Under the pieces are notes generated by a model. It ran no database searches and had not been told where the DNA came from. It saw only the letters and a program-made list of their open reading frames with translations. From NCBI GenBank assembly GCA_012031265.1, contig JAAUTY010000012.1, positions 1 through 64,000 on the forward strand: 64,000 nt of DNA. The letters run 5' to 3'. A program made the translations under genes and the position numbers. The stretch's first letter is position 1; each line of letters opens with the position of its first letter. Shown here piece by piece: positions 1 through 64,000 of the stretch. This DNA comes from Spirulinaceae cyanobacterium SM2_1_0. GTDB lineage: Bacteria > Cyanobacteriota > Cyanobacteriia > Cyanobacteriales > Spirulinaceae.

Positions 1-336
1 CGCGATAGTCGCTCCAGGTGCTGCCATTAAGGGGGCGATCGCCTGCTGACAACCCTGAGCCGCAAGGTGATCGCCAGCCTGTGCCAGCAGTTCCGGGGCG
101 GCGGCTGAGGCGGCCCAGTGACCGATATAGCCTAGGGGTGCGCCTGCCCATGTCGGTGTCTGTCGCCACCAGAGCGAGCAGCGTCCCAGCAGGCAGCCAT
201 TTTCGGTCAGCCAGCCGTGGGCATCCGGGCGATCGCGCGACCACTCGGCCTCGCTCAGCAATCCCACAGCCGTAGCCTCGGGGGCGAGCGGCGGCAGTGA
301 GCTATACCATTGCACCTTAGGCTGCGTCTTGCCCAC
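1..336 (-). CDS. Partial GNAT-like N-acetyltransferase, runs off the left edge, probable frameshift
   Basis: Reverse-strand frame starting with GTG at 336, whose G is also the last base of the TAG stop of the upstream GH15 gene (TAGTG), so translational coupling is likely. The visible protein has a GRCSLWW segment, then LGYIGHWAA, then a helix with AAQGCQQAIAPL, a pattern I recognise from cyanobacterial GNAT acetyltransferases. The expected continuation NGSTWSDYR is present but in a different frame: one base appears to be missing near 27-35, beside a run of five C on the coding strand. The rest of the gene lies outside the window. Substrate unknown. The family call rests on recalled motifs, not a search. 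Confidence 0.55.
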   Translation of the reverse strand, partial: MGKTQPKVQWYSSLPPLAPEATAVGLLSEAEWSRDRPDAHGWLTENGCLLGRCSLWWRQTPTWAGAPLGYIGHWAASAAAPELLAQAGDHLAAQGCQQAIAPLMAAPGATIA

Positions 337-2189
337 TACGCCTCTCCCAATGCTTTGTTGAGATTCCAAGCAGCGCTGATCAGCGAGAGGTGCGTGAAGG
401 CTTGGGGAAAGTTGCCGAGAGCTTCGCCGCTGTAGCCGGTTTCTTCAGCATAGAGTCCGAGCGGATTGGCATAACCTAGCATTTCTTCAAACAGCAAGCG
501 GGCATCATCAAGATAATGAGGGGTGACCTGACCGGCGCGTGTCAGCGCTTCGACGAGCCAAAATGTACACATATTGAACGTGCCTTCTTCACCCGCCAGA
601 CCGTCATCAGATTCGGCGGTGTTGTAACGATAGACGAGGCTATTGGCGACGAGACCGCCTTGGTTGGGCGATCGCCGCACCGCCTCCAGGGTTTTCAGCA
701 TCCGGGGATCATTGGGAGCGAGGAAGAGGACGAGCGGCATGATCAAATTGCTGGCGTCGAGCGAATCGCTGCTGTAGTGCTGCACAAAGGCTTGGCGGTC
801 GGGATTCCAGCCGCAGTCCATGATTTCTTCGTAGATGCGATCGCGCACCTCCAACCAGCGATTTCGATCAGCCGGAAACGAGCGTTTATCCGCTAGCCGC
901 AGGCCGCGGTCGAGGGCTACCCAACACATCAGTTTGGAATAGACAAAATGCTGGCGACCGCTGCGGACTTCCCAGATGCCCTCATCTTTTTCTTGCCAGT
1001 GATCGCAGACCCAATTCAGCAAGCGGCGCAGATGCTGCCAAAAGTCATAGGAGATGGGCGCACCATACTTGTTGTGGAGGTAAACAGAATCCATCAATTC
1101 GCCATAAATATCCAACTGCAACTGGGCATGGGCTTCATTGCCGATTCGCACTGGCTGGGAATGACAATAACCGGAAAAATGGTCGAGAAGTTCCTCGCTA
1201 CTGACGCGGCGGCCGTCGATGCCATACATGATTTGCAATGAGCCATCAGGATTGAGGTCGCGACAGCGGGCCTCGATCCAGTTCATAAACTGTGCGGCTT
1301 CTTGGGTGAAGCCAATCCGAAGCAAGCCATAGAGTGTAAAGGAGGCATCACGAATCCAGGTGTAGCGATAGTCCCAGTTGCGCCCGCCACCAATTTGTTC
1401 AGGTAAGCTGCACGTCGGGGCGGCAATAATTGCACCCGTCGGTTCAAAGGTTAGTAACTTTAAAATCAAGGCCGAACGCTCGACCATTTCACGCCAGCGG
1501 CCGCGATAGGTACATTGTGCCAGCCAGTCGCGCCAGTACGAAACGGTGTGTTTAAACAACTCCGTGGCTCGTGAAGGGGCAATTGGCAGACCACAACCCG
1601 CACCCGCTGCAACCGCTTGCAGCACAAACACGCTAGTATCGCCTTCTTGGAGGGTAAATTCAGCAGCGACGCCATCGCCATCGCGGTGGAGCGGGATATC
1701 GGTTGCGAGACCGAGGTTGAGGCTGGATGAGTAGAAGCAGGCTCCCTTGGGGGTGACGTCAAGCTCGTGGGTATCCCGAGCGTAGTTGAATCGGGGTTGA
1801 CAGGCGATCGCAAACGTCATCTCACCCCGCACGACCCGCACCTGACGGATGAGCGAGTGGTAGCCCAGCGCATCGGCGGACAGACCCACAGGCATGAAGT
1901 CAACCACCTCACCCACCCCTTCCGGGGCGAGAAAGCGGGTGATGAGAACATTTGTCTCCGGCCAATACAACTGTCTATGCGTGAGTTTGACGTGCGATTG
2001 ACCCTTTTGATTCGGGGCGGGTTGGATATGAAAGTGCCCTCCTTTTTCGTGGTCAAGAATCGCGGCGAAGACACTGGGTGAATCATGATGGGGAAAACAC
2101 AACCAATCGATCGAACCGTTCAGTCCGACCAGGGCTGTGGTGTACATATTGCCGATGATGCCGTAGTCTTCGATGGGTTGATACTGCAT
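336..2189 (-). CDS. Glycoside hydrolase family 15 protein (glucoamylase/trehalase-like)
   Basis: 617 aa, usual length for bacterial GH15. The N-terminus ([17 protein letters not shown], then GSIDWLCFP) is the typical opening of the family's beta-sandwich domain. The (alpha/alpha)6 barrel starts near residue 260 with [14 protein letters not shown], which holds the general-acid region. A second conserved block, [16 protein letters not shown], lies near residue 540. No signal peptide is seen, so the enzyme is probably cytosolic and acts on alpha-glucans or trehalose-type linkages; the substrate cannot be settled from sequence. It starts with ATG and its stop overlaps the start of the GNAT-like gene downstream, suggesting a two-gene operon. 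Confidence 0.9.
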
Positions 2190-2325
2190 GACGCAATGCT
2201 TGAGTGGTTGCCCAAGCGAGTGGATTGATGGATGTAGTCACAGGCTAACCAGCGGCACACAAGGCGGCAATATCAGCGTCACAAATGGCGGTCACATGAT
2301 GGGAAATCTTGCAAATCTCCCACTC

Positions 2326-2581
2326 CTAGCCGCGAATCTCACCCAGTTCGCGCACAATTTTGTCAAGCCAACGCTGGCAGAGTGGGCGCGCGAGATTCTT
2401 GCCGACAATGGGATAGAAAGCACTGATGTCGCGGCGGCTCAGGCCTGAGGCGTAGAGCGCCAAAATCTTCTCATCTAAAAGGGTTGGGGGGATCTCGAAT
2501 TTACAAGGCCTGGAGAATGCCAAAGTGGGAGGATCCCATTTTTTCAGGGGGATCGCAGTCGGCGAGCAGCTCGTCTAGCAT
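2326..2581 (-). pseudogene. IS256-family transposase remnant
   Basis: Reading the reverse strand from an ATG at 2581, the peptide MLDELLADCDPPEKMG matches the N-terminal part of IS256 transposases, where a DELL..Y..PEDLLG-type motif is usual. After a stop the reading continues in another frame with LLDEKILALYASGLSRRDI, matching the conserved DEKILALYARG motif that follows about 100 residues later in intact proteins. Only about 85 codons of roughly 400 remain, with an internal deletion and a frame change, so this is decayed debris. I do not see the inverted repeats. Confidence 0.6.
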
Positions 2582-2716
2582 GGCACTGACTGTTTGGGAC
2601 TTGCTGTCTTGCCGTTAGGCGGTCGCCTGGGTTTTTGGGGGTTTAGACCACTGACATCAGCTTCGGCTTGACCGCGACCCTACCAGGCCTTGAGACTCTG
2701 GCGAGATCCGAGCAAA

Positions 2717-2827
2717 CTAGTACAAGGCGGCGGAAATGAGATGCCCATTCAGGATCCGTAGGACGCCCGTATTGTCTGCACTCATCACTCAAAACCCAGA
2801 ACTCAAAATTCCGCGTAGCGGTACTAG
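2717..2827 (+). mobile_element. MITE family A, copy 1
   Basis: 111 bp flanked by CTAG on both sides. The left end reads TACAAGGCGGCGGAAATGAG and the right end, read inward on the other strand, reads TACCGCTACGCGGAATTTTG: imperfect terminal inverted repeats. The core contains a run of heptamers (consensus TTYTGAG on the reverse strand). An ATG inside the element (2736) is in frame with the DUF4112 gene downstream. Confidence 0.85.
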
Positions 2828-2894
2828 CCTCGATCTGACTCGCAGCAGCACTGGTCTTATTAGACTGGGGGAAGTCGCCATTCGCCAAACCCGC

Positions 2895-3395
2895 ATGAAT
2901 TCCCAGCCCGCTGCTACTGAGCCAAGCCCAAAACCCAGTCGTAGTCTCACGCGGATTCGCCAACTGAGTCGCCTGCTGGATAATGCGATCGCCATCCCCG
3001 GCACGGACTACCGCGTCGGCCTCGACCCGCTGATCGGCATAATTCCTGCCGCCGGTGACTATCTGACGGCGGGAATGTCGGCTTACATCATTTGGGAAGC
3101 GGCGCAGCTCGGAGCTTCCAAGAAGACTCTGACACGGATGGTTGCCAATGTGGCTTGGGATGCCTTCGCGGGCACGATCCCGATCGCTGGTGACCTCTTC
3201 GATGTCGCCTGGAAAGCCAATGCCCGCAATGCTGCGCTCCTCGAAGCCCACGCCGCTGATCCCCAGGAACGCGATCGCGCTGATACCGGGTTTGTGGTGT
3301 TGTTGTTGGGGGCGATCGCGCTGATCGTCATCGCCAGCACTGTCGTCAGCCTGCTGCTGCTCGCCGGTCTTTGGCGCTTGTTGAATAATTTATAA
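2895..3395 (+). CDS. DUF4112 family membrane protein
   Basis: 166 aa from ATG 2895. Residues about 25-115 carry the DUF4112 pattern: DYRVGLDPLIGIIPAAGDY followed by TIPIAGDLFDVAWKANARN. A C-terminal hydrophobic segment (VVLLLGAIALIVIASTVVSL) anchors it in the membrane. The frame is open upstream to 2736, but those first residues are translated from the MITE, so I place the start at the first ATG after the element. Function unknown. It is convergent with the CrtISO-like gene. A weak purine stretch lies about 20 bases upstream, so the start is not certain. Confidence 0.85.
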   Translation: MNSQPAATEPSPKPSRSLTRIRQLSRLLDNAIAIPGTDYRVGLDPLIGIIPAAGDYLTAGMSAYIIWEAAQLGASKKTLTRMVANVAWDAFAGTIPIAGDLFDVAWKANARNAALLEAHAADPQERDRADTGFVVLLLGAIALIVIASTVVSLLLLAGLWRLLNNL

Positions 3396-3440
3396 CGAGT
3401 CACCCTTGCGGTCAGTCGTTAGCCGCGCCAGCATTCTGAA

Positions 3441-5036
3441 TCACGCCGCCGTCTCACCGGCTGAGGGAGGTTGCTGATCGGCGGTGACCCTGGCGTTGTT
3501 GTCGTAAGGCGGCAGCGACTCTAGGTGTTCGAGCATCCGCCACTGCTCAAACACCGAAACCAAGGTATTCGCCGCCAACATCCCGCTGGCCGCCACCGCT
3601 GGCACGCCGATGCCGGGAAATGTGGCATCGCCGCAGCAGAGCAGACCGGGAACGGGCGATCGCGCCCCTGGAAACAGGCCGTCACTGGCTGAAATCGCCG
3701 GTCCGTAGGAACCGCGATCGCGCCGCAAAAAGCGGGCGTGGGTCAGTGGTGTGCCTGCGAGGATGAGTTGACAGCGCGATCGCAAGTCAGGAATTGCCCG
3801 CTCCAGCGCCTGCCAGACGGGTTCGAGCCGCTCTTGCTTGCGGGCTTGATATTCGGGACTGCGGCGATCGAGTCCGGCCCAGATCGCGTAGGGTTCGGTC
3901 GCCGGGGTGTAGGCGTGGAGGGCGTGCTGACCGGGCGGCGCGAGACTGGGATCGAGCACCGAAGGAATCGAGACGAGCACGGCATTTTGCGGCGCGGTGA
4001 GGCCGCGCTGCCAGTCGTCCAGCATCAGATGATGGCAGGCGAGATGGTCTAAACCAGTGGCATCAAAGCCGAGATGCAGGTGCAAAAAGCTATCGCAGGC
4101 GGGCGGCCGGGTAAATTTTTTCTGGAGTTGCGGGTCAGGAATCAGTTTCACCGTGTCCCAGGCGGAGGCATTGGAGACGATGGCTTGGCGCGATCGCACC
4201 ACCTCGCCCCCGCGCAAGCGCAGGCCGGCAGCGCGACCTGATTCTAGCAAGACGCTTTCAATATGGGCATTGCAGCGCACCTCGCCGCCGTGTTTTTCAA
4301 TGCCTCGTATCAAAGCGGCAATGATCGCGCCGCCGCCACCCTGGGGGTAATCCAGCACCACACCGGGTTGATACCAGTCAGCAAACATGAAGGCCATTTC
4401 CGCCGCGCTGGTTCCCCGTGCCGGGAGTCCGGAGAGCAGAAAGCAGAGCAGATCGAGCCAGTTGCGAATGAAGGGATCGTGGACATGAGCATCGAGAATG
4501 TCGCTGAAGGGGCCGCCGAGTTGCGCCAGCGCGCCCGCGTGGGCGAGCAGGCGAGGGGCATAACGGGCGATCGCCAGTGGCCCAGCCCAGTCCCAGCGCC
4601 AGCCCGCCGGTGGTAGCGCCGTTGCCGCCCGACCGAGAGGAGCCATGACCTGCTGCAAGGCGCGCCATTCTTCTACGGCGGATTCACCCCGGAGCGATCG
4701 CAGCAGCGGGTAAAACGCCTCCGCCCCCACCTCAGCAGTGAAGTCCCCCTCCGGCAAGTAGCAATCCCAACCGTGGTAGGGGATACAGGGCACGGGTTCA
4801 TCGAGCAATTGCAGGACGTGCTGCAAGGGATTTGACGACGGCCAGTGACTGATGCCAGCGTGCAACGAGGGTCCAGAGTCGAACACATAGCCACTCCGCT
4901 CAAAACTGTGGGCCGCGCCGCCAGGAATGCTATGGCTCTCGCAGACCAGCACCTCGCGGCCATAGTAGGCGAGCAGTGCTGCACAACTCAAGCCGCCGAT
5001 ACCGCTGCCGATGACGATCACGTCGGGTTGACTCAT
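3441..5036 (-). CDS. FAD-dependent oxidoreductase, CrtISO / retinol 13,14-reductase-like
   Basis: 531 aa. The N-terminal dinucleotide-binding motif VIVIGSGIGGLSCAALLAYYG (residues 6-26) is followed by PGGAAHSFERSGYVFDSGPS, diagnostic for the phytoene desaturase / carotenoid isomerase superfamily. The C-terminal FAD motif GLLCCGDATFPGIGVPAVAASG is also present. It differs at many positions from the true CrtISO (CrtH) I recall, so it is better called a CrtISO-like paralogue acting on a carotenoid or retinoid. No signal peptide. The start lies about 25 bp from repeat family B copy 1. Confidence 0.85.
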   Translation of the reverse strand: MSQPDVIVIGSGIGGLSCAALLAYYGREVLVCESHSIPGGAAHSFERSGYVFDSGPSLHAGISHWPSSNPLQHVLQLLDEPVPCIPYHGWDCYLPEGDFTAEVGAEAFYPLLRSLRGESAVEEWRALQQVMAPLGRAATALPPAGWRWDWAGPLAIARYAPRLLAHAGALAQLGGPFSDILDAHVHDPFIRNWLDLLCFLLSGLPARGTSAAEMAFMFADWYQPGVVLDYPQGGGGAIIAALIRGIEKHGGEVRCNAHIESVLLESGRAAGLRLRGGEVVRSRQAIVSNASAWDTVKLIPDPQLQKKFTRPPACDSFLHLHLGFDATGLDHLACHHLMLDDWQRGLTAPQNAVLVSIPSVLDPSLAPPGQHALHAYTPATEPYAIWAGLDRRSPEYQARKQERLEPVWQALERAIPDLRSRCQLILAGTPLTHARFLRRDRGSYGPAISASDGLFPGARSPVPGLLCCGDATFPGIGVPAVAASGMLAANTLVSVFEQWRMLEHLESLPPYDNNARVTADQQPPSAGETAA

Positions 5037-5061
5037 GACTCAGAACTTGCCCCCTCATACT

Positions 5062-5156
5062 GAATCCGGATCGTGAACCCCAAAAATTGCAACATCGGGA
5101 GGGTTTCAAACCCTTCCCTACTGTGTATTTCATTTTTGGGGCAAAAATTCGGACTG
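5062..5156 (+). repeat. Dispersed palindromic repeat family B, copy 1
   Basis: About 95 bp. The two ends are imperfect inverted repeats (TCCGGATCGTGAACCCCAAA against TCCGAATTTTTGCCCCAAAA) and the middle is a near-perfect palindrome with GGGAGGGTTT and AAACCCTTCCC arms. Copies occur at 16484-16577 and, partly, at 43433-43497. It sits just upstream of the CrtISO-like gene and next to an IS630 remnant. Confidence 0.75.
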
Positions 5157-5179
5157 GGTATTATCCATACTTCCGACTT

Positions 5180-5343
5180 TTAAGCAGCCCAGGGAAGAAA
5201 AAGCGAATTATGCAACAGAATGTTAAGAGCGTGGCAGGCGAGTTCCTGCTCCAACTCGAACATCTGACCCGCCAACTCGTCTCGTTTGATGTGCTGCCAT
5301 TCAAGCTCAAGCGGATTCATCTCCGAACAGGGAGGTAAAGTTT
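5180..5343 (-). pseudogene. IS630-family transposase C-terminal remnant
   Basis: The reverse-strand frame reads LPPCSEMNPLELEWQHIK then RDELAGQMFELE, ending at a TAA at 5180-5182. This matches the last DDE segment of IS630 transposases (LPPYSPELNPIE.EW..LK). Only about 50 codons survive. The neighbouring family B repeat may be a non-autonomous derivative of such an element, but I cannot show shared ends. Confidence 0.6.
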
Positions 5344-5426
5344 TCTCCCTTCATAGATCTTAATTTAGCTCTTCTTTTCTACCCTGGGCTACTTAGCGTT
5401 TTGAGACGAAGACACTAAATCCGAAA

Positions 5427-5900
5427 CTATTGCTGCGCTGTCAGCCGGTAGCGCCAGCGCTCGCCCGGTTGTAGCGAGCCAACCCAGACGCGATAAGTGC
5501 CCCGCGGCCACTGACTCGCTTGCACATGCGCATCCTGACCATGATGACCGTCATCGCCACACAGCAGCAGATTGCCCGGTCCTTGCACAATCAGCGTCGT
5601 ATCATTGCCACCGCTGTGAACCGCGAGGCTCATCGCGCCCAAATCTTCAGTCAGCGTCATGATGTGGTCAGGACGCTCGGAGCCAAAGCCCATGCAGCGC
5701 TGGCCGTGGCTGTCGTGCGCGGCAATACGATCTAGGGAAAAGCTGCCACCGGTATTGCCGCTGACGGTCGCATCCGAGCGACTGAAGCCGCCAGCAAGCT
5801 GTAGCGAGTCAAAGTTGGCTTGTTGCGCCAGTGCGGGCAGGGCTGCACTTCCGAGCAGCAAGCTCAGCAGCAAGCCATAAAAGCGATTGCGTCGTGCCAT
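5427..5900 (-). CDS. Secreted protein of unknown function
   Basis: 157 aa with a clear Sec signal peptide: positively charged start MARRNRFYG, hydrophobic core LLLSLLLGSAALPAL, and an ALAQQ cleavage region near residue 25. The mature part has glycine-rich beta-type segments (VSGNTGGSFSLDRIAAHD, TTLIVQGPGNLLLCGDDG, GTYRVWVGSLQPGE), resembling pre-peptidase C-terminal or related beta-sandwich folds; that is only a resemblance. Two cysteines remain in the mature part. Exported to the periplasm or outside. It stands alone between the IS630 debris and a 327-bp gene-free stretch. Confidence 0.75.
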   Translation of the reverse strand: MARRNRFYGLLLSLLLGSAALPALAQQANFDSLQLAGGFSRSDATVSGNTGGSFSLDRIAAHDSHGQRCMGFGSERPDHIMTLTEDLGAMSLAVHSGGNDTTLIVQGPGNLLLCGDDGHHGQDAHVQASQWPRGTYRVWVGSLQPGERWRYRLTAQQ

Positions 5901-6227
5901 AGTGCCTCCAAGAAACTTTACCCTGACTTGATCTCAGCCAAACTAACGCCAGCTTGGAAATAATTTGGCACTCTTTGCTGCCAAGGCTCTACCGTGAGAA
6001 TGTGCCACTGTGAACTCCAAGTCGGGGAGATCATGAGCGTGATTGGCAAACCTGCCGTCTAGAAACCAGATCGCGATGACGTTAACTCAGTTGGATTCTA
6101 TCTCCAGTCTAAACGGCTGCTCCGGGTTAGCATCGCTATGCGGGTGCCAGTGTGAAGGTTGACACAAAAGAATTTGCAGAACCTAGACGGCAGTGGGCAA
6201 GGCGATGGGAGCGAATGTTGGCTGACC
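5901..6227. other. Gene-free interval with a long-range inverted repeat
   Basis: No gene recognised. The interval contains the 11-bp perfect inverted pair CTGCCGTCTAG (6052-6062) and CTAGACGGCAG (6183-6193), listed separately. No RiPP precursor-like small frame was recognised on either strand. Confidence 0.5.
6052..6193. repeat. 142-bp segment bounded by 11-bp inverted repeats
   Basis: CTGCCGTCTAG at 6052-6062 is the exact reverse complement of CTAGACGGCAG at 6183-6193, and both flanks also carry TTG and C/A-rich similarity. The spacing would suit a small non-autonomous element or a large hairpin. No second copy was noticed in the window, so its mobility is unproven. Confidence 0.4.
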
Positions 6228-6689
6228 TCAGCCATCAGACGGGTGGGGAAGGAAGGGGGTGTAGCTGTGGTGTGGATCGTCCGGTTCGCCGAGGGCGATC
6301 GCGCCACATTCGACCCAAGCATGAGCCGCCAATAATTGTGACTCGTGACGCCGCACGCCCAGTCGCAGTTCGCAGGCTACCCTCTGCCAGCGCAACAGCC
6401 ACCAAACGATGAGCGCCTGGCGGAGGCAGGTGCAGCCGTAGTAGCGGGCGGCACGTCTGACCAGGTGAGCGAGATGCTGGGCTTGTTGCTGTTGTGTTGC
6501 TGTGGGTGGGTGGAGTGTGTGGGGGGAGCAATGAGCGAGCCAGGCTTGCGTTCGTTTCAGACCGAGGCTGGGCAGTAGTAAGGCAATGATGGGCAAACTG
6601 AGGAAGGCGATCGCCAACCTCGTACGATCACCTGCGGTCAATTGCCGGAGCGTCCGCAGCTTACGCCGCAGTAACCCGCACCAATCCAT
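6228..6689 (-). CDS. Lasso peptide B2-type (transglutaminase-like) maturation protease
   Basis: 153 aa. It has the fold order of the lasso-peptide B2 / transglutaminase-core family: an N-terminal hydrophobic helix (AIAFLSLPIIALLLPSLG), the cysteine motif CTCLRQALIVWWLLR, then LRLGVRR, then AHAWVECG supplying the histidine, and a downstream acidic GEPDDP. B2 proteins cut the leader from RiPP precursors. Its start overlaps the end of the PqqD-like gene by 29 bp, the usual B1-B2 arrangement. No asparagine-synthetase-like lasso cyclase and no precursor are visible nearby, so the natural substrate is unknown. Confidence 0.85.
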   Translation of the reverse strand: MDWCGLLRRKLRTLRQLTAGDRTRLAIAFLSLPIIALLLPSLGLKRTQAWLAHCSPHTLHPPTATQQQQAQHLAHLVRRAARYYGCTCLRQALIVWWLLRWQRVACELRLGVRRHESQLLAAHAWVECGAIALGEPDDPHHSYTPFLPHPSDG

Positions 6690-6990
6690 GTGCCACTAAC
6701 TGTTCGATCAACGCCAATAAATCCCGCTGCAACGCCTCTGGGGTCACCTCGTACTCGTTGAGCAACTGCTGCTGAGCAGCCGCAATCGAGGGTGCAGCCG
6801 CTAGAGCTTGTAGCATACTTGTGCCCACTTCATCCAAGCCAAAATAGGATTCAGTGTCGAGGTTGAGCAACACCGCTTCGCCAGCCAGCTCTTGCAAAAG
6901 GACATCCTCCGCGAGGGACACCCGCTGTGATAGTGCCAATTCCACCATAACCCTTGTTGCTGAGGGGACAGGGTTAGCCACTGCGATCAC
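6661..6990 (-). CDS. PqqD-like RiPP recognition element (lasso B1-type)
   Basis: 109 aa. Residues about 25-105 match PqqD-type recognition domains: hydrophobic strands around AVLLNLDTESYFGLDEVGTSML, then helices ending in LLALIEQLVAHGLV. This winged-helix fold binds the leader peptide and presents it to the B2 protease encoded immediately downstream with a 29-bp overlap. The first 25 residues look like a linker, so a later start is possible. The pentapeptide-repeat gene ends 35 bp upstream on the same strand, suggesting three genes in one transcript. Confidence 0.85.
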   Translation of the reverse strand: MIAVANPVPSATRVMVELALSQRVSLAEDVLLQELAGEAVLLNLDTESYFGLDEVGTSMLQALAAAPSIAAAQQQLLNEYEVTPEALQRDLLALIEQLVAHGLVRVTAA

Positions 6991-7025
6991 CCGTGTACCG
7001 GCTCAGCCTGGATGACATTCTGCAC

Positions 7026-7739
7026 CTAGCCAACCACCAACTGCCCTTCCGTCGTAATCCCGATCGCGCTGTCAAGCTTGGCGCTGTCCAGTTGCGTCCC
7101 AATCAGATTCGCCCCGACCAAAAATGCTCCGATCAGTAGCGCGCTCGACAGATTGGTGTTGAGGAGATTGGCATTGGAGAGATTGGCATCCGTCAGGTTG
7201 GCCCCGATCAGATTGGCATCGCTGAGATCAGCCCGCACCAGCTTCGCTTCACTAAGGTCGGTGCTCAGTAACTTCGCCGAGATCAAGTTGGCTGTGCTGA
7301 GGTTTGCCCCACCGAGGTCAGCGCTGCTGAGATTAGCGCTGTTGAGTTTCGCCCCGATCAAGTTAGCTCCCACCAGTTTGACAGCGCGCAAGTTTGCTTC
7401 GCTGAGGTTGGCATTGACCAAGAGCGCAAACGTGAGGTCAGTGCCGCTGAAGTTTGCCCCGCTCAACTGAGCATCAAAGAAGTTGACGCCCCGCCCGTCG
7501 GCACCACGGATATTTGACCGTGTGAGATCGGCATTGACAAAGTTGGCATAGCTGAGGTCAGCACCACTGAGGTTGGCACCACTGAGGTTGGCACCACTGA
7601 GGTTGGTGCAATAGAGGTGTGCGCCACTCAGATCGGCACCGCTCAAATCGAAATTGCTCAGGTTGGCGTGACTAAGGTCGCCGCCTTGGCATTTCTTCGT
7701 TTCCAGCAGTCTTTCGATATCTCCGGTGTTGTCAACCAT
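7026..7739 (-). CDS. Pentapeptide-repeat protein
   Basis: 237 aa made almost entirely of about 40 tandem pentapeptides of the A(D/N)LXX type (SGANLSGANLSGADLSYANF and similar) from residue 20 to 230, predicting a right-handed quadrilateral beta-helix. No signal peptide or transmembrane segment, so probably cytosolic. Such repeats occur in many cyanobacterial proteins of unknown role and in DNA-gyrase protecting proteins. The gene is the first of a probable operon with the PqqD-like and B2 genes, which makes it a possible scaffold or partner of that maturation pair; this is inference from position only. Confidence 0.85.
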   Translation of the reverse strand: MVDNTGDIERLLETKKCQGGDLSHANLSNFDLSGADLSGAHLYCTNLSGANLSGANLSGADLSYANFVNADLTRSNIRGADGRGVNFFDAQLSGANFSGTDLTFALLVNANLSEANLRAVKLVGANLIGAKLNSANLSSADLGGANLSTANLISAKLLSTDLSEAKLVRADLSDANLIGANLTDANLSNANLLNTNLSSALLIGAFLVGANLIGTQLDSAKLDSAIGITTEGQLVVG

Positions 7740-8128
7740 GTCTCTCGGGTGGGGTGGGCTGCAAAGTCAAACTGAATTCTATCAAGATAGGGGATTTGAG
7801 AGGCGTGATCACCAAAAATTCTCCCGAATACTGGCTGATGCGCCATTGGGTTGGTGATTGCTCTCTTCCCTTCGCCATCGTTGGGGTTGTATCCGGACAG
7901 AGTGCTCGGAACTGCCTTGCCCCTAGCATACTGAAGCGTGTGCCAGAGCGCTAGCAGTTAGCACCATGATCGCCGGGAAAAATCGTTACAATAGAATTTG
8001 CTGAGTTTGGATGGCTGGTTCAGTAGCCCGCTGCGCGCCTCAATGCGCCTACTGACTCGCCGCTTTTAGAATATTTCGCCGGGAATGCCGCAATTTCGTG
8101 CCTGCCCGGTCACGCTGAGGATGGAGTC
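7740..8128. other. Divergent intergenic region upstream of der
   Basis: No gene recognised. It contains the promoter-like hexamer TACAAT at 7987-7992 and, further on, an inverted pair TCAGTAG / CTACTGA in the presumed der leader. Small frames on the reverse strand have no recognisable content. Confidence 0.45.
7987..7992 (+). promoter_or_regulatory. Possible -10 element for der
   Basis: TACAAT matches the cyanobacterial sigma-70 -10 consensus TATAAT at five of six bases and lies 137 bp before the der start. No convincing -35 is seen at the expected distance, so this is a weak call. Confidence 0.3.
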
Positions 8129-9487
8129 ATGGCTTTACCGATTGTTGCGGTTATTGGTCGCCCGAATGTGGGCAAATCAACACTGGTGAATCGCTTGGGG
8201 GCGAGTCGCGAGGCGATCGTGCATGACGAGCCGGGGATCACCCGCGATCGCACCTATCAGCCCTCTTTCTGGCGCGATCGCGATTTTCTGGTTGTCGATA
8301 CCGGCGGTTTAGTCTTCGACGACGATACAGAATTTTTACCCTTCATCCGCGAGCAGGCCCTGACCGCACTCCAAGAGGCGAGCGCGGCGATCATGGTCAC
8401 CGATGGTCAGTTGGGGGTGACGGCGGCTGACGAAGCGATCGCCCAGTGGTTGCGCCAACAGCCAGTACCGGTGCTGCTGGCGGTGAATAAATGCGAGTCC
8501 CTAGAGCAAGGTTTAGCCCAAGCGGCGGAATTTTGGTCGCTGAGCCTAGGAGAACCCTACCCGATCTCGTCGATCCACGGTAGCGGCACTGGGGATTTGC
8601 TCGACGCGGTACTGCCGCATCTGCCGCCCGTGGACACGATCACCGTTGAAGAGGAGACGCGGGTGGCGATCGTCGGGCGACCGAACGTGGGGAAATCGAC
8701 GCTCTTGAATGCCTTGGTCGGGGAGCCGCGCGCCATCGTCAGTCCGGTCGCCGGGACGACGCGCGACAGCATCGACACCCGTTTCGAGTGCGAGGGCAAG
8801 GTCTACCGCCTCATCGACACCGCCGGGATTCGCCGCAAGAAGCAGGTCGATTACGGCGTCGAGTTTTTCAGCATTAATCGCGCTTTCAAGGCGATTCGCC
8901 GCTGCGATGTCGTTTTACTGGTCATTGATGCTGTCGATGGTATTACTGAGCAAGACCAGAAGCTCGCGGATCGGGCGATCGAGGAGGGGCGGGCACTGGC
9001 GATCGCCATCAATAAATGGGATGCCGTCGAAAAGGACGCGCACACGATCTATGAATACCAGCGCCACATCAAGGATCGCTTCTACTTTCTCGATTGGGCC
9101 GAAACCACCTTTATCAGCGCCCAGACTGGTCAGCGTGTCAACAAGCTCCTCGGCTGCATCGACCGCGCGGCGGCCGCGCACCGTCGCCGCGTCAGTACGG
9201 CCGTCATCAACGAAGTGATCGAGGAGGCGGTGCGCTGGCACTCGCCGCCGACCAGCCGCCAAGGCAAGCAGGGCAAGCTCTACTACGGCACCCAGGTCAG
9301 CAGCCAGCCACCAACCATCGCTCTGTTTGTCAACGACCCGCAGCGCTTCAAGGACGGCTACCGGCGCTACATCGAGCGGCAGTTTCGGGAGCAACTGGAG
9401 TTTGCGGGTACGCCGCTGCGTCTGCTCTGGCGCGGCAGGAAGACGCGCGATGTCGAGCGCACTATGAATCGCGCCGTGAAGGTTTGA
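8129..9487 (+). CDS. der: Ribosome biogenesis GTPase Der (EngA)
   Basis: 452 aa, standard length. Two tandem GTPase domains are visible: the first has GRPNVGKST at residues 10-18 with DEPGITRDR and DTGG, the second has GRPNVGKST near residue 180 with [14 protein letters not shown] and NKWD. The C-terminal KH-like domain (about 350-440) ends in [12 protein letters not shown]. Der is needed for 50S subunit assembly. It begins the der-ecfT-pipX arrangement that is recurrent in cyanobacteria. Starts with ATG after a GAGG-type purine stretch. Confidence 0.97.
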
Positions 9488-9550
9488 GCGGGTAAGGTTT
9501 AAGATTGAGCCGGTTGTTGCTTCGGGCTGCGAGCCTGTCATTTTGCGCGC

Positions 9551-10432
9551 ATGGATCTGCTGCGATCGCTCCCCATCGGGCTGTACCTCGAACAACCCTA
9601 CACTTGGCTGCACCGCCTCGACCCGCGCGTCAAGCTCTTTTGGTTGATGAGCTTCCTGCTCGCGCCACTCCTGGCGAATGCGCTCTGGCGCGTCGGTTTG
9701 GTCGGGGTTCTGATCGGCCTGACGCTCCTGGCGCGGATCCCGCTGCGGGTCTGGCGGCAACAGATGGGCTGGCTGCTGACGATTGCTGTCTTGGCCTTCG
9801 CGATCGCCTGTATCATGAATGACGGCCTCGCGCTCAGCTACCAACCGCGCCTCCCCACACCCGATTTGGTTGACCTGCCGCAGCCCACCGACTACCGCTA
9901 CATCCTGATCGATTTTGGCCGCCTCAAGGTGACTCGGCGCTCGTTTGATCTCGCCCTGCGCTTGAGCACCATCGTCTTCACCCTGATCTACAGCACGACA
10001 CTCTATCTGTTGACCACAGCCCCAGAAGAGATCACAACTGGTTTGGAAATGTTGCTGCAACCGCTCCGCCGCTTCAAGCTGCCGATCGCCGAGATCATGC
10101 TGACTCTGACCCTATCGCTACGCTTCATTCCGCTGGTACTCGAAGAAGTACAGAACCTGGTGCGCTCGATCCGTACCCGGGCGATCGCCTGGAACAAACT
10201 CGGCCTGCGTCAGAGCCTGAAAATCTGGCTGATCGTCGTCGAGCGCCTGTTAGAAAACTTGTTGCTCCGCGCTGAACAGATCGCGATCGCCATGCACGTG
10301 CGCGGCTTCACTAGCCCCGATCGCCACCGCGTCGAGTGGCACCAACTCCGCCTCCAGCGCAGCGATGGGGTCGCTCTGGGAATGCTGGTACTGTTTTGGT
10401 GGGCGCGACTAGCCTGGGGTCAGGTGGCTTGA
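9551..10432 (+). CDS. Energy-coupling factor transporter transmembrane protein (EcfT/CbiQ family)
   Basis: 293 aa. The N-terminus LHRLDPRVKLFWLMSFLL is the typical EcfT opening, followed by several hydrophobic helices and the cytoplasmic helix with RAEQIAIAMHVRGF, the conserved A-R-G type motif that contacts the ATPases. It is the membrane scaffold of an ECF vitamin or metal importer. No ATPase or substrate-binding subunit is encoded nearby, so the substrate is unknown. It follows der by 63 bp on the same strand. Confidence 0.88.
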   Translation: MDLLRSLPIGLYLEQPYTWLHRLDPRVKLFWLMSFLLAPLLANALWRVGLVGVLIGLTLLARIPLRVWRQQMGWLLTIAVLAFAIACIMNDGLALSYQPRLPTPDLVDLPQPTDYRYILIDFGRLKVTRRSFDLALRLSTIVFTLIYSTTLYLLTTAPEEITTGLEMLLQPLRRFKLPIAEIMLTLTLSLRFIPLVLEEVQNLVRSIRTRAIAWNKLGLRQSLKIWLIVVERLLENLLLRAEQIAIAMHVRGFTSPDRHRVEWHQLRLQRSDGVALGMLVLFWWARLAWGQVA

Positions 10433-10644
10433 AGGCTTGATTCTGAGCGATCGCCGAGAAACCCGTCGCCAGGCTTTTGAGTCGGCGCCCGAGCAAGCTA
10501 TCATCGGTTAAGCCAAGGCGTGATTGCGGCATTGACTGAGCAAGGTTGGGGTTAAGCGTTGGAATCTAGAGTGGATGGTTCGCCAGCAGCCATATTGCTG
10601 GTTGCGCGCCAACAGATAGCGATTTAGGTTTGGTGCCAGCATCA

Positions 10645-10917
10645 ATGCAGAATAACGAAACCTACATTAATCACCCCACTTTTGGCTTGCTCTTCCGGGT
10701 TTGTCCACTTGAGGACAGTCAAGAACTGTTCACGACTCTCTATGCACAGCGGCTCTTTTTCCTGGTGATTGCCAATCCGGAAGGGTTCACCTTCGAGCCG
10801 ATGGGGCGTTCGGGAGCACGCCTGCTGGTCGAAAATCGCCTGCGCCAGCTACGGCGCATCGGTGCCACAACCGATGTCAAAGAACTCGACGCCATCTACC
10901 AACGCACATTCCAGTAG
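10645..10917 (+). CDS. pipX: PipX, co-activator of NtcA and PII partner
   Basis: 90 aa from ATG 10645; the frame opens at a TTG (10630), but ATG gives the usual PipX length. The sequence YINHPTFGLLFRVCPLED, then ELFTTLYAQRLFFLV, then GARLLVENRLRQLRR is the characteristic PipX Tudor-like domain plus C-terminal helices. PipX binds the nitrogen regulator NtcA at high 2-oxoglutarate and PII at low 2-oxoglutarate. The usual downstream neighbour pipY is not present here; instead a palindrome and a MITE follow. Confidence 0.95.
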   Translation: MQNNETYINHPTFGLLFRVCPLEDSQELFTTLYAQRLFFLVIANPEGFTFEPMGRSGARLLVENRLRQLRRIGATTDVKELDAIYQRTFQ

Positions 10918-10972
10918 CGGCAAAGAAAGCACCGTTGCCCCGATTCTAGATTGTCTATACCCCCAAACTCCC

Positions 10973-10999
10973 AGCCCTCTCCCAGCCTGGGAGAGGGCT
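10973..10999 (+). terminator. Perfect palindrome, possible pipX terminator or repeat fragment
   Basis: AGCCCTCTCCCAG and CTGGGAGAGGGCT are perfect 13-base arms around one C. No long T-run follows, so it may instead be a fragment of the cyanobacterial repeats built on CCCTCTCCC. Confidence 0.4.
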
Positions 11000-11060
11000 T
11001 CCAGCTTCTTGCTCCCAGCTTCGGTTCTATTGTTATGGCAAGCTTCCTCTGAAAACCAGA

Positions 11061-11164
11061 CTAGTACCGCTACGCGGAATTTTGAGTTCTGAGTTTTGAG
11101 TGCAGATAATACGGGCATCCTACGGCTCCTGAATGGGCATCTCATTTCCGCCGCCTTGTACTAG
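11061..11164 (-). mobile_element. MITE family A, copy 2 (7 bp short)
   Basis: CTAG at both ends and the same terminal sequences as copy 1. It is 104 bp rather than 111 because one heptamer unit (TGATGAG) of the internal array is missing. Lies between pipX and the CHASE2 cyclase gene. Confidence 0.85.
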
Positions 11165-11326
11165 ACTTTGCTTTTCTCGTCTTTTGGCTAATGGATAGCC
11201 TTTTCATGCGGTGCAGGGGGGATCACGACTCACTGGGTTCCTTCACCCAGCAAGCTGATGGATGCTTATTTCATTGGGCTACTCTAAGTGAACCCCGCAC
11301 CCGATTCTTGCTGAGCATTTGACCCG

Positions 11327-11358
11327 TTTGTCTGTGTCCACCTTTGTCTGTGTCCACC
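11327..11358. repeat. 16-bp tandem duplication
   Basis: TTTGTCTGTGTCCACC occurs twice head to tail (11327-11342 and 11343-11358). No gene spans it; it may reflect slippage. Confidence 0.6.
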
Positions 11359-11425
11359 GCCTGCCACCACACCCAATGGCTCTCTCTGCTTGAAATTCTA
11401 AATTCTTGGGGTCTGCAATCCGGGT

Positions 11426-13354
11426 TTAAGAGCAGCTATGCAATGATGGCTTCGGTTTGGGCAACACCCGGAACAGCTCCACTGAATGCTTGCGGCCACG
11501 CAGTGGGAGTGTGCCCCAGGGTTCGACAGCCACTTGCTCGCCGAGGTAGCAGAGGGTCTCGCGGGTGATCAGGATGCGGCAGTCATCGGGTTGGCGGTCT
11601 TTTTCGCAATTCTGAACGCGCGCCGCGATGTTCACACTGTCGCCGATCGCGCCGTACTCAAGCCGTTGCTTGCCGCCGAGGCTACCCACTGCCACCGGCC
11701 CGGTGTAGAGGCCGATTCGCAACTGTACCGGCTGCCAGCCCTGCTGTTGCCAGTCGGCGTTGAGTTGTTGCAGGCGTTGGCCAATGGCGATCGCACATTG
11801 CACCGCATTCTCGGCATCGGTGGTAATCTCGGCCCAGCTCTGGCGTGGTACCGGCACGCCAAACAGGGCCATGATGCCGTCACCCGTGAACTTGTTCACC
11901 AAGCCGCCATGATCAATAACCGCTGCCGTCATCGCGTCTAGGTAGGTATTGAGCCAGTTGAGCAGTACGGCTGCCGTCTGCTGCTCAGCGACGGTGCTGA
12001 AGTTGCGAATATCGGCAAACATCACCGTTGCTGTCATCGTGCAGCCGGCGAGTTGCCCGGAGACCAGTAGTTGGTCGCGGGCTTGCCAGAGGGCATCGGC
12101 GATCGCCGGAGAAGTTTGCTGGCCCAGCAGACGGCGCACGGTCTCAAACTGGCGACGCGTCGCCTGCTCGGCATACAGGGACATGGCAATGCTACTTGCG
12201 ATCAAAGCGACCAGCGGTGCGCCGCCCGGCAGCCAAACCTGGGAGCGGAATGCGATGAGATGGATACCGATGAGCAGGGCGATCGCTGCCCCCAAGGCTC
12301 CCACCAGCGCCCAGGGCTGCCAACAGCGCCAAGCGATGACGCTACCGGCTAAGGCCCAAGCCACGATCCAAAGGGCTTCCAGCCAATCCGGCCAGAAGCT
12401 AAGGGGCGATCGCCCCAGCAACGCCACGTCTAGCAACTGGCTGAGCATCTGGGCTTGCAAGCGCAGGCCGGGCATCTCACGCTGATTAACAAAGGCCCCA
12501 CTGTAGGGCGTAAAAAAGCTGTCTTTGACGCTGGGCAGCTCCGGGCCGATGAGCACAATGCGATCCTGAATCCAGTCCGTCGGCACCTCATCCGCCAGCA
12601 CTTGCGCTAGACTCACCGTTCGCGCCACCTGCTCCGGCGCGCGGTAGTCCAGCAAAACCTGATAGTTCGGGACATCAATGGTTTGATACCCGCCAGCGGT
12701 GGGCGGCAAACGCGGTAGGGGCGTCTCACCGAGCTGATAGTCATCAGTTGGCGAGAGGGTGGGGGCAATGTCTTCAGCCGCGAGATAGTGCAGCGCCAGT
12801 TGCAGGCTAAAGGCGAGATAAACTTGGTCATCCTGGCGATTGAACAAGAGGTGGCGGCGCACGCGGCCGTCGGGATCGAGGATGACATTGCTAAAACCAA
12901 CCTGCTCAGCGGGCAGACTCGGCGGCGGCGCGATGCGGCGCGCTGGCTCCTGGCTCAGGAACTGAATGCCAATCACGTTCGGGGCCTGCAACTGCTCAAC
13001 CAGTTCACTGTGACCGGGCGGATAGGCGATATCGCGCACGAGATCCAGCCCGATGGTGCGGGGTTGGTACTGTTGCAGCGCGGTGAGCAACTCGGCGAGG
13101 AGGCGATCGCTCAGCGGCCAGCGACCGTGGTCTCGGACATCTGGCTCGGTGATCGTCACCAGCAATAGGCGGGGGTCGGGCGATCGCGCCGGTTGTTGAC
13201 GGACGAGGCGATCGTAGAGGGCGAGTTCGAGGGGTTGCCAGCCGCCCAGTTGTTGGATGCCAAGGACGAGGAGTGCCGTGGCGAGACCGATGGCGATCGC
13301 CGCACTCGCCTGGCGTCGCAGCCAGCCCGGACGACGTTTCTGAGCAGTAGGCAT
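11426..13354 (-). CDS. CHASE2-domain adenylate/guanylate cyclase
   Basis: About 642 aa from ATG 13354; the frame is open to 13417 but MPTAQKRRPGW followed by a hydrophobic helix gives a better N-terminus. Order: transmembrane helix (AIAIGLATALLVLGI), extracytoplasmic CHASE2 domain (about 40-320, with DIAYPPGHSELVEQL-like and IVLIGP motifs), three hydrophobic helices, then a class III cyclase domain from about 430 (VMFADIRNFSTVAE, KFTGDGIMALFG, LRIGLYTGPVAVGSLG). The metal-binding aspartates in FADI and GDG are present. It should convert an extracellular signal into cAMP or cGMP. Confidence 0.92.
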   Translation of the reverse strand: MPTAQKRRPGWLRRQASAAIAIGLATALLVLGIQQLGGWQPLELALYDRLVRQQPARSPDPRLLLVTITEPDVRDHGRWPLSDRLLAELLTALQQYQPRTIGLDLVRDIAYPPGHSELVEQLQAPNVIGIQFLSQEPARRIAPPPSLPAEQVGFSNVILDPDGRVRRHLLFNRQDDQVYLAFSLQLALHYLAAEDIAPTLSPTDDYQLGETPLPRLPPTAGGYQTIDVPNYQVLLDYRAPEQVARTVSLAQVLADEVPTDWIQDRIVLIGPELPSVKDSFFTPYSGAFVNQREMPGLRLQAQMLSQLLDVALLGRSPLSFWPDWLEALWIVAWALAGSVIAWRCWQPWALVGALGAAIALLIGIHLIAFRSQVWLPGGAPLVALIASSIAMSLYAEQATRRQFETVRRLLGQQTSPAIADALWQARDQLLVSGQLAGCTMTATVMFADIRNFSTVAEQQTAAVLLNWLNTYLDAMTAAVIDHGGLVNKFTGDGIMALFGVPVPRQSWAEITTDAENAVQCAIAIGQRLQQLNADWQQQGWQPVQLRIGLYTGPVAVGSLGGKQRLEYGAIGDSVNIAARVQNCEKDRQPDDCRILITRETLCYLGEQVAVEPWGTLPLRGRKHSVELFRVLPKPKPSLHSCS

Positions 13355-13537
13355 CACGATTTTCACAACCGGGGCAGCCGGGACGAAACCCGGTAGCATC
13401 CTTAACATCCTACACATCCATCACCGGACGCAACTGGACAGACTGTCAGTCTCCCGTGAGCGTAGCCAGGACGGCCACTTCGATCCAGCCGCTACAATAG
13501 ACAGACCCAATAGAGTTAGATCCACACAACGAGAGCG

Positions 13538-15466
<1,929 letters not shown>

Positions 15467-15524
15467 CAGCCGCGCGGGTCGGTGCTAGCGTAGAAACTGT
15501 AGTCTGGACGCGATCGCCACGTTT

Positions 15525-16100
15525 ATGGGCATCTTCGACGACCTCAACCAATTTCTCGAAACACGCCTGGATGAATTTCTGCGGGCGAACCCGCATCTGG
15601 AGTTGCAAGCCCTAGAGGAGCAGTTGCGTGAGCAGGTCGCCGACACCCGCCGCCTGATCACCAGCCTCGAAGCCCAGCAGCAGCAGTTGCAGAATGACAT
15701 CCTCAAGCTTGCCCAAGACGTGAAACTCTGGCATCAGCGGATTGATAAGGCGACCGCCGCTGGGCGGAATGATTTAGCCGCCGCCGCGCGCGATCGCGAA
15801 GCCGGTCTCTTGCGCGAGGGCAATCAACGCTGGGGTCAGATGCAAGGCGTCAAGCAACGACGAAGCCAAGCCCAGACGCTATTGGCACAAGTGGAGGAGC
15901 GCCTAGCCGCCGTGCAGGAAAAAGCCAAAGTGGCGCGCGCCAGCCAGCCGCACAACACCCAAACGACCGCAACAACCAATCCTTGGGCGAGTCCCAGCAG
16001 CCGACAGGCGGCTGGAGCCGATCCGCTCGAAGCCCAGTTCCAGCAATGGGAGATGGACGACGAAATTGCGACCCTGAAGCGCGAAATGGGTCGCGAGTAG
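15525..16100 (+). CDS. TIGR04376-type cyanobacterial coiled-coil protein
   Basis: 191 aa. The first 30 residues (MGIFDDLNQFLETRLDEFLR) and the long coiled coil to about 140 match a conserved cyanobacterial family I know as TIGR04376. The C-terminal half has a proline/serine/glutamine linker and ends with EMDDEIATLKREMGR. No cysteines or signal peptide; soluble. Function not established. It follows mnmG by 58 bp. Confidence 0.8.
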   Translation: MGIFDDLNQFLETRLDEFLRANPHLELQALEEQLREQVADTRRLITSLEAQQQQLQNDILKLAQDVKLWHQRIDKATAAGRNDLAAAARDREAGLLREGNQRWGQMQGVKQRRSQAQTLLAQVEERLAAVQEKAKVARASQPHNTQTTATTNPWASPSSRQAAGADPLEAQFQQWEMDDEIATLKREMGRE

Positions 16101-16111
16101 CCAGCCGAGCG

Positions 16112-16354
16112 TTAGGTCGGTGGGCTTGAATCTTGATCGCTCGGTGAAGGAAGTGGCGGTAGAGCGGGCGCGTCGAGATCGGGCAGCAACAGCGGTGGCA
16201 ACCAATCGCGCGGCCAGCTCTCGGCATTGGACACCAGTGCCAGTAGCCCCCCAGCAGCGATCGCCAGTGGCAGCGGCAGCATCACCTGACGAAACCACTG
16301 ACACAACTCCACAACCGCAAAGATCAAACCAAAACTAACCAGCCAAACTTGCAC
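16112..16354 (-). CDS. Small membrane protein, unknown function
   Basis: 80 aa. An N-terminal helix (VWLVSFGLIFAVVELCQWF) and a second hydrophobic helix (LPLAIAAGGLLALVSNA) are followed by a proline-rich cytoplasmic or lumenal tail. Such short two-helix proteins are common in cyanobacteria. It is convergent with the TIGR04376 gene. I do not recognise the family; codon use and HIP1 sites resemble its neighbours. Confidence 0.6.
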   Translation of the reverse strand: MQVWLVSFGLIFAVVELCQWFRQVMLPLPLAIAAGGLLALVSNAESWPRDWLPPLLLPDLDAPALPPLPSPSDQDSSPPT

Positions 16355-16483
16355 AATGAGCTACCCAACCCGCCCGAGAAGTTTTTAGCATCCTAATCCA
16401 GAACTGACCCTAACGCACCGAGAGACGCAGCGCGCTACATCGCCATCATTCAAGCCTGACCCAGACGAGCCATCATAACCAAG

Positions 16484-16577
16484 CCCGAATTTTTTGCCCC
16501 AAAAATGCCATACACGGTAGGGGAGGGTTTCAAACCCTCCCGATATTGCAATTTTTGGAGTTCACGATCCAGATTTC
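16484..16577 (-). repeat. Dispersed palindromic repeat family B, copy 2
   Basis: Full-length copy inverted relative to the one at 5062. The central palindrome GGGAGGGTTTCAAACCCTCC extends to 21 nt. It lies 23 bp beyond the prk stop codon and could act as its transcription terminator or 3' stabiliser. Confidence 0.75.
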
Positions 16578-16599
16578 GTACCAGCCGGTCACCGCGCCC

Positions 16600-17607
16600 C
16601 TAAACCTGAGCAGCAACCTTGGTCTGCTCTTTGGTCGCGACCACGGTCTTTTCGTAGACTTCGCGCATCTTCAGGCCGACCAAGACCTGAAACAGACCCG
16701 TGCCATTCTCTGAGCCAGGATAGTCCTTGTGTTGCAGGAGCAACTCCGTCATCTCACCGTAATGGCGGGTGGATGTGTTGCTGAGATGGCTCTCGACGTA
16801 AATCATCTCCTCGAGGTTATCAAACTTACCATCGACCTCAAGAATCGAGACTTCGTGACCCATGAAGGCGTCCGGCCCGTAGTACATCTTGATGCCGGGG
16901 TAATTACAGGTCAGCTTGCGCCCACAAGGCCGCCAATCAATCGTTGACCCCTCATCGAAGAGATAGACTGGTTCAAAGTTCGGGATGCCTTCTTTCTGGA
17001 TCAGGCGAACCCGCAGATACCGGCTCTCCTTGTCATCGATCAACTGGGTCGGCAGCACTTGAATCACAACATCGGCGAACTCTTTCTGCGGCTCGATATA
17101 GGCGCTGAAGTCCGGCTTCCGGGCATTGATCGACGCCAGAATGTCTTCGTAAGTGTGACCGCGCTCAGCCATATCGCGCTGAATCTTCCAGTTGATCTTG
17201 ACTTCATCGCTGATGTCAAGATAGACACCGAAATCGACCAGCTCACGCACCCGCTCGTCGAAGAGCGGATGTAAGCCTTCGATCACGATGACCTTGTTGG
17301 GAACGATGCGTTCGGGAGGATCCAGTTCACCTGTTTCGTGGTTGTAAATCGGCTTGTCGATTGGTTCGCCACTTTTCAGCGTCGCAATCTGCTCCGCCAT
17401 CAAATCGAAATTGTTAGCCTTCGGATTCAGCGCCGTTACGCCAGCTGCTTTTCTGCCTTTGCGGTCGAGACTGTGATAGTCGTCAAGACAAATCACGGTC
17501 ATAAACTCCTTTCCGAACAAGTCAATCAAGCGCCGTAAGAACGTTGACTTGCCGCAGCCTGAATCGCCAGCAACAGCAATTAAAATGCAATCGGATTGTG
17601 CAACCAT
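16600..17607 (-). CDS. prk: Phosphoribulokinase
   Basis: 335 aa, normal cyanobacterial length. P-loop GDSGCGKST at residues 14-22, then the ICLDDYHSLDRKGR motif. Cysteines at 18 and 40 match the N-terminal regulatory pair and the WRPCGRKLTC pair near residue 230 matches the second disulphide, so redox control through CP12/GAPDH is expected. It makes ribulose-1,5-bisphosphate in the Calvin cycle. Divergent from petH across a 608-bp shared upstream region; repeat family B copy 2 lies just past its stop. Confidence 0.98.
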   Translation of the reverse strand: MVAQSDCILIAVAGDSGCGKSTFLRRLIDLFGKEFMTVICLDDYHSLDRKGRKAAGVTALNPKANNFDLMAEQIATLKSGEPIDKPIYNHETGELDPPERIVPNKVIVIEGLHPLFDERVRELVDFGVYLDISDEVKINWKIQRDMAERGHTYEDILASINARKPDFSAYIEPQKEFADVVIQVLPTQLIDDKESRYLRVRLIQKEGIPNFEPVYLFDEGSTIDWRPCGRKLTCNYPGIKMYYGPDAFMGHEVSILEVDGKFDNLEEMIYVESHLSNTSTRHYGEMTELLLQHKDYPGSENGTGLFQVLVGLKMREVYEKTVVATKEQTKVAAQV

Positions 17608-18215
17608 AGCGTCCCTCTAATGCAAAACCGCTTTTAAATAAAGTAAATCGCTCTCACCCGAACCGCGATCACCGTGAACCTAGCCAGGCTCGGTCATCCA
17701 CTGGACAAATGTAGTGTCGCGCCTACTTCGAGCGTCCAGTTCCCAACCTTAACGCCAGCTTAAGCCTAGAATTGCTGGGCAAGCACTAGGTATTTATACC
17801 GGAAGTCTTGGTGTAGATTCTACCAGAACGGGTCTACCATCACAAGATCGATGGTAGTGCAGCCGCAAAGTATGCCCAGTACTTATGCTAAGGTAGCGCG
17901 GGCCTTTTGGCTAAAGAAAAAATTAAAATGACACCAACGTTACAGCGATTCCGACCAGACATCGGTAGTCTGAGCGCGAACTGATTTGACATTGCGGCTA
18001 GCCTTCGATTGGCGATCGCGACTGTCCCACTGACCGACTCTTTGTAGACCGAGCTGGGTCTAGCACGATGATAGGCTGGATAGAATGCAATTGTTGGTTG
18101 CGGCGGCATAGCGTAGCTTGCCGGCATCTAGAAGCGCGAACTGACAGTATGTTCGGCTGCACCAACGTTATAAGGTATCTAGTTTTCGGTCTAAGTTGGG
18201 AGATTCGTAACCGTC
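17608..18215. other. Shared prk/petH upstream region
   Basis: No gene recognised in 608 bp. The prk-proximal part has several TCTACC/GGTAGA elements, including a hairpin at 17834-17857. I found no clear NtcA site (GTA-N8-TAC) by eye. The petH side is comparatively AT-rich just before the start codon. Confidence 0.5.
17834..17857. promoter_or_regulatory. Inverted repeat in the prk upstream region
   Basis: CTACCATC and GATGGTAG form perfect 8-base arms around an 8-base loop. Two more TCTACC or GTAGA elements lie within 40 bp. The arrangement could be an operator for a Calvin-cycle regulator or a 5' leader hairpin of prk. Confidence 0.4.
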
Positions 18216-19418
18216 ATGTATTTGTCGAATGCCACATCGAGGGGGAGCACCGAGTACGGTAGTCGCCTATATATTTATGAAGTGGTTGGCTTGCGCCAAA
18301 ACGGCCAGGCTGATCGCCTCAACTATCCCGTGCGGCGCAGTGGCAGCACCTTTATCACGGTGCCCTACAACCGCATGAATGAGGAAATGCGGCGCATTCT
18401 GCGGCTTGGCGGTCAGATTGTCAAGATCGAGCCACTGAATGAGGCCGCTCGTAATGGCACACCAGTGTCAGTCCCAGGCAAGGTCGAGCAACCGGAGAAA
18501 AAATCGATGACTCAGGCTAAAGAAAAATCCAAAGTCCCGGTCAATATCTACAAGCCCAAGAATCCTTTTGTTGGCAAATGCCTGGAAAATCGCGAGCTGG
18601 TTCGTGAAGGGGGCAGTGGCACCGTTCGTCACCTTACCTTCGATCTGTCCGGCGGCGACCTGCACTATCTCGAGGGTCAAAGCATTGGCATCATCCCGCC
18701 GGGGACTGACGAGCGCGGCAAGCCGCACAAGCTGCGCCTATACTCGATTGCCTCGACCCGCCATGGCGATCACGGCAACGACAGCACCGTCTCGCTCTGC
18801 GTGCGTAAGCTGGAGTATCAACACCCGGAAACTGGCGAAACTGTCTATGGTGTCTGCTCTAGTTACCTCTGCGGTTTAGAAGAAGGTGCCGATATCAGCA
18901 TCACCGGCCCAGTCGGCAAAGAGATGCTGCTCCCCGACGATGAAGATGCCACGATTGTGATGTTGGCAACGGGTACTGGGATCGCCCCATTCCGCGCCTT
19001 CTTGCAGCGGATGTTCGATTCTCAAGAACAACAGCTCAACCCCGACTACAAGTTCAAGGGTCTGGCGTGGCTGATCTTCGGGATCCCCTACACGGCCAAT
19101 ATTCTTTATAAGGATGACCTTGAGAAGATGGCGGCGGAGTACTCCGATCACTTCCGCCTCACCTACGCCATTAGTCGTGAGCAACAAGCCGCCGACGGCA
19201 GCAAGATGTATGTGCAGAATCGGGTTAGCGAGTATGCCGACGAGCTATTCGAGCTGATGCAGAAACCGAACACCCACGTCTATATGTGCGGACTGAAGGG
19301 CATGGAGCCGCCGATCTCGGAAACCTTCACCAAGGAAGCCGAAGAGCGGGACATGGACTGGGAAGAGTTCCGCAAGCAGATGAAGAAAGAAGATCGCTGG
19401 CACGTTGAAGTTTATTAG
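18216..19418 (+). CDS. petH: Ferredoxin-NADP+ reductase with CpcD-like domain
   Basis: 400 aa. Residues about 15-75 form the CpcD-like phycobilisome-binding domain (YGSRLYIYEVVG, YPVRRSGSTFITVP), then a charged linker, then the reductase domain: KLRLYSIAST for FAD, TGTGIAPFRAFLQ for NADP, and the terminal WHVEVY with the FAD-stacking tyrosine. It transfers electrons from ferredoxin to NADP+. A second start, ATG 18507 (codon 98), is preceded by GGAG at nine bases, matching the known production of a short respiratory isoform from an internal start in other cyanobacteria. Confidence 0.98.
   Translation: MYLSNATSRGSTEYGSRLYIYEVVGLRQNGQADRLNYPVRRSGSTFITVPYNRMNEEMRRILRLGGQIVKIEPLNEAARNGTPVSVPGKVEQPEKKSMTQAKEKSKVPVNIYKPKNPFVGKCLENRELVREGGSGTVRHLTFDLSGGDLHYLEGQSIGIIPPGTDERGKPHKLRLYSIASTRHGDHGNDSTVSLCVRKLEYQHPETGETVYGVCSSYLCGLEEGADISITGPVGKEMLLPDDEDATIVMLATGTGIAPFRAFLQRMFDSQEQQLNPDYKFKGLAWLIFGIPYTANILYKDDLEKMAAEYSDHFRLTYAISREQQAADGSKMYVQNRVSEYADELFELMQKPNTHVYMCGLKGMEPPISETFTKEAEERDMDWEEFRKQMKKEDRWHVEVY
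18494..18509 (+). promoter_or_regulatory. Internal ribosome binding site and start for the short FNR isoform
   Basis: GGAG at 18494-18497 precedes ATG 18507-18509, the codon for MTQAKEKSK between the CpcD-like and catalytic domains. Internal initiation giving a 34-kDa FNR is known in Synechocystis; here the motif is seen, its use is inferred. Confidence 0.55.
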
Positions 19419-19718
19419 AGTGAGCGGCGTGATTGTTTGGCTGCTCTGCTGCTAGCCGTAATGATCCTGTGGAAGCGTCTGAATGGCGGTCTGACTTGTT
19501 GGGCTTACCCTTCAGGCGCTTTGTCTTCCGCATCAAAGCCGCGCTGGGTCACGCTGATTGCCCGCAGGCTCAGCCACGTTAGTTGCGGCAAACCTGAGAA
19601 TGACGTTAAATTTGTTTAAGAACATTGGCATTAATTGCGCTCGCTAGGTAAGTGGTGGTGGCATTGCTGCTTGTCGGGCGATCGCAGCTGAAGCTAGATC
19701 TCAGAGATTTTATAAGAG
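19419..19718. other. petH-ftsH2 intergenic region
   Basis: 300 bp with no recognisable gene, hairpin terminator or repeat. The promoter of ftsH2 presumably lies here; I could not identify it confidently. Confidence 0.4.
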
Positions 19719-21604
19719 ATGAAATTTTCCTGGCGAGTTGTATTACTTTGGACATTACCCGCCCTGATTGTGGGCTTCTTCATCTGGCAAGGCGCATTTG
19801 CCACTGCTGATAACGGACTAGGCAACAATGCGGCAAGTACGCGCATGACCTACGGGCGCTTTCTGGAGTACCTCGACGCCCATCGCGTCACCAGCGTCGA
19901 TCTGTACGAAGGCGGTCGTACTGCCATTGTGCAAGCCATCGACCCGCAACTGGACAACCGCTTGCAGCGCTACCGCGTCGATTTACCGGCGAATGCTCCG
20001 GATCTGGTGGCGGAATTGCGTCAAGAAGGCATCACCCTCGATTCGCACCCGACCCGCAACGATGGCGCGCTCTGGGGTTTCCTTGGCAACCTGATTTTTC
20101 CCATCCTGCTGATTGGTGCGCTCTTCCTGCTCTTCCGCCGCTCCAGCAACATCCCTGGCGGGCCGGGTCAAGCCATGAGCTTTGGCAAGTCGCGGGCACG
20201 CTTCCAAATGGAAGCAAAACCGGCGTCGTCTTTGACGATGTCGCGGGTGTGGATGAAGCCAAAGAAGAGCTACAAGAGGTCGTCACCTTCCTGAAGCAGC
20301 CCGAGCGCTTCACGGCGGTCGGCGCGCGCATCCCCAAGGGTGTCCTGCTTGTCGGTCCGCCGGGAACGGGTAAGACCTTGTTGGCGAAGGCGATCGCGGG
20401 TGAAGCCGGTGTACCCTTTTTCAGCATCTCCGGCTCGGAGTTCGTGGAAATGTTCGTCGGTGTCGGTGCTTCGCGCGTCCGCGACCTATTCAAGAAAGCG
20501 AAGGAGAATGCTCCCTGCTTGATCTTCATCGACGAGATTGATGCCGTCGGCCGACAGCGCGGCGCGGGCATCGGCGGTGGCAACGACGAGCGTGAACAGA
20601 CGCTCAACCAGTTGCTGACCGAAATGGACGGCTTTGAAGGCAATACCGGCATCATCATCATCGCGGCGACGAACCGCCCCGATGTCCTGGATTCGGCGCT
20701 GCTGCGCCCCGGCCGCTTCGACCGGCAGGTCACCGTTGATGCTCCTGATCTCAAGGGTCGTCTGCGGATTTTGGAAGTCCACGCCCGCAACAAGAAGATT
20801 GCGCCGGAGATTTCGATCGAAACAATCGCCCGTCGCACTCCCGGCTTTACTGGCGCTGACCTGGCGAACTTGCTTAACGAGGCGGCGATTCTCACCGCGC
20901 GGCGACGCAAGGAAGCGATGACGATGCTGGAAATCAACGACGCGGTGGATCGCGTTGTGGCGGGGATGGAAGGCACGCCGCTGGTGGATAGCAAGAGCAA
21001 GCGCTTGATTGCTTACCACGAAGTTGGTCACGCCATCGTTGGCACACTGGTCAAAGACCATGACCCGGTGCAAAAGGTGACCTTGGTTCCGCGTGGTCAG
21101 GCCCAGGGCTTGACCTGGTTTACGCCCAACGAGGAGCAGGGTTTGACCACCCGCGCGCAATTGATGGCGCGGATTGCCGGGGCGATGGGCGGTCGCGCTG
21201 CTGAAGAAGAAGTCTTCGGGGATGCTGAGGTGACTACGGGTGCGGGCGGTGACCTGCAACAGGTGACCGGCATGGCACGGCAGATGGTGACGCGCTTTGG
21301 CATGAGCGACCTCGGCCCGCTTTCACTGGCTGGGCAGACCGGCGAAGTCTTTTTGGGCGGCGGCTTGATGTCGCGGGCGGAGTATTCCGAGGCGATCGCC
21401 ACCAAAATTGACGCGCAAGTCCGGGCGCTCGCCGAGCACGGCCACCAGATTGCCCGCCAGATCATCCGTGACAATCGCGCCGTGATCGACCGCCTCGTCG
21501 ATTTGCTGATCGAGAAGGAAACGATCGATGGCGAGGAGTTCCGGCAAATCGTTGCTGAGTACACCGAGGTTCCGGAGAAGGAGCAGTTCGTGCCGCAACT
21601 GTAA
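19719..21604 (+). CDS. ftsH: ATP-dependent zinc metalloprotease FtsH2-type, frameshifted in this sequence
   Basis: The two frames (19719-20294 and from about 20220) together give about 628 aa, closest to the FtsH2 (slr0228) type I remember. Order: N-terminal helix, lumenal domain, second helix ([18 protein letters not shown]), AAA+ with [17 protein letters not shown] and RPGRFDR, then HEVGH zinc site. The protease degrades damaged D1 in photosystem II repair. A run of four A at 20216-20219 lacks one base: restoring it turns AKPASS into [12 protein letters not shown]. Rest is intact, so sequencing error, or less likely -1 slippage on the A run, explains it. Confidence 0.93.
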
Positions 21605-21634
21605 GGCAACGGGCAAATTAATCTAAGTTCTTTC

Positions 21635-21665
21635 TGGAGACAGCCAACGCTGTCTCCATTTTTTT
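21635..21665 (+). terminator. Rho-independent terminator of ftsH2
   Basis: GGAGACAGC and GCTGTCTCC form a perfect 9-bp stem with loop CAAC, extended by one T-A pair, followed directly by seven T. It begins 30 bp after the ftsH2 stop codon. Confidence 0.9.
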
Positions 21666-21747
21666 GGGGGATATAATCGCTCCTAGAATTTGATTGCCCC
21701 AATCAGGATTACAATAACGGAGAAATTTCGCGCCCCACTTGCTGCTC

Positions 21748-22233
21748 ATGAGCCAGATTCGTCCCCTGCTTGAACCCGTCGCCGCTTGGTTTCGGCAGCT
21801 CGGCACCCCCGAACCGATCGTGCAGTGGGGTCACCCGCTGATGATGAGCATCGTCATTTTCGTGATGGGTAGCTTTGTCGGCTGGGCGGGCTGGCGCGGA
21901 CGCATCCTCGCCGCCACTGGTGGCGAGGCGGCCCTGAAACCCCGCCAGGATCACCGCCAACTCGCGCCCTGGCTCTTCGTCTTCATTGCCCTGGGCTACA
22001 TCGGTGGCGTCCTCTCGCTCGCCATCCAAGAAAAGCCGCTGTTGCAAAGTCCACATTTCTGGACGGGTTCCGTCGCTGTAGCGGTGTTGGGTCTGAATGG
22101 CGTCCTGTCGCTGTCGGGATTCTTCGGCGACAAGACGACGGTGCGGAACTTGCACGCCTACCTCGGCAGTGCGGCCTTAATGTTATTGGCAGTTCACGCT
22201 CTCCTCGGTCTCCAGCTTGGGCTGAGTCTGTAA
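21748..22233 (+). CDS. DUF4079 family membrane protein
   Basis: 161 aa from ATG 21748 (MSQIRPLLEPV); an in-frame TTG nine bases earlier is less likely. Four hydrophobic helices are evident: LMMSIVIFVMGSFVGWAGW, LFVFIALGYIGGVLSLAI, a helix around VAVAVLGLNGVLSL, and the C-terminal AALMLLAVHALLGLQLGL. The spaced histidines (WGHP, LHAYLG, AVHALLG) recall the cytochrome b561-like fold proposed for DUF4079. The stop overlaps the comEC start (TAATG), so the two are probably co-transcribed. Confidence 0.85.
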   Translation: MSQIRPLLEPVAAWFRQLGTPEPIVQWGHPLMMSIVIFVMGSFVGWAGWRGRILAATGGEAALKPRQDHRQLAPWLFVFIALGYIGGVLSLAIQEKPLLQSPHFWTGSVAVAVLGLNGVLSLSGFFGDKTTVRNLHAYLGSAALMLLAVHALLGLQLGLSL

Positions 22234-24422
22234 TGACCACCGCGAGTTGGGCATTTCTTTGCCTCGCTTACATCATCGGTCTACTCGCTAGTGGCTTTGA
22301 GGCGCGTCTGCCAATTGCGGCGATCGCCCTAAGTTTGGTGGCGTTAAGTGGTTTGCTGGCCGTGATCATCCCGCACCGCTGGCGTCGGGGGCCGAGTTGG
22401 TCGCTCTGGCTGGCCGGGGGCATCTTGGCAGCCATTGCCGTGGTCTACTGCCAACTCCGCCAACCCCAACCCGCTGACAGTGATGTCAGCCGCTATGTCG
22501 GCCGCGACGTGGTGGTCGCGGGCCGCATCGTTGAGCCGCCCAGCCGTAATCGCGAGCAGCGGGTGCGACTCATTCTCGCCGCACAGCAACTCAACCAGGG
22601 CGCGCCCGTCACCGGCAAACTCTATGTCACACTGCCGCTGCTGCACGGCACCGGTCTCGTGCCTGGGCAAGTCATCCAAGTTCGCGGCCGCCTCTACGAA
22701 CCCCAGGCGGCGGCCAGTCCCGGTAGCTTCGATTTTCGCGCCTATCTCGCTCGCCAAGGGATCTTTGCCGGTCTCAGCGGTCGCTTGGCCGCTGAGCCAG
22801 CCGAGCAACCCTCCGGCTTATGGCAGCTACGCCAGCGCGTTGCCCGCGCCCAGACTCGCTGGCTCGGTAGCCCTGTCGGTCCGCTGCTGAGTTCGATTGC
22901 CCTGGGGCGGCGAGCGGTCGATTTGCCCGTCGAGATTCGCGATCGCTTCACCCAAGCTGGCCTCGCCCACACCCTCGCTGCCTCCGGTTTCCACGTTTCC
23001 CTGTTGCTCGGCGTCGTCATTGCCCTGACGGCAAACTTGGGAAGTCGCGCCCAAATCAGCATCGGTCTCGTCACGCTGATCTTCTACGCCGCCTTGACGG
23101 GTGGACAACCCTCCGTCTTGCGTGCGGCAATCATGGGCAGCGGCGCACTCCTCGGTCTCGCGACAGCCCGACAGCGCAATCCGCTCGGCCTCTGGCTGGT
23201 GGCGGCGACGGGCTTGCTGCTCTACAATCCGCTCTGGATCTGGAATCTTGGCTTCCAGCTCAGCTTTCTCGCGACCCTCGGCTTGCTGGTCACGGTACCG
23301 CCGCTCAGCCAACGTCTGGACTGGCTGCCGCCGACCCTAGCGACCGCGATCGCCGTGCCCCTCGCGGCGGCGCTCTGGACGCTGCCCCTCCTCGCCTACA
23401 CATTCAACACCGTCGCGCTCTACGGCGTGCTGTTGAATGTTGCCGCTACACCGCTGATTGCCCTAGTGAGTCTAGGCGGGATTTTGAGCGCGGCGATCGC
23501 CCTGCTCGTTCCCATCGCGGGCAGCGCGCTCGCCTGGTCACTCGGCTACCCCACCCGCTCACTGCTCTGGCTTGCAGAATGGGTCAATGACTTACCGGGT
23601 AGCACCCTGACCCTCGGTCGCCTAGCGCTCTGGCAGCTTGTCCTCGCCTATGCGGTCATGGTGGGTATTTGGGTCTGGCCGTTGCTGCGCCGCTGGGGGT
23701 GGTGGATCGGGTTGCTCGCTTTAGCGGCGATCGCCCTGCCGTTGCTCTATCAGCAGCAAACCCGGGTGCAAATGGTTGTGTTGGATAGTCCCGATCAGCC
23801 AGTCGTCGTCGTCCAGGAGCAGGGTCGCACGACGCTGATCGGCGCGGGGACACCGGACACGGCTCGTTACACGATTGCGCCGTTTCTTCGCCAAGCGGGC
23901 ATTCGGCGGCTGGACTGGGCGATCGCCCTGGATGAGCCACCGGATCGACCCAGCGGCTGGTCAGAACTGGCCGCGCAACTCAGCGCCAACCAATTGTTGC
24001 ACGCGCCGCTCGCCCCCGAGCAAACGCCGCCGACCCTGCCCGCGACGCAGGTACAGGCCCTCGCCGCCAACCAGCAGGTGCAACTTGGCGCGTTGACAGT
24101 CAGCGTCCTCAGCCTCGAACCAACGATCCTACAACTCCAGTTCCACGACCAAGTCTGGCTGCTGCTAGGGAATCCGCCGGTGCGCGTGGTACCGCCACCT
24201 CTGCCCCCAACCACCTTACTCTGGTCAGGTGAGGCGCTTCCGGCTGAGTGGTTGCAGACGGTGAAGCCGACGGTGGCGATCGCCACGGGCAACGCGATCG
24301 CCCCCACCGTTCAGGCCCAACTCCAGCAACACCAAGTGCAGACCTACCTGACCGGTCAAGCCGCGCTCCAGTGGCGACCTGGCCGGGGATTTCGCACAAC
24401 CGATGAGCGCCGAGCTGAGTAG
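22233..24422 (+). CDS. comEC: ComEC/Rec2-family DNA uptake channel
   Basis: 729 aa. Three N-terminal helices precede an OB-type DUF4131 region (VVVAGRIVEPPSRNREQRV). The competence domain from about 230 has the family signature LAHTLAASGFHVSLLLGV and GGQPSVLRAAIMG, with many helices to about 490. The C-terminal part from 510 aligns in place with the metallo-beta-lactamase-like domain but lacks the HxHxDH motif, as I recall for other cyanobacterial ComEC proteins. It would import single-stranded DNA in natural transformation. Confidence 0.92.
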   Translation: MTTASWAFLCLAYIIGLLASGFEARLPIAAIALSLVALSGLLAVIIPHRWRRGPSWSLWLAGGILAAIAVVYCQLRQPQPADSDVSRYVGRDVVVAGRIVEPPSRNREQRVRLILAAQQLNQGAPVTGKLYVTLPLLHGTGLVPGQVIQVRGRLYEPQAAASPGSFDFRAYLARQGIFAGLSGRLAAEPAEQPSGLWQLRQRVARAQTRWLGSPVGPLLSSIALGRRAVDLPVEIRDRFTQAGLAHTLAASGFHVSLLLGVVIALTANLGSRAQISIGLVTLIFYAALTGGQPSVLRAAIMGSGALLGLATARQRNPLGLWLVAATGLLLYNPLWIWNLGFQLSFLATLGLLVTVPPLSQRLDWLPPTLATAIAVPLAAALWTLPLLAYTFNTVALYGVLLNVAATPLIALVSLGGILSAAIALLVPIAGSALAWSLGYPTRSLLWLAEWVNDLPGSTLTLGRLALWQLVLAYAVMVGIWVWPLLRRWGWWIGLLALAAIALPLLYQQQTRVQMVVLDSPDQPVVVVQEQGRTTLIGAGTPDTARYTIAPFLRQAGIRRLDWAIALDEPPDRPSGWSELAAQLSANQLLHAPLAPEQTPPTLPATQVQALAANQQVQLGALTVSVLSLEPTILQLQFHDQVWLLLGNPPVRVVPPPLPPTTLLWSGEALPAEWLQTVKPTVAIATGNAIAPTVQAQLQQHQVQTYLTGQAALQWRPGRGFRTTDERRAE

Positions 24423-24490
24423 CCGCCCTCTCACGACTAGCCAAGCTGACCAGCGGCTCGCTAGAATAACAGTTCAAACCCAACTCCCCT

Positions 24491-24577
24491 GGAGAGGTGG
24501 CAGAGTGGTTGAATGCGACGGTCTCGAAAACCGTTACTGGGGCAACTCAGTCGAGGGTTCGAATCCCTCCCTCTCCG
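24491..24577 (+). tRNA. tRNA-Ser (anticodon CGA)
   Basis: 87 nt. Acceptor stem GGAGAGG pairs with CCTCTCC, discriminator G. The anticodon stem ACGGT/ACCGT encloses CTCGAAA with anticodon CGA, reading UCG. A long variable arm (class II) and the T arm GAGGGTTCGAATCCCTC are clear. CCA is not encoded. Confidence 0.95.
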
Positions 24578-24601
24578 TTGAATGCTTGCACGCCTTTGAA
24601 T

Positions 24602-25183
24602 TCAGAATGAGAGGCTCTGAAAAAGTTCGGCAACCGGAAACCTAAAGTCAGGGATGACGGCTTCGCCGGCCAGAAAGTCAGTTGACTTCAGCAGACGGTC
24701 TGGTTCTTGGCTGGAGCGATAGACCAAGACGTAGCGTTGCGTCGGGCTGACGATCCAGACCAGTCGAGCTTGATTGGCAAAATATTCTGCGATTTTTTGG
24801 TCGAGTTCCTCGATCGTGTTGCCCGGAGAAAGAACTTCCACGGCGAGATCCGGCGCACCTTCGAGGAACCTGGTGGGTAATTCTGTGATGCCTTGTAACC
24901 GCTCCTTGGCAAAGAAGGAAATATCCGGCGAGCGCCGATTGCCATTCTTCATCGTGAAAGCGGTGCTCGAGTCGAGCACGACGCCCAGTTTTCTGGGTAA
25001 GACATCGCTCGTCAAAGCAGTCAGCAGCAGACTACAGACATAGCCATGCAAGGCCCCTGAATTACCCATATCGATGAGTTCTCCGGCCACAATTTCATAG
25101 CGATGCCCATCTTCGGGGAGCGCCATAAATTCTGAGTCTGTCCAGACTTTTTTTGGGGCTGGCGATTCAGTGGCGAGCGACAT
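24602..25183 (-). CDS. Uma2 family (DUF820) putative endonuclease
   Basis: 193 aa from ATG 25183, preceded by AAGGAG at a good distance; the open frame extends further upstream. The PD-(D/E)XK-like core is visible: YEIVAGELIDM, SPDISFFAKERLQG, then PDLAVEVLSPGNT with the catalytic E-V pattern, and KIAEYFANQARLVWIV. Uma2 proteins are highly expanded in cyanobacteria and their role is unclear. Stands alone between tRNA-Ser and the polyferredoxin fusion. Confidence 0.88.
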   Translation of the reverse strand: MSLATESPAPKKVWTDSEFMALPEDGHRYEIVAGELIDMGNSGALHGYVCSLLLTALTSDVLPRKLGVVLDSSTAFTMKNGNRRSPDISFFAKERLQGITELPTRFLEGAPDLAVEVLSPGNTIEELDQKIAEYFANQARLVWIVSPTQRYVLVYRSSQEPDRLLKSTDFLAGEAVIPDFRFPVAELFQSLSF

Positions 25184-25283
25184 CAGTAAACTCCTTGTGC
25201 AAAAGCTGAGCAATCAACGTCAAAAGTGAGCCGAGCTGCTCTCTAGCATAACCGCCGTCGGCATCAGGCCCAATCCCTCGGCA

Positions 25284-27813
25284 TTAAAGCAGGATCGCCC
25301 AGAAACTCATGGCGAGGAGGGCGATCGCGCCATGTTGCGGCAGCAACCAAGCGAAGGGTTGTCGGGCAATTTTTTGGGTCAGGACGATCGCCAGGAGGCT
25401 GCCAACGAGCAAGACTGCACCTTGCAAAAAGGCGATCGCCGCTGGGTGCGCCACCAGGATTGGCAAACTGATGCCGGTTAACCCAAAAGTCGCCAAGCCA
25501 ACGGGCAGGATTTGCCCCGCCTCGCCCAATCCCAGCGGTAGATAGTAAGCGAGGTTGGCGGCTAGAACCAGTGGTAAATAACCGTAGGCGAGTTCGACAA
25601 AGCGGCGGGGTTTCAGCGATCGCGCCAAACGATAGTTCAATCGCAGAATCGCTTGGGCGAGCAAGGGCAGCAGCGCCGGTAGGCTGAGGGCAGCGATCGC
25701 CAACAGTGCGTGTTGACCAAACCGTTCAAGTTCAAAACCCAAACCCAACTCAGCATTGATCACCGGCAAGCAGTGTAGAAAAACCACATCCAACAATAAG
25801 AGCAACAGTGCGACTTCATAGAGGCGCGGGACGTGGGTTGTCCAGAGTTCAATCCCTGGCGGCCGCAGATTCACCTCCACGGAACGATGGGGACATGCCT
25901 TGAGGCAAGTCATGCACAGGACGCAATCCCGATTGTCCTCTAGTTGGGCGGGGTGTGAATAAAGGGGACAGCCATCTGTTTCCAGTCCTTCCCCTTTCTG
26001 CGGTCCGCCTTTGTAGCATTGATAAGTCGTGCATTCTGCCGAACAAATGCCTTGCTGAGCGCGCAATTCGGTGATCGAAAGTTTAGCAAATAGGCCATTC
26101 ATGCCACCGATCGGGCAGAGATAGCGACACCAGAAGCGGCGCTCGAAAATGGTGCTAAAAATAACTGCTCCGGCCGTGATCAACAGCAGCAAGCAAGATG
26201 AGAGATAAGCGGTATTTTCAAGCTGCCACAATTCCTCCCAGAGCAGAATCAGGGTGAACAAGCCGAAGAGAAACCAACCACCCCAGCGCTCCGCCGCTTG
26301 ACGCGGCCAGGGTTTGAGCTGACGCGGCCAAAGTTTCAGCGAGAGATTTTGTACCAGTTCGCCGTAGATCATGAACGGGCACACGGCGCACCATATCCGA
26401 CCCACCAGCGGAAAGCCCAGCAAAATCAGCGGCCACCACCAGGCCCAGAAGAGATTGAGCGCGAAGTTGCGATCGCGCGTCTGCGGCCCAATGAACAAAA
26501 TGATCACGACGGCCGCAAACGCCGCCAAGGTAAAGCTGTAGTTAATCCGGTCGGGCCACCAGGCACTGCGTAGGAAACGGCGCAAGCTTGGGTAGGCATT
26601 GAGCAGATTGAGTCGAAACTGTTTTTTCTTGCTTTGGGAGGGCCAGATGATTTCTTCCGTCAATTCTGAGCCGCCATCCAGTTGCACGAGCGCCCGTTGT
26701 ACGAGGCTATCGAGTTCGCGCAAATTGCTGGGGAAGTCGTAGGCTTGCAGGCGACGCAAAGCTTCGGGGCTGAGGCCGGGGCGGGGGATACCTTGGGCGC
26801 GACAGATCAGGCTGACATAATAATTGACCAGATCTTCGATGTCAGCTTTGCGGATACGCAGCGGGGGAACCTTGATCCGGCGATCGCAACAGGGATTCAA
26901 ATCCGGCAAGGCACGCTCCGAGATGGCGATCAAACGCGCTTCGGTAGTCACCAGCGGCGTCTCGCCATCGCGACTGACGGGGCGATAGGTGCGATGACGG
27001 AACAGCTCGGCGACCGGCTGCACCAATTCCGGCGGCAACTCCTGGACATTGTTCAAAATCAGCGTGCCCGTGCCCAAGGCGGCCAACAAGCCGGGTTTGC
27101 CGCCTGCGCGCCCAAAGAGTTCCGCACCGCTCGCTTGGAGCGTGTTGCAATCGATGCGGATGATTGGCTCGCGGCGGCTGGGTGAGCTGTAGTGGATCAG
27201 CGCCGCAATGTTGTCTTTTTCCAGACCCGGCTCACCGAAAATAAGCACCGATTGCCGATCTTCAGAAGCCTGTTTAATTTGCCGACGGAGCGCACGGCGT
27301 AGCGGCTGCGCCCGATGATGCCGCGCCGCGCTTTGGTCACGAGGTAGGGACGCAGGGCGGTCTGGCGCGCTTGTTCAAATTGCAGTTGCGAGGCGAGTTG
27401 CGCGACGGTGGCGGCGAGTTGCTGGCTGAGGCTCTGGGCAATCTCGGGTTGGTGGCGGCGATCGCCTGAAATGCCGCCGCTGGCACATACCAAAATTGGC
27501 AGTCACGGCGACAAGTGACGGTCTGGGCCGCTGGCTGGTCGAGAACCAGAGCTTGCAGGTTGAGAACCGTGCCGGGGAGCAGGCTGACGGTCTGGCGCAG
27601 TTGCGGACGCTCCGGCGGGCGATCGCTCTCGGCCTGACCGGCAATCAAGATATAGAGACCTTCGGCGGGATCACCCTCGTGGCTAAGCGTCGTCCCCGCT
27701 GGCAATCGTCGCTCCATCAGGGCTGGGGCGATCGCGGCGAGGCTGTCTGGTGACAGAAAGTTCAGGGCTGAGCGCTCTTGCAACCATGTCACCCGCTCGG
27801 TGATGCTGGTCAT
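25284..27813 (-). CDS. cNMP-binding / AAA+ / membrane polyferredoxin fusion, two frameshifts in this sequence
   Basis: Three overlapping frames form one protein of about 843 aa. Residues 1-125 are a cyclic-nucleotide-binding-like domain (LPAGTTLSHEGDPAEGLYIL). A helical linker leads to an AAA+ domain of the sigma-54-activator type (FGEPGLEKDNIAALIHY, TLILNNVQELP, FPSNLRELDSLVQRAL), but the GAFTGA sigma-54 contact loop is absent. The C-terminal half has several membrane helices with NapH/NosR-like Fe-S motifs (WCAVCP, CRYLCPIG, CVLCMTCLKACP). One base is missing near 27446-27448 and another near 27287-27292. A redox membrane protein gated by cNMP and ATP is an inference. Confidence 0.8.
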
Positions 27814-27863
27814 AAGCTCGCACCGCTGCTGGCTGTCTCAATTGTAGATCCCGATATAGACCG

Positions 27864-27950
27864 ATGATTCACTGGCTCGATCTTTGGGTGCCACTGGCGC
27901 TGCTGGGTTTGATCCTGCTGGCGGCGATCGCCTTCAGCCGTAGCACGTAG
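27864..27950 (+). CDS. Possible 28-aa single-helix membrane peptide
   Basis: ATG 27864 opens a frame for MIHWLDLWVPLALLG followed by LILLAAIAFSRST, one hydrophobic helix with a basic C-terminus, ended by TAG. The size and character resemble small photosynthetic-complex subunits, but I cannot match it to PetN, PetL, PsbM, PsaM or Ycf12. No clear ribosome binding site. Divergent from the polyferredoxin fusion by 50 bp. Confidence 0.3.
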   Translation: MIHWLDLWVPLALLGLILLAAIAFSRST

Positions 27951-28166
27951 CCTTATGAAAACGGCGGCGTTTGTAATGGAGCGGCTGGCTCGGTCGCATC
28001 ATCAATTAAAATCAGGATTCAGTCAGAGACTGGGTTTCATGCCGTTGAAATGGGTTCAGCGATGGGTGCGAAGTGCCGGGAAACGGGGGTATTGGGGTCA
28101 GAGCAGCAGTTACTGCGGAGCCATTCCAACGGCACACTTGTCTTGCAGAATGTCCTGGCTACACGC

Positions 28167-28958
28167 TCACAATGCGGCTTTGAGCTGGCGACAGAACTGG
28201 TCAATGGCACTGAGACCCTCGGCAGGGGAGCCACTGGCGAGACGTTGAACAATGGCGCTGCCAACGATCGCCGCATCCGCTCCCCAGGCTTTGACTTGAC
28301 TCGCTTGTTCAGGTTGTGAGATGCCGAAACCGACCCCAATTGGCTTATCGGTCACGGCACGCAATTGCGGCAGCAAGTCCTTGACCCGGCTAGCGACGGT
28401 GGTACGGGTGCCGGTGACGCCGGTGACGCTAACAAGGTAGATGAAGCCTTGGGATTGCTGGGCGATCGCCCGAATCCGCTCCGTCGGACTCGTCGGCGCA
28501 ACCAGCAGCGTCACCTCAACACCTCGGGCCGCAGCGGGAACGAGTACCGCCTCTGCTTCTTCGAGGGGCAAGTCCGGGATCACCATCCCTTTCACTCCTG
28601 CTGCCGCCGCTTGGTCGAGGAAGGTCTCGATGCCACGATGGAAGATCGGGTTGAAGTAGGTAAACAGGATGATCGGTGCGCTGATTTCACCGACCGTCGC
28701 CTGCACCATCTCCAGTACGGCTTCCAGACGTGTGCCCCGCTGCAAGGCCCGCATCGCGGCGGCTTGAATCGTCGGGCCGTCGGCGAGAGGATCAGCATAG
28801 GGCACGCCCAGCTCGATCAGGTCAGCCCCCGCCTGATCCAGCGTCTTCAGAGCTGCCGCCGTGGTATCGAGATCAGGATCGCCTGCCGTGATGAAGGGAA
28901 TCAGCGCACATTGAGATTGGGCGCGGAGAGTCTGGAAGCAGGCAGAAACCGAGGTCAT
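28167..28958 (-). CDS. trpA: Tryptophan synthase alpha chain
   Basis: 263 aa from ATG 28958 ([11 protein letters not shown]); the frame is open further upstream. TIM-barrel motifs are intact: [30 protein letters not shown] with the catalytic Glu and Asp, and [14 protein letters not shown] for the phosphate site. It cleaves indole-3-glycerol phosphate to indole. In many cyanobacteria trpA follows ndhL-DUF3007; here that pair lies 19 kb away, so the cluster is split. Confidence 0.97.
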
Positions 28959-28997
28959 GATTAAGTCTAGACAGGCTGAAAAACGCAAGCGGGGAGG

Positions 28998-29147
28998 GTG
29001 CATCCCACTTCCACAAATTCATGGCCCACTCTGCGAGCAGCCGCTGCGCGTCTACATCCCCCAGCCCCTTCGCCCAAAAAGGGAGCCGGGGAGCCGGATT
29101 CAAAGTCCCTTTCCCTCCTTAGGGAGAGGGATTTAGGGTGAGGGCTA
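28998..29147 (-). repeat. Dispersed repeat family C, long copy
   Basis: The block GGTGCATCCCACTT, GCCCACTCTGCGAG and GCTGCGCGTCTACATCCCCC is shared in order with 44433-44504 in the opposite orientation. It continues with CCTCTCCC-type palindromic text up to 29147. It lies between trpA and the purine permease gene. Confidence 0.65.
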
Positions 29148-29212
29148 CGAAACTGGGATGCTCCCAGCAGGGAGCGCGATCGCTCCCCCGCCAGTTTACG
29201 CCAAGCCGGGAG

Positions 29213-30613
29213 CTACGGCTCACCCAGCAGGTAGCGCAGGACAAACACAGCCGCGAGAATCCACATGCCGATCTTCAGCTCACCCGCCCGTCCCTGGAAG
29301 GTTCTGACCAGCGGGTAGGCGATCAGACCCATCGCCAGACCCTCGGCGATCGAAAACGCCAGCGGCATCATCAGAATCGTCAGGAAGCTGGGAATCGACT
29401 CCCCCGGATCGCTCCAGTCGATCTCCCGCGCGCCCGACATCATCAGCACGCCGACGATCACCAGTGCGGGCGCGGTGGCAAAGCTGGGGATTCCCTCCAA
29501 AAACGGGATCATGAGCACAGAAAGGAGAAACAAGGCGGCAGCGACCAAGGCCGTGAAACCGCTGCGACCGCCCTCCGAGATGCCCGAGGCTGATTCGATA
29601 TAGGTGGTGACTGTAGATGTGCCCAGCGCCGCCCCCGCCGTCGTGCCCACCGCGTCCGCCATGAAGGCCTTTTCAACACCCGGAAATTCGCCGTTGGCAT
29701 CGATGTAGCCCGCTTTTGCGCCCAAACCGGTCAGCGTGCCGATGGTGTCAAACAGATCCACGAATAGAAACACAAAGATGATGCCAACCATTTCCCAGAG
29801 GTTGCCCTGGAAGAGCGTCCCCAAACCGACGAAGGCTTGACCGACGAGATCAACGGGCATCTGCGGTAGGGCAAAGAGACCTTGGGGCCAGGGGGCGACA
29901 TTGAAGAGCCACGCCAAGAGCGCCGTGCCAAAAATGCCCCAGAGTAAGGCTCCGGTGATGCGACGCGCAATCAGCGCCGAGGTGATGAGGATGCCGAGCA
30001 CCGTGACGGCTGTGGCCGGTTGCTTGAGGTTGCCGAGGGTGGTCAGGGTCGCTTCCGAGGGCACAATCACGCCAGCGTTTTTGAGGGCGATGTAAGCGAT
30101 AAATAGACCAATCCCAGCCGTGGTGGCGTGTTTGATACAGTCGGGAATCGCGGCGACGATCTGGCTGCGGACATTGGTGACGGTCAGCAGGATGAAGATC
30201 ATGCCTTCGATGAAGACGGCGGCGAGGGCGACCGGCCAGGATACACCCGCCCCCAGGACGACGGTGAAGGCAAAGTAGGCATTGATGCCCATGCCGGGGG
30301 CGAGGGCAAAGGGCAGTTTGGCGTAGAGGGCCATGATCAAGGTGGCGATCGCCGCCGAAAGACCGGTCGCAATCACTAGTTCCCCGAAGAGATCGCGCGG
30401 TTCATTGAGAAAGATGGCGTTGGAGAGAATGTCGGGGTTGACGATCAGGATATAAGCCATGGTCACGAAGGTCGTGACCCCGGCGAGGGTTTCGGTGCGG
30501 AGGTTGGTACTTAGTGCTTCAAAGTTGAAAAAACAGGCGATCGCGCCACTCATGCCACCCGCAGCAGTCGTCTCGACGGCAGCGGGCGTGATTGGCTCCG
30601 GTTCTTGGGTCAT
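29213..30613 (-). CDS. NCS2 family purine (guanine/hypoxanthine) permease
   Basis: 466 aa with 12-14 hydrophobic segments. The motifs FVTMAYILIVNPDILS, ALAPGMGINAYFAF and IFVFLFVDLFDTIGTLTGLG identify the AzgA-like branch of NCS2, which imports adenine, guanine or hypoxanthine with protons. The ATG start is preceded by an AGGAG-like stretch. The gene is alone on its transcript as far as I can see. Confidence 0.93.
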   Translation of the reverse strand: MTQEPEPITPAAVETTAAGGMSGAIACFFNFEALSTNLRTETLAGVTTFVTMAYILIVNPDILSNAIFLNEPRDLFGELVIATGLSAAIATLIMALYAKLPFALAPGMGINAYFAFTVVLGAGVSWPVALAAVFIEGMIFILLTVTNVRSQIVAAIPDCIKHATTAGIGLFIAYIALKNAGVIVPSEATLTTLGNLKQPATAVTVLGILITSALIARRITGALLWGIFGTALLAWLFNVAPWPQGLFALPQMPVDLVGQAFVGLGTLFQGNLWEMVGIIFVFLFVDLFDTIGTLTGLGAKAGYIDANGEFPGVEKAFMADAVGTTAGAALGTSTVTTYIESASGISEGGRSGFTALVAAALFLLSVLMIPFLEGIPSFATAPALVIVGVLMMSGAREIDWSDPGESIPSFLTILMMPLAFSIAEGLAMGLIAYPLVRTFQGRAGELKIGMWILAAVFVLRYLLGEP

Positions 30614-30700
30614 GGCGATGAATTCACTCCTGACAGTTTTTGTGCTCGCCGGTTGCCTCGCCCCGGCGTTGAACCAGCCGTAGCAACCGAACTCTCTAGT

Positions 30701-30907
30701 CTAGTCAGATCCGACTGGCATACTGTGTCGATTAATGCAGAATTGCGCTGCCAACAGTAGAACGACCGCGATCGCCGCAAACAGCAGCGCGATCGCAGCA
30801 GGAACGCCTGACGGCGAAACGACAGGAACTCGGGCTCGCTCCCGAGACCCTGGCACGAGGAGCGCGGTCAGTCGGCACCCTCCCGACCCTGAAGTCGTGC
30901 AGGTCAC
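30701..30907 (-). CDS. Possible small single-helix membrane protein coupled to the GT39-like gene
   Basis: 68 aa starting at GTG 30907, which overlaps the TGA of the upstream glycosyltransferase (GTGA), a common translational-coupling arrangement. Residues about 35-58 form one hydrophobic helix (AAIALLFAAIAVVLLLAAQF). The N-terminal third is rich in Gly, Ser and Arg with no recognisable domain. It could also be a chance frame; the overlap and helix are the only support. Confidence 0.4.
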   Translation of the reverse strand: MTCTTSGSGGCRLTALLVPGSRERARVPVVSPSGVPAAIALLFAAIAVVLLLAAQFCINRHSMPVGSD

Positions 30908-32556
30908 GACTCGCAGCGGTAGCGCTGATAGGGAAAACCAATGCGGTGGTAGTCATCGGGGTCAATATGGCACAGCCCGCCGCGCATCGTTAGCTGTGGT
31001 GGGTAGGACTCACGGATGTAGCCAGGGGCAATGACCCAGAGATTATCCACGCAAGGAAACGTGGCGATCGCCTCCCAAACCACCTCATAGCTCACCTGCG
31101 TCGGCAGCAACGCAAACTGCGTCCGTGTCGTTGCACCCTCTCGCTGCGTAGCCAGCGCCAGCGCATAGCTCAGCCCTACCGCAATCTCAAGGGTGTTGCC
31201 GTAGGCCATGACAGCCAGCACCGCCCCGCCTGACTGGTCAAATTGCTGCGCGACCCGCGTCGGGTGATAGGGCTTCTGGAATGCGCCGTTGAAAATAGTA
31301 ACCAGACTGCTCAAGCAGCCGACGACCAGCAGGAGAGCGGTCGCGCGTCGCCAGTCGCCCCGGCGATCGCCAGTTGGCAACGATACGCTCAGTGTGGCCC
31401 CCAGGAGTGCGGCGATCGCCGGGTAGTAGACGAAGTGATAGCGCGGCGCGATGCTAATATCCTTGCCCAACCCATAGATGAGCGCGAAAAATCCCAGCAA
31501 AACCCACAGGACAAAACTGCCCAGCGTCAGCGCTGCCACCCGTGTCCGGGGTTGTCGTAGCAGTTGTCGGTAACCCTGTCCGCCGCGCCAGACGAGCCAC
31601 AGCCCAAACACCAGCATCAAGGTCACCAGCGGCACCTGCACAAACAACGGTTGCCCCTCGATCGGCAGCGCGATCGCCATCAGCAGCCAGCTGGCCACGG
31701 TTTGGAGCAACGGCAAGACCGTCTGTGGCTCCGACAACCAGCCAGTCTTGGGGCTGGTGAAATGTTGGATAAAGATGGGCAGCCAAGGGAGAAAAAGCAG
31801 CAGCGGGGCGCTACCAGCCGCATAAGCAAGCGCCAGTTGCCGCCCATGTTGCTGCGAGCGACGCCGCCAAGTCGCGGTCAGGAGCGTCAACCCCTGCGCG
31901 GCGATCGCCAGTCCACAGAAGTAATGAGCGTAGAGGCTGGTGACATTCAACAGACCCCAGAGACACCACAGCCCAGGGCGAAAAACCTGCCGTTGCCAGT
32001 CTTGCTGCATTTTGACCAAAGCGGCCAAGCTGAGCGTGACCAGCAGCAGCGGCAGGGTGTAGTGGCGCGCTTCTTGGGAAAGGTAGACAGCAAAGGGGGA
32101 CACCGCGATCGCCCCCGCCCCGACCCAACCGGCGCGCCGGGAGAAGCCCGTGGCATTCAACCAATAGACGGCGGCGATCGCGCCGATGCCAAACAGCGCC
32201 GGGAGCGCCCGCAGTTGCCATACCAGTGCCAAGTTGCTAGCCTGCAATGCTACCAGCCAGCCGTGCAGCAGACAAAAGAACAACGGTGGATGGGTTGATT
32301 CAGTGGCCAGGGCCTGGGCGATCGCCGCACAGCCCCCCTCGGATTGCAGTTGGAAGAAGGCAGCTACCTCGGTGACCGCGAGGAGGCGCTCCAGCGGCAC
32401 CTGCTCAAAATTCCGCCCTAGCGCAAAGATGGCGGTGATCACCTCATCCACCCAGAGCGGTTTGCTCGTCAGTTGCCCGTAGCGGAGCAGTCCACCGCAG
32501 CCGAGGATGAGCGGCAGCCAAAGGGACTTGGGGAGCACAGACAGGGGCTTATTCAC
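30904..32556 (-). CDS. Membrane glycosyltransferase, GT39/ArnT-like
   Basis: 550 aa with about 10 hydrophobic helices. The first loop has the family's acidic motif LWVDEVITAIFALGR, where the D-E pair is the catalytic-type residue of polyprenyl-phosphate-dependent glycosyltransferases (GT-C fold). ESTHPPLFFCLLHGW is a second characteristic segment. It probably moves a sugar from a lipid carrier to a periplasmic or lumenal acceptor; donor and acceptor unknown. It lies downstream of lepB (54-bp gap), possibly in one transcript. Confidence 0.82.
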   Translation of the reverse strand: MNKPLSVLPKSLWLPLILGCGGLLRYGQLTSKPLWVDEVITAIFALGRNFEQVPLERLLAVTEVAAFFQLQSEGGCAAIAQALATESTHPPLFFCLLHGWLVALQASNLALVWQLRALPALFGIGAIAAVYWLNATGFSRRAGWVGAGAIAVSPFAVYLSQEARHYTLPLLLVTLSLAALVKMQQDWQRQVFRPGLWCLWGLLNVTSLYAHYFCGLAIAAQGLTLLTATWRRRSQQHGRQLALAYAAGSAPLLLFLPWLPIFIQHFTSPKTGWLSEPQTVLPLLQTVASWLLMAIALPIEGQPLFVQVPLVTLMLVFGLWLVWRGGQGYRQLLRQPRTRVAALTLGSFVLWVLLGFFALIYGLGKDISIAPRYHFVYYPAIAALLGATLSVSLPTGDRRGDWRRATALLLVVGCLSSLVTIFNGAFQKPYHPTRVAQQFDQSGGAVLAVMAYGNTLEIAVGLSYALALATQREGATTRTQFALLPTQVSYEVVWEAIATFPCVDNLWVIAPGYIRESYPPQLTMRGGLCHIDPDDYHRIGFPYQRYRCES

Positions 32557-32610
32557 AAATGCTCGCTCCGCCTTGACCTCTGACTAGGCAACCTCCCGGC
32601 GGCGGGCCAC

Positions 32611-33198
32611 TCAATTCTCAAGCGCATCCATCTCGATCCCACCCAGACGGCTCAGCGGCCAAAAACGCACTGCCGCCCGACCAATAATCTTCTCCGCCGG
32701 GACGATGCCCCAACAGCGGCTGTCATAGCTATTCTGGCGGTTGTCGCCGAGCACGAGGTAAGAATCTGGCGGGATCGTGACTTTCCCAGCGAGATAGGGG
32801 ATTTCGGGTTGCAGGTCGCAGATGCCAACTTCGGTCACATCGGCTTCCGCCACATAGTCTTCTGAGAGGGGTGTGCCGTCGATGTAGACGCGGCCATCGC
32901 GCAAATCGACGGTTTCCCCTGGCAGGGCAACGACGCGCTTGATAAAGGCATCATGGAAGTTCTGAGCGGCCAGGGTATCGGTGGGCTGGAAGACAATGAC
33001 ATCGCCGCGACCGGGGGGGCGGAAGCGATAGCTGAGTTTTTCGATCATTAGGCGGTCATTGACTTCCAAAGTCGGCAGCATTGATTCTGAGGGAATGTAG
33101 CGCGCCTCAGCGACGAATTGGCGGATGCCGATCGCCAACACGCCAGCCATTGCCACGGTTTTAAAGGCCTCAAGCCAGGGACTAGACGGTTGAGTCAT
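32611..33198 (-). CDS. lepB: Signal peptidase I
   Basis: 195 aa, short bacterial type with one N-terminal helix (TVAMAGVLAIGIRQFVAEAR). The catalytic serine lies in IPSESMLPTL (about residue 40) and the catalytic lysine in FIKRVVALPGETV (about 87). LVLGDNRQNSYDSRCWG near 150 is the family box III/IV. It removes signal peptides at the plasma and thylakoid membranes. Divergent from the dihydroorotase-like gene. Confidence 0.97.
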   Translation of the reverse strand: MTQPSSPWLEAFKTVAMAGVLAIGIRQFVAEARYIPSESMLPTLEVNDRLMIEKLSYRFRPPGRGDVIVFQPTDTLAAQNFHDAFIKRVVALPGETVDLRDGRVYIDGTPLSEDYVAEADVTEVGICDLQPEIPYLAGKVTIPPDSYLVLGDNRQNSYDSRCWGIVPAEKIIGRAAVRFWPLSRLGGIEMDALEN

Positions 33199-33302
33199 GC
33201 AATCTGGAGGATGGAACGTGAGTAACAGACGGGCTATTGACGTCGAGCAATAGTCCGCAAGCTTTTATTGTAGACAACAGTATCGTTAGCCTACTACTGC
33301 GG

Positions 33303-34628
33303 ATGTCTACTGCCAACAGCGAAGAACGACTCATTCGCCGCGCCCGTGTGCTGCAACCGGACGGCTCATTTCAGGAAAACGACGTGCTCCTGCGTCAGGG
33401 CAAAATCGCGGCGATCGCCCCTAATCTCGAACCTAGCGCGAACGAAATCGATGCGACTGGGTTGAGCCTACTCCCGGGTGTCATTGACCCGCAAGTCCAC
33501 TTTCGGGAACCCGGACTAGAACACAAGGAAGATCTCTTTACCGCCACCTGTGCCTGTGCGCGGGGCGGTGTTACCTCGTTTCTGGAGATGCCGAATACGA
33601 AGCCCCTGACGACCACGCAAGCCGCTCTGGACGACAAGTTGCAGCGGGCTGCGAGTAAGTGTCTGGTCAACTACGGCTTTTTCATCGGCGCGACGCCCGA
33701 AAATCTGCCTGATCTCAATACAGCGAACCCAACCTGCGGCATCAAGATTTTCATGGGGTCAGCGCATGGGGCCTTGCTGGTGAGTCGTGAGGCCGAGCTG
33801 GAGCCAATTTTTGCCAGCGGTCGGCGGCTGATCGCCGTCCATGCCGAAGACCAGGCGCGGATCAATGAGCGTCGTCGGCAATTCCAGGGGCAGACTGATC
33901 CGGCGATTCACTCGCAGATCCAGGACGACCAGGCGGCGCTGAATGCGACCCAGTTGGCGATGAAATTGTCGAAAAAATATCAGCGCCGCCTGCATATCTT
34001 GCACCTTTCGACCGCGATCGAAGCCGAGTATCTGCGGCAAGAGAAACCGCCCTGGGTGACAGCGGAGGTGACGCCGCAACACCTGCTACTCAATACCAGC
34101 GCTTACGCCGAAATTGGCACCCTGGCGCAGATGAATCCACCCTTGCGATCGCCCCACGACAATGCCGTGCTTTGGCAAGCGCTGCTTGATGGCGTCATCG
34201 ACTTCATCGCCACCGACCACGCACCGCATACCTTGACCGAAAAAGCGAAGGGCTATCCCCAAACGCCCTCGGGTATGCCAGGGGTCGAAACCTTACTGCC
34301 GCTGATGCTGACTCAGGCTCAGCAGGGACGTTGCTCCTACGCTCAGGTTGCCCACTGGCTCGCCGCCGCTCCCGCCGCCGCCTATGGCATCGCGAATAAA
34401 GGCAAGCTGCTGCCCGACTATGATGCTGACTTGGTGCTGGTTGATCTGGAGCGCGAGCAGCCGGTGCGTCGTGAGGATGTCGTCTCGAAGTGCGGCTGGA
34501 GTCCCTTTGAGGGCTGGCAGTTGACGGGTTGGCCGCAGTACACCCTGGTTGGCGGTCAGGTGGCCTATGAGCGCGGTCAGCTTCATACCGAAGTTCGGGG
34601 GCAGGCGTTGCAATTTGCGGCTCCGTGA
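33303..34628 (+). CDS. Dihydroorotase-like amidohydrolase
   Basis: 441 aa from ATG 33303 (MSTANSEERLI); the frame opens earlier but the first residues do not look native. Amidohydrolase landmarks: GVIDPQVHFREPGLEHKED, GIKIFMGS with the likely carboxylated lysine, HAEDQARI, HILHLST and IATDHAPHT with the catalytic Asp. The usual first metal-binding His of HxHxRxPG is Gln here; I recall DPQVHFREPG from other cyanobacteria. It may act in pyrimidine synthesis, or be a non-catalytic partner. Confidence 0.85.
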   Translation: MSTANSEERLIRRARVLQPDGSFQENDVLLRQGKIAAIAPNLEPSANEIDATGLSLLPGVIDPQVHFREPGLEHKEDLFTATCACARGGVTSFLEMPNTKPLTTTQAALDDKLQRAASKCLVNYGFFIGATPENLPDLNTANPTCGIKIFMGSAHGALLVSREAELEPIFASGRRLIAVHAEDQARINERRRQFQGQTDPAIHSQIQDDQAALNATQLAMKLSKKYQRRLHILHLSTAIEAEYLRQEKPPWVTAEVTPQHLLLNTSAYAEIGTLAQMNPPLRSPHDNAVLWQALLDGVIDFIATDHAPHTLTEKAKGYPQTPSGMPGVETLLPLMLTQAQQGRCSYAQVAHWLAAAPAAAYGIANKGKLLPDYDADLVLVDLEREQPVRREDVVSKCGWSPFEGWQLTGWPQYTLVGGQVAYERGQLHTEVRGQALQFAAP

Positions 34629-34631
34629 GCG

Positions 34632-34858
34632 GTGCTCGTGGTCAATTTCACCACCACGCCCGCTTGGTTGATCCCGCTGCCACTGTTGGGTCACGTGCCC
34701 CTCAGCACCTTCATTTTTGGCGTGACCTTCCCTACGCGATCGCACTTGGCTGGTCAAAGTGGCAAGCTCAAATGCCGTCAGCATTCCTCTGGATACCCTT
34801 TTGTTCAATGCGATCGCCTTTTTTGGCGTGCTGAGCAGCAGTGGGAAGCCAGCCCCTA
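34632..34858 (+). pseudogene. Decayed VUT/DUF165-like transporter fragment
   Basis: The first frame reads LVVNFTTTPAWLIPLPLL and then VPLSTFIFGVTFPTRS, similar to the N-terminal half of VUT (queuosine-precursor transporter) proteins. After a shift, another frame reads SNAVSIPLDTLLFNAIAFFG, similar to their C-terminal helix. The middle helices are missing, so if the assignment is right this is a deletion remnant. The match is from memory and partial. It begins right after the dihydroorotase-like stop. Confidence 0.35.
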
Positions 34859-34918
34859 GCAACCGACGCAAAAATGGGGATTTTCCCGCACGCACCGAGC
34901 AGCAAATTTCTTTATGCT

Positions 34919-34924
34919 TATAAT
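34919..34924 (+). promoter_or_regulatory. Possible -10 element TATAAT
   Basis: A perfect TATAAT lies 54 bp before the 80-aa gene at 34978. No good -35 is seen. The surrounding AT-rich stretch supports a promoter. Confidence 0.4.
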
Positions 34925-34977
34925 CGAGAGGGTGCAGCTCGGGAACATTTGTCAGCGTCTTACTCAAACAGGGATCA

Positions 34978-35220
34978 ATGGCTAAATCCTCTGCAATCGA
35001 TCACATTGAAACGACTGCTAACACTGAAGTTCATTCGCTCCACTATCGGGGTTGGTTGATTGTGCAGCAGCAATTGGGCCGTCAGCTTTGGCTACGCTGG
35101 CAGCACCCCCAAGAAGATTTCCCTCGCTACGGCATCCCGGTTGAGCCAACGACCTGGAGCCAGCGCCTCAAAGATGTTCATCGCTCCATTGACCTGATCC
35201 TCCAGCTCGAAGCCAGATAG
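34978..35220 (+). CDS. Small conserved-looking protein, unknown function
   Basis: 80 aa. The sequence HYRGWLIVQQQLGRQLWLRWQHPQ resembles short cyanobacterial proteins with a beta-hairpin rich in W and Q. WSQRLKDVHRSIDLILQLEA forms a C-terminal amphipathic helix. No signal peptide, helix bundle or known motif. A TATAAT lies 54 bp upstream, and the gene stands convergent to the Uma2 gene. Function unknown. Confidence 0.65.
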   Translation: MAKSSAIDHIETTANTEVHSLHYRGWLIVQQQLGRQLWLRWQHPQEDFPRYGIPVEPTTWSQRLKDVHRSIDLILQLEAR

Positions 35221-35256
35221 CAGTCTGTGGTGGCAGAAATTTAGGTTTCCGCCGCC

Positions 35257-35937
35257 CTAACTAGCCGCGAGTTGTTGATTAAACCACAGCGCTGTTTTGC
35301 CGTTGCCGTCACGCAGCAGTCGCTGTAGGGTTTGTGCGACTAGGGTGATCGCCAATCCTGCCAACGCCCCGGACTGCTCGCATTGCTCATAGTAGCCCTC
35401 GGCCTGCAACCGAAATGCCAGCACCCGCGCCGCCCGCACGTCGATCACCCAATATTCGGGAATTTCCAGCCCCAGATAGATCTGCTTTTTCTCATCGAGA
35501 TCGGTGGCGATCGTTGTGTCTCCCACCTCGCAGACGAGATCCGGCACCCGCCACTGCCGCAAGTTGATGCGACGCGCCTCGCCCTGCCGCCAGCGGGGGC
35601 AATCAGCACCGATGTAGAGGACTTGATCCGGCGACGCCGCCCGTTGTTCGGGTTTTTCGATGATGCTGCCACCGAGACAGTTGAAGTCATCGACCGGATG
35701 GCGACTGAACCAAGCAAAGATAATCATCGTCAGTAGCTCGCGAAAACGAGCGTGCTCAATGCCTTCGCTACCCATGTCGATGAAGAGACGGCCTTGGTTG
35801 AAAAAAATTTGAAAGTGATCCGGTTGCTCGCGCTCAGCCGTTTCACAAGCCGCAAGGTAATCTGCCCAACTCGCCCTATACCAACGCGGCGGTTCGTCGG
35901 CCGACAGGCGAGCGGGGATCCGAGTCAGGGTAGCCAT
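35257..35937 (-). CDS. Uma2 family (DUF820) putative endonuclease
   Basis: 226 aa. Compared with the other Uma2 gene (24602-25183) it has the longer variant: FFNQGRLFIDMGSEGIEH, SPDQVLYIGAD, then VPDLVCEVGDTTIATDLDEK and YLGLEIPEYWVIDV, giving the D, E-V and K positions of a restriction-like fold. No neighbours suggest its target. Convergent with the 80-aa gene. Confidence 0.88.
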   Translation of the reverse strand: MATLTRIPARLSADEPPRWYRASWADYLAACETAEREQPDHFQIFFNQGRLFIDMGSEGIEHARFRELLTMIIFAWFSRHPVDDFNCLGGSIIEKPEQRAASPDQVLYIGADCPRWRQGEARRINLRQWRVPDLVCEVGDTTIATDLDEKKQIYLGLEIPEYWVIDVRAARVLAFRLQAEGYYEQCEQSGALAGLAITLVAQTLQRLLRDGNGKTALWFNQQLAAS

Positions 35938-36050
35938 GGGTTGTCAGGACAAATACTAAACCTCGTTCATTGTGGCACGGGCCCAGGCGGCCGGAGCGCC
36001 GCGTGTCTATACTGACAGGTGAAACGTTGCTGCGTCCTGGTTTTGCGCTC

Positions 36051-37628
36051 ATGAAGTCTGCGATCGCCCTCTTCCTTCCCCTCACCGCCAGCTTGCTCAG
36101 CCCCCTCGCGGCTCCCCCCGCACGAGCGGCGGTGGAAATTGATGTGGGCATTGTGCAACGGTTTGGCGATCGCACCGGTGAGCGCCTGACGCTCGCCAGT
36201 CTCTCCGGCGACAGCCTGACTCTGGAATTTCTCGGCGGTGACGGCCAGCCCCAGACCGTCACGGCGAGTAGCGTCCAGATCGATAGCATCGCCCAGCCCC
36301 AAGGCGAGCCGATTTTGCAAGAATGGGTCGTGCTCAGCGACCACGCTACCTTCGAGACCGCCGAAGCCAGCGCGCTGGCGTGGCAAGCCAAGGGCATCGA
36401 AACGGAAGTCACCCAACCGGAGCGCTGGCAGGTCTGGGCGAAGCGCGACGTTTACAATACACCTGTCTTGCGCCGCCTGCTCCTGGATAATCTGACTGAG
36501 CAAGGCGAAACCGGCCCGCGCTTGCAGTCGCAGGTGCTGCGAGCCTTGCCGCGCCTCTCCTTTGTGGTCGCGGGCTACCGCTACAACCGCGAGTCGCTCC
36601 GCATCACCAGCCGCAACCGCCGCATCCGGGTTCAGGACAGCGAGGGCACACGACTCTACGGCGGTGACCTGCGCGTCCAGGGCAATGCCTACGGCGATTT
36701 CACGCTGATCAACGAAGTGCCGATAGAAACCTACCTACGCGGTGTCGTGCCCCACGAGATCGGCCCCAGCGCCCCCTACAATGCCGTCGAAGCCCAGACG
36801 GTGATCGCCCGCACCTACGCGCTGCGAAATCTGCGCCGCTTCCAGGCTGATGGCTACGAATTATGTGCGACGGTTCACTGCCAGGTCTACAAGGGCCTGT
36901 CGGGAACGGTGGAGCGGGCGGATACGGCAATTCGGGCGACACGCGGCTTGGTGCTGACTTACAACAATGAGTTGGTGGATGCGCTCTATTCCTCTTCTTC
37001 GGGTGGGATCACGTCGGCGTTTACCGACACCTGGGATGGCGAAGAACGACCCTATTTGCAGCCGCGTGTCGATGCGATCGCCAATCTCTGGAATCTCGAT
37101 CAGCAACCCCTCAACAATGAGACGGCGATCCGCCGCTTTCTCGCTCAGCAGCAAGGATTCAATGGCACCCAGAGCGCCCTGTTTCGCTGGCAGAAGACCG
37201 AGAGCCTGAGTGAATCAACGGCGCATTTCAAGCGCTACCTGACCCGTCGCCAGCATCCCCTGGCGAATTTCACCCGCATCGTGCGGATGGAGGTGACGGC
37301 GCGATCGCGCTCCGGTCGCGTCCTCGTACTTGCGGTAGAAACCGATCGCGGCGTCGTGGAGTTGGAGAAAAACGAAGCCCGCAGTGCCTTCGGCCCACCC
37401 CGAAGCACCCTGTTTTACATTGACCCCGTACTCAACGCCAATCAACAACTGACCGGCTACCGCTTCGTCGGCGGCGGCTTTGGGCACGGCGCTGGGCTGA
37501 GCCAGTTCGGAGCCTACACGCTGGCACAACAAGGCTGGCGCTACGACCGGATTCTCAACTTCTACTACCCCGGTACCCAAATCCAGCCGCTCAACGAGTC
37601 GATCGTCTACTACCAGGCGGAACCTTAA
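36051..37628 (+). CDS. SpoIID/LytB-domain protein, secreted
   Basis: 525 aa from ATG 36051, chosen because MKSAIALFLPLTASLLSPL followed by ARAAVE is a clear signal peptide; the frame is open upstream. The SpoIID domain spans about 210-510: LRVQGNAYGDFTLINEVPIE, YLRGVVPHEIG, AVEAQTVIARTYALRNL, YSSSSGGITSAF and GHGAGLSQFGAYTLAQQG. In spore formers SpoIID cuts peptidoglycan; in cyanobacteria related proteins are thought to act in cell-wall remodelling. A periplasmic amidase is encoded 1.8 kb downstream. Confidence 0.92.
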   Translation: MKSAIALFLPLTASLLSPLAAPPARAAVEIDVGIVQRFGDRTGERLTLASLSGDSLTLEFLGGDGQPQTVTASSVQIDSIAQPQGEPILQEWVVLSDHATFETAEASALAWQAKGIETEVTQPERWQVWAKRDVYNTPVLRRLLLDNLTEQGETGPRLQSQVLRALPRLSFVVAGYRYNRESLRITSRNRRIRVQDSEGTRLYGGDLRVQGNAYGDFTLINEVPIETYLRGVVPHEIGPSAPYNAVEAQTVIARTYALRNLRRFQADGYELCATVHCQVYKGLSGTVERADTAIRATRGLVLTYNNELVDALYSSSSGGITSAFTDTWDGEERPYLQPRVDAIANLWNLDQQPLNNETAIRRFLAQQQGFNGTQSALFRWQKTESLSESTAHFKRYLTRRQHPLANFTRIVRMEVTARSRSGRVLVLAVETDRGVVELEKNEARSAFGPPRSTLFYIDPVLNANQQLTGYRFVGGGFGHGAGLSQFGAYTLAQQGWRYDRILNFYYPGTQIQPLNESIVYYQAEP

Positions 37629-37788
37629 TCTCGATGAGTTTTGGAGTTGACCCGACTGAGACCCGTGGAATGGCGATCGCCCCCCGGTCATCATCCCCAG
37701 ATTGCCGCGCCAGCTTGTCTCACGGTCACCTGCTGGGATAGCATTCACAGAGATCAACGCCGAACCACGCCGCGAGGGCACAAGTAAT

Positions 37789-38429
37789 TTGGGCATCGAG
37801 TACGCAGCTATGTTTTTTTGGATAGCTTGCAACCGCAACACGCGGCTTACATGGGCACGGTCTCGATCGGCTTCTTGCCGCTCCCTGGCGATACCTCGCT
37901 CTGGATCGAGATTTCACCCGGCATCGAGATCAATCGCGTCACCGATGTCGCTCTCAAATCCACGATTGTCCGCCCCGGCGTCTTGATGGTTGAGCGCCTG
38001 TATGGCTTGCTCGAGATCCACTCCAGCCGCCAGGGTGACACGCGCGCCGCCGGCCAGGCCATCCTCGCCGCCCTCGGTGTCGAGCGCCGCGACTGCCTGA
38101 AGCCGCGCGTCATCTCCAGCCAAGTCATCCGCAACATGGACGCCCACCACGTCCAATTGATCAACCGCACCCGGCGCGGTCAAATGTTGCTCGCGGGGCA
38201 GACGCTCTATGTCTTTGAGGTTGAACCGGCGGCCTATGCGGCCCTCGCAGCCAACGAGGCCGAGAAGGCCGCTTCGATCAATATTTTGCAAATCTCAGCC
38301 GTGGGCAGCTTTGGTCGCCTCTATCTAGGCGGTGAGGAGCGGGACATTCTCGCAGCGGAACAGGCGGTGCTCGGGGCGATGGAAAGCACGATTGGGCGCG
38401 AACGCCATCCCTCGGGGCGCACGGAGTAG
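37789..38429 (+). CDS. ccmP: Carboxysome shell protein CcmP (BMC-T), frameshift near the start
   Basis: About 213 aa. The open frame from 37818 ([13 protein letters not shown]) matches Ccm[42 protein letters not shown], then a second BMC half with [20 protein letters not shown] and [20 protein letters not shown]. The missing N-terminus is just upstream in another frame: TTG 37789 gives MGIE and the main frame gives [10 protein letters not shown], so one base seems lost near 37800. AGGG ahead of the TTG may be the ribosome site. CcmP trimers stack into a gated pore in the carboxysome shell. Confidence 0.9.
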
Positions 38430-38491
38430 GGCGAGCATTCCCTGACAATCCGGACTAGGATAAAAACCATCCCCCCCTGGGCTGAGCGACC

Positions 38492-39355
38492 ATGCCCGAT
38501 GCCGACCGCTCCCTCCGCGACGCACTGCAAGATGAGGAGTTTGCCCGTGCTGTGGCGCAGATCCTTGCCGAACAGTTGCGCCAACCGGCGATGACTGCTC
38601 GCCATGATGCCGAAGTCGTCGCCCACTACCCCTACCCGCGCTACTCAGCGTTGATTCGTATGCGGCAGGTCGTCAGTGGCTTGGCGTTGGTGTTGATGAT
38701 CGGGGCGATCGCCAACACCTTTGAACCCTGGCTGCGTCGCCTGCCGCTCACTGGTCTCGGCTTCGCTGCGGCTGGTCTCACCGTCATCACCGGCGTCAGC
38801 CTGATCGCGCTCTTGGTCTCCGAGGTTTTTCGGGGCGCGGGGCTAGATGTCGCCGTTACCCTGCGGCGCGGCACCGTGACCTGGGAGGAGTACCGCTTCA
38901 TCCCTTCGCTGAATCGGCTCACCTTCGTTTTGGTGCTGCTGGTGCTGGGGTTCCTGACGATTATTTTCGGGTTCGCTAGCCTCTACACCGAGCTGCTGCG
39001 CCAAAATCCGGCGCATTTCCAAGGCTTGCAAGATGGATTTCTAGCAATTTATTTTGCGATCGTCACCTTCTCCACCGTCGGCTATGGCGATATTCACCCC
39101 GCTTCGGAATTGGCGCGCGGTCTCGCCTTGACCGAAATCATCATCGCCATGTTTTTCAGTCTGATTGCGATTTCGGCGATCCTGTCCTGGGCGATCGCCG
39201 ACAAGCGCCAGCAGGCCGAGGTCTCACTCGCCACCCGGATTCGCGATCGCCATCGTCAGGCCCTGAAACGCTCCGAGACTCCCAGCGACACGGCTGCGCC
39301 CTCTGCACACTGCCTCGGCGAGCAAGCCGCATTTGATGCGAGTCATGCCGACTGA
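38492..39355 (+). CDS. Potassium channel family protein
   Basis: 287 aa. Four hydrophobic helices; the first pair lies around 65-115, the pore pair at about 145-235. The pore loop TFSTVGYGDIHPAS (near residue 195) is a potassium selectivity filter. The N-terminal 50 residues are acidic and soluble; the C-terminal tail is charged with no recognisable RCK domain. It is probably a tetrameric K+ channel without a ligand domain. Followed by the amidase gene at 74 bp. Confidence 0.88.
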   Translation: MPDADRSLRDALQDEEFARAVAQILAEQLRQPAMTARHDAEVVAHYPYPRYSALIRMRQVVSGLALVLMIGAIANTFEPWLRRLPLTGLGFAAAGLTVITGVSLIALLVSEVFRGAGLDVAVTLRRGTVTWEEYRFIPSLNRLTFVLVLLVLGFLTIIFGFASLYTELLRQNPAHFQGLQDGFLAIYFAIVTFSTVGYGDIHPASELARGLALTEIIIAMFFSLIAISAILSWAIADKRQQAEVSLATRIRDRHRQALKRSETPSDTAAPSAHCLGEQAAFDASHAD

Positions 39356-39429
39356 CGGCTGCTCCCCAACAGCGGAAGACAAGCCCCAGTCAGTGCTACA
39401 GTAGCCAGCAGCCTGCTTGCGAGACGAGT

Positions 39430-41250
39430 TTGCCCATGAGTGTTGCCCTGCATCGGTTGGGATTGGGAGCCACCCTGCTGGTCGCGATCCCGATTTTGAG
39501 TGTATCGGTGCCAGCCTGTGCCGCTGAGATGCTTCAGGCCGCTGAGATGCTTCAGGTGGTCTACCCGCCCGATGGTCACGAGACGCGCGCCGCCCAGATT
39601 TTCCTGATCGGCACCGCGCCGCCGGAGCTGGCGGTGATGGTCAATGGGCAGGCGATCGCCCGTAGTCCCGCTGGTCACTTTGCTCCCAGTTTTCCCCTAC
39701 GCCTGGGCGTCAATCGCTTCACCCTCCAGTCTGGCGAAACCACCCAAACTCTGACGATCACGCGCCGCGCCGCACAACCCCAGCCGCCGACCGGCGCGCA
39801 ATTCGCCGTCGGTTCGCTGCAACCAGCACGCGACATCACTCGCCTGGTAGCTGAGCCGCTATGTTTTCAGGCGATCGCCCCCGCCGCCGCCGAGGTGAGT
39901 GTCGAGCTAGCCGGACTGACGCTGCCGCTCGCACCGCAACCCCCGCTCGTGCAGCTTCCGACGAACGCCGCTGTCCTGACCGCGAATAATGCTCCGACTG
40001 AAGTTGCGGCTGTCACCGTTTTCGCCGCCTGTGCGGAGGCGCAAGCGGCGGCCGCGCTGGGGCAACCGACCTTTAACTTGCGCTATCAAGGACAGACGGT
40101 GGCTGAGACCGGCCCCGGTGCAATTACCGTGCTCTCGCCGCTGGAACTGCCCGTCGTCGAAGTGATCGCGGCAGAGGGCGTCGCTCGCACCGGGCCGAGC
40201 ACCAATCATTCGCGACTGACGCCGCTGCCGCAGGGCACACGCGCGGCTGTGACGGGTCAGGAAGGCGACTGGCTCCGCCTGGACTATGGCGGCTGGATTC
40301 AGGAGGGGGAGACGCGATCGCTCCCCGGTGCGGTCCCCCCCCAAGCCACCGTTCGTAGCCTGCGAGCGCGGCAGATCAAAGGCGCGACGGAGATCATTTT
40401 GCCGCTGGATGTGCCGGTGCCGCTGGCCGTTGACCAGCAGGCGCGATCGCTCACCCTGACGCTCTACAACACCACCGCTGAAACCGATACGATCTGGCTC
40501 GACGATGACCCGCTGATCGAGCGCCTCGACTGGCAGCAGCCTGAACCCGGTCGCGTCACCTACACCTTCAACTTCAAGTCCGAGCAGCAGTGGGGCTACG
40601 ATTTGCGTTACGAAGGGTCGAGCTTGATCCTCACCCTGCGTCACCCGCCGGAGCTGCGGAATCGGGACAATCTGCAAGGAGCACGCATTCTGCTCGATCC
40701 GGGTCATGGCGGTGCCGAGCTGGGAGCACGCGGGCCGGATGGCACGCCGGAGAAGGCGGTGAATTTGACCGTAACGCGGCTGCTGCGCGACGAGCTACAG
40801 CGGCGGGGCGCGACGGTGTACTTGACGCGCGAGACCGATGTAGCGGTGGGTTTGCGGGAACGCATGGATGAGATTGCCCGCTGGCGGCCGGATGTGGCGC
40901 TCTCGATCCACTACAACGCGCTGCCGGACAATGGCGACGCGATCAATACGGCTGGCATCGGGATGTTTTGGTATCACGCCCAAGCCCACGATCTCGCCGT
41001 ATTTCTGCATAATTACCTGGTTGAAGCCCTCGATCGCCCTTCCTACGGCGTTTTCTGGAATAATCTTGCCCTGACGCGCCCGCAGACCGCGCCGTCAATT
41101 CTCCTCGAGCTGGGATTTATGATCAATCCGGTCGAGTTCGAGTGGATTACTAATGCTCGCGAACAACGGCGACTGGCGATCGCCCTCGCAGACGGCATCG
41201 AGCGTTGGTACGAGCAAGCGGGAGCGAAATCAATGACGGAGAGGCATTAA
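39430..41250 (+). CDS. N-acetylmuramoyl-L-alanine amidase (Amidase_3) with SH3-like domain
   Basis: 606 aa. Signal peptide at residues 1-35 (GLGATLLVAIPILSVSV). A short direct repeat AAEMLQ follows the cleavage region. An SH3b-like segment lies at about 250-300 (RTGPSTNHSRLTPLPQGTRA), an AMIN-like beta domain at 310-410, then the zinc amidase at 415-600: ILLDPGHGGAELGARG with the first His, a Glu in PEKAVNLTVTRLL, and ALSIHYNALPD. Periplasmic peptidoglycan amidase for cell division or wall turnover. Confidence 0.92.
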   Translation: MPMSVALHRLGLGATLLVAIPILSVSVPACAAEMLQAAEMLQVVYPPDGHETRAAQIFLIGTAPPELAVMVNGQAIARSPAGHFAPSFPLRLGVNRFTLQSGETTQTLTITRRAAQPQPPTGAQFAVGSLQPARDITRLVAEPLCFQAIAPAAAEVSVELAGLTLPLAPQPPLVQLPTNAAVLTANNAPTEVAAVTVFAACAEAQAAAALGQPTFNLRYQGQTVAETGPGAITVLSPLELPVVEVIAAEGVARTGPSTNHSRLTPLPQGTRAAVTGQEGDWLRLDYGGWIQEGETRSLPGAVPPQATVRSLRARQIKGATEIILPLDVPVPLAVDQQARSLTLTLYNTTAETDTIWLDDDPLIERLDWQQPEPGRVTYTFNFKSEQQWGYDLRYEGSSLILTLRHPPELRNRDNLQGARILLDPGHGGAELGARGPDGTPEKAVNLTVTRLLRDELQRRGATVYLTRETDVAVGLRERMDEIARWRPDVALSIHYNALPDNGDAINTAGIGMFWYHAQAHDLAVFLHNYLVEALDRPSYGVFWNNLALTRPQTAPSILLELGFMINPVEFEWITNAREQRRLAIALADGIERWYEQAGAKSMTERH

Positions 41251-41485
41251 TAGAAACCCACCCCTACTTGGGATCAAACACAGGCCGACTCTGGCAAGAA
41301 ATTGATAAACCAGATGTAATCTTCTGTCCCGATCCATTCATAAGACATCGCGATGTTCTCACTCATGCAGACTGTGACCATGTGCAAGGTTCCATGCAAT
41401 GCACCGGGGTTGAGAAGTTGGTGTTGCATGGCTGTGGTTGTCCGATGATCATTGGGTGACTCGCGATCGCCGACGACCTCGCCAC
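41251..41485. other. Short interval with an uncertain reverse frame
   Basis: No recognised gene. A 71-codon reverse frame (41274-41489) starts at a GTG overlapping the FMN reductase stop (GTGA), and its C-terminal half (SYEWIGTEDYIWFINFLPES) looks protein-like, but I cannot support it further. The sequence is less GC-rich than its surroundings. Confidence 0.3.
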
Positions 41486-42034
41486 TCACGCTGAGGGCTG
41501 GAGGCGGGCGGTATTGCTGACCAGGCTCTGAGCAAAGCCGTCAAACCGTTGCGCCAACTTGGCATCGCCAATTTTGCCGTCGTCGGTGAAGGCTTGCCAG
41601 ACTTGCCCAATCGCAATCTGCTCGGGAATCACCCAGGCGTGGACCCAGCGCATGATCAAGCGCAGATCGTTGAGGGCATTGCTGTTATCGCGCCCGCCGA
41701 GCACGCTGATCAGTCCTGCGACTTTGCCTTCGAGATGCTCAAAACTCATCAGATCGAGCGCGTTTTTGAGCAAGCCACTGACACCACCATGGTATTCCGG
41801 CGTTGCCAAAATGCAACCATCAGCCTGCTTGAAGGCGTTGCGGAGGCGGGCGACATCGGGGTAGTCGGGGTAGTCCTGGCGATCGCCGTTACAAAACGGC
41901 AAATTGAGCTCGCGAATATCGAGTAGCTCGAACTCAGCACCGAGTGCAGTCACGCGCTGGGCGGCGTGTTGCAGGGCGACCGCGCTGTAGGAGTTGGCGC
42001 GCAGGCTGCCATTGAGACCGATGATTTTAACCAT
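41486..42034 (-). CDS. NADPH-dependent FMN reductase
   Basis: 182 aa flavodoxin-like fold. The phosphate-binding loop GLNGSLRANSYS is at residues 6-17, LDIRELNLPFCNGD follows, and ATPEYHGGVSGLLKNALD near 78-95 is the diagnostic P-E-Y motif. GLISVLGGRDNSNALNDLR binds the flavin ring. It reduces FMN or quinones/chromate/azo substrates. No obvious operon partner. Confidence 0.93.
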   Translation of the reverse strand: MVKIIGLNGSLRANSYSAVALQHAAQRVTALGAEFELLDIRELNLPFCNGDRQDYPDYPDVARLRNAFKQADGCILATPEYHGGVSGLLKNALDLMSFEHLEGKVAGLISVLGGRDNSNALNDLRLIMRWVHAWVIPEQIAIGQVWQAFTDDGKIGDAKLAQRFDGFAQSLVSNTARLQPSA

Positions 42035-42154
42035 GATTGCAATCCTTGAGGAAATAAAACGAAGTCATATCGACTACGCTTAAGCTAACAAATTCGCTCC
42101 ATCACCGTCAACAAGCGCTGGTGGCTCGTCAGGGCCGGGGTGCTGTCGCTCGCA

Positions 42155-42265
42155 CTAGCACAAGGCGGCGGAAATGAGATGCCCATTCAGGAGCCGTAGG
42201 ATGCCTGTATTGTCTGCACTCATCACTCAAAACTCAGAACTCAAAATTCCGCGTAGCGGTACTAG
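42155..42265 (+). mobile_element. MITE family A, copy 3
   Basis: 111 bp with CTAG at both ends. It interrupts the 3' end of the DUF6816 gene, whose last dozen codons and stop now come from the element. Confidence 0.85.
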
Positions 42266-43006
42266 CTCCAAGCGATAGCGGTAGAGCGCCACTGGGCGAT
42301 CGCCCGCACGAAAATAGTCGGGGTCTTGGGGCGAAAGGTAGGTGGCAGTGACTTGATCAGCGCGGAGGCGGTCGGCCGTGACCCGCTGGTAGTCGGTGAT
42401 GATCTCGACCTGATTGCTGTAGATGCGGCGGGGGCTGCGAAAAATTTGCTGGTTGAGTTCGCTGACCAGGAAGTGGTCGGGGTCGGGCTGGGCGCGATCG
42501 CGACCGGTAATTTGCAAGCGCCATTCGCTACCGTCAGTGAGGGCGATCACCTGTTGATTCGGCCGATCAGGTTCGCTGACGATGGACTGAAGCGCGGCTT
42601 CCCCGATCGTAGCGGCAACGATGGCGCGGGTGTTGAATTCGCGGTCAGCAACGACAGGAATCTGGCGCTGCAACTGCGGCAAGCCGTTGGCACGCACAAT
42701 GGCGCGGTGCCGGAAACGGACAGGGAATTGTAAGGGTTGGTGGCGGCGATCGCGGCTCTGCTCAAAACCGGGCACGACGACCTCAGGAGCCAGCGGTGCG
42801 AACTGCTCAATGAGGGTGCTGGTCACCGTCCATGTGCCCGCGAACCAGTCGGGATACACTAGGTCGTCGGTGGCGGCGGGCAAGCTGGGCGCGTGGAGCC
42901 AGTCGGGAAAATGGCTGAGGCGTTGGCTCAGTGCCTCAGCCCAGGCGGCATCGGTCTGGCTGAGCCAGAGCAGGGCGATCGCCAGCCAACACCAGCCAAT
43001 CCTCAC
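42227..43006 (-). CDS. DUF6816-like secreted protein with MITE-derived C-terminus
   Basis: 259 aa from GTG 43006, overlapping the ferredoxin stop (GTGA). The N-terminus VRIGWCWLAIALLWLSQ, cut near AWAEA, is a signal peptide. The body has a lipocalin-like strand pattern with YPDWFAGTWTVTSTLIEQ and FPVRFRHRAIVR, recalling DUF6816. The last 11-12 residues (VPLRGILSSEF) are encoded by MITE copy 3. Without the insertion the frame would read LELVRATAPRP and stop, so the element has replaced the natural tail. Co-transcribed with the ferredoxin. Confidence 0.75.
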   Translation of the reverse strand: MRIGWCWLAIALLWLSQTDAAWAEALSQRLSHFPDWLHAPSLPAATDDLVYPDWFAGTWTVTSTLIEQFAPLAPEVVVPGFEQSRDRRHQPLQFPVRFRHRAIVRANGLPQLQRQIPVVADREFNTRAIVAATIGEAALQSIVSEPDRPNQQVIALTDGSEWRLQITGRDRAQPDPDHFLVSELNQQIFRSPRRIYSNQVEIITDYQRVTADRLRADQVTATYLSPQDPDYFRAGDRPVALYRYRLELVPLRGILSSEF

Positions 43007-43242
43007 CACACGGGGTCGGAGTAGAGGTTGATGCTGACCTGGGCTTGACCGGCAGGAATGCTGCTGATGCAGGCGCAGAGCGAAGTGCCATCGGCGAGTT
43101 CGACTTCGCAGGCATGGCAAGATCCCATCAGGCAGCCGGTGGGGATCGTGATCCCGGCGCGCGCTGCCACGGTCAACATCGGCTCACCGACTTCGGCTTC
43201 GACCGTGACGCCATCGGGCAAGAATTCGACTTGGACGCTCAT
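43003..43242 (-). CDS. Plant-type [2Fe-2S] ferredoxin-like protein
   Basis: 79 aa from ATG 43242; the open frame extends further but MSVQVEFLPDGVTVEAE is the usual start. The cluster motif CLMGSCHACEVE supplies three cysteines, with C-A-C near residue 60 supplying the last. It lacks the long C-terminal region of photosynthetic ferredoxin I and belongs to the short cyanobacterial type. Translationally coupled to the DUF6816-like gene by a GTGA overlap. Confidence 0.85.
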   Translation of the reverse strand: MSVQVEFLPDGVTVEAEVGEPMLTVAARAGITIPTGCLMGSCHACEVELADGTSLCACISSIPAGQAQVSINLYSDPVW

Positions 43243-43432
43243 AAGGTCTGGGCAGGCGTTACATAGCTTAATTTTTAATGTAGCGTAAGCGGGTCGGAAC
43301 GTCGGGGGCGATCGCCCGACCAGCGCCACACCTTCGCATTCACAGTCTGCAAGCTCAGCCACCAATGCCTCGACAACAAGATGGCAACCATGAGCGACCC
43401 ATTCAAAACCCACAGAATGCCAGTATTGCGCG

Positions 43433-43497
43433 AACTCAGGGAGGATTTCAAACCCTCCCGATGTTGCAGTTTTTGGAGTTCACGCTACGGATTTTGT
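43433..43497 (-). repeat. Dispersed palindromic repeat family B, partial copy 3
   Basis: Matches the family B copy at 16484 over the central palindrome (GAGGATTTCAAACCCTCCC) and the arm with TTTTTGGAGTTCACG. The other outer arm is absent. It lies between the ferredoxin upstream region and the end of the SDR gene. Confidence 0.7.
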
Positions 43498-43504
43498 CTA
43501 AGAC

Positions 43505-44392
43505 TCAGTCAGTAACAGCAGCACGCCATTCCGCAAATGGAGTGCCGTTGAATACATCATCCTGCACAGCACCCAGATCTGTATTGATGCCCTGCAACGC
43601 TTCCGGATTTGGAGAAACCACCCGACGCAAGGGCCGAGTTCCCACACGCATGAGCGCAAGCTCCCGGATTGCTAAGGCCACATCTCGAGGATCGGCTCCT
43701 GGTTCGTCCTGAAGCCCAAACTGAGTCAGGCTAATCTGCGCCTCATAGTCTCTTTTGCGGGCATCGTCTGCTTCCGAGAGCATCGCTGCAAAGTAGCGGC
43801 GAGCGTTGGCAAGAAACTGAGTAGGGTACTGCGTTGGCTGAACGATCGTGAGCTCAACCCCAAAAGGGGCCAATTCGTATGCCAGCGCTTCGGACATCCC
43901 TTCAACAGCGAATTTCATAGCGGCATACCAACCCTGGGTCGGAAAAACAATCCGTCCCAAACCAGAACTTACCTGCACAATCAAGCCTTGCTGACGTTCC
44001 CGCATCTGGGGTAAAACAGCACGAGCCACACGATGATACCCAAGGAGATTGGTTTCGAGCTGAGCACGCACCTGCTCCTCAGTGTGTAACTCAATTGATC
44101 CAGGAATGCTAATCCCGGCATTGTTGACAACGACCGCTAGATGCCCCGCTGCTGCTGCTGCCTCTACACCTTGCTTGACGCTTTCAGGTGTACGTACATC
44201 CAGCTCGATCACCGTTAGCGGCAGTTGATGATTGGAAGCCAGATCACGTAGTGCATCAGCTGCAGGCCGGTTTCGTGCCTCACTCTCGCGCATAGTGGCA
44301 AAGGTTCTAAATCCAGACTTTGCCAGTTCAATAGCCGTCAATCGGCCAAAGCCTGAGCTGCATCCAGTCACCAGCGCAACATTTGAGTTCAA
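43505..44392 (-). CDS. Short-chain dehydrogenase/reductase
   Basis: 295 aa classical SDR. Cofactor motif TGCSSGFG at residues 9-16, NNAG near 90, catalytic Ser in QVSSGLG and YAAMK near 155-159. The extended C-terminal part resembles the subfamily that acts on carbonyl substrates and retinoids. I see no HIP1 octamer in the gene and its codons are less GC-biased than neighbours, so it may have been acquired recently. It is bounded by repeat B on one side and a repeat C / MITE block on the other. Confidence 0.9.
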   Translation of the reverse strand: MNSNVALVTGCSSGFGRLTAIELAKSGFRTFATMRESEARNRPAADALRDLASNHQLPLTVIELDVRTPESVKQGVEAAAAAGHLAVVVNNAGISIPGSIELHTEEQVRAQLETNLLGYHRVARAVLPQMRERQQGLIVQVSSGLGRIVFPTQGWYAAMKFAVEGMSEALAYELAPFGVELTIVQPTQYPTQFLANARRYFAAMLSEADDARKRDYEAQISLTQFGLQDEPGADPRDVALAIRELALMRVGTRPLRRVVSPNPEALQGINTDLGAVQDDVFNGTPFAEWRAAVTD

Positions 44393-44432
44393 TCATGTGT
44401 TTCTCGGGAATGCCTCAAAACTTTTGATGTAA

Positions 44433-44504
44433 GGGGCCGGGGGATGTAGACGCGCAGCAACTTCTCGCAGAGTGGGCAACCGTAACGCCAAAGTGGGATG
44501 CACC
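44433..44504 (+). repeat. Dispersed repeat family C, short copy
   Basis: GGGGATGTAGACGCGCAGC, CTCGCAGAGTGGGC and AAGTGGGATGCACC in the same order as the reverse complement of 28998-29070. It ends exactly where MITE copy 4 begins. Confidence 0.65.
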
Positions 44505-44606
44505 CTAGGCGGAAATGAGATGCCCATTCAAAATCCCCAAGATTCCCGTATTGTCTGCACTCATCACTCAAAACTCAGAACTCAAAATTCCGCGTAGCGG
44601 TACTAG
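44505..44606 (+). mobile_element. MITE family A, copy 4 (left end shortened)
   Basis: CTAG at both ends, 102 bp. Nine bases (TACAAGGCG) of the left terminal repeat are missing. Internal sequence belongs to a second subfamily shared with copy 8 (AAAATCCCCAAGATTCCCG). Its right-hand CTAG provides the TAG stop of the CSP41-like gene. Confidence 0.8.
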
Positions 44607-45544
44607 GAGGTTGTGGCGGCGAGGATCTGGTCATCGAGGCTGAAGTCGATGTCAGCGCGATCGCGCCCCGCTGCCAGATAGTCATTTTGCCAGGAGTCCT
44701 GGAGACCGCTGACGAGATCGAATTGGGGTTGCCAAGCCAGCTCAGTTTTGGCTTTATGAATGTCGGTGAAAAAGTGCTGTACGCGCAGCGGAAAGGCCTT
44801 GCGCTTGCCGAAGTCGAATTGTTTGGGGTCGTAGTAAACCAGTGGCAAACTGCTGGGATCGCGACCGGCGGCCTCGGCGCAGGCCTGGGCGAGGCCGGTG
44901 AAGCTGACAGAGCGATCGCCCGAGATGTTGTAAATCTGCCCGTTTGCTCGCTCATTGCCGAGTATGGCGGTCATCGCCTGGGCAAGATCGCGGACGTGGC
45001 CGAGCTGGGTCAGGTATGCGCCGTTGCTGGGGATGGGAACTGGGCGATCGCGGGCAATGCGGTCAAAGAACCAAGCTTCGAGATCATTGTAGTTCTGCGG
45101 GCCGTAGATGTAGACCGGCCGCACCGCCGTCCAGGGCAAACCCTGGGCGGCGAGGTAAGTCTCGGTCTCGTACTTGCCCTTGTGGCGGCTCTGGGGATCG
45201 ACGGCATCACCCTCGACATGGGGCATTTGTGCGGATTTTTGGTAAACCCCGGCGGAACTGACATAGATGAAATGTTGGATTTGACCCGCGAACAGTTCGG
45301 CGAGCGGCTGGGTATCGCTTTGCTCACGACCGTTGTTGTCAAAAACAGCATCGAAGCGCTCGTTGCCCAGCTTGGCTTTCAGGTCAGCGGCGTCTTGGCG
45401 ATCGCCATGAATCTCCTGGATCCCGTCCACGGGCGCGGGTCGATTGCCGCGATTGAACAAGACAACTTCGTGCCCTTGTTCGACTAAAATCTGGGTCAGG
45501 TTCACGCCGATGAAGCGCGTGCCGCCCATGATCAAAATTCGCAT
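44603..45544 (-). CDS. NAD-dependent epimerase/dehydratase, CSP41-like
   Basis: 313 aa atypical SDR. The dinucleotide motif ILIMGGTRFIGVNL is at residues 3-16, YVSSAGVYQKS holds the Ser, and RPVYIYGPQNYNDLE follows; the third motif NISGDRSVSFTGLAQA completes the pattern of chloroplast CSP41 homologues, which bind RNA and stabilise transcripts. The substrate tyrosine region YETETYLAAQG is present. The stop codon TAG lies in the CTAG end of MITE copy 4, so the native C-terminus may have been the same or slightly longer. Confidence 0.88.
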   Translation of the reverse strand: MRILIMGGTRFIGVNLTQILVEQGHEVVLFNRGNRPAPVDGIQEIHGDRQDAADLKAKLGNERFDAVFDNNGREQSDTQPLAELFAGQIQHFIYVSSAGVYQKSAQMPHVEGDAVDPQSRHKGKYETETYLAAQGLPWTAVRPVYIYGPQNYNDLEAWFFDRIARDRPVPIPSNGAYLTQLGHVRDLAQAMTAILGNERANGQIYNISGDRSVSFTGLAQACAEAAGRDPSSLPLVYYDPKQFDFGKRKAFPLRVQHFFTDIHKAKTELAWQPQFDLVSGLQDSWQNDYLAAGRDRADIDFSLDDQILAATTS

Positions 45545-45668
45545 TGGCTCTCCTCGTAGGCGTCAGTCCGGCAACTGACTCGGAGCACCTGCAGGGGCCG
45601 CGCCGAAACAATTACCGTCATCGATTGTAAAGTGTTTGCTGCGCCGCGATGGGCGGCAGAGGAAAGAT

Positions 45669-46938
45669 ATGAACCGGATTGCTCGTTGTCTGGGCTTGGG
45701 GTTGCTGGCGCTGCTGTTGGCATTGGGGTGGTCAGCGTTGCTGGCGGAGCGGAGCGAGGCCGATTTTGCTGATCTCAGTGTGGCGGAGATTGCGATCGCC
45801 GAAAATGAGGCCGATGTCATCCTGACCTTTCCTACCCGCCTGGTGGCTGAATTGGATACGAACGAGGATGGCACGCTCTCGCGGCGGGAGATTCGTCGGC
45901 AACGGGAGGAGCTTGAGGAATTTATTGGCGATCGCTTCGCACTCACCGCCAATGGGGACAAGTCGCCCGCAATCGAGGTCGCTTACACGCATCGCGACAT
46001 CGTGTCCGCTGGGGGTGATCAGGCGGCGCGATCGCACGCCACCCTGGCGATCACCTACCGCTGGCTCGAACCGGTGCAGCGCTTGACCATCGACTACCAG
46101 CTTTTCGACGATGAGATGCCCATTGCCCACTGCCTCGCCACGGTACAGTACGGCGATGAGGTGGAGACGTTGCTGCTAGATCGCAACAATTCGGAGCACG
46201 AGTTGGACTTAGCCAACAATGCGGCGGACAATTTGCTGGCGATGGGGTGGGCGATCGCGCTGCCGATGGCGTTTCTCTGGGGGGGGGGCACACGCCCTCT
46301 CGCCGGGCCACGGCAAAACGACGATCGGCGCTTACCTAGTCGGGACGCGGGCGACACCCTGGCACGCGATCTTGTTGGGACTGACGACGGCGATCGCTCA
46401 CACGGTAATTGTTTTCGCACTCGGGTTAATTGCGCTGCTCGCCTCGCAGTACATCCTGCCGGAGCAACTGTTCCCCTGGCTCAGCCTTGCCTCTGGCTTG
46501 CTGGTCATCGGCATCGGCATGAAGTTGTTGCGGCAGCGCTGGCACAAACTCGTCGCCCATGACCACAATCACGCTCATACTCACTCCCATCATCACCACC
46601 ATCACGAACCAGAGGCCGAATTCGACACCTGGCGCAATGTCTTGACGCTCGGTGTTTCCGGCGGCCTCGCGCCCTGTCCGGCGGCGCTGATTTTGTTGCT
46701 GACGACTATTGCCGTCGGGCGCGCTCTGTTTGGCCTGGTGCTGGTGTCAGCATTCAGTCTGGGCTTGGCGCTGGTCTTGACGACGCTCGGCCTGCTCATG
46801 ATCGGAGCCAAGCAACTATTTGAGCGAGTTCCAGGACAACTGAAGTTTGCCCGCTGGCTCTCGCTGCTGAGTGCGGGGCTGATCACCTGTATCGGTTTGG
46901 GCATCGCCAGCCATGCGGTGTGGCAGGTGGCGGTCTGA
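45669..46938 (+). CDS. NicO-family nickel/cobalt transporter, frameshift in a G10 run
   Basis: Two frames join to give about 420 aa. An N-terminal hydrophobic signal (LGLGLLALLLALGWSALLA) is followed by a soluble domain with an EF-hand-like loop DTNEDGTLSRRE near residue 70, then helices. The key transporter motif HALSPGHGKTTIGAYLVG lies just after the break; GVSGGLAPCPAALILLL and a His-rich loop HDHNHAHTHSHHHHHHE follow. Ten G at 46279-46288 put the frame off by one; nine would restore WGGAHALSPGHG. Imports or exports Ni/Co. Either sequencing error or a variable tract. Confidence 0.85.
46279..46288 (+). repeat. Homopolymer of ten G within the transporter gene
   Basis: An uninterrupted G10 tract in coding sequence. 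Nine G keep the frame; ten shift it. Such tracts can vary by slippage in vivo or be miscalled by sequencing. Confidence 0.9.
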
Positions 46939-46953
46939 AGCAGGGATTGGAGA

Positions 46954-47064
46954 CTAGTACCGCTACGCGGAATTTTGAGTTCTGAGTTTTGAGTTCTGAG
47001 TGCAGACAATACGGGCATCCTACGGATCCTGAATGGGCATCTCATTTCCGCCGTCTTGTACTAG
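46954..47064 (-). mobile_element. MITE family A, copy 5
   Basis: 111 bp, CTAG at both ends, 16 bp after the transporter stop. Heptamer array is TTTTGAG, TTCTGAG, TTTTGAG, TTCTGAG, TGCAGAC. Confidence 0.85.
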
Positions 47065-47279
47065 AGATTGGTTTGGCGTGGTTTGCGGCAGATCACTGGA
47101 AGCATCCAGCACAAGCCAGTCATCCCCAGTATGTCATTGTTCGTTGGCGCTTTGACTTTGAGTGCCCGACAACTCTTTTTGGTGTCGGTTGGGTTGAGAC
47201 TACGCAGCCTAACCTCAGCCAAGGTGTGGTTGGGTGGGGCGATCGCTAACCCAATCTACGAGAGAAAGCGATCAGTTAA

Positions 47280-47365
47280 TGGGGGTGGGGGGGCTCGAAC
47301 CCCCACGAGCTTATCAGGCTCAGCGGATTTTAAGTCCGCAGCGTCTACCATTCCGCCACACCCCC
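47280..47365 (-). tRNA. tRNA-Leu (anticodon TAA), no intron
   Basis: 86 nt. Acceptor GGGGGTG pairs with CACCCCC and the discriminator is A. Anticodon stem GCGGA/TCCGC encloses CTTAAAA, anticodon TAA, reading UUA. A long variable arm marks class II. The group I intron often present in cyanobacterial tRNA-Leu(UAA) is absent. Confidence 0.95.
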
Positions 47366-47553
47366 AGGGTGCAATAAGACAAGCTTTCACTATATCAAAA
47401 ATTTTGCGGTGGAGAGAGGCGATCGCCAATACCTCAATCACATCACTCTGCCTTGAGAGTGAAGATCGCGGCGGACAAACCAGTTTGCCCCAGACAGGCG
47501 GTACTATGTGACCTGGGAGTTAATTGGCTGGATAGCTGAGGCATTGAGAACTC

Positions 47554-47805
47554 ATGAGTGAAATCGTCGCACAGATCCTGAACAGTGAAGATGGGATCGC
47601 GCTGCTGCTCTATATCGCCCTGGCTGGCATTTACCTTGTGGTGTTACCAGCTTTGTTGTATGCCTATCTCAACTGGCGCTGGTATGTAGCTGGTTCTATC
47701 GAACGGACGCTGCTTTACTTCTTCGTCTTCTTCCTATTTCCCGGCTTGTTACTGCTTAGCCCATTCCTCAACTTTCGGCCGCGACGACGCAAGCTTGAGG
47801 CTTGA
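47554..47805 (+). CDS. ndhL: NAD(P)H-quinone oxidoreductase subunit L
   Basis: 83 aa. Two hydrophobic helices ([20 protein letters not shown] and [19 protein letters not shown]) around [12 protein letters not shown], the characteristic NdhL signature. It is a membrane subunit of NDH-1, needed for respiration, cyclic electron flow and CO2 uptake. The next gene, DUF3007, begins almost at its stop, an arrangement common in cyanobacteria. Confidence 0.95.
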
Positions 47806-47810
47806 GCAAT

Positions 47811-48134
47811 ATGCGCCGCATTGATGCGATCGCCATTGTCTTTGGCTTATTTCTCGCTGGTGGCGCGAGTTACCTGTTGCTTCGCGTCGGGGGGCTAGAT
47901 AGCTTGGACGCGGGCGTATGGAGTCAGTTGCTTTTGGTCGGCGTCGTCATCGCCTGGTTAGGAACTTATCTGTTCCGCGTGTCAACGCAAACGATGACCT
48001 ATAACCAGCAGTTAAAGGACTACGAAGAAGCCGTTTTGCAGAAGCGTCTCGATGCAATGAGTCCGGAAGAACTGGCTGAGCTGCAAGCGGAAATTGAGCG
48101 CGAATCGCAGCCGACTAGCGACCCCGAAGCTTGA
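47811..48134 (+). CDS. DUF3007 family membrane protein
   Basis: 107 aa from ATG 47811; a TTG at 47802 overlapping the ndhL stop would add three residues. Two hydrophobic helices (AIAIVFGLFLAGGASYLLL and WSQLLLVGVVIAWLGTYLF) and a charged C-terminal helix (MSPEELAELQAEIERESQ) fit the cyanobacterial and chloroplast DUF3007 family. Usually adjacent to ndhL; a role with NDH-1 is likely but not established. Confidence 0.9.
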   Translation: MRRIDAIAIVFGLFLAGGASYLLLRVGGLDSLDAGVWSQLLLVGVVIAWLGTYLFRVSTQTMTYNQQLKDYEEAVLQKRLDAMSPEELAELQAEIERESQPTSDPEA

Positions 48135-48158
48135 GTCATCGCTCCGGAAAATTTCGCC

Positions 48159-48881
48159 TCAAGGTGATAATTTCGCTTTCTTGGCACGGTTCTCAGCGTA
48201 CCAGGTGGCGATCGCCGGCATCCAGTCTGCAAACTGCACGAACAGTAGTTCGGAAAATTTTTGGATCTCGAGCTGGGCATCCTTTTTCCAGCGCAGATCG
48301 AGCAAGTGCATGAGCGAGCGGGCATTGCAACTGAGTACAAAGTGCTGACGGGTATCGAAAGGAATCAGGCTGCGCGCGTGCTCTTCCGACAGCCCTTCGG
48401 CTATCCGCTGCTGGTAGCGCTCGGCAGCCGCCCGGCACCAATCACAATCGGCTTGTCGCTGCTCGGGGGTATATTCATAGCGCTTGCCTTGGCGGTTTGT
48501 ATACTTTCCCACTGGTCGGAGGTAGAAAACATCTTCGAGATCGCGATCGCCCGTTGCCACGTCGATGATGCGCTTTCCAGAATATCGGAAGCTCTGTACG
48601 TCAAAGCTGACACCCACGCGATGCGTCCGCAATTGCTGCATCATTGAGTGGGGAAAATAGCCGACATTGACGACGATTTGCGGATGTTCGAGCGGGCCAA
48701 AATGACCGCGATCGCCCGCCAACAAATACTTAACAATCAACTCGCCAGCCTCAGTTTCGCTGGGAAAGCGATCGCGCTTGTCCCAGACAAAATCTTCAGA
48801 ATAATCTTGGTGCATCGCCGCCCAAACTGTTTGTTGGGGATAGGGAGTCGCGGCGAGCCGTTCGAGCTGAAATCTGTCCAT
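48159..48881 (-). CDS. thyX: FAD-dependent thymidylate synthase ThyX
   Basis: 240 aa. The ThyX motif region reads LRTHRVGVSFDVQSFRYSGK, the cyanobacterial variant of RHRxxSxNxxSxR. GHFGPLEHPQIVVNV upstream and ARSLMHLLDLRWKKDAQLEI downstream, with FAD and dUMP contacts, are conserved. It methylates dUMP using methylene-THF and NADPH. No ThyA is seen here. Convergent with DUF3007, 24 bp between stops. Confidence 0.95.
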   Translation of the reverse strand: MDRFQLERLAATPYPQQTVWAAMHQDYSEDFVWDKRDRFPSETEAGELIVKYLLAGDRGHFGPLEHPQIVVNVGYFPHSMMQQLRTHRVGVSFDVQSFRYSGKRIIDVATGDRDLEDVFYLRPVGKYTNRQGKRYEYTPEQRQADCDWCRAAAERYQQRIAEGLSEEHARSLIPFDTRQHFVLSCNARSLMHLLDLRWKKDAQLEIQKFSELLFVQFADWMPAIATWYAENRAKKAKLSP

Positions 48882-48925
48882 GTTTTTAGTTCAAGGATTC
48901 AGAATGAAGCAGCGAGTATCAGTGT

Positions 48926-50500
48926 CTAATCGCGGCGGGGCCAGCTGAGTAATAGCAGATTGCCGACCAGAAAACCAATCGTTAAACCGAGCAGATGCGC
49001 CAGGACACTGACCTGGGGCACGAGGACATCGAACAGGGTTTGCAGGGCGACGACGGCGAGCAACAGTCGCAGTCGTTTAGCTGCCAAGTGACTTTTTTCG
49101 CGGAGCCAGCCATAGACCAACATGGCGAGCAAGACGCCGACTATGCCGACGATCGCGGCTGATGCCCCGACGAGGAGTTGTTGCGTTTGAACCGTGACGA
49201 TGGCGATCGCCACAAATGCCAGCATCGACAGCACGCCAGTGGCTAAATAGACCGCTAAATAGCGCCAAGTGCCTAGACGCACCTCGACGAACGGGCCGAG
49301 AATATAAAGACCGACCATATTGGTCAACAAATGAACCCAGCCGTAGTGGAGAAAATTGGCGCTGAGCAAGCGCCACCACTCACCGCCATACCAAACCTGC
49401 TCAGGTAGGAGCGCGCCCAAGGCAATGAGCGTACTGGCATTCTGGCTGCCGCCGCGCAGCAGCTCCGCCGCAAAGGCGAAGAGATTCAGGGCGATGAGAC
49501 CGTAGGTTCCGTAAGCTTTTTTGGGGCGCAACGTCAGCACGCCACCGTAGCGGGCTTCTTGCTGCAACTCCGCCTTGAGCCGCAGCAACATCTGCCGTGA
49601 GCTTGTGGTTAGGGTTAGGCGCGGATTTGCCGGGGGTTGAGCAAGTCGCCAGGTAATCGCATTCTGCAAGATGACGCTGTTGCTACTCGCCCGCAAGCGT
49701 CGCAGGTGATTGTGTAGGCGACGATCAGGTTGTGCGACCAGTTGCGCTGTGATGCGCCAGAAGCTCTGCATCGCGGGCGGCTGGGTTGCCAGTGGCCCCG
49801 CTAGCAAGCGGCACACCTCCTCCGTCTGCCCACAAAAGGCGAGGGCAAAGAGGCGGGCGAGGTTGAGAGCATCGGGGCTGGCGCGACGGGTCAGGGCGGG
49901 CTGCGATCGCTCCAGTGCCCAGAGCAAACCATTGAGGTCGCCAACCTCGCCGAGGGCGCGGAGATAGTACAGCGCTAGGTGTGGATCGCGGTGCAACGCA
50001 TTCTCCGGCACATGTTGTTGAATCCAGTCCAGCAGTTCCCCCCAGCGCGCGTCCATGAGCAGGAGGAGCGCCGTCGCATTGCGGCCGAGTGGCGAGGCGA
50101 GTGGCTCTGCAACGCGCAGATTGGCGATCGCCACATGCGCCGACCCCCGTTGACCCAGTTCGAGGGCGCGCAAGATCTTAGGCTGCTCAAACCAACCATC
50201 GATCGGATGTAGCCAGCGCAGATAAGTGGCGATCTGGCGGGCCTCGCGATAGCGTTCCTGGTAAATCAAGGCATTGACCCGGGCAAATCCCAGCAGCGGC
50301 ACCATGAGCAGCATGAACCACAAGCCACCGCCCAGAACGCTGGCGAGGTAGGGATCAACGTAGAATGTACTGACGGCAACAGCCAACACCAAACCGGCGA
50401 TCGCACTCCAACCGCGATTATGGCGCGAGAGCAAGGTTCGCGCCAACAGCGAGAGGCAGGAAAAGCAAACAATCCAGATGATCAGCTGATGGAGCGTCAT
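48926..50500 (-). CDS. Rhomboid family intramembrane serine protease
   Basis: 524 aa. Residues 1-300 contain two N-terminal helices and a TPR-like soluble region (ALYYLRALGEVGDLNGLLWA). The rhomboid core occupies about 325-520 in six helices: WWRLLSANFLHYGWVHLLTN, VGASAAIVGIVGVLLA with the nucleophile Ser, and LAHLLGLTIGFLVGNLL with the catalytic His. The long extension before the core is a cyanobacterial version. Substrates unknown. Confidence 0.9.
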   Translation of the reverse strand: MTLHQLIIWIVCFSCLSLLARTLLSRHNRGWSAIAGLVLAVAVSTFYVDPYLASVLGGGLWFMLLMVPLLGFARVNALIYQERYREARQIATYLRWLHPIDGWFEQPKILRALELGQRGSAHVAIANLRVAEPLASPLGRNATALLLLMDARWGELLDWIQQHVPENALHRDPHLALYYLRALGEVGDLNGLLWALERSQPALTRRASPDALNLARLFALAFCGQTEEVCRLLAGPLATQPPAMQSFWRITAQLVAQPDRRLHNHLRRLRASSNSVILQNAITWRLAQPPANPRLTLTTSSRQMLLRLKAELQQEARYGGVLTLRPKKAYGTYGLIALNLFAFAAELLRGGSQNASTLIALGALLPEQVWYGGEWWRLLSANFLHYGWVHLLTNMVGLYILGPFVEVRLGTWRYLAVYLATGVLSMLAFVAIAIVTVQTQQLLVGASAAIVGIVGVLLAMLVYGWLREKSHLAAKRLRLLLAVVALQTLFDVLVPQVSVLAHLLGLTIGFLVGNLLLLSWPRRD

Positions 50501-51575
50501 AGCAAGACGGTTGGCCGCGCAGTCAGCATCGGCAAGTGCCAGCGGCGTAGTTTAGATGCGGCTTCGTCATCAGTTATACCGAGTTTTCCACCAGCATGGC
50601 TGACCGACAATCAGTTGCCCTGCTAGTGTACGGCGAGAATCGCTGTTGCTGCACAAGCCAGCGTCGGCTCTGACACAATATTGCCAGACTAGTACCGCTA
50701 CGCGGAATTTTGAGTTCTGAGTTTTGAGTGATGAGTGCGGACAATACGGGCATCCTACGGATCCTGAATGGGCATCTCATTTCCGCCGCCTTTTACTAGG
50801 AGATGGGGTTGTCGGTGCGCCGACTCACCGGTCGCGTCCGCTCAGCGGCTGAGAAATCCGTTGGCGCGGGCTGGGAGCATTCCACTGTAGCAATTCTCAG
50901 CCTCGGTGTAGTACCCGACCAGGAAGGGGTTCACCGCCGTCTATTGCTCTGGCTCGACCTGATGCGCGATCCCCCCGGCTGCCCTGGGACTGTTGGCGGT
51001 CAGTTGGTCTGAACCCGTGGAGATGTGGTGGAATGGGTCGCACATCGCCACTGTGGGATGTGCCCGCGCGGGCCGGTCGTCACCTTAGCTTAGGAATTAA
51101 ACACTAGAGAAACTAACCTACCTAGAAAGTTCTAAAAGCTGGCAGAACTAGGGGATGGACATGACCATTCAGGTTCGCATTGAACAGTATTCAAGTATGT
51201 CCTTAACTTTAAGGAGCGCCCCCCGTAATTTCCTTTATACGGATAAAAATAAGGATGATTGACGCCGATTGCCACCCTATCTAGCCATCTGCATCAGCGG
51301 CATTTTCTTAACACTAACTGAGCCATTGCTGCTATGCTGAATGAGTCTCTAGCTTTTAACATTGGACTATTACTCAAGATCAGGGGATCGCTACAATTCA
51401 ACAAGACTGCATTCAACCCGCTCAGAATACAGTCTTTGTCAAATTAATCGTCTAGCAAGCCTATCTAACCGTCTGCAACGGCTGGCCTGGCAAGTCGTGC
51501 CGGCGTGCTGTACTGCTGAATGCGGCTGACCTAAGTTGGCGATCATCAGTTAATCATTCGCCAGGATTCGTCGCC
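50501..51575. other. Long gene-free interval
   Basis: Between the divergent rhomboid and PAS-cyclase genes I recognise no gene. It holds MITE copy 6 (50689-50799) and an imperfect duplication: CTATCTAGCCATCTGCA near 51280 and CTATCTAACCGTCTGCA near 51460. The stretch from 51070 is AT-rich and probably contains the cyclase promoter and a long leader. Confidence 0.5.
50689..50799 (-). mobile_element. MITE family A, copy 6
   Basis: 111 bp with CTAG at both ends and four heptamers before TGCGGAC. Located between the rhomboid and PAS-cyclase genes, not touching either. Confidence 0.85.
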
Positions 51576-54500
51576 TTGAACGCTGTGGGTAAACAGAGAC
51601 TAGAGCCAGGAAAACTCTCCAAACCTATGCGAGACGCTGATAAAACCAAGGAGCAACTGATCGCAGAGCTGACGGCTACACGCCAGCGGGTCACCGAACT
51701 TGAAGGCCTCAATCATGACCGCCTCGCCGCGGAGCGCACCCTGAGCGAAGCCGAACAGCTCTACCGCAATATTCTCGACAACGCCGTCGCGGGCTTCTTT
51801 CAGACCACTCCTGACGGCCGCTATCTGGTCGTCAACTATGCGATGGCGCGGATCTTCGGTTATAACTCACCGCTGGAGATGACCGAACAGATCCAGGACG
51901 CGCGCCGACAGATCTATGTCGATCCTTGCGATCGCGATGACTTTGAGCATCTCCTTACCGAGCTGGGCGCGGTCAAAGAATTTGAGTACCAGGCTTACCG
52001 CAAGGACGGCTCAACCGTCTGGGTGTCGGACAATGCCCGGGTCGTTTGCGATCAGGACGGCAAGATTCTCTACTACGAGGGCAACACCATCGACATCAGC
52101 GAGCGCAAAGCGATCGCCGCCGAGCTCGAGCGCACCGTCGAAGAACGCACCGCCGCGCTGCAAGAGTCCAACGACATCCTGGTCGTCGAAGTTGTCAAGT
52201 ATCAACGCAGCCTGGAAGAATTGAGTGCTGCCCGCACCCAACTGAAGGCAATTCTCGATACGGTTCCGGGCATCGTCTCCTGCGTCAGTGCCGATCTGCG
52301 CTACCTCGGCGTCAATCAACATTTCGCCCGCGCCTTCGACGCTAAACCGGAGGAATTTATTGGCCAGAATATCGGCTTCCTCGGTGCTAGTGCGGAATTT
52401 AGTGAATTCGTCCGGGACTTCTTCGCGAGCAATGCGCGGGAGTCTTGCCGCAGCATTAACTTATTGGTGGAAGATCGCCTCCGCAGCTATCTCGTCGTCG
52501 CCCAAAAATACGCCCAAGACCAAGCCGCGTTTACGGTCGGCATCGATATCACCGAGCGCCGCCAGACAGAACTGGAACTGCAAACTGCGAAGACGCAGCT
52601 TCAGGCAATTCTGGATGCTGTCCCCGGTATTGTCTCCTGGATCGACGCCGATCTGCGCTACCTCGGCGTCAACCGCCACCTAGCACGCAACTTCAATATG
52701 CCGCCCGAAGCTTTTGTCGGTCAGGACATCGGCTTTCTTGGCGCAGGCGCTGAATTCAATGACTTTGCCCGCCGCTTCTTCAGTAGCCCCGTGCATGAAG
52801 CCTATCAAGAAGTGACGGCTAAGGTCAGCGGTAGCGAACGCACCTATCTGATCGTGGCGCAAAAGTATGATGATGGTCAGGCGGCTTTTTTTGTCGGCAT
52901 TGACTTCACTGAGCGCAAGCGCGCTGAGGCTGGACTCAAAGAAGCCGAGACCAATTATCGCAGCATTTTTGAAAATGCCATCGAAGGCATCTTCCAGGCG
53001 ACGCCAGACGGTCACTTTCTAAGTGTCAACCCGGCATTGGCGCGTATCCTCGGTTATGACACGCCGAAGGATCTTCTGGACGACATGACCAGCATGGGCT
53101 TGCAGATGCACGTCAATCCGGAGCAGCGCGCTGAGTTTCTGCGTCAGTTGGCGGTGTCGGGGTCAGTCGTCGGTTTTGAGATGCAGGTCTATCGCCGCGA
53201 CGGCAGCATTACCTGGATCTCGGAAAACGCTCGCGTTGTGCGTAATGAGCAGGGAGATGTTCTTTACTACGAGGGCACGATTGAGGACATCAGCGATCGC
53301 AAACGTGCCGAAGCCGCCCTCCAGAGTGCCAACGAACACCTGGAGCTGCGGGTTGAGGAGCGTACCGCCGCCCTCCGCGAAGCCAACCACCAACTGATCC
53401 GCGAGATCGCCGAGCGCCGCCGCGCTGAGCAGGCGCTGCGCGCCTCAGAAGCAGAGCTAAAAGCCCTATTTGCGGCGATGACTGACATCATCACTGTCTT
53501 TGATGCCGAGGGGCGCTATGTCAAGGTCGTCACCACCAACTCGGAGGTGGTCTACAGCCCGACCGCAGAACGGATTGGCAAGAGTGTCTACGAGGTACTG
53601 CCCGCCAAGCAAGCGGAGCTGTTTGTCACCCATATTCAGCGCGTCTTGAATTTGGGGCAAACCATGACTTTTGAATACAGTCTGCCCGTTGAGGTCACGC
53701 ATCAGCGCCGCCGTTCACAACAAGGCGATCGCGAGATCTGGTTCTCGGCGAGCGTCTCGCCTATGCCCAACAACTGCGTCATCTGGGTGGCGCGCAATGT
53801 CACCGAGCGCAAGCGGGTTCAGGATGCGCTCCGGCGGGCTGAGGCCAAGTACCGGAGTATTTTTGAAAATGCGGCGGAAGGGATCTTCCAAGCGACGCCG
53901 GATGGACAATTTCTCAGTGTTAATCCGGCGCTGGTGGCGATGTATGGCTACGCGAGCGAAGCCGAACTCCTTAATCAACCCCGCTTGCGCGCCCAACTCT
54001 ATGAAGATCCCAGCCGCTATGGGGATTTAATCGCCGCGCTGGACGAGTACGGAGCGGTCTCGCACTTTGAAGCCTTGGTGCGGCGTCGGGAGGGTCAATC
54101 GCTCTGGGTTTCGGAAAATGTGCGGGCCGTGCGCGACGAACAGGGTCGCCTACTCTATCACGAGGGTACGGTGGACGACATCAGCCAGCGCAAGCAGACG
54201 GAGGAAGCGCTCCGGGCGGAACAGGAGAAGTCGGAGCGTCTGTTGTTGAATATCTTGCCCCAGGCGATCGCTCAGCAACTGAAGGAGTATCAGGGCGCGC
54301 TCGCCGAACGCTTTGAGTCGGCGACGGTGATGTTTGCCGACATTGTGAATTTCACGCCCTTCGCCGCCAATGTCTCACCGCTGGAGCTAGTGAGTATGCT
54401 CAACCAGATTTTCTCGGCCTTCGACCGACTGGCAGAGCAGTACGGGCTGGAAAAAATCAAAACCATCGGCGATGCCTACATGGTCGCGGGTGGCTTGCCG

Positions 54501-54851
54501 ACGCCGAAGGAGGATCATGCTGAGGCGATCGCTACGATGGCGCTGGCGATGCAGTCGGTGATTGGTCAATTTCGCCGCAATGATGGTGAAGCCTTCCGCA
54601 TCCGCATTGGCATTCATACCGGCTCAGTCGTGGCTGGGGTGATTGGAACGAAGAAGTTCATCTATGACCTCTGGGGCGATACCGTGAATATCGCCTCACG
54701 CATGGAAACCCAGGGAGAAACCGACCGCATCCAGGTGACTGCTGCTACCTATGAGCGGCTGGCCGATCATTACCGTTTTGAAGAGCGGGGTACGATCGAG
54801 GTCAAAGGCTGCGGCCCAATGAAGACTTACTGGCTACTCAGTCAGCTTTAG
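51576..54851 (+). CDS. Six-PAS adenylate/guanylate cyclase
   Basis: 1091 aa from TTG 51576 (AGGA nine bases upstream); ATG 51627 is an alternative. No transmembrane segment. After a short coiled coil there are about six PAS modules (roughly 60-180, 218-335, 338-455, 462-580, 625-745, 755-870), several with the PAC ending D-I-S/T-E-R-K. Modules 2 and 3, and 4 and 6, are close duplicates. The class III cyclase domain (890-1088) has VMFADIVNFTPFA, IGDAYMVAGGLP and RIGIHTGSVVAGVIG. Cytosolic sensor making cAMP or cGMP. Its TAG stop lies in the left end of MITE copy 7. Confidence 0.93.
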   Translation: MNAVGKQRLEPGKLSKPMRDADKTKEQLIAELTATRQRVTELEGLNHDRLAAERTLSEAEQLYRNILDNAVAGFFQTTPDGRYLVVNYAMARIFGYNSPLEMTEQIQDARRQIYVDPCDRDDFEHLLTELGAVKEFEYQAYRKDGSTVWVSDNARVVCDQDGKILYYEGNTIDISERKAIAAELERTVEERTAALQESNDILVVEVVKYQRSLEELSAARTQLKAILDTVPGIVSCVSADLRYLGVNQHFARAFDAKPEEFIGQNIGFLGASAEFSEFVRDFFASNARESCRSINLLVEDRLRSYLVVAQKYAQDQAAFTVGIDITERRQTELELQTAKTQLQAILDAVPGIVSWIDADLRYLGVNRHLARNFNMPPEAFVGQDIGFLGAGAEFNDFARRFFSSPVHEAYQEVTAKVSGSERTYLIVAQKYDDGQAAFFVGIDFTERKRAEAGLKEAETNYRSIFENAIEGIFQATPDGHFLSVNPALARILGYDTPKDLLDDMTSMGLQMHVNPEQRAEFLRQLAVSGSVVGFEMQVYRRDGSITWISENARVVRNEQGDVLYYEGTIEDISDRKRAEAALQSANEHLELRVEERTAALREANHQLIREIAERRRAEQALRASEAELKALFAAMTDIITVFDAEGRYVKVVTTNSEVVYSPTAERIGKSVYEVLPAKQAELFVTHIQRVLNLGQTMTFEYSLPVEVTHQRRRSQQGDREIWFSASVSPMPNNCVIWVARNVTERKRVQDALRRAEAKYRSIFENAAEGIFQATPDGQFLSVNPALVAMYGYASEAELLNQPRLRAQLYEDPSRYGDLIAALDEYGAVSHFEALVRRREGQSLWVSENVRAVRDEQGRLLYHEGTVDDISQRKQTEEALRAEQEKSERLLLNILPQAIAQQLKEYQGALAERFESATVMFADIVNFTPFAANVSPLELVSMLNQIFSAFDRLAEQYGLEKIKTIGDAYMVAGGLPTPKEDHAEAIATMALAMQSVIGQFRRNDGEAFRIRIGIHTGSVVAGVIGTKKFIYDLWGDTVNIASRMETQGETDRIQVTAATYERLADHYRFEERGTIEVKGCGPMKTYWLLSQL

Positions 54852-54958
54852 TGCCGCTACGCGGAATTTTGAGTTCTGAGTTTTGAGTGATGAGTGCAGA
54901 CAATACGGGCATCCTACAGCTCCTGAATGGGCATCTCATTGCCGCCGCCTTGGGTTAG
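54848..54958 (-). mobile_element. MITE family A, copy 7, flanked by TTAG
   Basis: 111 bp. Unlike the others it is flanked by TTAG in direct orientation at 54848-54851 and 54955-54958. The tips are slightly diverged (TGCCGC and CTTGGG). It overlaps the ends of two convergent genes. Confidence 0.85.
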
Positions 54959-55837
54959 CGGCGCGATACCGGCGCGATCGAGGATTTCTGGGATCAAGTC
55001 CTCACGGCGCACCGCCATGACATGAACGCCTTGACAAAGCTGGCGGGCGAGCTGGATTTGCTCGGCGGCGATCGCCACGCCCTCTTGCAACGGCTCCGGA
55101 GCGGCGGCGAGACGGTCGATCGTCGCCTGGGGAATCTCGACCCCCGGCACATGATGGTTGATAAACACGGCATTTTTCGCCGACTTGAGCAGAAAGATCC
55201 CCGCCAAGATCGGTCGCTCACAGCCCGCTGCAATCTGGTGCATGAACTTGTCGAGCCGCTCGAAGTCGCTGACCAACTGGCTCTGAAAAAACTGAGCGCC
55301 AGCCGCTAGCTTGCGCTCGAAGCGGCGTTGTAATCCGCTCCAACTGGGATGCTGCGGGTCGATCGCCGCCCCGGCAAATAAGTCGAGGGGGCCGTCGGGC
55401 AGGGATTTTTCCTGGCGATCGCAGCCCCGATTGAGCTGCCCGATGAGTTGCAATAGGCGCACGGATTCGAGTTCAAAGACCGCCCGAGCTTGTTTGTGAT
55501 CCCCGGCCTGCACCGGGTCGCCGGTCAGCGCCAGCACATTTTCCAGGCCCAAGGCCTGTGCGCCCATCAGATCGGCTTGTAGGGCGATCACATTGCGATC
55601 GCGGCAAGCCACTTGCAAGATCGGCTCGATGCCCTGCTGGTGCAAGCAGGTCGCCGCCGCCAGCGCCGACATCCGCAGCACGGCGCGGCTGCTATCGGTG
55701 ACATTCACGGCATGAACGCGATCGCGCAAGCCCGCCGCCATCGCCAGCATCCGGCTGGGATCACCCCCCTTGGGCGGCATCACTTCGGCGGTGACGAGAA
55801 ATTCGCGATGACGACAGGCACGACGGAAACGACTCAT
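54914..55837 (-). CDS. Methylenetetrahydrofolate reductase family protein with MITE-derived tail
   Basis: 307 aa TIM barrel. VTAEVMPPKGGDPSRML near the N-terminus, VNVTDSSRAVLRMSALA, LALTGDPVQAGDHKQARAVF and FFQSQLVSDFERLDKFM match MTHFR-like proteins that bind FAD and folate. Compared with MetF it is the shorter cyanobacterial type, so exact activity is uncertain. The last 11 residues, GGGNEMPIQEL, come from MITE copy 7; without it the frame reads APLKLTE and stops inside the end of the cyclase gene. Confidence 0.87.
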   Translation of the reverse strand: MSRFRRACRHREFLVTAEVMPPKGGDPSRMLAMAAGLRDRVHAVNVTDSSRAVLRMSALAAATCLHQQGIEPILQVACRDRNVIALQADLMGAQALGLENVLALTGDPVQAGDHKQARAVFELESVRLLQLIGQLNRGCDRQEKSLPDGPLDLFAGAAIDPQHPSWSGLQRRFERKLAAGAQFFQSQLVSDFERLDKFMHQIAAGCERPILAGIFLLKSAKNAVFINHHVPGVEIPQATIDRLAAAPEPLQEGVAIAAEQIQLARQLCQGVHVMAVRREDLIPEILDRAGIAPLTQGGGNEMPIQEL

Positions 55838-55905
55838 GCGACTTGTGGGCGTGAAATTGTTAAGCTCTCATCATAACCGAGCAGCTCAGCCCCCTCGCCG
55901 CCATT

Positions 55906-56916
55906 TCAAAGCGCTTTGGAAAAGCCCAAGGCGTTCTTGACCCGGGCGAGGACGCTCTCGGCGCTCGCGGCAGCTTTGTCGCGCCCCTCACGCAGGATCG
56001 ACTCGAGGTAATCCGGGTCAGCGCGCAGCTCCCGGTATTTGGCTTGCAGTGGCTCGAGGGCGGCGATCGCCGTCTCCGTCAGCAGCGGCTTGAACTGGCC
56101 CCAGCCCATGTCCTGGCATTCCGCTGCCACCGCCACCTGGGTCTTGTCGGCTAATAGCATGTAGAGCGTCAGCAGATTGTGACACTCCGGCCGATCAGGA
56201 TTGTCAAATTCCAAGCCGCGTTCGGGATCGGTTTTGCACCGTTTGATTTTTTTGGCGATCGCCTCCGGCGGATCCAGCAAGGAAATGCGGCTGAGTTCTG
56301 AGGGATCAGACTTAGACATTTTTTTCGTGCCGTCGGTCAAGCTCATCACCCGCGCGCCCTCACGACGAATCAGTGGCTCCGGCAGCTTCAGCACCGGCTT
56401 GCCCTTTTTACCAAATTGGTCATTGATGCGGAGGACAATATCGCGGGTCAGCTCGACGTGCTGCTTTTGATCCTCACCGACCGGAACAAGATCAGCGTCA
56501 TAGAGCAGGATATCCGCCGCCATCAGCACCGGGTAGTCCAGTAGACCGACGCTGACATTTTCCCCTTGCTTGACCGCCTTTTCCTTGAACTGGATCATTC
56601 TCTCCAGCCAATTCAGCGGCGTGATGCAGTTGAGCAGCCAAGCCAGTTCAGTGTGGGCAGGGATGTGCGATTGGACGAAGATGGTTGAATAAGCCAGATC
56701 GATGCCACAGGCAAGATACAGGGCGGCGACCTCGTAGGTGTTCGCGGCCAAGGCTCCCGGCTCATAAGGAACTGTGATCGCGTGCAGATCAACGACACAA
56801 AAGTAGTTGTCGTATTGCTCCTGGGTGGCGACCCAATTCCGGATGGCGCCCAAATAATTGCCGAGGTGGAGATTGCCAGTGGGTTGGATACCGGAAAGGA
56901 CGCGCTGTTTAGCCAT
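55906..56916 (-). CDS. trpS: Tryptophanyl-tRNA synthetase
   Basis: 336 aa, class I. The HIGH-type motif is PTGNLHLGNYLGA (residues 12-24) and the KMSKS motif is GTKKMSKSDPSELS near 195. MAADILLYDADLVPVGEDQKQH forms the active-site helix. Standard length. It is separated from the MTHFR-like gene by 68 bp on the same strand. Confidence 0.98.
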   Translation of the reverse strand: MAKQRVLSGIQPTGNLHLGNYLGAIRNWVATQEQYDNYFCVVDLHAITVPYEPGALAANTYEVAALYLACGIDLAYSTIFVQSHIPAHTELAWLLNCITPLNWLERMIQFKEKAVKQGENVSVGLLDYPVLMAADILLYDADLVPVGEDQKQHVELTRDIVLRINDQFGKKGKPVLKLPEPLIRREGARVMSLTDGTKKMSKSDPSELSRISLLDPPEAIAKKIKRCKTDPERGLEFDNPDRPECHNLLTLYMLLADKTQVAVAAECQDMGWGQFKPLLTETAIAALEPLQAKYRELRADPDYLESILREGRDKAAASAESVLARVKNALGFSKAL

Positions 56917-57015
56917 CGCGATCGCTTGCTGCTCTCCGTCGTATTGCTACTGTCCCATTATGCCGGAGAGCGAGCGTCGGCGCGCTCTGGGTCAGCAGCA
57001 ACTCGAGCGCCTGAC

Positions 57016-57455
57016 CTAAAATTCTGGCAGTTCCCGCGTCACCACGGCCTCGGCTTCGATTTCGACCAGCATCTCCGGGTCGATCAGACGGCTCACTTGC
57101 ACCATCGTCGCCGCCGGTCGGATCGCCCCAAAAAACTCACCATGGCGCGCCCCACCGCATCCCAAATCTCAGCGTCGGTCACGTAGATGCGCGTCCGCAC
57201 CACGTCATCGAGCCGACTATTCACATAGCGCAGCGCCTTCTCGATATTGCGTAAGGCCTGCACCGCCTGGCGATAGGGATCCCCCACGCCGACCAGTTGA
57301 CCATGTTCGTCCGTGGCGGTGGTGCCAGCGATGTAGATGAGATTGCCGACGCGCACCGCCCGAGAGTAGCCAACGATCGGCTCCCAGGCACTGCCGCTGC
57401 TGTAGAAATGTCGCTGATGCATCGCGAGCGGGATTTTGGAGTTTGTAGATGTCAT
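57016..57455 (-). CDS. RidA family protein, frameshift in this sequence
   Basis: About 146 aa when read through. The first frame has FYSSGSAWEPIVGYSRAVRVGN, then YIAGTTATDEHGQLVG and RYVNSRLDDVVRTRIYVTD. After WDAVGRA a base seems missing near 57144; restoring it gives HGEFFGAIRPAATMVQVSR, then LIDPEMLVEIEAEAVV with the family's arginine and glutamate, ending at TAG 57016-57018. RidA removes reactive enamine/imine intermediates. It lies 153 bp downstream of the GS-like gene on the same strand, which suits an amine catabolism unit. Confidence 0.88.
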
Positions 57456-57607
57456 AGGCTGGCGATCGCCCCCGAGGCGCTGACCCTGATGTGGATAGAG
57501 GCGGGCGGGTAGAACTTCGGGTCACACCGCCGAGCCGTAATTAGCTGCCCCCTCTGGATTGTAATTTTTCTCCCCCGGCTTGGGTAGTTTTCGCCGCCAG
57601 CGGCGGG

Positions 57608-59005
57608 CTAAGCTTGCTCGAAATAGCGCGATCGCTCCCAGCTCGTCACCACCTCATCAAACTTGCGTTGCTCAGTGCGGAAGAAATGGAGGTAGTGGTC
57701 AACCACCGCAGCGCTCAAAACTTGGCGTGCCCAGGTGCTTTGCTCGAGAGCGGCGATCGCCTCTGGTAGCGAGTGCGGCACCTGGCTCAGCTCAGCCGCC
57801 GCATAGACATCGCCACTAAACATCGGCGGCGGCTCGATCTGGTTGGCGATGCCGTCGAGACCCGCCGCCAGCGTCACGGCAAAGGCAAGATAGGGGTTGG
57901 CATCAGCGCCAGGGGCGCGGCACTCGATCCGCAGCGACGGCCCCTGCCCGACGATCCGGAAACCAGCCGTGCGATTGTCATAGGACCAGGCGAGGCCGGT
58001 TGGGGCAAAGGAACTGGCGACGTAGCGTTTGTACGACGTGGGATAGGGGGCATAGAAGGCAAAAATCTCGCGCGCGTGTGCCATCCAGCCGCCCAAGAAC
58101 CAGCGGAACAGCGATGAGCAGCGGATCGACTCCAGGGTTTCCGCACCCGCGAACAGCGGCTCGCGGCCGTCGCGATCCCAGAGGCTGGCGTGGAGGTGAA
58201 AGCTGGAACCGGCAAAGCGCTCGTCCCACTTCGCCATGAAGGTGACGGCCGCCTGCCGCTGCCACGCGATTTCCTTTGCCGCGTGCTTGTAGAGCACATG
58301 GCGGTCGGCCATCTCTAGCGCCTCGGCGTAGCGCAGGTTGATTTCCTGCTGCCCCGGCCCCCACTCGCCCTTAGAAAATTCCACCGGCACGCCGGAGCGA
58401 TCGACGTGGCGACGGATCGCGCCGATGATGTCCTCCTCCTTCGTGCCCTGGAAGATGTGGTAGTCCTCGATGTAATTGCCCGCCGTCGTCAGATCGACAT
58501 AGTGCTTCTGGCGGGCGCGCTCGTAGCTGTCACGAAAGACATAAAGTTCCAGCTCCGAGGCACATTTGACCTGATAGCCCTGATCGGCGGCACGGGCAAC
58601 TTGTTGGCGCAGGATCGAGCGCGGCGCGATCGCGACCAATTCGTCTTTCTCTTCCGCATACACGTCACAGAAAACCAGCGCCGTCTTGTCCAGCCAGTCC
58701 GCTACCCGCAGCGTGTGCAGGTCAGGGATCATCCGAAAATCGCCATAGCCGCTCGCCCAACTGGCGTACTGATAGCCGGGGACAGGATCCATCTCCATGT
58801 CGCAGGCGAGGAGGTAATTGCAAGCGTGCAGGCTACCGTCGAGAACATCATGGAGAAAGAAGTCGCCCGTGATGCGTTTGCCCAAGAGGCGGCCGTAGAG
58901 GTCGGGGATCACGGCGAGCACGGTTTCGATCTGGTCATCGGCGATCGCCCGCTTCAGCGAGGTCACATTGAGCAAGCCACGCACGGGCGGATGAGATTCA
59001 GTCAT
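57608..59005 (-). CDS. Glutamine synthetase-like gamma-glutamylamide ligase
   Basis: 465 aa. The beta-grasp and catalytic domains of glutamine synthetase are present: DMEMDPVPGYQYASWASGYG, CASELELYVFRDSY, EWGPGQQEINLRYAEAL, SSFHLHASLWDRDG, and RIECRAPGADANPYLAFAVT. These features fit the GlnT/PuuA/GlnA4 branch, which glutamylates amines such as putrescine or ethanolamine, rather than canonical GlnA. The adenylylation tyrosine loop of GlnA is not evident. Encoded 41 bp after the permease gene, so the permease probably supplies its substrate. Confidence 0.9.
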   Translation of the reverse strand: MTESHPPVRGLLNVTSLKRAIADDQIETVLAVIPDLYGRLLGKRITGDFFLHDVLDGSLHACNYLLACDMEMDPVPGYQYASWASGYGDFRMIPDLHTLRVADWLDKTALVFCDVYAEEKDELVAIAPRSILRQQVARAADQGYQVKCASELELYVFRDSYERARQKHYVDLTTAGNYIEDYHIFQGTKEEDIIGAIRRHVDRSGVPVEFSKGEWGPGQQEINLRYAEALEMADRHVLYKHAAKEIAWQRQAAVTFMAKWDERFAGSSFHLHASLWDRDGREPLFAGAETLESIRCSSLFRWFLGGWMAHAREIFAFYAPYPTSYKRYVASSFAPTGLAWSYDNRTAGFRIVGQGPSLRIECRAPGADANPYLAFAVTLAAGLDGIANQIEPPPMFSGDVYAAAELSQVPHSLPEAIAALEQSTWARQVLSAAVVDHYLHFFRTEQRKFDEVVTSWERSRYFEQA

Positions 59006-59046
59006 GAATTAGCCGTCACCAGACGGTTCTAAACTCTGGGCTAACC

Positions 59047-60522
59047 TCATTCTCCCATGGGTTCGATGCTCTCGAGCGCGCGACCCACCAGCGCGTCCTC
59101 CTCTTCCGGCGCTTGGGCGACGAGCCGGTGGCGGCTGTGGAGCACGAAGTAGAGCACGCTAATCACCAGCACGATCGCGGTGCCCCAGACCCCCGGCCGG
59201 TAGTCCGGGATCGAGAAACAGGCGAGCAGGGCGATCAGCGAGAGCACCGTGCCGACAATCGCCCCCGGCATCCCCAACGGGCTGAGATAGGGGCGCTCCA
59301 GTTCGGGGCGCGAGACCTTGAGCTTGATGTAGGTCAGGAAAATCAGCGTATAGGTGATCGTCGCGCCAAACACCGCCATATTCAGCAGCGCGGCACCGAC
59401 GGTCGCACTCAGCAGGTCGATCAGCAGCGCGCAGAGATAGCCGATGACTGCGCCCAGGATCAACGCACGGGCAGGTGTGTGGTAGCGGCCGGTGACCGAG
59501 ATCCAGCGCGGAAAGTAGCCTGCCCGTGATAGGGCAAAAAGGACGCGACCGTAGGCATAGATAATCGTGTGGAAGCTGGCAATCAGTCCCGTGAGCGCGA
59601 TCAGCGTCAGCGCGATGGTGATGAAGCCACCGTCGCCAAAGACGGCTTTGAAACCTTCGCCGAGGGGAGCATCCGAAGTGCCAATCACGGCCACACCGCC
59701 GCCGACGCCAGAGTTGAGAATCAGGGTAAACAGGGAGAGCAATAGCAGCGTGACGATGCCGAGAATGATTGCTTTGGGCAGGGATTTGGGGACATCGTGG
59801 GTTTCTTCCGCCGCCAGGGGCAGTTGTTCAATGGCGAGATAGAACCAGATCGCAAAGGGCAACGCCGCAAAAATACCGGTCAGGCCTTTGGGCAAGAGTG
59901 CCGACTGGCCCGGATCGGGTGCCATATTGAACAGGAGTGCTGGATCAAAAGCGCCACTCGTCAATGCGCCAATGTAGAAAATCACTAGCACCGCCATCGC
60001 TAAGCCGGTGATCACCAAGCCGACTTTGAGGGTGAGTTCGACGCCGAGAATGTTGATGCCGACGAAGATGGTGTAGGCGATCGCCCACCAGACTGGCGCA
60101 GGCACGGCGGGAACCAGTTCGCCCATATAACCGCCGATGCCGACGACGATCACCGCCGCCGTCACGACATATTCGATCGCATCGGTGACGCCATTGAGGT
60201 AGCCGCCGACCGGCCCGAAGGCATTGCGGGTGAAGGCATAGGAGCCGCCCGCGTGCGGTAGTGCCGCCGAGAGTTCCGCAATGCAAAAAACGAGGCAGAG
60301 GTACATGATCGCCATGAGTAGGGTGGCGATCGCCAGTCCCCAAAATCCCCCCGCCGCTAGCCCGAAATTCCAACCAAAGAAGTCACCCGAAATCACAGCG
60401 CCGACGCCCAGTGCCCAGAGCAGCACCCAACCGGCTTTGCGTTGCAGTTGTCGCTGCGCCAGATATTCAGCATCGACATTTTCGTAGCTGGCGAAACCTT
60501 GGCGCGGTTGCTCGTCCGTCAT
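59047..60522 (-). CDS. APC-family amine permease (ethanolamine permease-like)
   Basis: 491 aa with 12 hydrophobic helices. Helix 1 GVGAVISGDFFGWNFGLAAG, then ELSAALPHAGGSYAFTRNAFGP and EYVVTAAVIVVGIGGYMGEL closely resemble ethanolamine permeases of the APC superfamily. YLAIEQLPLAAEETHDVPKSL is a further conserved loop. It should import a small amine. First gene of a probable operon with the GS-like and RidA genes, divergent from the alpha/beta-hydrolase gene. Confidence 0.88.
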   Translation of the reverse strand: MTDEQPRQGFASYENVDAEYLAQRQLQRKAGWVLLWALGVGAVISGDFFGWNFGLAAGGFWGLAIATLLMAIMYLCLVFCIAELSAALPHAGGSYAFTRNAFGPVGGYLNGVTDAIEYVVTAAVIVVGIGGYMGELVPAVPAPVWWAIAYTIFVGINILGVELTLKVGLVITGLAMAVLVIFYIGALTSGAFDPALLFNMAPDPGQSALLPKGLTGIFAALPFAIWFYLAIEQLPLAAEETHDVPKSLPKAIILGIVTLLLLSLFTLILNSGVGGGVAVIGTSDAPLGEGFKAVFGDGGFITIALTLIALTGLIASFHTIIYAYGRVLFALSRAGYFPRWISVTGRYHTPARALILGAVIGYLCALLIDLLSATVGAALLNMAVFGATITYTLIFLTYIKLKVSRPELERPYLSPLGMPGAIVGTVLSLIALLACFSIPDYRPGVWGTAIVLVISVLYFVLHSRHRLVAQAPEEEDALVGRALESIEPMGE

Positions 60523-60794
60523 AACCTGTTTGTCTCCTTACACAGCAGTTTAGAAACCGGCCTCGAAGTAGACTCTTATTCTTCAATGCACTGCTTGAAT
60601 TTTAGGCGTGAAGCGGCATTACGAATTGTTTGAATTTTGGCAAAATTTTCTGTCTTTTTGTGAAGTCTTGCGTGTGGCGATCGCGGCTGTGACCAATCTG
60701 CGGTCGCCAGCAGCCTGAGGTCAGCGTGAGGGCCAACTAGACCGTAATATCGAGGGCAGCATCATTCACCATTGCGCCGCCGCAAAAGGATATT

Positions 60795-61676
60795 ATGACC
60801 CAGTTCTACACCTGGAGCCGCTATCGTTGCGCCTACGACCACCATGCTCCTGAAACGACGGGAGACTTACCGCCGTTGTTACTCATCCACCCCATCGGTG
60901 TCGGCCTGTCCCGCCAGTTTTGGCAGCGCTTCGTAGCCGCTTGGCTGGCACGCCCCGGACTCTCCCCCCTCTACAATCCCGACTTACTCGGCTGCGGCGA
61001 GAGTGATCTGCCCCGCGCCGCCTACTACCCGGAAGATTGGGCCGCCCAGCTCTGCCACTTAGCCACACAGAAGCTGGGTCAGCCCGCCGTCTGGGTTGTG
61101 CAAGGGGCGCTGCTCCCTGTCGCCATTCGCGCCGCTGAGCAGTGCCCCGCCCAGGTCAAGGCGCTGGTATTGGCGGGGCCGCCCGCACTGTCGTTGCTCA
61201 GCACTGAAGCCGCATCACGCCAGCAGCGGTTGGCGTGGAATCTCTTCGATTCGCCGCTGGGCTGGGGTCTGTACCGTTATGTGCGCCGCCGCCAGTTTTT
61301 GCGCTCCTTTTCCGAGCGGCAGCTCTTTGATGAGCCAGCGGCGGTGGATGAGGAATGGTTGGCGATGCTGGACGCGGGGGCGCGATCGCCTGCCACTCGC
61401 CATGCCGTCTTCTCCTTCCTCGCCGGTTTTTGGCGACAGGACTACCGGGAGGCGATCGCCCAGCTCGCGATCCCGACCCTCGTGCTCGTCGGCGAGAGCG
61501 CCTCGAGCATCAGCCGCTCCAGCCGCGCTGAGACTCCCAGTGAGCGAATCGCCAGCTATCAACAGCATTGGCCCCAGGTACAAGTACAGCAATTACCCGG
61601 CCGTAATGTCTTGCCCTACGAGTCAACAGCGGAATTTACCACGGCTGTAGCCGAGTTTGTAGGCAGGTTGGGCTGA
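60795..61676 (+). CDS. Alpha/beta-hydrolase fold protein without the usual nucleophile
   Basis: 293 aa. The oxyanion-type motif LLIHPIGVGLSRQFWQRFVAA and NPDLLGCGESDLP are typical. At the nucleophile elbow, where GxSxG is expected, the sequence is VVQGALLPVAIRAAE near residue 105, so the serine is absent. An Asp/Glu in LVGESASS and a candidate late histidine are not clear. It could bind a ligand without catalysis, or use another residue. No chlorophyllase-like or esterase specificity can be deduced. Confidence 0.8.
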   Translation: MTQFYTWSRYRCAYDHHAPETTGDLPPLLLIHPIGVGLSRQFWQRFVAAWLARPGLSPLYNPDLLGCGESDLPRAAYYPEDWAAQLCHLATQKLGQPAVWVVQGALLPVAIRAAEQCPAQVKALVLAGPPALSLLSTEAASRQQRLAWNLFDSPLGWGLYRYVRRRQFLRSFSERQLFDEPAAVDEEWLAMLDAGARSPATRHAVFSFLAGFWRQDYREAIAQLAIPTLVLVGESASSISRSSRAETPSERIASYQQHWPQVQVQQLPGRNVLPYESTAEFTTAVAEFVGRLG

Positions 61677-61993
61677 AATTTGTCCAAAGCTTTCATGATT
61701 TCGCCAGAGCGGGTTTGCAGAGGAGTAGTGTCTGTCGGTGCAGGCAGAAAATCTGTCCACTCGAAGACTTCGGCGAAGCGGTGGGAGTGGAGACTGTGGA
61801 CGATGGCGGTGATAGCGGCTTTGGAGCTAATGACAAGAATTTTGACCGGTTCGCGATCGGGTTTGGGGTAGGCACAGAGCTTGAAGTGGAGTTCAACATT
61901 GGCGGTTTCAGCGGATTGAGAAGAGGTGAGGAGAAAGGCTTGAGTTGGCACGGTGATTACTCGCAAAGCGTCATCAACTTGGATGACAGCCAT
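61616..61993 (-). CDS. Protein of unknown function, divergent from an XRE regulator
   Basis: 125 aa from ATG 61993 (MAVIQVDDALRVITV); a start at 62020 would lie inside the operator-like inverted repeat. Beta strands VNLHFKL-like and VKILVISSKAAITAIVHSLHS are followed by RFAEVFEWTDFLPAP. I do not recognise the family. It ends inside the last 61 bp of the alpha/beta-hydrolase gene. It and the XRE pseudogene lack HIP1 sites, perhaps a transferred module. Confidence 0.6.
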   Translation of the reverse strand: MAVIQVDDALRVITVPTQAFLLTSSQSAETANVELHFKLCAYPKPDREPVKILVISSKAAITAIVHSLHSHRFAEVFEWTDFLPAPTDTTPLQTRSGEIMKALDKFQPNLPTNSATAVVNSAVDS

Positions 61994-62020
61994 TGATGTC
62001 AATGAACTTGTTGACATCAA
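61993..62020. promoter_or_regulatory. Operator-like inverted repeat between divergent genes
   Basis: TTGATGTCAA (61993-62002) and TTGACATCAA (62011-62020) are perfect 10-base inverted arms with an 8-base spacer. They touch the start of the unknown gene and lie 47 bp before the XRE start. A related half-site, ATCAACAGACTTGTTG, follows. A regulator-binding site is likely. Confidence 0.6.
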
Positions 62021-62066
62021 CAGACTTGTTGTTTACCCGGTCAAGTTCCTCTGACACCATGAAGGC

Positions 62067-62330
62067 ATGGGAAAAGCGGGAGGGGTTCTTAGACAGGTGC
62101 TTGCAGAGTATGAGGTGAGCCAATGTAGCCTTGCGGCGGCTCTCAATATTGAGCATTGAGCGCAATAGCGTTGACCGATGGGTGAATGCGAAAAGCGACC
62201 CATCCGAGGAGACCATTTTGGAACTTGTGAGAGTCTTAAAAACGTTAGAGCCTGAAGCGGCGAAGGCGTTTGTCGAAGACATCAGCCTGTTCTGTAGGAA
62301 TTTGAAGTTGCCAAATTGGGATGCTCCCGG
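62067..62330 (+). pseudogene. XRE-family regulator disrupted by a 7-bp tandem duplication
   Basis: From ATG 62067 the frame reads MGKAGGVLRQVLAEYEVSQ then CSLAAALNIE, a typical cyanobacterial XRE helix-turn-helix start. ATTGAGC is duplicated at 62148-62161, shifting the frame and creating a stop. In the next frame RNSVDRWVNAKSDPSEETI and LELVRVLKTLEPEAAKAFVE complete the domain. The native stop seems lost: the frame runs on past a TGGGATGCTCCC repeat scrap into the opposite gene. Confidence 0.7.
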
Positions 62331-62567
62331 TCAGGTTGGCGGCGATTCTTGGGCTTGGCGGAACTGGCGCGGGACGAGGATCAGAAAGACAAGCCACCAG
62401 AGGGCGATCGCACCGCTAACGGGCAGAGTCAACCAGAGCGATCGCGTCAACCACCAGACGCCCGCTACCAGGAGGGTGCCGGTGAGCAGGATTGACCAGG
62501 GCTGACACCACCAGGGCTTGTAGTCCCAGAGGCGCGGTGCAGGAGGGGTTGCTGGAGATTTCGTCAT
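62331..62567 (-). CDS. DUF6737-like small membrane protein
   Basis: 78 aa. LWDYKPWWCQPWSILLTG is the diagnostic start, followed by helices TLLVAGVWWLTRSLWL and VSGAIALWWLVFLILV. The W-rich opening I recall from cyanobacterial DUF6737 proteins. A proline-rich head and a short basic tail flank the helices. Upstream of it prmC ends nearby on the same strand (35-bp gap). Function unknown. Confidence 0.75.
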   Translation of the reverse strand: MTKSPATPPAPRLWDYKPWWCQPWSILLTGTLLVAGVWWLTRSLWLTLPVSGAIALWWLVFLILVPRQFRQAQESPPT

Positions 62568-62602
62568 GAATCGTTGGGGAATAGCCAGTCGCCGTTTCTA
62601 GA

Positions 62603-63526
62603 CTAACGCCGTCGGGCGCTGACGAAGCGATCGCGCCCCGCGAGATCGCGATGAATGGTGATTTGTTCGTAGTCACCCTGGTTAGTCATCAGTTCCGCCA
62701 CGAGTGGCGCTTGACCGACCATGAGTTCCACCGCCCAAAAACCGCCCGGTTGTAGATAAGTGGGTGTGGTGTCGATTAGCTGGCGAACCGCCTGCAAGCC
62801 GTCAGCGCCGCCGTCGAGGGCGAGGCGGGGTTCATGGCAGGCGACTTCGGGCTGGAGTTGGGCAATTTGGTCGCTGGGAATGTAGGGCGGATTGGCGATC
62901 GCGCCGCTCACTTGTCCAGCTAGTGCGGCTAGCGGCTGCCACCAAGACCCCAACCAGAAATGCAGGCGTGATGTGCGGTGCAGTTGCGCGGCATTAGTGC
63001 GAGCCAATTCGAGGGCGGCGGGGCTGCAATCGACCGCATGAATGGTCGCTTCAGGAAGCTCGTTGGCCAGTGCGAGGGCGATCGCGCCGCTGCCGGTACC
63101 CAGATCAACCCACGCGCCTTTTGCCAGCTCCGGTTGCGCTTGGCAAGCGGCCAGTGCTAGATCAATGAATAACTCGGTTTCAGGGCGCGGGATCAGGGCG
63201 GCTGGTGAAACTTGGAGCTGGAACTGTCGCCAAGTCGTGTAGCCGACAAGATGCTGTACTGGGACGCGCTCTTGGAGGCGACGCTGCCAGAGTTGCGCCA
63301 ACTCAACCAGGGAAAGTGCTGAAGGAATCGCTGCCGTCGTGCGGTAGTCGCCGAGGCGGAGGTGCAGGGGCGCGAGGTCAGTCAGAGCGCGTAAAAGCCA
63401 AGTGAGTTCCTGTGGCTCGATCCCAGCGGTCAGCGCCGCCTGCTGAGCCTGCTGCTGCCAAGCCCAGAGAGCGGCTCCAGGGATCAGGTGCGGGCGAGCC
63501 TCGCTAGCGCTCTGAGGCGGCATCAT
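62603..63526 (-). CDS. prmC: Release factor glutamine methyltransferase PrmC (HemK)
   Basis: 307 aa. N-terminal helical domain with LGYTTWRQ-type VQHLVGYTTWRQFQLQV, then the Rossmann methyltransferase: LIPRPETELFIDLAL, VDLGTGSGAIALALANELP for SAM, and the catalytic GAIANPPYIPSDQI. It methylates the GGQ glutamine of RF1/RF2. The first ATG (MMPPQSASEARP) is accepted. It may share a transcript with DUF6737. Confidence 0.95.
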   Translation of the reverse strand: MMPPQSASEARPHLIPGAALWAWQQQAQQAALTAGIEPQELTWLLRALTDLAPLHLRLGDYRTTAAIPSALSLVELAQLWQRRLQERVPVQHLVGYTTWRQFQLQVSPAALIPRPETELFIDLALAACQAQPELAKGAWVDLGTGSGAIALALANELPEATIHAVDCSPAALELARTNAAQLHRTSRLHFWLGSWWQPLAALAGQVSGAIANPPYIPSDQIAQLQPEVACHEPRLALDGGADGLQAVRQLIDTTPTYLQPGGFWAVELMVGQAPLVAELMTNQGDYEQITIHRDLAGRDRFVSARRR

Positions 63527-63568
63527 CCTGATTGGCGGTGCGGCGAGCCGGGATCTCTTGACATTAGC

Positions 63569-63679
63569 CTAGTACCGCTACGCGGAATTTTGAGTTCTGG
63601 GTTTTGAGTTTTGAGTGCCTGCAATCCGGGAATCCTGGGGATTTTGAATAGGCATCTCATTTCCGCCCTCTTGTACTAG
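63569..63679 (-). mobile_element. MITE family A, copy 8
   Basis: 111 bp, CTAG at both ends. Internal text belongs to the subfamily of copy 4. Its right-hand CTAG forms the TAG stop of the gene at 63676. Confidence 0.85.
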
Positions 63680-63945
63680 GGAGTCGTCGTGGGGGGATTG
63701 ACAAAGACGATGCGCTGCTGACTCGGCAGGGTCATGCCTGTTTGGTCTTGCATGACGTTATGCGTTTGGCTGGAGTCGAGGCTACGGCTAAAACCGTCGC
63801 GCAACTCCGAGACGTGCTCCTCGGTTTGTTGTACCTCGGTGCGAACCTCGCTCAACCGCTCCTGTTGCGTCCAGTGGTAGGGCAGCAAATTCACGAGCGC
63901 AACCACTGCCGCCGCTGACAACCCAGCATTCACAGCCAGCTTCAA
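63676..63945 (-). CDS. Small membrane-anchored coiled-coil protein
   Basis: 89 aa. An N-terminal helix (VNAGLSAAAVVALVNLLPY) anchors it, then a heptad-rich segment (RLSEVRTEVQQTEEHVSELR) predicts a coiled coil. The tail TLPSQQRIVFVNPP is the most conserved-looking part. I recall similar short proteins in cyanobacteria but no function. Its TAG stop is provided by the end of MITE copy 8, so the original C-terminus cannot be told. ATG 63945 lies near the right edge of the window. Confidence 0.65.
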   Translation of the reverse strand: MKLAVNAGLSAAAVVALVNLLPYHWTQQERLSEVRTEVQQTEEHVSELRDGFSRSLDSSQTHNVMQDQTGMTLPSQQRIVFVNPPTTTP

Positions 63946-64000
63946 CAGCGTTTCAAGGGCGATCGCACCGTGATTGTGCTGACGAGCCGACGGGCGTGGC

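Follow-up and report, generated by a model that had tools for sequence, protein, structure and literature searches.

A cyanobacterial protein family joining a CRP-like domain and a degenerate NtrC-class AAA+ domain to a membrane iron-sulphur half: putative role in electron transfer

Architecture and reading frame of the gene

The gene at positions 25284-27813 (minus strand) of the window, i.e., of the whole 64,000-nucleotide stretch of DNA analysed, encodes a CRP-like cNMP-binding domain (CNBD), an AAA+ domain of the NtrC class together with the lid domain, and a membrane half of the Fer4_5 type. It belongs to a widespread cyanobacterial family in which the catalytic glutamate of the AAA+ domain is absent and the iron-sulphur core is the most conserved part. 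We give about even chances to the interpretation that these are membrane electron-transfer proteins of the NapH/NosR type (Fer4_5), with an AAA+/CNBD head that has a regulatory or assembly role and is not a motor.

The three-part fusion proposed by the initial annotation was borne out by Pfam scans, with every part above its gathering score: PF00027 (cNMP_binding, 54 bits on the open reading frame 27813-27337), and, in the frame 27296 to 25287, PF00158 (Sigma54_activat, 48.7 bits), PF25601 (AAA+ lid, 48.0 bits) and PF12801 (Fer4_5, 37.4 bits versus a gathering score of 22). In intact relatives, the CNBD, the AAA+ domain and the membrane half occupy one frame of about 840-900 codons with no stops, and the protein identity to the window's gene is mostly about 60-73%, the best values being 71-73%. 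The window's gene, in turn, runs through three successive frames, as deduced from three-frame translation and the alignment of relatives; the frame shifts by a single base twice, near 27446 and near 27299. The first change is at 27446-27447 and the second at 27297-27301 (minus strand), and both resemble single-base deletions in short runs of the same base. The second frame (27302-27445, minus strand), aligned with the intact relatives, holds a long linker helix and the start of the AAA+ domain. The GTG at 27248 that opens a 654-codon open reading frame, a short way before the P-loop, is not a real start.

The two frame changes could mean that the window's copy, and this copy only, is a decaying pseudogene without function, a possibility that would agree with every interpretation of the family as a whole. 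No second copy was found in the window's genome and, in G116, the one further genome examined from this taxonomic family, the copy of the same subfamily I (L045, 8074-9819) has an internal deletion by which the iron-sulphur loop and the whole cysteine region are gone, while the subfamily II copy is intact. Against decay, the window's copy is otherwise intact, with 60-70% identity to relatives and all 12 cysteines kept, and a similar single-base break next to a run of A splits FtsH in the same window (19719-21604, plus strand) into two overlapping open reading frames, which suggests a sequencing error in the contig. As breaks of this kind were few in the roughly 410 kb of the assembly that were scanned, the scan does not decide between error and pseudogene for the window's gene. 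On balance, the pseudogene is considered somewhat unlikely. Elsewhere in the window, a codon-usage scan gave a further coding-frame switch at about 46277 (plus strand), and a gene of the Uma2 family (putative endonuclease; 24602-25213, minus strand) lies directly downstream of the gene studied.

Distribution and subfamilies

With a subfamily II protein as the query, matches were obtained in 306 of the 390 Cyanobacteriia genomes, about 263 of them strong by count of the match table; the matches beyond these had E-values mostly around 1e-4 to 1e-10 and covered parts only. The fusion is conserved and no conserved separation of all the parts was found; the CNBD, however, turned out to be dispensable. 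In the same phylum but outside Cyanobacteriia, the matches were stand-alone polyferredoxins or AAA+ proteins only. Among plasmid records, two cyanobacteria alone had the full fusion, Pseudanabaena galeata and Aulosira laxa, the two halves matching different proteins elsewhere, and no relatives were found in viral contigs.

The alignment and the tree divided the family into three groups. Subfamily I, to which the window's gene belongs, is the core of the tree and the chromosomal form; subfamily II is a single clade (support 100/100) on a long branch; and subfamily III, also a single clade (support 100/100), lacks the CNBD and occurs in f25, a family whose genomes are small. Members without CNBD were also found inside subfamily I (L048, L065) and subfamily II (L036), with no full CNBD found nearby. 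Motif conservation was counted over 148 aligned relatives, with 106 of subfamily I and 37 of subfamily II entering the residue counts. A variant of about 1134 codons, with two tandem AAA+ modules before the membrane half, occurs in L244 (G265:C35) and in family f52; its first AAA+ module keeps the Walker B aspartate.

The family appears to be undescribed, as no account of a CNBD/AAA+/membrane fusion was found in the literature searched. Synechocystis slr2059 (Fed9) was taken up as a possible homologue in a model strain and dropped, the papers describing a small two-cluster ferredoxin. Members, those on plasmids included, bear database labels that misname them, either 'nitrogen assimilation regulatory protein' or 'cyclic nucleotide-binding domain-containing protein'.

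The membrane iron-sulphur half

The membrane half (25287-26600, minus strand) was identified from the Fer4_5 match, its relation to NapH and hydropathy, with 8-9 predicted transmembrane helices and a cysteine-rich loop predicted to be cytosolic. Twelve cysteines within 25893-26390 (minus strand) are invariant in 148/148 relatives. They are arranged, with the same full conservation of each motif, as WCxxCP (26390-26379), WCxxxCP (26129-26115), C-x3-C-x4-C ... C (26045-25968) and CxxCxxCxxxCP (25925-25893), all on the minus strand. Hydropathy and the positive-inside charge pattern place all the cysteines, as a prediction, on the cytosolic face. In the region formed by the first four transmembrane helices and the iron-sulphur loop, 92 of 267 columns are conserved at the 97% level. 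The strongest conservation of the protein thus falls in the electron-transfer core, and the redox half is the part guarded by selection.

The closest model for this half was NapH/MauN (TIGR02163, 50 bits, below the cut-off of 213), which matched every member scanned over about 180 residues. The NosR model gave weak matches (18 bits) in 22 of the 23 members. The group is related to both, yet its scores are far under the cut-offs of the two models. The NapH/NosR-like nature attributed to this half by the initial annotation is supported. A fold search with the membrane half alone gave no match with E <= 0.001, the model being poor (pLDDT 64, below 50 in the cysteine loop).

The AAA+ domain

The alpha/beta domain (26904-27296, minus strand), assigned by PF00158, by alignment with FlrC and NifA and by structural comparison, is followed in the protein by the lid (26643-26858, minus strand). 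The AAA+ fold modelled for a relative (L071) matched FleQ and NtrC1 with a VIA Z of about 22, VpsR being also among the structural matches. The fold can be taken as certain, and fold and sequence together group the domain with NtrC1, FleQ, FlrC and PspF.

The catalytic motifs have fared very differently from the fold. The P-loop remnant GEPGLEKDN (27210-27236, minus strand) conforms to the pattern GEPGL(E/G)KDN of subfamily I, with the sixth residue being Glu in most of this subfamily and the Lys invariant, while the P-loop of subfamily II is intact (GxGK in 37/37). The Walker B position (27048-27053, minus strand) shows, in the alignment of relatives, Asn-Asn in place of Asp-Glu, the two positions being Asn in 104/106 and 106/106 of subfamily I, respectively, and the catalytic Glu is absent in 148/148 relatives, including subfamily II. 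When FlrC, NifA and L243, an activator of the canonical type, are taken as references, the segment of the arginine finger (FREDLYYR-type) is deleted. The domain is thus, as judged from its motifs, probably ATPase-dead and dead as a motor. The near-invariance of Asn-Asn in subfamily I speaks against decay and for a non-catalytic site kept by purifying selection, and the invariant P-loop Lys leaves room for nucleotide binding even in this subfamily.

Concerning the contact with sigma-54, the absence of a GAFTGA loop noted in the initial annotation extends to the whole family: no GAFTGA-like motif was found in the 148 relatives, and the loop is deleted in the alignments with FlrC, NifA and L243, the deletion falling in the window's gene at FGRAGGKPG (L1 loop site; 27090-27116, minus strand). 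Pfam scans gave no DNA-binding domain (HTH/Fis). As to the hosts, the sigma-54 family PF04552 had no match in the window's genome, and the 145 Cyanobacteriia genomes searched gave no more than two, both partial and noise-like and covering 38 and 33 positions. Control genomes such as E. coli and B. subtilis were matched as expected. The class Cyanobacteriia is without sigma-54, as the initial annotation had held, and sigma-54 is likewise absent in 29 cyanobacteria according to published work (PMC3162934). The activator L243 (G276:C856), which has GAFTGA and comes from a small contig in a cyanobacterial bin, is probably a contamination and was used solely as a motif yardstick.

The CNBD

The first frame of the gene (27448-27813, minus strand) has the CRP-like cNMP_binding fold, as supported by PF00027 and by the model of L071, whose residues 5-147 match Clr with a VIA Z of 16.7. 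The canonical ligand residues are absent: the ribose-binding Glu of the phosphate-binding cassette is replaced by Leu in 102/106 members of subfamily I and by Tyr in 34/37 of subfamily II, and the phosphate-binding Arg is not conserved. The CNBD is the least conserved part of the protein, with 1 of 155 columns conserved at the 97% level, a figure that is low partly because some members lack the domain. In view of these substitutions and of its loss in several lineages, the CNBD does not look able to bind cAMP or cGMP in the canonical way and makes an unconvincing cNMP sensor.

These observations bear on the proposal of the initial annotation that a live AAA+ motor under cAMP/cGMP control drives or controls membrane electron transfer. 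The order of domains is as such a model has it, the P-loop Lys is invariant and GxGK is kept in subfamily II. However, the catalytic Glu is missing throughout the family, subfamily I has neither the Walker B Asp nor the L1 loop nor the arginine-finger segment, and the CNBD has lost its ligand residues or is itself absent. This model is therefore considered very improbable. Of the original proposal, membrane electron transfer stands as likely, while the motor and the response to cyclic nucleotides are not supported. With the catalytic motifs and the cNMP pocket residues lost and no DNA-binding domain present, the protein can be regarded neither as a motor driven by cNMP nor as an activator of sigma-54.

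Gene neighbourhood

A cysK gene, downstream and on the same strand, adjoins the subfamily II gene in 28 of the 38 distinct loci (29 of 39 entries, since L181 and L208 are a single plasmid). The gap is often no more than 40 bp. In subfamily I, cysK is within range in 4 of 108 loci. Other genes near subfamily II encode rhodanese, the Rieske protein PetC, an alternative D1, an SQR-like FAD protein and thioredoxin-like proteins, as well as cytochrome bd, heme oxygenase, HemN, TauE/SafE and ArsR, the latter near five loci, a minority. The choice of these marker genes came from the loci themselves, so that their enrichment can be taken as descriptive only; what is solid is the presence of cysK next to the gene in many families. 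The islands are sometimes plasmid-borne: those of Aulosira laxa plasmid2 (L182) and Pseudanabaena galeata pPg_03 (L181) carry psbA, petC and cysK together with the subfamily II gene. Subfamily I had no conserved neighbours beyond the local synteny of close relatives.

From their gene content, the subfamily II loci may be read as sulphide/low-oxygen islands. Genes of the sqr-arsR-psbA type are known from sulphide-using cyanobacteria, with variants of sqr, arsR and psbA described (PMC5061849); the text of that paper contains none of the terms NtrC, cyclic nucleotide, 4Fe-4S and cysteine synthase. For the window's subfamily I, a link with sulphur and low oxygen may be inferred from that of subfamily II, its sister form. 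The location of the sister form beside such genes indicates that the protein is probably a redox device and not a gene regulator.

The main rival to electron transfer is a membrane redox sensor of the NosR/NirI kind, in which the iron-sulphur half would read the quinone pool and the head would bind a partner, e.g., a regulator of the ArsR or Crp type. The weak NosR matches, a head made entirely of signalling domains and the ArsR gene near five subfamily II loci speak for a sensor, but the protein shows no output domain, no histidine kinase and no part that binds DNA, an ArsR gene accompanies only a minority of the loci, and it is the electron-transfer core that is most conserved. We hold the sensor to be unlikely, though clearly less so than the live motor.

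Proposed function

In the preferred interpretation, that of a membrane electron-transfer protein, electrons would be exchanged between the quinone pool of the membrane and a soluble carrier in the cytosol (ferredoxin or the NAD(P)H side), along a path formed by the two Cys-Pro motifs at the membrane face and by two [4Fe-4S] clusters that the cytosolic loop would hold. The AAA+/CNBD head may sense a small molecule or a partner, or build an oligomer, and in this way gate or localise electron transfer, presumably with no mechanical work and no contact with RNA polymerase. Since the membrane model was poor and the fold search empty, we infer the cofactors, with their number, and the quinone partner, and the direction of electron flow and the gating role of the head are put forward at the same level. 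Subfamily II, with its nucleotide-binding P-loop kept, would serve the sulphide/low-oxygen islands together with cysK, and subfamily I would be the chromosomal form, with the nucleotide site degraded further.

A more speculative extension, which we regard as doubtful, is that a phylum without sigma-54 turned the sigma-54 activator ATPase into a lid that covers an iron-sulphur conductor in the membrane and reads nucleotide state or ligand. The ATP/ADP state might then, in subfamily II, gate the electron flow that allows photosynthesis or respiration where sulphide is present and oxygen is low, and CysK would capture sulphide in coupling with this flow.

The two database labels would mask a widespread cyanobacterial redox family. 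Its interest lies in an NtrC-class AAA+ fold that hosts lacking sigma-54 have apparently kept for tasks other than that of a motor, and in a putative, so far unstudied membrane electron carrier placed in islands that bear on anoxygenic photosynthesis.

Comparison with known systems

Concerning the head, CRP/FNR-type proteins such as Clr have the CNBD fold in common with the family, which differs from them in having neither the conserved Glu and Arg of the cassette nor an HTH. TyrR, VpsR, FleQ and HupR are also NtrC-class proteins that work without sigma-54; they, however, keep a DNA-binding domain, while the family studied here has a membrane redox half and has lost Walker B and the arginine finger.

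Concerning the membrane half, stand-alone proteins of Deinococcus and haloarchaea annotated as '4Fe-4S binding protein' (WP_027463891 and relatives) are 34% and about 26% identical to it, respectively, over about 260 residues; they have no AAA+ or CNBD head, and their gene neighbourhoods showed no common theme. NapH/MauN (TIGR02163, PRK09477; quinol dehydrogenase ferredoxin subunit) shares the succession of transmembrane helices, whose Cys-Pro motifs lie on the cytosolic side, and a cysteine-rich loop, but the window's family has 8-9 predicted helices, no nap operon and the AAA+/CNBD head in front. NosR, NirI and CcoG share the Fer4_5 membrane architecture, which NosR combines with a regulatory role; no FMN-binding periplasmic domain was seen in the window's family, and the NosR score is low. 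With the sqr-arsR-psbA islands (PMC5061849) the likeness is one of setting, subfamily II being found among such genes.
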